DNA of 21,005 nucleotides from a virus, in IMG/VR virus record IMGVR_UViG_3300010368_000151, positions 1-21,005 of that record; one strand, 5' to 3'. A program made the translations under genes and the position numbers. Below, piece by piece: positions 1-21,005 of this stretch. Below the pieces are notes generated by a model that saw nothing but the letters and a program-made list of their open reading frames with translations, had not been told where the DNA came from and made no database searches. Numbering within the stretch: the stretch's first letter is position 1; each line of letters starts with the position of its first letter.

Positions 1-1301
1 AATATGTCATTGCGAAGTTCAAAGGTGCTGTTGGCCGAAAACTCACCTCTCTTGAAGCGCACGATATTCTATGCAAGATTGGGGAAGTTGTTGTTGTGGG
101 CGGCGTCCGACGAAGTGCAATGATTAGTTTGTCTGACCTTGGCGATGACAACATGGCTAAGGCTAAGGCGGGTAATTGGTGGGATGGTAACGGACAACGT
201 GCTTTGGCTAACAATAGTGCTGTATATGACGTTAAGCCCTCCGTAGGCCAGTTTATGCGTGAATGGAGCTCTATTTATGAAAGTCATTCAGGTGAGCGTG
301 GTATTTTTAATCGTTATGCTTCTGAGCTACAAGTTGCTAAGAACGGACGGCGAACAACAGGAAAGGAATGGGGTACAAATCCATGTAGTGAAATCATCCT
401 CCGGCCTTTCCAGTTCTGTAACCTCTCTTCCGTTATTGTGCGACCAGAGGACACAGAAGAAACCTTGCTAGATAAGATTGAAATGGCAACCATCTTGGGA
501 ACCTTCCAATCTACAATGACCAACTTTCCATATCTCCGTAAGATTTGGCAGCAGAATACCGAAGAAGAGCGTTTGTTGGGTGTGTCGATGACAGGCCCTT
601 TGGACAACCGTTTATTGAATAACCCGGATGATGAGAATCTTCCAAAGCTCTTAGAGAAACTTAAACAACATGCTGTGGATACAAATAAGCTGTTTGCTGC
701 TGATATTGGCATCAATGCCTCTGTGGCTATTACCGCAATTAAGCCGGAAGGAACAGTCAGCCAACTCTCTAACACTGCTAGTGGCTTGCATCCTCAACAC
801 AGCCGCTATTTTAGTCGTCGTGTACGAAGTGATAACAAGGATCCCTTGACGGACTTCCTGAAGATTCAAGGGTTTCCTTCAGAGCCTTGTGTTATGAAGC
901 CTGACAGCACAACAATCTTTAGCTTTCCTATGAAGGTTAAAGAAGGGGCTCTGTTGCGTGAAGACTTGGACGCGGTTAAGCACTTGAAGCTTTGGTTGTT
1001 GTATCAACGACATTATTGTGAACATAAGCCCTCTGTTACGATTAGTGTGAAAGAGGACGAATGGCCGATCATTGGTGCTAAGGTATGGGAGCATTTTGAT
1101 GAAATCACAGGTGTTAGCTTTCTACCTATGGATGGAGGCACATATCGACAGGCTCCTTATGAGGCTATTACGGAAGAGGAATACGTAGTCCTTGAAGCAG
1201 CAATGCCAAAGGGGATTAACTGGGATCATTTGTATGAGAATACAGATAACGTTGAAGGTGCTCAAACTCTTGCTTGTACGGCAGGGCAATGTGAAATCTA
1301 A
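1..1301 (+). CDS. Adenosylcobalamin-dependent ribonucleoside-triphosphate reductase (class II RNR), C-terminal part
   Basis: Class II monomeric RNRs reduce ribonucleoside triphosphates to deoxy forms using a B12-derived radical, supplying dNTPs for phage DNA synthesis. The frame is open from the window edge (first whole codon at base 3), so the N-terminus lies outside. An internal ATG at 96 is not the start, because the upstream codons read a family-like stretch ending VVVVGGVRRSA. The active-site motif NPCSEI starts at base 378, and a second Cys (FCNL) follows 11 residues after the first. This is the spacing of the radical Cys408, Glu410 and Cys419 of the Lactobacillus leichmannii enzyme. 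Downstream come KPEGTVSQL and SGLHPQHSRYF, typical of the catalytic barrel. The C-terminus ends ACTAGQCEI, keeping the CxxxxC redox pair that re-reduces the active site. No frameshift or insertion is seen. Family is confident; the missing N-terminus leaves the allosteric region unseen. Confidence 0.93.
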   Translation, partial: YVIAKFKGAVGRKLTSLEAHDILCKIGEVVVVGGVRRSAMISLSDLGDDNMAKAKAGNWWDGNGQRALANNSAVYDVKPSVGQFMREWSSIYESHSGERGIFNRYASELQVAKNGRRTTGKEWGTNPCSEIILRPFQFCNLSSVIVRPEDTEETLLDKIEMATILGTFQSTMTNFPYLRKIWQQNTEEERLLGVSMTGPLDNRLLNNPDDENLPKLLEKLKQHAVDTNKLFAADIGINASVAITAIKPEGTVSQLSNTASGLHPQHSRYFSRRVRSDNKDPLTDFLKIQGFPSEPCVMKPDSTTIFSFPMKVKEGALLREDLDAVKHLKLWLLYQRHYCEHKPSVTISVKEDEWPIIGAKVWEHFDEITGVSFLPMDGGTYRQAPYEAITEEEYVVLEAAMPKGINWDHLYENTDNVEGAQTLACTAGQCEI

Positions 1302-1310
1302 GGAGAAATT

Positions 1311-1469
1311 ATGTTTATTGATTTTGAATGGATAGCGGGCTTAGTGTTTGGTCTAGACACTGATTCAATCAGCCTAATGGACGAAGGAGACGTGATGACC
1401 TTTGATGCCCCTCAAAGCACCTCCATCAACCTCTACCTAGGGGTTGTGGTTATCCACTTCATCTTCTAG
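1311..1469 (+). CDS. Small 52-aa protein of unknown function
   Basis: An ATG nine bases after the RNR stop is preceded by AAGGAGAAATT, a strong Shine-Dalgarno at good spacing, so the ORF is very probably translated with the reductase. It encodes 52 residues. The first half is acidic with aromatic residues (MFIDFEWIAGLVFGLDTD), the middle is acidic, and the last dozen residues are hydrophobic (LGVVVIHFIF). The protein could be soluble with a beta-rich core or weakly membrane-associated. I do not recognise a characterised family. Its stop lies 8 bases before the convergent terminator hairpin, so it is the last gene of the plus-strand unit. Confidence 0.72.
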   Translation: MFIDFEWIAGLVFGLDTDSISLMDEGDVMTFDAPQSTSINLYLGVVVIHFIF

Positions 1470-1476
1470 ACGTGAA

Positions 1477-1511
1477 AAAGCCCCCAAAGCCTATGAAGCT
1501 TTGGGGGCTTT
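1477..1511. terminator. Bidirectional rho-independent terminator between convergent units
   Basis: A perfect 14-bp stem (left arm 1477-1490, right arm 1498-1511) encloses a 7-base loop, with five consecutive G-C pairs in its core. On the minus strand the stem is followed by CTTTTTCACG, a clear T-tract. On the plus strand it is followed by a T-rich stretch (CTTATTTCTTCTT). It sits exactly between the end of the plus-strand RNR block and the end of the minus-strand virion/lysis cluster, so it probably ends both transcripts. Confidence 0.9.
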
Positions 1512-1512
1512 C

Positions 1513-1599
1513 TTATTTCTTCTTAGCTGCTTTGTGCTTTGCAGTTCGACTACCTCGCATAGGCATTGGAGCAGGTTTCTTTGCAGGCTGTTTGTTCAT
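1513..1599 (-). CDS. 28-aa strongly basic peptide, translationally coupled to the holin
   Basis: This short ORF runs from an ATG at 1599 to a TAA at 1513, immediately before the terminator stem. It encodes 28 residues: Lys/Arg-rich at both ends, Pro/Met in the middle (PAPMPMRGS), ending KHKAAKKK, with no acidic residue. The Shine-Dalgarno (TAGGAGAAGAA) overlaps the holin stop codon, suggesting coupled translation. It fills the space between holin and terminator. I do not recognise a family. Its charge would suit nucleic-acid or membrane-surface binding, but that is inference. It is short enough that a chance ORF cannot be excluded, although the ribosome-binding site argues against that. Confidence 0.55.
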   Translation of the reverse strand: MNKQPAKKPAPMPMRGSRTAKHKAAKKK

Positions 1600-1607
1600 T
1601 TCTTCTC

Positions 1608-1991
1608 CTAGTTACGAGCAACGCTCTTTGTTTTCTCAAAAGTTCTCAGTCCTCCCAAGCCCAGCATACCCAGCAAGAGCTGCCACAGGTTGTCATCCAA
1701 GCCGGGGAACACAAGCTCTGGAAGGAACGCTGTTAGGAAGGGACGCACAAGGTATTGGTAGGCCATTGCAAAGCCACACACCCAGCCTAAGAAGGGCCTC
1801 CAGCCTGCAACGAACAGGGAGGAGGAACCAGCTTCCACCTTATTGATTTCCGTCTGAGAGAGCATTGCAGCTAGCTCCCCACTTTGTTGAAGCTTCAGCA
1901 GCTCCAGTTTAGCCTCCCCAGCCTTCACAGGATCAGGGAAGATTTTATCAAAGATGGAAGTGGCTAGGCTTACAAGGGCTAGCGGGTTCAT
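1608..1991 (-). CDS. Holin (GTA_holin_3TM-like)
   Basis: A holin makes the timed membrane lesion that lets the endolysin reach the cell wall. The 127-aa product has an N-terminal helix, a charged linker, the stretch SLFVAGWRPFLGWVCG followed by a long hydrophobic segment (about residues 57-90), and a last hydrophobic segment near residues 103-115 (WQLLLGMLGLGG). The segment order and GWRPFxGW motif match the three-TM holin family described from gene transfer agents (Pfam GTA_holin_3TM, recalled rather than searched). The start is the ATG at 1991: it forms an ATGA overlap with the endolysin stop and has GGAG seven bases upstream. A GTG at 1997 would sit too close to that site. It lies directly after the endolysin, as expected for a lysis cassette. 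Confidence 0.85.
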   Translation of the reverse strand: MNPLALVSLATSIFDKIFPDPVKAGEAKLELLKLQQSGELAAMLSQTEINKVEAGSSSLFVAGWRPFLGWVCGFAMAYQYLVRPFLTAFLPELVFPGLDDNLWQLLLGMLGLGGLRTFEKTKSVARN

Positions 1992-2413
1992 TGCCACTCT
2001 CCGGTTTTCATCTGCTCAGAAAGCCTCTTAGCCCTTTCAGGCGTCTGCGAAGCCCAGAGGCTTTGAAGCATCTGAGCAGCTGCCTTCTCATACAAGCCAT
2101 TGGCTACTGAGGCCAGAGTGTTCTTGAAGGCTTTCAAGCCCTTCACACCCATCTGGAAGGACATGTTGACCAAAACCCCCTTCCTAGCCTCATCCATTCC
2201 TTTAAACCACGGGAAAGCTGCTTCTAAGGCATTGATGCGGGTGTCCACATCGTTATTTAGAAGGAACTCGCTTTCCTCGGGAGACAGACCACCCCCTTTC
2301 CGTTTGTCAATTAATCGACCAACCCCAATAGTCCAGAAGCCTAAGTGGTCTTGGTAAGCTGATAAGACTTCTCCTTCATCCCTTCGTAGCTGCTTTAGTA
2401 GTTGTTCTTTCAT
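1988..2413 (-). CDS. Endolysin, T4-type lysozyme (glycoside hydrolase family 24)
   Basis: This 141-aa muramidase would cleave the glycan strands of peptidoglycan at lysis. The catalytic pattern is visible: Glu13 in RRDEGE, Asp22 in YQDHLG and Thr28 in FWTIGVG. The 9- and 6-residue spacings are those of T4 lysozyme Glu11, Asp20 and Thr26. GVGRLID and the C-terminal FNxxW-like helical region also fit, and the length is usual for a single catalytic domain. There is no evident signal peptide, so it depends on the adjacent holin for export. The ATG at 2413 overlaps the stop of the preceding gene (ATGA) and has AAGGA eight bases upstream. Confidence 0.93.
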   Translation of the reverse strand: MKEQLLKQLRRDEGEVLSAYQDHLGFWTIGVGRLIDKRKGGGLSPEESEFLLNNDVDTRINALEAAFPWFKGMDEARKGVLVNMSFQMGVKGLKAFKNTLASVANGLYEKAAAQMLQSLWASQTPERAKRLSEQMKTGEWQ

Positions 2414-4893
2414 TGTCCATATCCTTGTAATAGAGCAGGGTCTGAAGGAACATATTCCTGTCGATCACGCTCCTGAGCACCTACAATGCCACCAGCTGTT
2501 GCACCCAACAACCAACTACTGGCGCTGTTCTTGGCAAGAGAAGAAAGCAGCGAAGTCGCTCTTTCAGTGAATCCCTTGGTATCAAGCTCAGTTACCAGCT
2601 TAGCAGCATCTTCCAAGGCTTTGGGGTCAAGAAGAAACTTCTGTACCTCCGCAGCCTCATTCTTATTGGCATTGTTAGACCAAAACCTCGTCAAGTGGTT
2701 AATCAAGACACGGGGGGCTGTCAAGATTTGATTCCTAAACTCACCAAGAGTTGTATCAGGACGTGTACCAAAATCCCTCTCAAACTGAGATTTAGAAATT
2801 GTATTGATGTTGATATTCATCTTAAATGGATTATCTTTAAGACGCTGAGAGGCTTCTACAATGTATGTTAGCTGCTTAGTGCCCGCTTCTCCAAACACCT
2901 TAGACAAGGCTGCTCTGTTTTCGTTGAGAGAAGCAAGGCGATCACCCGGAGCACTCAGCAGGTCATCCAGCACAGCACTCTTAATACCCTCACGAGCAAC
3001 CCTATCTTTACCAGCAACATCCAGTAAAGCATCTAGTTGTTGCGGGTTATTCAGGGCTTGCTTCACAACACCTGTAATGCCTCCGGAGGTTCCATATGCC
3101 TGTGTCCACAAATTATCAATCTTTTCAATCTTAGCGGCTTTCTCTGCTTCCAAGATTGCTGTGCGATTGTTACGTAGCACATCAACACGTCCCCCAAGAC
3201 CCTCAAGCTCCCCACGAAGGCCCGGGACAAGATCAATCTTCTCCTTATTAGAAGCGATGTAACGACGAAGCTGTGCAGGATTCAGTTCTCCTGTTGCTGT
3301 ATTGACAATGCTTTTATTAGTACCAATATCAAACAAGAAGGCGTCTTTTACAATCTGCAAGCCTTCAAGGCTGTCACCAATGATGTCCATTGTTTCCTTC
3401 AAAGAAGAAGCATTCTTAGTCATTGCAGGAACAGCGAGTTCTACATATCGCGCCCTGTCAATGTCTATAACTCCTTGTTTACTGAAGGGCAGACCAACAC
3501 GTGTAGCATATTCCTTGTCAATAGCACGATAAGGTGCTGAGAAGGCTGGGTCTACATTGTCAATTGCTCCATCAACCTGAGCCTTCAGTTCCCGAATAAT
3601 ACGGTATTGGTCAGTACCTTTGGTAGTGCTACGCAAGGCTGCATTGGTTTCCCGCTTTAGGCTATCCAAGTCTCTGAGACTATAACTATCCTTGGGTTCT
3701 GCAAATACTCCCTTAATCTTTCTAAACAAGATTGGAAATGTTTTAAAAGCATCTTTATACTCAGCGTCGGTTGCATATTCTCGGAGGTCTTTAGCAACCT
3801 CTCCCGGAAGACGAATACCCGCTGCTTCTGAGCTATCAAATAGCTCTGTGTATTTAGGAGAGATTTCGTTAAATACTGCCTTCTTTTTAGCACTGATGAG
3901 GTTGTCAAGCCGACCACCAACATCTGTCCTGCCGGGGGCTTGTTGAAGGTTTGAAGACAGCTCCAAGATTCGGTTGTCAATATTCTCAATACCTTGTGCT
4001 CTACGTGCGGTGGTTGTAGCAGCTTCAGCAGCAATCTTAGCGTTAGCTGCTTGTGTCTCCAGAGCCTTTCGCTTGACATAGCTGTCAACTTCCTGAATGG
4101 ATGGAGCAACACCTTTACGTGAAGCCTCTAAAGCCTTCTCAGCAGCCATGTATTGCTGTTTAACCTGTGCTGTAAAGGGGCTGTTGTCTCCCTTAGCAAT
4201 CTGGCTTTGCATATAGCTAGAGATGGTTGTATCGCCATTAGCCTGTGCAAGCATTGGAAGAGAAATACCTGTGTTTGCTTCAATCTCCGCTGCCCGTGCA
4301 ATGGAACCTGCCAGTGAGGGGTTCGCAGAAAGAGCTGTAATAGCCTGCTCTGAAGCCTTACCAGCACCAGACAAACGAGACACCTGATTTGCCAAGTCCT
4401 TAACAGGGCTAAACAAGCCTTCAGCGCCTCCTTTGAAGCCGCCCACACGAGACAAGGCACCCGCAGCACCTCCAGCAACACCACCAGCAACAGCTCCTGC
4501 GCCCATTTCAGCAAGGGAGGAATAGTCTTTAGGTACTTGCCTTGCAGCAATCTCACCAGCGCCACCAGCGGCTGCCCCAATGGCTCCTTCTGCCAACAAA
4601 GCCCTTCCTGATTGTGGAATAACAGAACTAGCAAACTGAGCAGCATACGGAGCTGCTCTGGAGCCTCGGCTTAGAAGCTGAGCTCCTCGTGCAATACCGC
4701 CAATAACAGGAACAGCCATAGCCCCTTCCATCATGCTCTGAACAATAGAACGAGGCTCCGCACGCTCCCCCCCTTGAGGGGCTTGCATACCGCCTGTTGG
4801 AATCTGAGCAATGGCTTGCTCTCGTGTCATAGGGGCTGCCCCTTGCTCTTGCTCCAAACGAAGCCGAAACTCAAATTCTTCTTGCTCTGACAT
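2410..4893 (-). CDS. Large internal virion / DNA-ejection-type protein
   Basis: The product is an 827-aa protein rich in Ala, Glu, Leu and Lys. Near the N-terminus (about residues 60-160) are glycine-zipper stretches such as IGAAAGGAGEIA and AGAVAGGVAGGAAGAL. A long, mostly helical middle follows, then a second Gly/Ala hydrophobic stretch near the C-terminus (WLLGATAGGIVGA). Size, composition and position (last and largest of three consecutive proteins before the lysis genes) match the internal/ejection proteins of podoviruses, which enter the cell envelope to form a DNA conduit. No lytic transglycosylase or other catalytic motif is seen. I place the start at ATG 4893 (MSEQEEFEF), two bases after the upstream stop and behind AAGGAC; the longer frame would begin with TTG at 4920. 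The function rests on context and composition. Confidence 0.75.
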   Translation of the reverse strand: MSEQEEFEFRLRLEQEQGAAPMTREQAIAQIPTGGMQAPQGGERAEPRSIVQSMMEGAMAVPVIGGIARGAQLLSRGSRAAPYAAQFASSVIPQSGRALLAEGAIGAAAGGAGEIAARQVPKDYSSLAEMGAGAVAGGVAGGAAGALSRVGGFKGGAEGLFSPVKDLANQVSRLSGAGKASEQAITALSANPSLAGSIARAAEIEANTGISLPMLAQANGDTTISSYMQSQIAKGDNSPFTAQVKQQYMAAEKALEASRKGVAPSIQEVDSYVKRKALETQAANAKIAAEAATTTARRAQGIENIDNRILELSSNLQQAPGRTDVGGRLDNLISAKKKAVFNEISPKYTELFDSSEAAGIRLPGEVAKDLREYATDAEYKDAFKTFPILFRKIKGVFAEPKDSYSLRDLDSLKRETNAALRSTTKGTDQYRIIRELKAQVDGAIDNVDPAFSAPYRAIDKEYATRVGLPFSKQGVIDIDRARYVELAVPAMTKNASSLKETMDIIGDSLEGLQIVKDAFLFDIGTNKSIVNTATGELNPAQLRRYIASNKEKIDLVPGLRGELEGLGGRVDVLRNNRTAILEAEKAAKIEKIDNLWTQAYGTSGGITGVVKQALNNPQQLDALLDVAGKDRVAREGIKSAVLDDLLSAPGDRLASLNENRAALSKVFGEAGTKQLTYIVEASQRLKDNPFKMNININTISKSQFERDFGTRPDTTLGEFRNQILTAPRVLINHLTRFWSNNANKNEAAEVQKFLLDPKALEDAAKLVTELDTKGFTERATSLLSSLAKNSASSWLLGATAGGIVGAQERDRQEYVPSDPALLQGYGQ

Positions 4894-4895
4894 AA

Positions 4896-6029
4896 TTAGC
4901 GTCCTTGTTGTTGCTTCCAAGCTTGGTAACGTGCTTCTTTAGCTGCGTCACTGCCTTGAGGGGCTGATGTTGATTTAGGGAAGAACAGTTGTTGATCCCC
5001 TTTGAAGCCTTGGGCCGTAGCAGCTGCCTGTGTACGCTCTGCTTGTTTGTCAATACGCTCAGTTGCTTTCATTTCCAAAGCCTTGGAAACTGCGTACATC
5101 TGTTTCATAACATCGTCATTAGGCACACCGACAATCTTCTTATTAACCCAATCCAAAGCACCGGCAACTAGGCGGGGATCGATACCTGTCCGTTGAATGT
5201 CTTCATTAGACAATTTATTCTGCCCAATTGCTTTAGCCAGTGTTGTACGAGCTGCTTCAAAGGACTGAGAATTGTTAGATTTACGAGCATCGTTAAGCAG
5301 GCCTTGCACCGTTTGAGCAGAGTCTCTTGTCTCAATATAAGGAGCAACACTTTTATCAAAAGCACTAACAGCTTGAACAATGTCTGGGGCCTGCGTAACA
5401 GAAGTCGAAACCTTAACACCACGTTCAGGGGACTTACCAATGTTAGCAATTGGTTGGCCTGTCTGTGTGTCAATAAGAATCTGTCCTTCTCTGGTCTCAA
5501 CTACCTGTGTTTTCAGCAAGGGGTCAACAGAAACAAGGTCTTCAATGTTGCCAGATGTTTGGTATGCAGCCACTGAGGGGGTTGTGAACTTACCTGTGCG
5601 AAGCAATTGCTGAACCGGGTCAGCCGAAGCCCGCTCACGCTCTCGTTGCGTGGTTAAGGCCCGTTCAGAGCTCAGCTTAGCCCCTTGAAGCTGCATAGCC
5701 TGTGCCTGCTGAGAGGCTTGGAAGGACTCCTGCTGTAAGCCCCTATCACGCAGAGCCTTAGCAAAAGCCATCATTCCTTCAGGGGTGGATGTATCTGCCT
5801 GCTGAGACAGCTGTTGCATTAGCGAGGCTTTCTGCATCTGAGGGTCTTGACCACCAAGCATGCCCCCCACAGCGCCTCCTAGCTGGTTAGCTCCTTTGTA
5901 AATGCCGAAGGACGCCCGTTGGAAGGGATCCATCTGAGCATACTGAGCAGCCTCTTGATTAAGAGCCGCTGCCCGTTGCTGCTGAAGGGCTTCTGGGGTT
6001 GCTCCGAAGAGGCTTTGTTGTGTTGCCAT
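4896..6029 (-). CDS. Gln-rich internal virion protein
   Basis: This 377-aa protein starts MATQQSLFGATPEALQQQRAA. The first ~150 residues are dominated by Gln and Ala with predicted helical character and a short Gly-rich segment (GAVGGMLGGQDP). The C-terminal half is more mixed, and the protein ends in a Gln-rich tail. It is the middle member of the three-gene set between the collar fiber and the endolysin and is probably a structural or ejection component of the particle. No catalytic motif was found. The ATG at 6029 follows AAGGACTAATT. The downstream gene has a near-identical leader (AAGGACGCTAATT), so the two may be translated at similar levels. Confidence 0.72.
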   Translation of the reverse strand: MATQQSLFGATPEALQQQRAAALNQEAAQYAQMDPFQRASFGIYKGANQLGGAVGGMLGGQDPQMQKASLMQQLSQQADTSTPEGMMAFAKALRDRGLQQESFQASQQAQAMQLQGAKLSSERALTTQRERERASADPVQQLLRTGKFTTPSVAAYQTSGNIEDLVSVDPLLKTQVVETREGQILIDTQTGQPIANIGKSPERGVKVSTSVTQAPDIVQAVSAFDKSVAPYIETRDSAQTVQGLLNDARKSNNSQSFEAARTTLAKAIGQNKLSNEDIQRTGIDPRLVAGALDWVNKKIVGVPNDDVMKQMYAVSKALEMKATERIDKQAERTQAAATAQGFKGDQQLFFPKSTSAPQGSDAAKEARYQAWKQQQGR

Positions 6030-6038
6030 AATTAGTCC

Positions 6039-7034
6039 TTAATTAAACCAAGAATCTTGAGCAGCAAGCATGTTGGTCTGTTGGCTTCCTGTGTTAGTTC
6101 CGTATTGGTTAGCGGTGCTCTGGTTGCCAAAGTAGTTCTGCAAGCCGCTTGTGAACTGTTGGTTGCTGCTAAGGCCGGAGAGAGCACTACCCCAAGGAGA
6201 ATAAGCATTAGCCGCTGCTTGTGTATTGGCTGCATTAGTCCCACCTTGGAACAACGTGTTACCAACATTAGCACCAGCCTGTGAAGACCTACCCCCAATA
6301 TTCAAACCTAAGTCTAGCGCGTTCTGACCGGCACTCTCAAGATTCTGAGCCAAACCAAACTGTGTGATATAGGGGTTGTAGCCTTGGCTAGTAAGATCAA
6401 TTCCGCTACCAAGCAAGCCCTGACCAAACTGAGTCTGTAGACGGCCCTGCTCTTGTGCCTGCCCTTGCAAGCCCAGATTAGTCTGAGCCAAGCTGTTGTA
6501 ATAGGCTTGAAGCTCTGGGTTAGAGGCTCCCATGCCACCAGCGTCTGTAGCCCCTACAGCAAGCCCTGAGCGCCCTTGTTGCAGCTGTTGATTACGAATA
6601 CCCGCTAGCTGTTGCTCCTGTCCCGGAGCCAAGGCAGCCTGTTGGCTCTGAAGCCACTGCTGAGCTGCTGCTTCAGGGCTTTGAGCTAAGTAGCCCTGAC
6701 CGAGGTTGAACAAGCCTTGACCGGCCTGCCCCGCCTGAGCTGCCCAGTCCATTCCCGAGCCTCCTGCCTGTGCTAGGAAGGCGTCCCGCTGGGCTGCTAG
6801 CTCAGGAGACAGGGTGTAGCCTGCCTCGTTCACATTGCCTTGGGCGTCTGTGCCAAACTGGCTGGAGCCGAAGGCTGTAGTGACGCCTACAGGACGGAAG
6901 CGTTGTGCGTCTGCTGCAATACGGGCTGCTTCTGCTTGACCAGCTGCTTGTGAGCTAGCTGCATCGGCGGCTGAGTTTCCACCCATAATGCCACCCAAGA
7001 GGCCAAGGCCCCCACTGATTAGTGATCCCCACAT
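6039..7034 (-). CDS. Gln/Gly/Ala-rich internal virion protein with hydrophobic N-terminus
   Basis: The product is a 331-aa protein of very low complexity. It opens with a glycine-zipper hydrophobic segment (GSLISGGLGLLGGIMGG, residues 3-19), then an Ala-rich helix, then RFRPVGVTTAFGSSQFG. I recognise that last motif as common to phage proteins annotated as internal or DNA-injection proteins. The remainder is dominated by Gln, Gly, Asn, Ala and Ser, ending in Asn/Gln-rich sequence. It is first of the three consecutive candidate ejection proteins. The ATG at 7034 has a strong GAGGGGG Shine-Dalgarno. The stop lies ten bases before the next start. The exact role is inferred from composition and position. 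Confidence 0.74.
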   Translation of the reverse strand: MWGSLISGGLGLLGGIMGGNSAADAASSQAAGQAEAARIAADAQRFRPVGVTTAFGSSQFGTDAQGNVNEAGYTLSPELAAQRDAFLAQAGGSGMDWAAQAGQAGQGLFNLGQGYLAQSPEAAAQQWLQSQQAALAPGQEQQLAGIRNQQLQQGRSGLAVGATDAGGMGASNPELQAYYNSLAQTNLGLQGQAQEQGRLQTQFGQGLLGSGIDLTSQGYNPYITQFGLAQNLESAGQNALDLGLNIGGRSSQAGANVGNTLFQGGTNAANTQAAANAYSPWGSALSGLSSNQQFTSGLQNYFGNQSTANQYGTNTGSQQTNMLAAQDSWFN

Positions 7035-7035
7035 A

Positions 7036-7092
7036 TTAAACCCCCTCTTTACAATTAGTCTTGTTAGCTGTTTTAAACATTAGTTTGTTCAT
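7036..7092 (-). CDS. Possible 18-aa coupled mini-ORF (doubtful)
   Basis: The only gap between the collar fiber and the next gene is spanned exactly by an 18-codon ORF (MNKLMFKTANKTNCKEGV). Its ATG overlaps the upstream stop as TAATG, and its TAA lies one base before the next ATG. The internal ATG at 7080 is a second possible start. No good Shine-Dalgarno precedes either. The ORF may be chance, or may serve only to carry ribosomes through the gap to the downstream start. Confidence 0.2.
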   Translation of the reverse strand: MNKLMFKTANKTNCKEGV

Positions 7093-7817
7093 TAGGTCTT
7101 AATAATAAAGAAAATACCAAGATAGGGAGGCAGGTTGGCGTCTGTGCCGCTGGAGCCTGTGGAGTCATTGGTTACTGAGATGCCTGTGGTGTTTGTTTTA
7201 GTAACTACGCTAGTAGAATATCCTGCATTGGCGGAGCTAAAAGGACTTCCATCAATCCCCTGATTTGGTACAGTGGCTGCTTGTTGGTGGGTGTGTCCCG
7301 GATCAGTGACAGATGCTGTATGTGTGTGACTAACAACCACGGCATCTTTACTACCTCCAGTGATAGCCGCTGTGTAGGTTGTCCCCGCACCAATAGGCAT
7401 CCTATCGCGGTAGTCAGGAAGCGTGAAGGTTGTAGAGCCATCACCCGCACCAAACAACACCCCTACAATGGCAAACAAAGCCGCATATGTTGCTCTACTG
7501 GCCGTCTGCCCATTACAAAGCAAGAAACCTGTAGGGGCTGTTGCTGTAGGCCACATAAGCATTGATCCGGTAACTGGCCCAGCTGCTGTTGCAAAAGCAG
7601 TGGTTGCCAGCTGTGTACTACTTAGACCATAAGCGGCTGTGGGTGCTGTAGGGGTTCCTGTGAACACAGGACTCAGCAGGTCTGCCTTCGTAGCAACAGC
7701 AATTGCAATGTTATTAAACTCCGTGTCAATCTCTGTCCCCTTAACGATCTTTAAAGGATTACCTGTGGGAAGAGTGTCTTTAGAGGCAAACGCTGTAGCC
7801 TTTACATAATCTGTCAT
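7092..7817 (-). CDS. Tail fiber / spike with phage tail collar domain
   Basis: The 241-aa protein has an N-terminal ~60 residues (MTDYVKATAFASKDTLPTGN onward) of a type I associate with the virion-attachment part of phage fibers. A linker (SPVFTGTPTAPT) follows, then a collar domain from about residue 85 (GSMLMWPTATAPTGFLLCNGQ). GAGDGSTTFTLPDYRDRMPIGAG is the standard collar-domain core. After it come closely spaced HxH pairs (SHTHTA and GHTHQQ), resembling the metal-binding histidines of T4 short-tail-fiber-like trimers. The end LPPYLGIFFIIKT is the usual collar terminus. It probably forms a host-recognition trimer. The ATG at 7817 overlaps the upstream stop (ATGA). Confidence 0.85.
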   Translation of the reverse strand: MTDYVKATAFASKDTLPTGNPLKIVKGTEIDTEFNNIAIAVATKADLLSPVFTGTPTAPTAAYGLSSTQLATTAFATAAGPVTGSMLMWPTATAPTGFLLCNGQTASRATYAALFAIVGVLFGAGDGSTTFTLPDYRDRMPIGAGTTYTAAITGGSKDAVVVSHTHTASVTDPGHTHQQAATVPNQGIDGSPFSSANAGYSTSVVTKTNTTGISVTNDSTGSSGTDANLPPYLGIFFIIKT

Positions 7818-9355
7818 TGTAGTTTTCCGTTCTTAGCTTGGATTTCTATTCGCTGGATACTCATAGGAGCACCGTTAATCTCTGATTCATAACCTGTTTG
7901 TATAACCTTCCCTGCTCCTGTCGGGTAGGCAGTAAGGGTTTGTAAAGATGTTCCGAAGCTGTATTCAGATACATTATACTCCCCAATCCCATAATAGTCA
8001 ACCCCTTGAGCTGGAATACCTACTGATTGAGACAAATAACTTCCAGAGAAATCATAGCCCCATTTAATAGTTACATACTGGCTGGTTCCTCCAATAACAA
8101 CTACCTGTAGGCGCTTGAGAACCGAAGTTACTCCCTGTGAGCCTAAGTCAGCGTGATTGGTGAAATACTGAAAGCGATAGCTGCTGGTATCATCTACGTG
8201 GTCTGTATAAATTCCTACATAGCCGGGCTTGCCAATAAGCATGGCCTTACTTCGGAGATAGCAGAACGACAACGGCTGAATGGAGTCCCACGTCGTTACC
8301 CGTGCGCTGCCATCTGGAAGGGCTTGCTTCATGTCAAAGCAATACACCTGCTTCAGCACAGGAAAGGTTAGTAGGTAGAAGCTCTCAAAAGGGTTATAAA
8401 CACTCTTGATTGTTTTAGCCTGCTCTCCCTGCACAGCTCTCATGAGGTCGTTGCGCACATTCTTGCTCAAATCTCTAAAAGGAGCACTCTTCTCTTGTAC
8501 AGTACGGAGGATACTTCTCACCCCTGTATCAGACAAGAAGATGATGTCACTACCTGTATTCTGAATGGTGTCTCGTGCCACACAGCCAATGCCTGTAATG
8601 GTGTCGGAGAGAGCAATAGAAGCCGGAGCTGTTGCTCCTGAGTAGACAAGAATGGAAGACCGTCCGAAGATGAACAAGAAGCCATTATGCGCACCAAGCC
8701 CTGTAATGGTATCAGAGCCGTCAGGCCATACAGTTGAGATGTCTAGGGAGCCTGCTGTTCCAGTGCTCCACACTTGCCCTGCAATGATGTCGGAGAAATA
8801 AACCACATTCTTATTACCAGCCGTTGAAGCAGCCCATAGACGGCCATAAGCACTAATAGCGATATCCGCAGAGGGAGGCGTTCCTACAGCGCCTGCTTGC
8901 TCAGTGATTCTCCTGTATGTTGCAGTGCTCACAAGCGGAGCAAACACCAAGGGGTCGTGCCCTTCTTGGAAGAAATACACACAGTTGTTTAAGGAGACAA
9001 TCTGCCAATTACTGTCTGTAATGGTCGGAGCTGTACCGCCACCGCCATAGGTGAGCTCTGTAAGTACTCCGGAGGTAAGGGTGAACAATTTGCTGTTTCC
9101 GGCAACAACCACCCATTCAGCGCCATCGGCGGTGACGAGCTGCTCAATAGCCTTCACATCCGCTGTGCTAAGGGCTGTGGAGGCTGCTGAGGCTTTAGTC
9201 CACCCCTGCCGTGCACCAATGCGTCCATACTGGTCAATCACTGCATTGTTGGCTACTAAGGCATAGCCCTGCGCAAGGTCTAGTGAAGAGTCTTGCGTGT
9301 TGAGGCCATAGAAGCCCGGAGCAGAAATACTAAAGGTTTGGATTGGTTGTGCCAT
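7814..9355 (-). CDS. Tail nozzle / tail tubular protein B-like protein
   Basis: The 513-aa protein begins MAQPIQTFSISAPGFYGLNT, with an early DYGRIGARQGW-like segment (YGRIGARQGW). It consists mainly of beta-rich sequence with Trp/Tyr/Gly, as expected for the beta-propeller nozzle of short-tailed phages (T7 gp12 or P22 gp10 analogues). It directly follows the putative adaptor gene, the usual order in podoviruses. The longer frame starts at ATG 9373, but that ATG sits directly on its purine run. The ATG at 9355 overlaps the previous stop as TAATG and has GGAG nine bases upstream, so I choose it. The gene ends in an ATGA overlap with the collar fiber. The family is called from order and overall pattern, not from a catalytic motif. 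Confidence 0.8.
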   Translation of the reverse strand: MAQPIQTFSISAPGFYGLNTQDSSLDLAQGYALVANNAVIDQYGRIGARQGWTKASAASTALSTADVKAIEQLVTADGAEWVVVAGNSKLFTLTSGVLTELTYGGGGTAPTITDSNWQIVSLNNCVYFFQEGHDPLVFAPLVSTATYRRITEQAGAVGTPPSADIAISAYGRLWAASTAGNKNVVYFSDIIAGQVWSTGTAGSLDISTVWPDGSDTITGLGAHNGFLFIFGRSSILVYSGATAPASIALSDTITGIGCVARDTIQNTGSDIIFLSDTGVRSILRTVQEKSAPFRDLSKNVRNDLMRAVQGEQAKTIKSVYNPFESFYLLTFPVLKQVYCFDMKQALPDGSARVTTWDSIQPLSFCYLRSKAMLIGKPGYVGIYTDHVDDTSSYRFQYFTNHADLGSQGVTSVLKRLQVVVIGGTSQYVTIKWGYDFSGSYLSQSVGIPAQGVDYYGIGEYNVSEYSFGTSLQTLTAYPTGAGKVIQTGYESEINGAPMSIQRIEIQAKNGKLQ

Positions 9356-10014
9356 TAAGGAGCACTCCAGCATTCCTCTTCAGGGTAACGAGAGGCTTCC
9401 AAGGCAATGTAGTCAGACAGGGCTGCTTTGTAAATGGCATAGGCTTCGGAGTTACTCAAGCCACCGTCTTCACCCCGTTCAACCAACGAGCGCGCAAGAG
9501 CCAACAAAACCACAGGCTCTTTAGGAACCAACATTGTGTCGACGTCGTTAACCAGCTCATCCTGAGGGACAAACAAGTTAAAGAAGAGGGTGTACACGCC
9601 ATCAGGAATGGGGAACACGTCTACCTGAGTGTCTCCGTTGTTGTCAATGCCGTTGAAGTTGTAATAGGCAGGGATTCCCGGCTGGGGGACATCTGAGCTA
9701 ATGAAGTTGGCAGTCATCTGCTTAGATGTCTGAGCAGCGAGGAAAGCACGAGACGTATTGTTATAAATCTCAATAACTTTGAAGCGGCTACCTGTGCCCA
9801 CCAAAGCATAGTTAAACACAGAGGCTGCTGTGGTTGCTGTGAGGGTTGTGGTTAAAGCATTCCAGTTATAAGCATCTTCCACTTGTCGCTTGGAGTCATT
9901 GACAAACCGACCAACAAGCTTAGACAACACATTCTCATTAACAGTTGTAACCTCTGGCTCTCGCAGGCGTACAAGCACATCGTTAACAAGGGAGAGGAGA
10001 GAGGGCAGGGCCAT
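9355..10014 (-). CDS. Tail tubular protein A-like head-to-tail adaptor
   Basis: The 219-aa protein starts MALPSLLSLVNDVLVRLREP and continues with a helical stretch containing FVNDSKRQVEDAYNWNAL. This is the typical opening of adaptor proteins that dock under the portal in podoviruses (T7 gp11-type). The middle is beta-rich (FKVIEIYNNTS, VDVFPIPDGVYTLFFNLFVPQ). The end is helical (VLLALARSLVERGEDGG...YKAALSDYIALEASR). It precedes the nozzle gene, and both junctions are TAATG overlaps. The ATG at 10014 has GAAGGA about nine bases upstream. The Cys near the C-terminus (EEECWSAP) is a minor oddity. Confidence 0.84.
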   Translation of the reverse strand: MALPSLLSLVNDVLVRLREPEVTTVNENVLSKLVGRFVNDSKRQVEDAYNWNALTTTLTATTAASVFNYALVGTGSRFKVIEIYNNTSRAFLAAQTSKQMTANFISSDVPQPGIPAYYNFNGIDNNGDTQVDVFPIPDGVYTLFFNLFVPQDELVNDVDTMLVPKEPVVLLALARSLVERGEDGGLSNSEAYAIYKAALSDYIALEASRYPEEECWSAP

Positions 10015-10247
10015 TATTTATCTTCCTTCTTTTCTATTTTATCTTCTATTCGATGAAGCAGCGTGAACAGCTCCCCTTTAAAGGCTATGAACTCATCCTT
10101 CGGCATGTAGTCCTTAGCTAGTTCTTCTCGTAGCTTGTACAAGTCTTCCTTTAGTTGCTGCACAGCAGCCCAAAGCTCTCTGGCGAACCAGCCCGTCACA
10201 GAAGCAATGCTCCCGAGGACGAAGTTAATGATTAGTTGTGTGTCCAT
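10014..10247 (-). CDS. Small membrane-anchored coiled-coil protein
   Basis: The 77-aa product has one N-terminal hydrophobic segment (about residues 5-21, IINFVLGSIASVTGWFA). A charged amphipathic helix follows (VQQLKEDLYKLREELAK) and a highly charged end (IEDKIEKKEDK), so it is probably a bitopic inner-membrane protein with a coiled coil. I recall similar unnamed proteins in other podoviruses next to tail genes. A pinholin-like or inner-spanin-like role is possible, but no outer-spanin lipoprotein partner is visible. It starts at ATG 10247, overlapping the preceding stop as TAATG with only a distant purine run (GAGG at 12 bases), so it is probably translated by coupling. Confidence 0.72.
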   Translation of the reverse strand: MDTQLIINFVLGSIASVTGWFARELWAAVQQLKEDLYKLREELAKDYMPKDEFIAFKGELFTLLHRIEDKIEKKEDK

Positions 10248-10585
10248 TAGAGATGTTTTCCTCGGGGGTCATATGGGTCAAGAAGGGGGGCAGCCCATAC
10301 AGCAATGGCTTTCCTCCAACCTCCTCCTTCATTTAGATGACGACTGAGGCGTGCAGTAACTGTAGTCTCCTGTGGAATCTCAAGCAAGAGCACTGTCATA
10401 ACTGTGAAGTTGACAAAAGCATCTAAGACATAACCAACTATTAGTACCGGATAACCAAGAACTAAAGCTGTCTTAGTAAGTAATTTATCATCACGAGCAC
10501 GAGCTAAATTCATAACAGCTAGGTAGAATACCCACAAAGCGTAAGTGCTACCAAGGCCAATAAGAAAAGAATAGAAAATAGTCAT
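10247..10585 (-). CDS. Conserved phage membrane protein of unknown function
   Basis: The 112-aa protein has a first hydrophobic segment at about residues 3-24 (FYSFLIGLGSTYALWVFYLAV), a short basic loop (NLARARDDK), and a second long hydrophobic region (about 37-68) that could form two helices. A soluble tail ends LDPYDPRGKHL. I recognise it as a recurring podovirus membrane protein but know no function; it could influence lysis or entry. I choose ATG 10585 (MTIFYSF) because it makes an ATGA overlap with the 55-aa gene upstream. An ATG at 10627 in the same frame would lie deep inside that gene and has no ribosome-binding site. Confidence 0.75.
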   Translation of the reverse strand: MTIFYSFLIGLGSTYALWVFYLAVMNLARARDDKLLTKTALVLGYPVLIVGYVLDAFVNFTVMTVLLLEIPQETTVTARLSRHLNEGGGWRKAIAVWAAPLLDPYDPRGKHL

Positions 10586-10749
10586 GCTGACGTTACCGTC
10601 TGCCAAGCAGTGCCTGTATAAACACATAGCTTACCAAGAATGCTATCAAATACCACAGCCCCTGTTAGTGGAGAAGCAATGGCATTCTTAGCAGAAGTTG
10701 TGACAACAGGCATCTGAACACCTTTGTCTGGGTCGAATACAATAGCCAT
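10582..10749 (-). CDS. Small 55-aa protein with phage structural C-terminal motif
   Basis: The ATG at 10749 overlaps the previous stop as TAATG and has GGAGG seven bases upstream, a very good site. The 55-aa product begins MAIVFDPDKGVQMPVV, and its second half reads SPLTGAVVFDSILGKLCVYTG...AWQTVTSA. The pattern GxVVFDSxLGKLxVYTGxAWxxVT is, from memory, a short beta motif found at the ends of fiber or other virion proteins; here it stands almost alone. It may be a minor virion or fiber-associated protein. Being under 60 codons, it is easily missed; its overlaps on both sides support it. Confidence 0.75.
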   Translation of the reverse strand: MAIVFDPDKGVQMPVVTTSAKNAIASPLTGAVVFDSILGKLCVYTGTAWQTVTSA

Positions 10750-10985
10750 TAAAGCGCCTCCACAATAGTTTTAAGAGCGTCCACTTCCGTAGCTACTTCA
10801 ATACTTGTCTGAACCTCAGCATGCTTGTCACGGAGGAGCTGCCGAGCTGCTTCAATGGCTTCTGCATCAGAGCCGGGAATCTGCTTAGCGATTAGAGCAT
10901 CCAACGGAGCCAGCTCCTCAGAGCGGGCTGTCCTCCGCAGGTCGTGGCTGATTGCTTTGGCTTTGTTTAAATTGATGCTTATCAT
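10749..10985 (-). CDS. Small helical protein of unknown function, downstream of tail fiber
   Basis: The 78-aa product is charged and almost entirely helical: MISINLNKAKAISHDLRR, then a short loop (KQIPGSDAEA) and a second helix ending in Leu. It recalls small unnamed proteins found after fiber genes in other phages. Position near the fiber would suit a fiber chaperone or accessory, but this is inference. The start is ATG 10985 (MISINL): it makes an ATGA overlap with the gene before it and has CGGAGG just upstream. The ORF could extend to 11018, but that would run into the neighbour without a binding site. Confidence 0.72.
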   Translation of the reverse strand: MISINLNKAKAISHDLRRTARSEELAPLDALIAKQIPGSDAEAIEAARQLLRDKHAEVQTSIEVATEVDALKTIVEAL

Positions 10986-11176
10986 GAAGCCTCCGAGCCG
11001 ATAGGCGAGTATTCCCATGCGGCGCGGAATGTCCGGTCTGTTGGAATGTCTACGGTGTCCACAATGGCAAACTCAGCACCTGCTGGAATGTCTTTCATGC
11101 AGGCTTCGATGGTGGTGGCTGGGATGATGACGGCGACGCCGCCTTCTGGGGTTTGGTAGATTATTCTTTGGGTCAT
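10982..11176 (-). CDS. Small 64-aa protein of unknown function
   Basis: The product starts MTQRIIYQTPEGGVAVIIPA and contains DIPAGAEFAIVDTVDIPTDRTFRAAWEY. The motif D-I-P-x-D-R-x-F-R-x-A-W is familiar from small proteins next to phage tail-fiber genes, though I know no established function. It is soluble and beta-rich, with no Cys pairs or membrane segment. The ATG at 11176 lies 11 bases after the fiber stop; the upstream purine run (GAAAG) is weak, and the alternative at 11212 would be TTG. It ends in an ATGA overlap with the next gene. Confidence 0.7.
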   Translation of the reverse strand: MTQRIIYQTPEGGVAVIIPATTIEACMKDIPAGAEFAIVDTVDIPTDRTFRAAWEYSPIGSEAS

Positions 11177-11187
11177 TTTGGTTTCTT

Positions 11188-12816
11188 TCAGCGAAATAAA
11201 GAAAAGCTGCAATACGGAGGGTCAACCACCACGCCAAGGCCTTCTTCGAAGAAATAGACTCGGACTTGGGTCGTTGTTAAAAGGTCAGAAGACCGGACTG
11301 TAGCCAAGCATCGAAGCCCTCCTGTGCCACCACCTGTCAGTTGCACTGAGTAATTCACATCCGGCATGGCGGTAGTGAAGTTCACCGTATAGTCACCCGT
11401 GCCATTATCTGTAATACTAGAAACATTCCCACTAGCCCGAATAGCCACAGTACCAGTGCCGTTGAAGTTCACCCAAGCGCGGCAGGCGTAAAGAGGAGCC
11501 GTACCTGATACTGTAGCAAACTGCGCTGAATTGATTGTGGGCGTGGTCAGCGTAGGTGATGTCCCTAAAACAACTGCACCAGAACCAGTTGACGTTGTCG
11601 CCCCCGTACCTCCGTTAGCAACGGGTAACGCAGTGCCTGATAGGCTAATTGCCAATGTCCCACTTGTTGTAATTGGAGAGCCAGAAATAGACAAAAACGC
11701 TGGTACTGTTGCTGCTACCGATGTGACACTACCACCAACAGCTCCACTTGAAGCGGCAGTTACTAATCCCTTTGAATTAACGGTAACGCTCGCGTTTATA
11801 AATGAACCAACATTTGCATTTACAGTAGCCAAAGTACCCGCCGCAGTAATATTGGCTGACCCATTAAACGCAGGACTGGTGTACGCTAAATCACCTGTGA
11901 TTGCTATGGTTCGTCCTGTAGTCAAGGTGCTTGCGCTACCCGTAGTATTTTGATTAAGGGTAGGAAACGTACAATTAGTCAGTGCCCCTGATGTTGGAGT
12001 TCCTAACAAAGGAGTGACTAATGTGGGACTAGTTGCAAAGACAACAGAACCCGTTCCTGTCTCATTGGTGACTAGGGCTGCGAGGTTGGCAGATGTTGGG
12101 GTTGTTAGGAAAGTGGCTGCTCCTGTTGCTAGGCCACTAACACCTGTAGAGATAGGAAGGCCCGTAGCATTAGTAAGTGTTGCTGACTGAGGAGTTCCAA
12201 GGATAGGTGTTACAAGAGTTGGGCTTGTAGCAAACACATTAGAGCCTGTGCCTGTTTCATCCGTGACAGCTGCTAAGAGTTGAGCAGATGTGAAGCTTCC
12301 AAGAGAGGAAGCATTGCCTACAGAGGTTATCGCCCCTGTTAAGTTTGCATTGGTTGTAACTGTTGCCGCATTCCCATTCACACTCCCTACAATTGTAGAA
12401 GAGAATGTCTTAATGCCTCCAATAGTTTCATCCCCTGTCTTATGAACAAGGTTTGAATCATTCACTGATAAAGCAGAGGCTGCTGCTTCGGCTGCTGACA
12501 GAGCTGCTGCGTCTTCAGAAAGGGCTGCATTCCCTTCACTTGTTAAGGCATTAGAAGCACTAATAGCCGCTGCTGATTCACTCAGAGCGGCTGCAATGGC
12601 AGATAGGTTAGAATCAAAAGCACTGTTTGAGGAAGCCGCTGCTGAAAGGGAAGCTGCGTCTGCTTCTAAGCCTGCTTGTTCAGCCGAGTTAGATGCTTGA
12701 AGAGATAACGCTGTAAGTTCTGTTATTTCAGAATCTGTAGTGGCATTACCACCACCACCGGGCCCTCTGTATATGGTTTGCTTCAGGTGCTTGTATTTTG
12801 GAAAATCACAGAACAA
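11188..12816 (-). CDS. Long tail fiber with repeat modules, TTG start
   Basis: The 542-aa protein has a short N-terminal segment (IYRGPGGGGNATTDSE, residues 15-30). An Ala/Ser-rich helical or coiled-coil shaft covers about 35-118, then a KTGDETIGGIKTFSS motif usual in phage fibers. A beta region follows with repeated units of the type GTGSxVFATSPTLVTPxLGTP. The C-terminal ~95 residues (from CRAWVNFNGTGTVAIRASG) form a domain I recognise from many phage fiber tips. It is probably a trimeric adhesin. No ATG exists in frame near the start. TTG at 12816 lies six bases after GGGGA and two bases past the preceding stop, so it is the likely initiator. The gene order (capsid, small gene, fiber, adaptor) is slightly unusual for T7 itself. 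Confidence 0.84.
   Translation of the reverse strand: MFCDFPKYKHLKQTIYRGPGGGGNATTDSEITELTALSLQASNSAEQAGLEADAASLSAAASSNSAFDSNLSAIAAALSESAAAISASNALTSEGNAALSEDAAALSAAEAAASALSVNDSNLVHKTGDETIGGIKTFSSTIVGSVNGNAATVTTNANLTGAITSVGNASSLGSFTSAQLLAAVTDETGTGSNVFATSPTLVTPILGTPQSATLTNATGLPISTGVSGLATGAATFLTTPTSANLAALVTNETGTGSVVFATSPTLVTPLLGTPTSGALTNCTFPTLNQNTTGSASTLTTGRTIAITGDLAYTSPAFNGSANITAAGTLATVNANVGSFINASVTVNSKGLVTAASSGAVGGSVTSVAATVPAFLSISGSPITTSGTLAISLSGTALPVANGGTGATTSTGSGAVVLGTSPTLTTPTINSAQFATVSGTAPLYACRAWVNFNGTGTVAIRASGNVSSITDNGTGDYTVNFTTAMPDVNYSVQLTGGGTGGLRCLATVRSSDLLTTTQVRVYFFEEGLGVVVDPPYCSFSLFR
11971..12066 (-). repeat. Fiber internal repeat, copy 2
   Basis: Encodes the fiber module GTGSVVFATSPTLVTPLLGTP and following residues. 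The DNA is clearly related to 12167-12260 but diverged at many third positions. A more diverged version (GAVVLGTSPTLTTPTINS) lies near 11530-11600. The copies probably build successive beta units of the shaft. Confidence 0.7.
12167..12260 (-). repeat. Fiber internal repeat, copy 1
   Basis: Encodes GTGSNVFATSPTLVTPILGTP, the upstream copy of the module at 11971-12066. Protein identity is higher than DNA identity, which suggests selection on structure rather than a recent duplication. Confidence 0.7.
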
Positions 12817-12818
12817 TG

Positions 12819-12977
12819 TTATTCCCCTTTGACTTGTTTCTTAGGCTTTGGAGGGGCAACGGGAGCTGGGGCAGCGACCACCTCCTCGTATTCCGCATGA
12901 GCTCGCATGTTCTCAATTGCTTCAGACTCTGTTAGTTCATAAACACAACCACTATGCACACATTTAAATTTAGCCAT
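12819..12977 (-). CDS. Small 52-aa protein with CxxxxC motif
   Basis: The ATG at 12977 follows AAAAGGAAAACAA, a strong Shine-Dalgarno. The 52-aa product opens MAKFKCVHSGCVYELTESEA, with two Cys four residues apart and a His between them. A short acidic helix follows, then a Pro/Ala segment (APAPVAPPKPKK) and a basic end. One Cys pair is not enough for a standard zinc finger, but dimeric or partial metal binding is possible. Similar short proteins (K-C/Y-x-C-x-H-S-G) occur near capsid genes of other phages, from memory. It is the first gene after the capsid terminator and ends two bases before the fiber TTG. Confidence 0.72.
   Translation of the reverse strand: MAKFKCVHSGCVYELTESEAIENMRAHAEYEEVVAAPAPVAPPKPKKQVKGE
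12823..12830 (-). promoter_or_regulatory. Ribosome-binding site supporting the fiber TTG start
   Basis: AAAGGGGA on the minus strand lies six bases upstream of TTG 12816, inside the last codons of the 52-aa gene. With no ATG available, it fixes TTG as the probable fiber initiator. Confidence 0.65.
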
Positions 12978-13023
12978 TTGTTTTCCTTTTTGCAAAGCTC
13001 TGAAGGGGCCTTCGGAGGTCTAT

Positions 13024-13048
13024 AAAAAGGAAGCCCCGTAGGGCTCCC
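13024..13048 (-). terminator. Rho-independent terminator after the major capsid gene
   Basis: On the minus strand, GGGAGCCC, a four-base loop and GGGCTTCC pair over 8 bp with one G-U wobble, and TTTTTAT follows at once. The same stem on the plus strand has an A-C mismatch and lacks a T-tract, so it acts on the minus strand. It starts 12 bases after the capsid stop, the same position as the T-phi terminator behind T7 gene 10. Some read-through is needed to express the tail genes unless there is another promoter. Confidence 0.8.
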
Positions 13049-13059
13049 CTTAAGCCGGT

Positions 13060-13983
13060 TTAGGCTGGAACCACAAGAGCAACAGCCGAAGCGTCGCGCA
13101 GTTCCTTAACACCGTACAGCGTGTCAGCAGTGAACAAGGTACCGAGGTATTCTTGTTTGTACTGAGTTTGTGAACGAACGCCCATCTGCTCGATAAACAC
13201 TGCGAAGTCTTTATGACCCAACAGGCAAACCTTAGCAGCGGTGGTGCCGGTAGTGGATTCAGCGTTGCTGGTCACGAAGACCGGAACACCGTAAACATTA
13301 CCAATTTCACCGTTACGGATGGTGTTGCTAGAGCCTTGCTCACCAACGAATGCCTGCTCAGTAAACCGTGCAATACCCATCAAGGTGTTACGGGTTGAAG
13401 GAGGGACAATCAGGAAGCGGCCGTCCATAGGCACATCGTTGTCATCAAGGCGCTGGATAGAACGACGAATTGCTGCGTCAGTCAAAGCACCCAAGCCAGT
13501 GTTTGCACCAGCGACATAAGCGGTTGTACCGTCAGCGCCGGAGAAGGCAGCAGTGTAGGCAGCAGTGCCGTTACCGCCGTTAACACCACGACCCAGTTGG
13601 ATCAACGAAGTGTCCACCTGACGGGCCAAAGCGTAACCAGCATCTTCAGTGTAGAAGTTGCGGAGCGAAGCCAGAGCTTGCGTCTCAACAATATCTTCAA
13701 TCAGACGCGAGTATTCGTAGTGCTGGTCGATCGTAGCAACAATTTCCAACTCAGTGCCTGCAATCAGGGTGACTTGAGCGGAAGCAGCTTTAACCGAAGC
13801 AGAGCCACGGATAGGAGCAGGAATGTGAACGCTGTCACCTTTCTTGCCTTTGAAGCTCATCTTTTTAATCAGATTAGCCAGAACCAAGTTCTTCTTATAG
13901 GTTGCAACAATTTCATCGCTCCAGATTTCTGGGATGAACGTTGCAGCGGTTGTCGTAGTGACGTGAGCGGTACCAAGAGCCAT
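13060..13983 (-). CDS. Major capsid protein (HK97-like fold)
   Basis: The 307-aa protein starts MALGTAHVTTTTAATFIPEI with IWSDEIVATYKKNLVLANLI, the usual N-arm of small podovirus capsid proteins. KKGDSVHIPAP and GTELEIVATIDQHYEYSRLIEDI follow (P-domain/E-loop side), then FLIVPPSTRNTLMG and GNVYGVPVFVTSN near the A-domain. The C-terminus is short and non-polar. The length suits a T=7 phage without a decoration-domain insertion. It lies right after the scaffold gene. ATG 13983 has AAAGGA nine bases upstream. No slippery site or readthrough extension is seen at the 3' end; the stop is directly followed by a terminator. Confidence 0.92.
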   Translation of the reverse strand: MALGTAHVTTTTAATFIPEIWSDEIVATYKKNLVLANLIKKMSFKGKKGDSVHIPAPIRGSASVKAASAQVTLIAGTELEIVATIDQHYEYSRLIEDIVETQALASLRNFYTEDAGYALARQVDTSLIQLGRGVNGGNGTAAYTAAFSGADGTTAYVAGANTGLGALTDAAIRRSIQRLDDNDVPMDGRFLIVPPSTRNTLMGIARFTEQAFVGEQGSSNTIRNGEIGNVYGVPVFVTSNAESTTGTTAAKVCLLGHKDFAVFIEQMGVRSQTQYKQEYLGTLFTADTLYGVKELRDASAVALVVPA

Positions 13984-14013
13984 TTTAAATTTCCTTTAGC
14001 GCATTAGCGCGTA

Positions 14014-14781
14014 TTATTTAACCCGCCCATCCGCATAAGCCTGACGAATTTCAGGTTCAAGCGTCTCGTATCGAGCGGGGTCTGTCATGCGAAGCCGGAT
14101 AAGGTCGGCACGACGATATACTTTCCGTGAAGTTTCACCAGTTCCGCCAGTATCAACAGTTGCAGCACGCATGTTGGCTTTAAGGGCCTCTGCACCATCG
14201 GTGCGCGTCTGTGTTGTCTTTACATTGCGAATCTGTTTGAATGTTGATAGCAGCTCATCTGCGGAGTCGAAGTCAAAGGAGGTGTCCGCTGCTGTATACA
14301 TTTGCATGCGAAGCTTACTTCCCTTAACCCAGTCGGTAAACTCAGGGTCTTGCACAATCTCTGCAAAGTCTGGATGCTTCTTTTGGAGAGCACCTTGGCT
14401 TTGCATTTGTTTGAATTGTGCCGCAGCCTGTTTAGCTGCCAAGACATCTGGATGTTTATCCACCGCGTTACGAACTGCTGTCTTTGGGTCTTCAAAGAAA
14501 TCAATCTCGTTTTCAATCTGAGTAGGGGCTTCTGTTTTATAGAGTTGTTGTTTGAGTAGTTCATCTGCCAGCTTACGCACCTCCCCCACCTCTTGAGCCT
14601 GCCGTCCAATAAGCTTCTCAGCCTCTTGGTGCATGTTCATGATGTCTTCCAGACTCTTGCCTTCATATTTAGAAGGAATCTTTGGACGCTCAGGGGGAGC
14701 CTCAGAAGCCGCTTGGGCCTCCTTACGTTCCACTGCATCAAATTCACTATCGCCCATGTCTACTTCATCAAAAATTGCCAT
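14014..14781 (-). CDS. Capsid assembly scaffolding protein
   Basis: The 255-aa, highly charged, mostly helical protein starts MAIFDEVDMGDSEFDAVERK. It has an acidic N-terminus, a KYEGKSLEDIMNMHQEAEKLIGRQ segment, long coiled-coil-like helices and a basic C-terminus (YRRADLIRLRMTDPARYE...YADGRVK). The RRADLIRLRMTDPxRYE ending is characteristic of scaffolds in T7-like and related phages, where the C-terminal helix binds capsid protein. It precedes the capsid gene, as is standard. ATG 14781 has AAAGGAC just upstream. It is expected in the prohead but absent from the mature virion. Confidence 0.9.
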   Translation of the reverse strand: MAIFDEVDMGDSEFDAVERKEAQAASEAPPERPKIPSKYEGKSLEDIMNMHQEAEKLIGRQAQEVGEVRKLADELLKQQLYKTEAPTQIENEIDFFEDPKTAVRNAVDKHPDVLAAKQAAAQFKQMQSQGALQKKHPDFAEIVQDPEFTDWVKGSKLRMQMYTAADTSFDFDSADELLSTFKQIRNVKTTQTRTDGAEALKANMRAATVDTGGTGETSRKVYRRADLIRLRMTDPARYETLEPEIRQAYADGRVK

Positions 14782-14842
14782 ACCGTCCTTTCATCCTGCC
14801 CGTAAGGGTTTTAGGAGAGTTAAATAGTTCAGAGGTTGTCGC

Positions 14843-15070
14843 TCACGCGTTCTTCTGTTCTTGTTTGAGCTTTTCAGCTCGATTCCTCACCCATTTATCC
14901 GAAGCTCCGGGAAAAGCACCTGTAATGCCCTCCAATGAAATCATCGGGGTGGATAAGATACGAATTGCTTCTTCGCCACATTCTTTACAGGAAGTGACTC
15001 GGATGCTTTCGTCTATGTAATGCTCAGATACATGCTTCTGGGCGCAGCGAAACTCATAGATTCTTTTCAT
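14843..15070 (-). CDS. Small zinc-ribbon protein (FmdB-like)
   Basis: The 75-aa product has Cys9-x3-His13 and Cys28-x2-Cys31 within the first half (MKRIYEFRCAQKH ... SCKECGEE), followed by a short segment IRILSTP. This layout is that of FmdB-type zinc ribbons, with His replacing one Cys. The C-terminal half carries GAFPGASDKWVRNR and a basic helix. Such proteins recur next to scaffold genes in related phages; the function is unknown and could be regulatory or structural. ATG 15070 makes an ATGA overlap with the upstream gene. It ends 61 bases before the scaffold start. Confidence 0.78.
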   Translation of the reverse strand: MKRIYEFRCAQKHVSEHYIDESIRVTSCKECGEEAIRILSTPMISLEGITGAFPGASDKWVRNRAEKLKQEQKNA

Positions 15071-15297
15071 TCTGAGAGTTCCTCATAAGCCCGTTCACAC
15101 GCTTCTTTGCGGGTTAAAAGCAGGTTAAGAATGTCGAGCTGTCCTTGGCGATTAAATAAAGATTGTGAATCTAGGACAGTTGACAGTTCATTAACCGTGT
15201 TTTTAATTTCTTGCAAATCCTCCATCAACAGTTTCCACCCTTTGGTGGCCATCATTGAAAAGGTTTCTTCGTAGTATTGCTGGAGATGAGGAGCCAA
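15067..15297 (-). CDS. Small 76-aa helical protein, TTG start
   Basis: The product is a helical, slightly acidic protein (QQYYEETFSMMATKGWKLLM, then a Leu-rich second helix ending in RKEACERAYEEL). The pattern resembles small conserved proteins found before scaffold genes in other podoviruses; the role is unknown. The start is probably TTG at 15297: GAAGGA lies seven bases upstream, whereas the in-frame ATGs at 15255 and 15252 have no binding site and would cut the first helix. It is the first gene downstream of the promoter at 15329-15358. Confidence 0.72.
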   Translation of the reverse strand: MAPHLQQYYEETFSMMATKGWKLLMEDLQEIKNTVNELSTVLDSQSLFNRQGQLDILNLLLTRKEACERAYEELSE

Positions 15298-15304
15298 AGC
15301 TTTA

Positions 15305-15310
15305 TCCTTC
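15305..15310 (-). promoter_or_regulatory. Ribosome-binding site supporting the TTG start at 15297
   Basis: GAAGGA on the minus strand ends seven bases before TTG 15297. It lies just downstream of the promoter, giving a leader of roughly 25 bases. Confidence 0.6.
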
Positions 15311-15328
15311 TGTTGTTTTGTAGCAACT

Positions 15329-15358
15329 ATTGTATCATAAATACAACACTTTTGTCAA
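15329..15358 (-). promoter_or_regulatory. Sigma70-like promoter for the scaffold-capsid segment
   Basis: Minus strand: a perfect -35 TTGACA (15358-15353), an 18-base A+T-rich spacer, and TACAAT (15334-15329, five of six matches to TATAAT). The -35 box contains the stop codon of the collagen-like gene, and the -10 sits in the only gap before the next start. The context is that of a host-RNA-polymerase promoter inside the virion cluster. The start site would be near 15322. Confidence 0.75.
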
Positions 15359-16671
15359 GCCATTTGTAATTTATATGCTGGAACCGTAACAGTGCCTGCT
15401 GTAGTTCCGGGGAGATTAGTTGTCTTAAGGGTTATGGTTGCATCGCCCCAGACGTAATACCTAATCTTAGTGCCTGTGGCGTAGTAATGAGACACCCCAA
15501 TAACAACCTCTGTTTCCGTCTGATTTACCAGTTCTAGCTTTCTTGCCGAATACCGATCAATTTCCCAGCCAGCTCCCTTGTCTTCTTCAGCATAGAAATA
15601 AATATATCTATTAGAAGCTGATGGAGTTGCGTTAAACTTCAAGTTCAGAGAATATGAGCTGCTTGCAAGGGTTGTCATAACCCCTGTTGCTAGGTCGTAG
15701 GTGAAACCATCGTTATGAGCAATGGTTGTCGCTTTGAACACCACAGGCGTTGTTGGAAGCACTACCGTAGCATTAATATTGAGCAGTTCAATAGAAGGAA
15801 ACCAGTCCTTCTTGTCAACCCTCACGTACACACGACCATTAACGGCATCGCTAAGCACCACAGTACACATTTCAACGACATACGCAGGCTGAATCGGGGG
15901 TATGTCAGTGAGCATTCCCGTTGTTTCAGACAAATAGAGGATGGTTCCTGTTGGATAGGCAGAGGTGTTTAAACCACTTACAAGCCCAGAAACGCACACA
16001 TAGCCATAGGTGTTAACCTCCAAAGGGGCCGTAACAATGCCCAGAATGGCCTCCGAAGTGGCTTTAGTTGAAGCATCGGCCTTAACAACACCGGGGAAGT
16101 TGGTGTCTGTTCCGCTAATATAAACAACGTCTCCATCAGTTAGAAGGGCTCCGGAGGTGTTATAAACACGGACAAGCATCTCCCTACCGATGTTGACAGT
16201 TACATTCTCTTCCTCGTTGTAATAGGCAAGGGAGTGGTCGAAGTTGTCATAGAACAACAAACCCTCTTGGTGCTGCGGATTAGGGAGCGTTGTATTGAAG
16301 TCAATCCTGTCCCAAGCATTCCCGTGGGTTTGCTTCAGAGCAATCAGGGCTTTGGCCTCTGAAGGCGTTATAGCCCCACAATCAATCTCCCGTCCGTCAG
16401 AGAGGGTGATGACAAGGCTGTTGTCGAAGTCAATACGGGCATCAACTACTGACACCCCTTGCTTGCCTGTCTCGCCTTTGTCCCCTTTAGGGCCTTTAGG
16501 GCCTTCTGAGCCCTGCTTCCCTGCCTCTCCCTTAGCCCCTTGCTCACCAGAGGCTCCTACAGGCCCTCTAGGGCCTTCTAAGCCATCTAGAGGGATGGGG
16601 ATAGCCACTAAGGCTGAAACACGCTCACGGAGGGTTTTAAGCTCCGTTGCTAAGATGATGGCTTTATCCAT
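15355..16671 (-). CDS. Collagen-like probable head fiber protein
   Basis: The 438-aa protein has an N-terminal helix (residues 1-22) and a collagen-like run of about 14 uninterrupted Gly-X-Y triplets (about 30-72, with GPR, GPK, GDK and GET). A middle region has beta-rich motifs (GDVVYISGTD, ILGIVTAPLEVNTYGYVCVSG), and a ~145-residue C-terminal beta-rich domain could be a C1q/TNF-like jelly roll. Collagen triplets trimerise, so this is likely a trimeric fiber. Its position between portal and scaffold, away from the tail genes, suggests a head- or portal-associated fiber rather than a tail fiber. The start ATG 16671 overlaps the portal stop by 8 bases with a weak binding site, so translation is likely coupled. 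Confidence 0.75.
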   Translation of the reverse strand: MDKAIILATELKTLRERVSALVAIPIPLDGLEGPRGPVGASGEQGAKGEAGKQGSEGPKGPKGDKGETGKQGVSVVDARIDFDNSLVITLSDGREIDCGAITPSEAKALIALKQTHGNAWDRIDFNTTLPNPQHQEGLLFYDNFDHSLAYYNEEENVTVNIGREMLVRVYNTSGALLTDGDVVYISGTDTNFPGVVKADASTKATSEAILGIVTAPLEVNTYGYVCVSGLVSGLNTSAYPTGTILYLSETTGMLTDIPPIQPAYVVEMCTVVLSDAVNGRVYVRVDKKDWFPSIELLNINATVVLPTTPVVFKATTIAHNDGFTYDLATGVMTTLASSSYSLNLKFNATPSASNRYIYFYAEEDKGAGWEIDRYSARKLELVNQTETEVVIGVSHYYATGTKIRYYVWGDATITLKTTNLPGTTAGTVTVPAYKLQMA

Positions 16672-18709
16672 TACTCATCAAAGTGTTAAACGTGTTGTCA
16701 TTCTCCTTCTTCTTGTCCATCTGCATCATGGTGATTCGTTCATTGCGCTTGCTGTCTTCTTCTTTAATGGATAAATCCTTTTCCTTCAGCATAAGCTCAG
16801 TGATACGGGCACGACGCTCAAAGTCTTTGCTCTCATTGTCCTCATTCAGGTTGGTAGACAAAGCTGCTGTGAGCTTCGCCTGAGCCAGTTGAGGGGCCAG
16901 TTGAGTGTCCACAACAATTTGCTGAGCCTCTGCGCCAGCCTTCTGAGCCTTGGCAGCCAATTCAGCTGTTTGAGCACCAATGAGCTGAGCCTGCATTTGT
17001 TTCTGCTCTTGATCGGCCTTCTGAGCCTCTGGGTTTGGCTGACTCATCTTGTCCAGCGTTTCCATCAGTTCTGCACGGTTGGACAACGAGCTATTAGCCA
17101 AAATCCCTTTGAGCAGCACCGGCAGCACCGGAGTGTTAGGGCCAAGGGTTTGCAGCAAGCCAATCATCTGCTGCTGTTCATACTCACGTGCAAGCACGCC
17201 CAGCGTAGCCGTAGGAATGAAGGTCATGTCCACAGAAGGATAACGCTCAGGGTCAAACTGCATATAGCGATACACAGCTTTGTAAATGAACGGAATCATG
17301 AAATCTTCTTGGAAGTTTACAAGGGTGCGCTTGTACTTCTTGATGATACCTGCCATAGCCATCGACATGCCCTGACCACCACCGTCGCGCTGCGTAGCGG
17401 AAGGTAGACCAGCACTATCCACAGTTCCGGTTGCTTGGAGAAGCATACGTTCAAAGTTTTGTGCAGCCGCTGGAGCGTCCACATTTGTTTGACCGAAGTG
17501 GAAGGGGTAGATGATTTCTGCTGGGTTACCATTGGTGAGAAGAGCCTTACCGGGTTTAACTTCAAACTTAGCACCTCGCGGAAGCCGCGTAGCGTCCATA
17601 GCAATCATAGGGGCTGTGGTGAGGGCTAGGGAGTCCATATGAGCCCGTAGCTGGCCGTCAATGGCCTTCTGCATGTTGTAAGCCTTCTCCACCGTCCCAC
17701 GGCCATAGAAGCGGCCCGGAACTGTATCGTCTTGATAGGCAACTACAGGACGATCCTTCATCATGTAAGGAGATTCCTCAGCCTTCAAGAGCTGCCCGTC
17801 ATTAGCAATTACAACAATGGCTTCAACCATGTCGCTGTATTCGTCAGCAAGGGAGTCATCTGGAAACAAGTCCACTTCTTCACTCTCGTCTTCGTCAACA
17901 GCTTTCAAATACTCACGAGGAACCAAGCCGTAATACGTAATCAGCTTAACCTTATCGTCTTGGTAATAGGAAAGCTCTTGAGTTGGCTCCAAGTCGCTGT
18001 CTTCGCCACTTGTACCAATATCCACCTTTTTATAAATACCCTTCTCCATGCCTTGTACAATCTTGTGCACAGAGACATACTTCTCCACGGCGCAGCCCAT
18101 AGCTTCTTCAATGCTATCTGCGTTTGGATCAATAATGAAGTTCTTAGGGTTGATGGGCTTCAGTTTCACACAGAAGCGCTCCGAAGCCTGAACCCCAATA
18201 GCTGCCATGCCCTGTACGCCTTGCATAGCTTGGGTGGCTGGTTTGTATTCGGTGTAGGAAGCAACAGAAATCTCACCAATGCCTGTTCCGTAGATTTCAG
18301 CCATTAGTTCAATATGGTCAATGCTCTTCTTAATCTTGTCCCGCTTGAAGTCTTCAACCAACAGCGTCTTAATGGCTTGGATGTCCATTGGATTGCCGTC
18401 AACGTCCTTCACGTCGTCTTGAATGTCAAAGAACTCTCCTTGACCGAAGATTGCCTCAATAACTTCAGCGTGGCGGGTTTCCACGGCCTGCTGAGTTGCT
18501 GGGCTAATAATGCGGCTGCGTTCGCTTTCACGGGTCTTGTCCTCAGCAGCCCATTGGCCACGGAAGATTCGTTCAAACTCACACCAATTTTCCAAATAGT
18601 TGGTATCGCGGTGGTCACGCCAGCGGTTTAGGTGGCCTGTAACCCAATCAACGAGCTCCTTTTCGTTATTCGTCGCTTCTTCAAATACCACTGGTGCTTC
18701 TTTAGCCAT
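16664..18709 (-). CDS. Portal (head-tail connector) protein
   Basis: The 681-aa product is expected to form the dodecameric ring at one capsid vertex through which DNA is packaged. Features seen: an acidic N-terminus with HLNRWRDHRDTNYLENWCEFERIFRGQW, IISPATQQAVETRHAEVIEAIFGQG, MAEIYGTGIGE, and PVVAYQDDTVPGRFYGRGTVE with YNMQKAIDGQLRAHMDSL. The last is typical of portals of this size class. A C-terminal tail of about 110 residues is rich in Gln, Lys, Glu and Ala (barrel/coiled coil). It lies eight bases after terL. ATG 18709 has AAGGA seven bases upstream. The family assignment rests on these motifs plus strict synteny. Confidence 0.92.
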   Translation of the reverse strand: MAKEAPVVFEEATNNEKELVDWVTGHLNRWRDHRDTNYLENWCEFERIFRGQWAAEDKTRESERSRIISPATQQAVETRHAEVIEAIFGQGEFFDIQDDVKDVDGNPMDIQAIKTLLVEDFKRDKIKKSIDHIELMAEIYGTGIGEISVASYTEYKPATQAMQGVQGMAAIGVQASERFCVKLKPINPKNFIIDPNADSIEEAMGCAVEKYVSVHKIVQGMEKGIYKKVDIGTSGEDSDLEPTQELSYYQDDKVKLITYYGLVPREYLKAVDEDESEEVDLFPDDSLADEYSDMVEAIVVIANDGQLLKAEESPYMMKDRPVVAYQDDTVPGRFYGRGTVEKAYNMQKAIDGQLRAHMDSLALTTAPMIAMDATRLPRGAKFEVKPGKALLTNGNPAEIIYPFHFGQTNVDAPAAAQNFERMLLQATGTVDSAGLPSATQRDGGGQGMSMAMAGIIKKYKRTLVNFQEDFMIPFIYKAVYRYMQFDPERYPSVDMTFIPTATLGVLAREYEQQQMIGLLQTLGPNTPVLPVLLKGILANSSLSNRAELMETLDKMSQPNPEAQKADQEQKQMQAQLIGAQTAELAAKAQKAGAEAQQIVVDTQLAPQLAQAKLTAALSTNLNEDNESKDFERRARITELMLKEKDLSIKEEDSKRNERITMMQMDKKKENDNTFNTLMSNG

Positions 18710-18717
18710 TTTGTTCC

Positions 18718-19986
18718 TTAATAACCTGAAATAATGTCAAGAGCTTCATGCTCATCTTCATCATAGTCTTGTAAATAATTAGTAACTGTTAATTGATCGA
18801 CATACGAAAGAGCGTCAACTAAGTCGTCATGGACGCCTGCTGTTGGAAATAGAAGCAGCTGGTCTTTAAATTCTGACCAATCTTCTTTCTCGTTAAACGA
18901 AATACGACCATGTTCCATGCGCCCTTGTAACGACCAAACAACCCTATCAACCTTCTTTTTGTTGCCGTGCGTTAAATCTTGAACGTGTGTATATACGTTG
19001 TTTTTACGCATAAGGTCGGAAAGGTAGGGAAGAACCGCATTCTTTAGAGCGCCTCGTTCAATACCTGTTGCAATGGGTTTATATTCCCTAACTGCTTTAA
19101 GAATATTAACCGCTGTTTTCATAATGTCCCAACGACCGTGTTCGATCTTCTGAACCCACCACGAGCCATTATCTTCAATCTTTACAATTGCGATGGCTGT
19201 TTCGTCTAATCGCTTTTTAGCAGCCCCTGCGTTCTTACCCACTTCCTCAAAGCCCGCTAAGTCAATTGCAACAACATAAGAGCCGTGTTTAGGCTCAGGT
19301 GCTTCCTTGAACCATTCTTCTTTGAATACATCACTTCCTGCATTGTCAAAGGAAGCAAGAAACTCAGCTTTGAAGGTGAAGGTGCTCAGTGTCTTTCTTG
19401 CAGATTCAATCTCCGAAGGATCAATGGTTGGGTTGTCGAATGTGGTTTTATGCCAAGCACCCCAATCCTTGTCTTCTCCGTCTTCCGCATACTTGTACAA
19501 GTCGTATAGCCAGTTTCTACCGGCAGGGGAACTGATAAACCAAGCAGCCCCTTTCAAGTCGGCCAAGGCAGGACGAATACTCTCAGCCCATATCTTGTTG
19601 TCTTTGATAAAAGCTGCTTCATCAATAACAGCGAAATACAGCTTCAAGCCTCGGAGGGTGTCTGGGTTTTCAGCAGAGCGCAGGTGTATCTTGACGCCGT
19701 TCACAAGCGTAATATCCATTGAATTGACATGGACATGCTTAATAACATCACGCCCTTGGTCAATAATGGCGTCCCAAGCGATTTGCCGGGTCTGAGCCTG
19801 TGTAGGCCCGACATACAGCACAGCAGAGCCCGGAGGGGCCTCTAAGCCTGCTGCAATGATCTTCTTGATAGAGAGGTTGGACTTGCCTGTACGGCGACCA
19901 GCTACAATAACTTTGAACCGCTGGGGCGCTTGCCAAACCTCGACCTGCCAAGGGAGCAACGTCCATGCGATACTAGTTCCCGACAT
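18718..19986 (-). CDS. terL: Terminase large subunit (ATPase-nuclease)
   Basis: The 422-aa motor protein packages DNA and cuts genome ends. The ATPase domain has Walker A AGRRTGKS (residues 29-36), Walker B FAVIDEAAF with Asp122/Glu123, and a coupling motif SSPAG (152-156). The RNase H-like nuclease has Asp242 (VVAIDLAG), Glu310 (ATGIERGA) and Asp387/388 with Asp391 (HDDLVDAL), so all metal-ligand acids are in place. The start is ATG 19986 with GGAG seven bases upstream; extending to 19992 would use TTG. The first 14 bases overlap the end of the homing endonuclease gene, and the ribosome-binding site lies inside that gene. There is no sign of interruption; the N-terminus (LLPWQVEVW before Walker A) is of usual length. 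Confidence 0.96.
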   Translation of the reverse strand: MSGTSIAWTLLPWQVEVWQAPQRFKVIVAGRRTGKSNLSIKKIIAAGLEAPPGSAVLYVGPTQAQTRQIAWDAIIDQGRDVIKHVHVNSMDITLVNGVKIHLRSAENPDTLRGLKLYFAVIDEAAFIKDNKIWAESIRPALADLKGAAWFISSPAGRNWLYDLYKYAEDGEDKDWGAWHKTTFDNPTIDPSEIESARKTLSTFTFKAEFLASFDNAGSDVFKEEWFKEAPEPKHGSYVVAIDLAGFEEVGKNAGAAKKRLDETAIAIVKIEDNGSWWVQKIEHGRWDIMKTAVNILKAVREYKPIATGIERGALKNAVLPYLSDLMRKNNVYTHVQDLTHGNKKKVDRVVWSLQGRMEHGRISFNEKEDWSEFKDQLLLFPTAGVHDDLVDALSYVDQLTVTNYLQDYDEDEHEALDIISGY

Positions 19987-20611
19987 AAGCAAACTCCATC
20001 TTCTTTGTTTTATTTAGTTTACCCCTACAGCATTTTACAATGTGGCTTGGATCGCATCCAGTTTGTAAAGCCGCCTCAGTAAGGGAGGGGTAAATAATTC
20101 CTGTGGTTATACAATTGATGGGTTTCCATATTGATGGAACTTTTATACCTGTTCGAGCAATACTTAAGTTTTTTCGGTGTTCTGTTGTTTTTGGAACGCC
20201 TTTGTGTAATGCTCTTAGCTTTTCTATTCGCTCTGCACTTAACTTTACCCCCAAACAGTAGGTGTTTCCTGTTGCAGCTATCGACATCCGCTTCTTAGAC
20301 TCTTCTGTGTGTTTCCAACCAGAGAGACCTTCTCCACCATTTGTTAAATTACAAAGACGAAAACCAAGTTCTTTAAATGTTGTAATCAAAAAGATTTCGT
20401 GGTCATGTGCTTCTTTTTCTGTTTTCCACCGAGCTAGCACAACATACGTAAAGCCGTTATGTTTTTTTACTTTCCTATTCCAGTAGGTATTTCGACCTGC
20501 TTTAGAAGCAGCGCGTGTTGCTTGAGGACGTCTTGTTTCTTGTGTTCCTTTTCCAATATAGAAAAGTTCTTCTGTGTCTGCCGTATAGTGTGCGTATGTA
20601 TAATATTTCAT
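19973..20611 (-). CDS. GIY-YIG homing endonuclease with NUMOD-type DNA-binding repeats
   Basis: The 212-aa free-standing homing endonuclease would cut DNA lacking the element and spread by recombination. N-terminal GIY-YIG domain: YTYAHY (3-9) stands in for the GIY strand, LFYIGKG (16-22) for YIG, with Arg27/28 and Glu72 (DHEIF) as catalytic candidates. From about 94-150 are NUMOD3-like repeats (LSGWKHTEESKKRMS, KGVPKTTEHRKNLS). From about 163-208 is an intron-encoded-nuclease repeat/HTH (ITTGIIYPSLTEAAL...CRGKLNKT). ATG 20611 has AAAGGAG eight bases upstream; the frame extends to 20653 without a better site. It lies between terS and terL, is visibly richer in A+T than terL, and carries the terL start in its 3' end. 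All motifs are intact, so it is probably active. Confidence 0.93.
   Translation of the reverse strand: MKYYTYAHYTADTEELFYIGKGTQETRRPQATRAASKAGRNTYWNRKVKKHNGFTYVVLARWKTEKEAHDHEIFLITTFKELGFRLCNLTNGGEGLSGWKHTEESKKRMSIAATGNTYCLGVKLSAERIEKLRALHKGVPKTTEHRKNLSIARTGIKVPSIWKPINCITTGIIYPSLTEAALQTGCDPSHIVKCCRGKLNKTKKMEFAYVGN
19994..19998 (-). promoter_or_regulatory. terL ribosome-binding site inside the endonuclease gene
   Basis: TGGAG lies seven bases upstream of ATG 19986. It is read in the endonuclease frame as part of the codons for the last Met-Glu, so terL translation initiation depends on DNA belonging to the mobile gene. Confidence 0.6.
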
Positions 20612-20634
20612 TTGTAATTCTCCTTTCAAGAGAG

Positions 20635-20662
20635 TGACGGCGTTTAGACACACGCACCGTCA
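20635..20662 (-). repeat. Short inverted repeat between terS and the endonuclease
   Basis: On the minus strand TGACGGTG and CGCCGTCA pair over 8 bp with one G-U wobble around a 12-base loop. There is no T-tract, so it is not a standard terminator. It may be a folded leader before the endonuclease binding site, part of the homing target region, or chance. Confidence 0.4.
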
Positions 20663-20678
20663 ACGTGTTGAAAGCCGA

Positions 20679-21005
20679 TTACTCGGTGTCTTTAAATTCC
20701 ATGTCCCCTATGTCCTCCAAAACCTCAAGCTTCGGAGCACCCAGCGAACTGATGTTAATCGTTACCTGAGGCGTGCTATTAGCGTTCTTAGCAGCATCAA
20801 ATGCACTCATAGGAAGAATACGCTCAGCACAGAACTTCAGAGCAGCAAACTGATCCTTGTCCTCGCTGTCCATTGCCTTGCTTATAAGCGTAGCAATGAT
20901 TTTCTCTCCGGTGGTTCCTAGGAGCCTTGCCTTGAACTCCTGAAGCCTTGAAGCCTCTCCGGGGGGCCTGCCAAGGGCTACACGGCCTCCGGGCTTCTTA
21001 GCGGC
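20679..21005 (-). CDS. Probable terminase small subunit, C-terminal part
   Basis: The frame is open to the window edge, giving the last 108 residues; the N-terminus is missing. The visible part begins with a basic Gly/Pro segment (KKPGGRVALGRPPGEAS), like the RPxG motifs that precede DNA-binding helices. A helical core follows (LLGTTGEKIIATLISKAM, EDKDQFAALKFCAERILP), and then MSAFDAAKNANS and a beta-like tail (QVTINISSLG). I recognise the EDKDQxAALKxCxxRILPMSAFD pattern from proteins encoded just before terL and called small terminase or a similar DNA-binding protein. An internal ATG at 20873 is not the start, because the open frame continues upstream with matching character. The small subunit would recognise DNA for packaging. 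Confidence 0.75.
   Translation of the reverse strand, partial: AAKKPGGRVALGRPPGEASRLQEFKARLLGTTGEKIIATLISKAMDSEDKDQFAALKFCAERILPMSAFDAAKNANSTPQVTINISSLGAPKLEVLEDIGDMEFKDTE

Follow-up and report, generated by a model that had tools for sequence, protein, structure and literature searches.

The 21,005-nt window, the whole analysed stretch of viral record IMGVR_UViG_3300010368_000151, raises the question of how the supply of its scaffold and capsid proteins is set. The preliminary description had proposed that a near-consensus sigma70 promoter and a rho-independent terminator bracket two small genes, scaffold and capsid. We found both genes in the unit, together with two others, p76 and zn75, giving four in all. 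The unit lies on the minus strand and runs from the promoter through the four genes to the terminator:

15329..15358, minus strand: sigma70 extended -10 promoter, TTGACA-N18-TGaTACAAT, assigned from the sequence and its conservation upstream of p76
15067..15297, minus strand: p76, first gene of the unit, 76 aa, all-helical, TTG start
14843..15070, minus strand: zn75, FmdB-like zinc ribbon of 75 aa (PHROG 1076, Pfam Zn_ribbon_8)
14014..14781, minus strand: scaffold protein, assigned from position, predicted helices and a weak profile match
13060..13983, minus strand: major capsid protein of the P22-coat type (PHROG 267, Pfam Phage_capsid_2, P22_CoatProtein)
13024..13051, minus strand: intrinsic terminator, 11-bp hairpin and T-run, assigned from fold energy and conservation

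The capsid protein matched PHROG 267 with an E-value of 5.6e-52, and both Phage_capsid_2 and P22_CoatProtein scored above the Pfam cut-off. The C-terminus of the scaffold matched PHROG 19777 (head scaffolding) at E 0.018, and the protein matched PHROG 13678, a family of unknown function, at E 1e-11. The scaffold model, of moderate confidence (pLDDT 78.5, pTM 0.40), gave no significant PDB match and leaves an RNA-binding domain unproven; the protein has a net charge of -9, with +3 in the last 40 residues. The matches of zn75 were to PHROG 1076 (E 0.0019) and to Zn_ribbon_8 (E 7e-4, below the Pfam curated cut-off). The p76 model reached a pLDDT of 94.5, and a search of the PDB with its fold returned no significant match (best E 0.64).

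Conservation was analyzed in two sets of loci. The first consisted of the first 80 relatives and the window, and the second comprised 164 or 165 loci for the promoter and the p76 element and 112 for the hairpin after the capsid gene. Among cultured phages, we found no DNA-level relatives of positions 12800-16700 and no protein relatives of the scaffold or p76; the 48 capsid relatives recovered were all less than 60% identical.

The putative promoter consists of a -35 hexamer TTGACA (15358-15353), an 18-nt spacer, a TG (15337-15336) and a -10 hexamer TACAAT (15334-15329). It agrees with the sigma70 consensus at 11 of 12 bases, and the TG and a spacer within 16-18 nt are those of an extended -10 promoter. 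The fibre-like gene upstream ends inside the -35 hexamer, with its stop codon at 15357-15355, and transcription would start at about 15322. We considered the possibility that the promoter and terminator are chance look-alikes, since promoter-like sites matching 9 of 12 bases were not in excess between 1005 and 21004 (22 found, 17.9 expected). At a PWM score of at least 14.5, the window has two sites, both on the capsid strand, compared to a shuffle mean of 0.04; nine of 200 shuffles had one such site and none had two.

The conservation of promoter and terminator in both sets of loci and the controls at other genes make chance a negligible explanation. Of 62 loci, 47 have a site scoring at least 9 (median 15.3) no more than 150 nt from p76; the corresponding counts were 0/17 before terL, 5/25 before portal, 14/67 before zn75, 9/71 before scaffold and 4/79 before capsid. 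Promoters scoring at least 12 within 800 nt upstream of p76 were present in 46 of 63 loci of the first set, and in the second set in 104 of 164 compared to 8 of 492 mononucleotide shuffles. Positions that do not enter the score are conserved as well (C-36 in 34/37, T-17 in 35/37, R-16 in 34/37), and most promoter-bearing relatives have near-consensus hexamers with a 17-nt spacer. We therefore rejected a chance promoter. The 17 of 63 loci without such a promoter include all eight tested members of one clade, and these eight mostly retain the hairpin and the scaffold element described below. A tRNA-like stretch noted by eye before p76 in one relative (L020) was not called as a tRNA by ARAGORN.

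We searched for a single-subunit RNA polymerase (PF00940) and found none in 22 relative records, which measure 16-41 kb and include several fragments, the window itself being only 21 kb; the positive control, phage Eyrgjafa, was detected at E 3e-96. Together with the sigma70 consensus, the result is consistent with the proposed use of a host-type promoter.

At the other end of the unit, a hairpin of AAGGGGAGCCC-TACG-GGGCTTCCTTT followed by TTTTTA (-16.7 kcal/mol) lies 8 nt past the capsid stop codon, in agreement with the terminator of the preliminary description. It has the GC-rich stem and U-run of an intrinsic terminator. The automated terminator scan did not list the hairpin at 13051-13024, probably because pairing draws its T-run into the stem. 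In the first set, a hairpin at or below -10 kcal/mol followed the capsid gene in 77 of 77 loci, compared to only 2 to 11 after each of five other genes; in the second set, a strong hairpin was present in 112 of 112. The scan of related genomes that had been suggested as a check therefore found the promoter and the terminator each at its own conserved place in both sets of loci. The hairpin could instead serve mainly as a 3' stabiliser of the mRNA, a possibility raised by the 7 of 77 hairpins that have no T-rich flank. We consider this quite improbable, since 70 of 77 and 106 of 112 loci have the T-rich flank that is usual for intrinsic terminators, and PMC6068830 describes the corresponding T7 element as a terminator.

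The likeness drawn earlier to the T7 promoter and T-phi around gene 10 holds at the level of sequence elements, with a promoter before and a terminator directly after the shell genes. According to PMC6068830, phi9 and phi10 precede the T7 scaffold and capsid genes, the only known terminator for T7 polymerase comes after gene 10A, and scaffold and capsid are the most highly expressed T7 genes. The T7 promoters are read by the phage polymerase, whereas a single sigma70-type promoter precedes all four genes in the window; the unit here also has two additional small genes and RNA elements at two start sites. We propose that the host sigma70 holoenzyme would initiate at the extended -10 promoter before p76, and that polymerase would transcribe p76, the zinc ribbon gene, scaffold and capsid and mostly halt at the terminator. 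Scaffold and capsid mRNA would then outnumber portal and tail mRNA, so that the unit may boost scaffold and capsid transcripts over those of the tail genes, as had been predicted. No strong promoter was found within 300 nt after the capsid gene in relatives, so transcription of the tail genes would depend on read-through and, in some relatives, on a second promoter. Our findings suggest that the T7-like solution, in which the shell genes have their own strong promoter and terminator, is widely used with a host-type promoter, in phages for which a T7-type polymerase was not found in the 22 relative records, several of them fragmentary.

Transcription might be one of two levels of control, as p76 and scaffold each have an RNA element over the ribosome-binding region, and the two elements share one core:

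14794..14816, minus strand: scaffold-leader RNA element, UCCU-AAAA-CCC-uuac-GGG-C-AGGA, from covariation and pattern scans
15289..15308, minus strand: permuted form of the ANAA-core element, AGG-AUAA-AGC-loop-GCU-CCU, overlapping the p76 start codon

The scaffold-leader element has the general form UCCU-ANAA-stem-C-AGGA. In the core shared by both elements, a 4-nt ANAA strand faces a C or nothing and is flanked by two short, freely covarying helices, P1 and P2 (4 bp and about 3-5 bp). Covariation at this element was 0.439 compared to 0.172 in shuffled alignments, and none of 500 shuffles was as high. Over a capsid tree with 63 labelled rows, at least 15 changes fell on the P2 triplet; the tree without the wrongly placed row L040 gave 15 and 19 changes. 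The count of pair types was not above that of shuffles (442/500 and 494/500 at least as high), and a second, narrower set covaried weakly (covariation reached by 13/500 shuffles, cells paired by 226/500). Pattern scans of viral contigs linked the element to the scaffold gene: among the matches listed, 332 of 343 sites directly precede a scaffold homologue, and among the distinct new sites listed, 172 of 180 are directly upstream of a scaffold gene.

The element near the p76 start was present in 42 of 64 loci compared to 4.5% of shuffles, and in the second set in 83 of 165 loci compared to 24 of 825 shuffles. In many relatives, a second copy of the core, in either of two circularly permuted forms, thus overlaps the start of the first gene. 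The copy in the window is weak when taken alone (score 16, shuffle p ~0.07). We used no pair count from the MAFFT alignment of the p76 start, in which the 5' arms are misaligned because the loop varies in length.

A passive role for the hairpins, as dampers that cover the Shine-Dalgarno sequence or as sites of mRNA processing or stability, could account for the position of P1, which pairs with or adjoins the Shine-Dalgarno sequence; in 59 of 65 rows, 5-13 nt separate the end of the P1 3' arm from the assigned start of scaffold. A passive damper requires no invariant core, but 64 of 65 rows retain the ANAA and as many retain the C that faces it, while the helices change in sequence; the exception is L040, and the row script required only the AA that ends the core, neither the first A nor the C. 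At the starts of zn75, portal and capsid, the element is about as frequent as in shuffles, which also argues against a passive role. Typical RNase III sites have longer helices than the element. We consider a passive role improbable. Generic thermodynamic sequestration of the Shine-Dalgarno sequence at p76 was rejected, since the mean z of the minimum free energy was merely -0.66 there (+0.28 at the scaffold start). With z-scores this weak, minimum free energy alone would have missed the element, which was revealed by the specific core and covariation. We also dropped a DNA dyad in the leaders that would consist of the -10 element and, further downstream, a reverse copy (TATAACACA), because the same letters are accounted for by RNA pairing; by eye, its variable base is not mirrored.

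A conserved RNA structure over the initiation region of the scaffold gene is what is expected of an operator, and the fold at the scaffold start probably tunes the amount of scaffold protein. The elements are most likely translational operators for scaffold dose, with the scaffold as our favoured candidate binder. An excess of protein, probably scaffold, would bind the elements and repress initiation, so that scaffold supply would match assembly. Taken together, it is moderately likely that the locus is the capsid-assembly unit of a podovirus-type phage that uses host polymerase and combines a promoter, a terminator and scaffold-binding translational operators. More tentatively, the elements could form a new cis-regulatory RNA class that exists in two circularly permuted topologies and lets free scaffold repress translation from its own gene and from the first gene of the unit.

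Alternatively, the unit might be real but the RNA elements a target for p76 or a host protein; such a binder could, for example, be a general RNA-binding regulator, or one resembling a ribosomal protein, that sets the timing of capsid translation. The ANAA-opposite-C core is kept in L108, whose scaffold is merely 31% identical, and one copy lies directly over the start of p76, both of which favour such a binder. On the other hand, p76 is acidic overall (net charge -6), and the element is common to phages binned with different bacterial phyla, although such bins are weak evidence of host. CsrA requires an unpaired GGA and is unfit as a binder because the GGA is paired here. We regard a host protein or p76 as a rather unlikely binder. 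As for zn75, we did not detect it in L104 and L105, which retain both RNA elements, so it is disfavoured as the binder, and the scaffold stays our preferred candidate.

Rfam 15 at the gathering score gave no match in the window, L001, L004, L041, L008 or L029, and lax searches of the unit and three relatives gave just three weak, unrelated matches. A literature search, with subscription journals sparsely covered, found no paper on the ANAA element. The RNA element, which is small, defined by covariation, tightly linked to scaffold genes and unmatched in Rfam 15, is of greater importance than the bracketed unit and is a concrete candidate for a site that balances scaffold and shell in tailed phages. 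If the operator reading is true, capsid-protein synthesis would be coupled to head assembly in common uncultured podovirus-type phages.

Phage P22 raises the same question of balance, as its scaffold synthesis is reportedly autoregulated post-transcriptionally; to our knowledge, no RNA site has been established. Its head operon (3-2-1-8-5) has the same order of terminase, portal, scaffold and coat, a coat of the same type and an annotated putative stem-loop after coat gene 5, like the hairpin after the capsid gene in the window. The P22 late operon is served by a single distant antiterminated promoter, whereas the window has its promoter beside the unit, and we found neither the ANAA element nor a strong promoter before P22 gene 8; the lack of the element there counts against the operator reading. 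T4 gp32 and RegA and the MS2 coat protein act through autogenous translational operators, in which a small RNA structure likewise lies over the ribosome-binding site of a dose-sensitive gene. The unit in the window differs from these in its ANAA-opposite-C fold, its place in the capsid unit of a dsDNA phage, its two permuted copies and its merely candidate binder; PMC535899 describes the autogenous translational control of T4 gp32. The portal is of the SU10 type, as in the phiEco32/SU10 podoviruses. For SU10, PMC4281155 reports predicted sigma70 promoters and few terminators, with late promoters inferred to use a phage sigma factor, unlike the plain sigma70-type promoter before the capsid unit here. 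In relatives, further strong promoters were seen elsewhere along the structural strand, and some relatives have another promoter about 7-8 kb beyond the capsid gene.

The window takes in the entire virus record (21,005 bases), which is probably a fragment because the longest relatives fetched measure 36-41 kb; judging by its gene content, the virus would be a podovirus. The structural genes on the minus strand run in the order terminase large subunit (terL), SU10/P22-type portal, a collagen-containing fibre-like gene, p76, the zinc-ribbon gene zn75, scaffold and capsid, followed by a 52-aa ORF, a fibre-like gene, more tail-region genes, a large 836-aa protein and lysozyme. The region converges with a plus-strand gene that encodes a ribonucleotide-reductase domain, and a very strong bidirectional terminator hairpin at 1477-1511 (-26 and -24 kcal/mol) separates the two; similar hairpins occur in the larger relative records G001 and G005. 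A putative homing endonuclease ORF (20653-19973) adjoins terL; by eye its start resembles that of GIY-YIG proteins, and its NUMOD3 motif scores slightly below the curated cut-off. In two other larger records (G003 and G004) the DNA polymerase A domain lies in at least two separate pieces, which suggests an intron or the insertion of an endonuclease. Among cultured phages, capsid relatives were found in 48 records, all below 60% identity; searches with scaffold and with p76 found none.

The preliminary description had placed scaffold and capsid between a near-consensus sigma70 promoter and a terminator. Both genes do lie inside the bracket, which encloses four genes, p76, zn75, scaffold and capsid. 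We compared the unit in a first set of loci, the best 80 of at least 600 capsid relatives, in which this gene order was nearly invariant and the distance between portal and p76 ranged from a few tens of nucleotides up to several kilobases. The regulatory features of the window are:

15358-15329, minus strand: sigma70-type promoter, TTGACA-N18-TGaTACAAT, by sequence match
14816-14794, minus strand: scaffold-leader RNA element, UCCU-AAAA-CCC-uuac-GGG-C-AGGA, by structure pattern
from 8 nt past the capsid stop, minus strand: terminator, a hairpin with a T-run

The promoter, and the terminator directly after capsid, were as first described, and both recurred when related genomes were scanned. The gene upstream has its stop codon within the -35 hexamer, and the window holds two promoter sites of this strength, compared to a mean of 0.04 over 200 shuffles. 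The second, of equal score (8001-7973), lies inside the coding sequence of a tail gene, at about the relative position of a third promoter in relatives; the surrounding 296 nt had no match in locus L001, and the sequence of L002 ends short of there. Within 150 nt of p76, 47/62 loci (counting the window) had a weight-matrix score of at least 9, compared to 0/17 before terL, 5/25 before portal, 14/67 before zn75, 9/71 before scaffold and 4/79 before capsid. With a score of at least 12 within 800 nt of p76 the count was 46/63; L007 and L052 have their promoter some 440 nt upstream, separated from p76 in L007 by an inserted ORF. Thirty-seven dereplicated promoters, picked by score, also shared bases that play no part in that score: C-36 (34/37), T-17 (35/37) and a purine at -16 (34/37).

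The pattern TTGACW-N16-18-TAYAAT gave 36 matches in 14 of 22 relative records, compared to one for the reversed pattern, and was absent from the other eight. Three of seven mapped relatives (G002, G003 and G004) each carry three such promoters on the strand of the structural genes: one lies 0.6-1.6 kb ahead of terL, one before p76 and one 6.7-8.2 kb beyond that. Six of the eight promoter-free records belong to one clade, and the p76 promoter is likewise missing from all eight of its tested members; in this clade (L069, L074, L063, L071, L076 and L080) the pattern occurs nowhere in the records and no RNA polymerase gene was detected. The suggestion that a host-type promoter is used agrees with the sigma70 pattern and with a search for T7-type RNA polymerase (PF00940), which found none in the 22 relative records and detected the positive control, phage Eyrgjafa.

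After capsid, a strict test for a hairpin with T-run (-8 kcal/mol or better) was passed in 55/76 loci and 10/380 shuffles; each of the remaining genes passed it in 0-2 loci. A looser test, compared between genes without shuffles, found a hairpin of -10 kcal/mol or better after capsid in 77/77 loci, 70 with a T-rich flank, and elsewhere in 4/79 (scaffold), 2/71 (zn75), 11/67 (p76), 10/54 (portal) and 2/25 (terL). In 75 loci the first 300 nt past capsid contained no promoter scoring at least 12, so the tail genes would need read-through or distant promoters. A putative stem-loop is also annotated after the P22 capsid gene, and the pelagiphages HTVC115P and Eyrgjafa have hairpins there likewise; the terminator half of the bracket is therefore not peculiar to this group.

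A second set was collected by running three DNA patterns of the scaffold RNA element on viral contigs (at least 120 stretches each), which gave at least 343 new loci among the matches listed, 180 of them distinct and absent from the first set. Promoters scoring at least 12 were present in 104/164 loci (mononucleotide shuffles, 8/492), and the post-capsid hairpin in all 112 loci that could be used out of the first 120 capsid matches; a T-rich flank accompanies 106 of these hairpins. The bracket repeats a known arrangement in a sigma70 version. The RNA element had no Rfam match and no description in the literature searched.

The general form of the element is UCCU, a four-base core ANAA, stem P2, a loop, P2', a single C and AGGA. 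Its pattern matched only once in the window (0.02 expected). A script recovered this form in 65/71 scaffold leaders, the remaining six having near variants by eye. The core ANAA was kept in 64/65 and the opposing C in 64/65, the script having required AA as the last two core bases and left the first A and the C free; the one deviating row, L040, is misplaced. In 33 sequences paired cells reached 91.3%, compared to 76.6% when shuffled, and the covariation score was 0.418, compared to 0.166, with 0/500 shuffles reaching it; slid structures gave only 0.03-0.13. The score was 0.439, compared to 0.172, over 69 model matches, which include one doubtful minus-strand match in L025. The number of pair types was not above shuffles (442/500 and 494/500, respectively, at least as high). 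When L040 is left out, a capsid tree of 63 rows implies 15 or more changes of the P2 triplet and 19 or more of the core. The AGGA arm is the Shine-Dalgarno sequence or lies just upstream, 5-13 nt before the assigned scaffold start in 59/65 rows.

The same 33 sequences were turned into a covariance model, which matched the scaffold leader in 68 of the 80 first-set loci; nine of the 12 others begin within or past scaffold, leaving L070, L074 and L079 as true misses. The window and each of seven larger mapped records had one scaffold-leader match (E <0.05), with four weaker matches elsewhere in those records (E at least 0.9), and five cultured-phage loci had none. In a second capsid search the model matched 61/74 loci and 60/70 new ones, L129 alone matching among the four that are first-set contigs (L124, L126, L129 and L134); this set is narrow and covaries weakly (13/500 shuffles reach its covariation score, 226/500 its paired cells). 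Among the at least 343 pattern-found matches listed, a scaffold homologue follows immediately in 332; six more fall at the edge of the available sequence, in loci that contain p76, and the other five are unrelated (172, five and three, respectively, for the 180 distinct new loci). Among 13 MAG-contig relatives the model alone matched two scaffold leaders (L103 and L106), and a structural scan found the element in seven of eight examined (L103-L109), L110 lacking the leader. Here the helices are rewritten and the core is retained, as in L108 (CUACC-ACAA-GUCCA...UGGAC-C-GGUAG), whose scaffold is only 31% identical.

At the p76 start, 42/64 loci carry another copy of the core flanked by two helices (28 of one topology, 14 circularly permuted); shuffles gave 4.5%, so a few of the 42 are expected by chance. 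The same scan gave 5/68 at zn75, 4/79 at capsid, 1/26 at portal, 2/17 at terL and 61/72 at scaffold, and the second set had the p76-start element in 83/165 loci, compared to 24/825 mononucleotide shuffles. The window's own copy is weak alone (score 16, shuffle p ~0.07). Between the neighbouring loci L009 and L010 a compensatory change, CUC/GAG to CGC/GCG, alters a p76 codon, which suggests that RNA pairing rather than protein is conserved there.

The anatomy of the unit, its conservation and the RNA pairing are observed. Host polymerase would make one mRNA, from ~15322 to ~13025, raising shell-protein message above portal and tail as in T7, where removal of phi9 and phi10 lowers gene 10A mRNA by 84-86% (PMC6068830). 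The RNA elements would then set translation of p76 and scaffold. Because the core is invariant and the helices are free, the sequences point to a binding protein behind the element rather than a passive hairpin. The scaffold is the favoured candidate, by analogy with P22, although P22 itself lacks the element; no RNA-binding fold was detected in its model, which is of moderate confidence. The product of p76 is acidic and predicted to be all-helical. The zinc ribbon is an unlikely binder, zn75 being undetected in L104 and L105 although both loci retain both elements.

The inserted ORF of L007 (2088-2504), between promoter and p76, looks like a mobile HNH/endonuclease-VII-type gene, named from its letters and not by profile. 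Its first codons (MDKEL) coincide with a copy of the element otherwise seen at the p76 start, p76 restarts downstream, and L052 looks alike; a mobile endonuclease may have taken over promoter and operator in L007. Hairpins with the same GGA-nAAA core also lie ~380-900 nt upstream of terL in L004, L015, L020 and L029, where the element possibly controls a gene of the packaging transcript as well.
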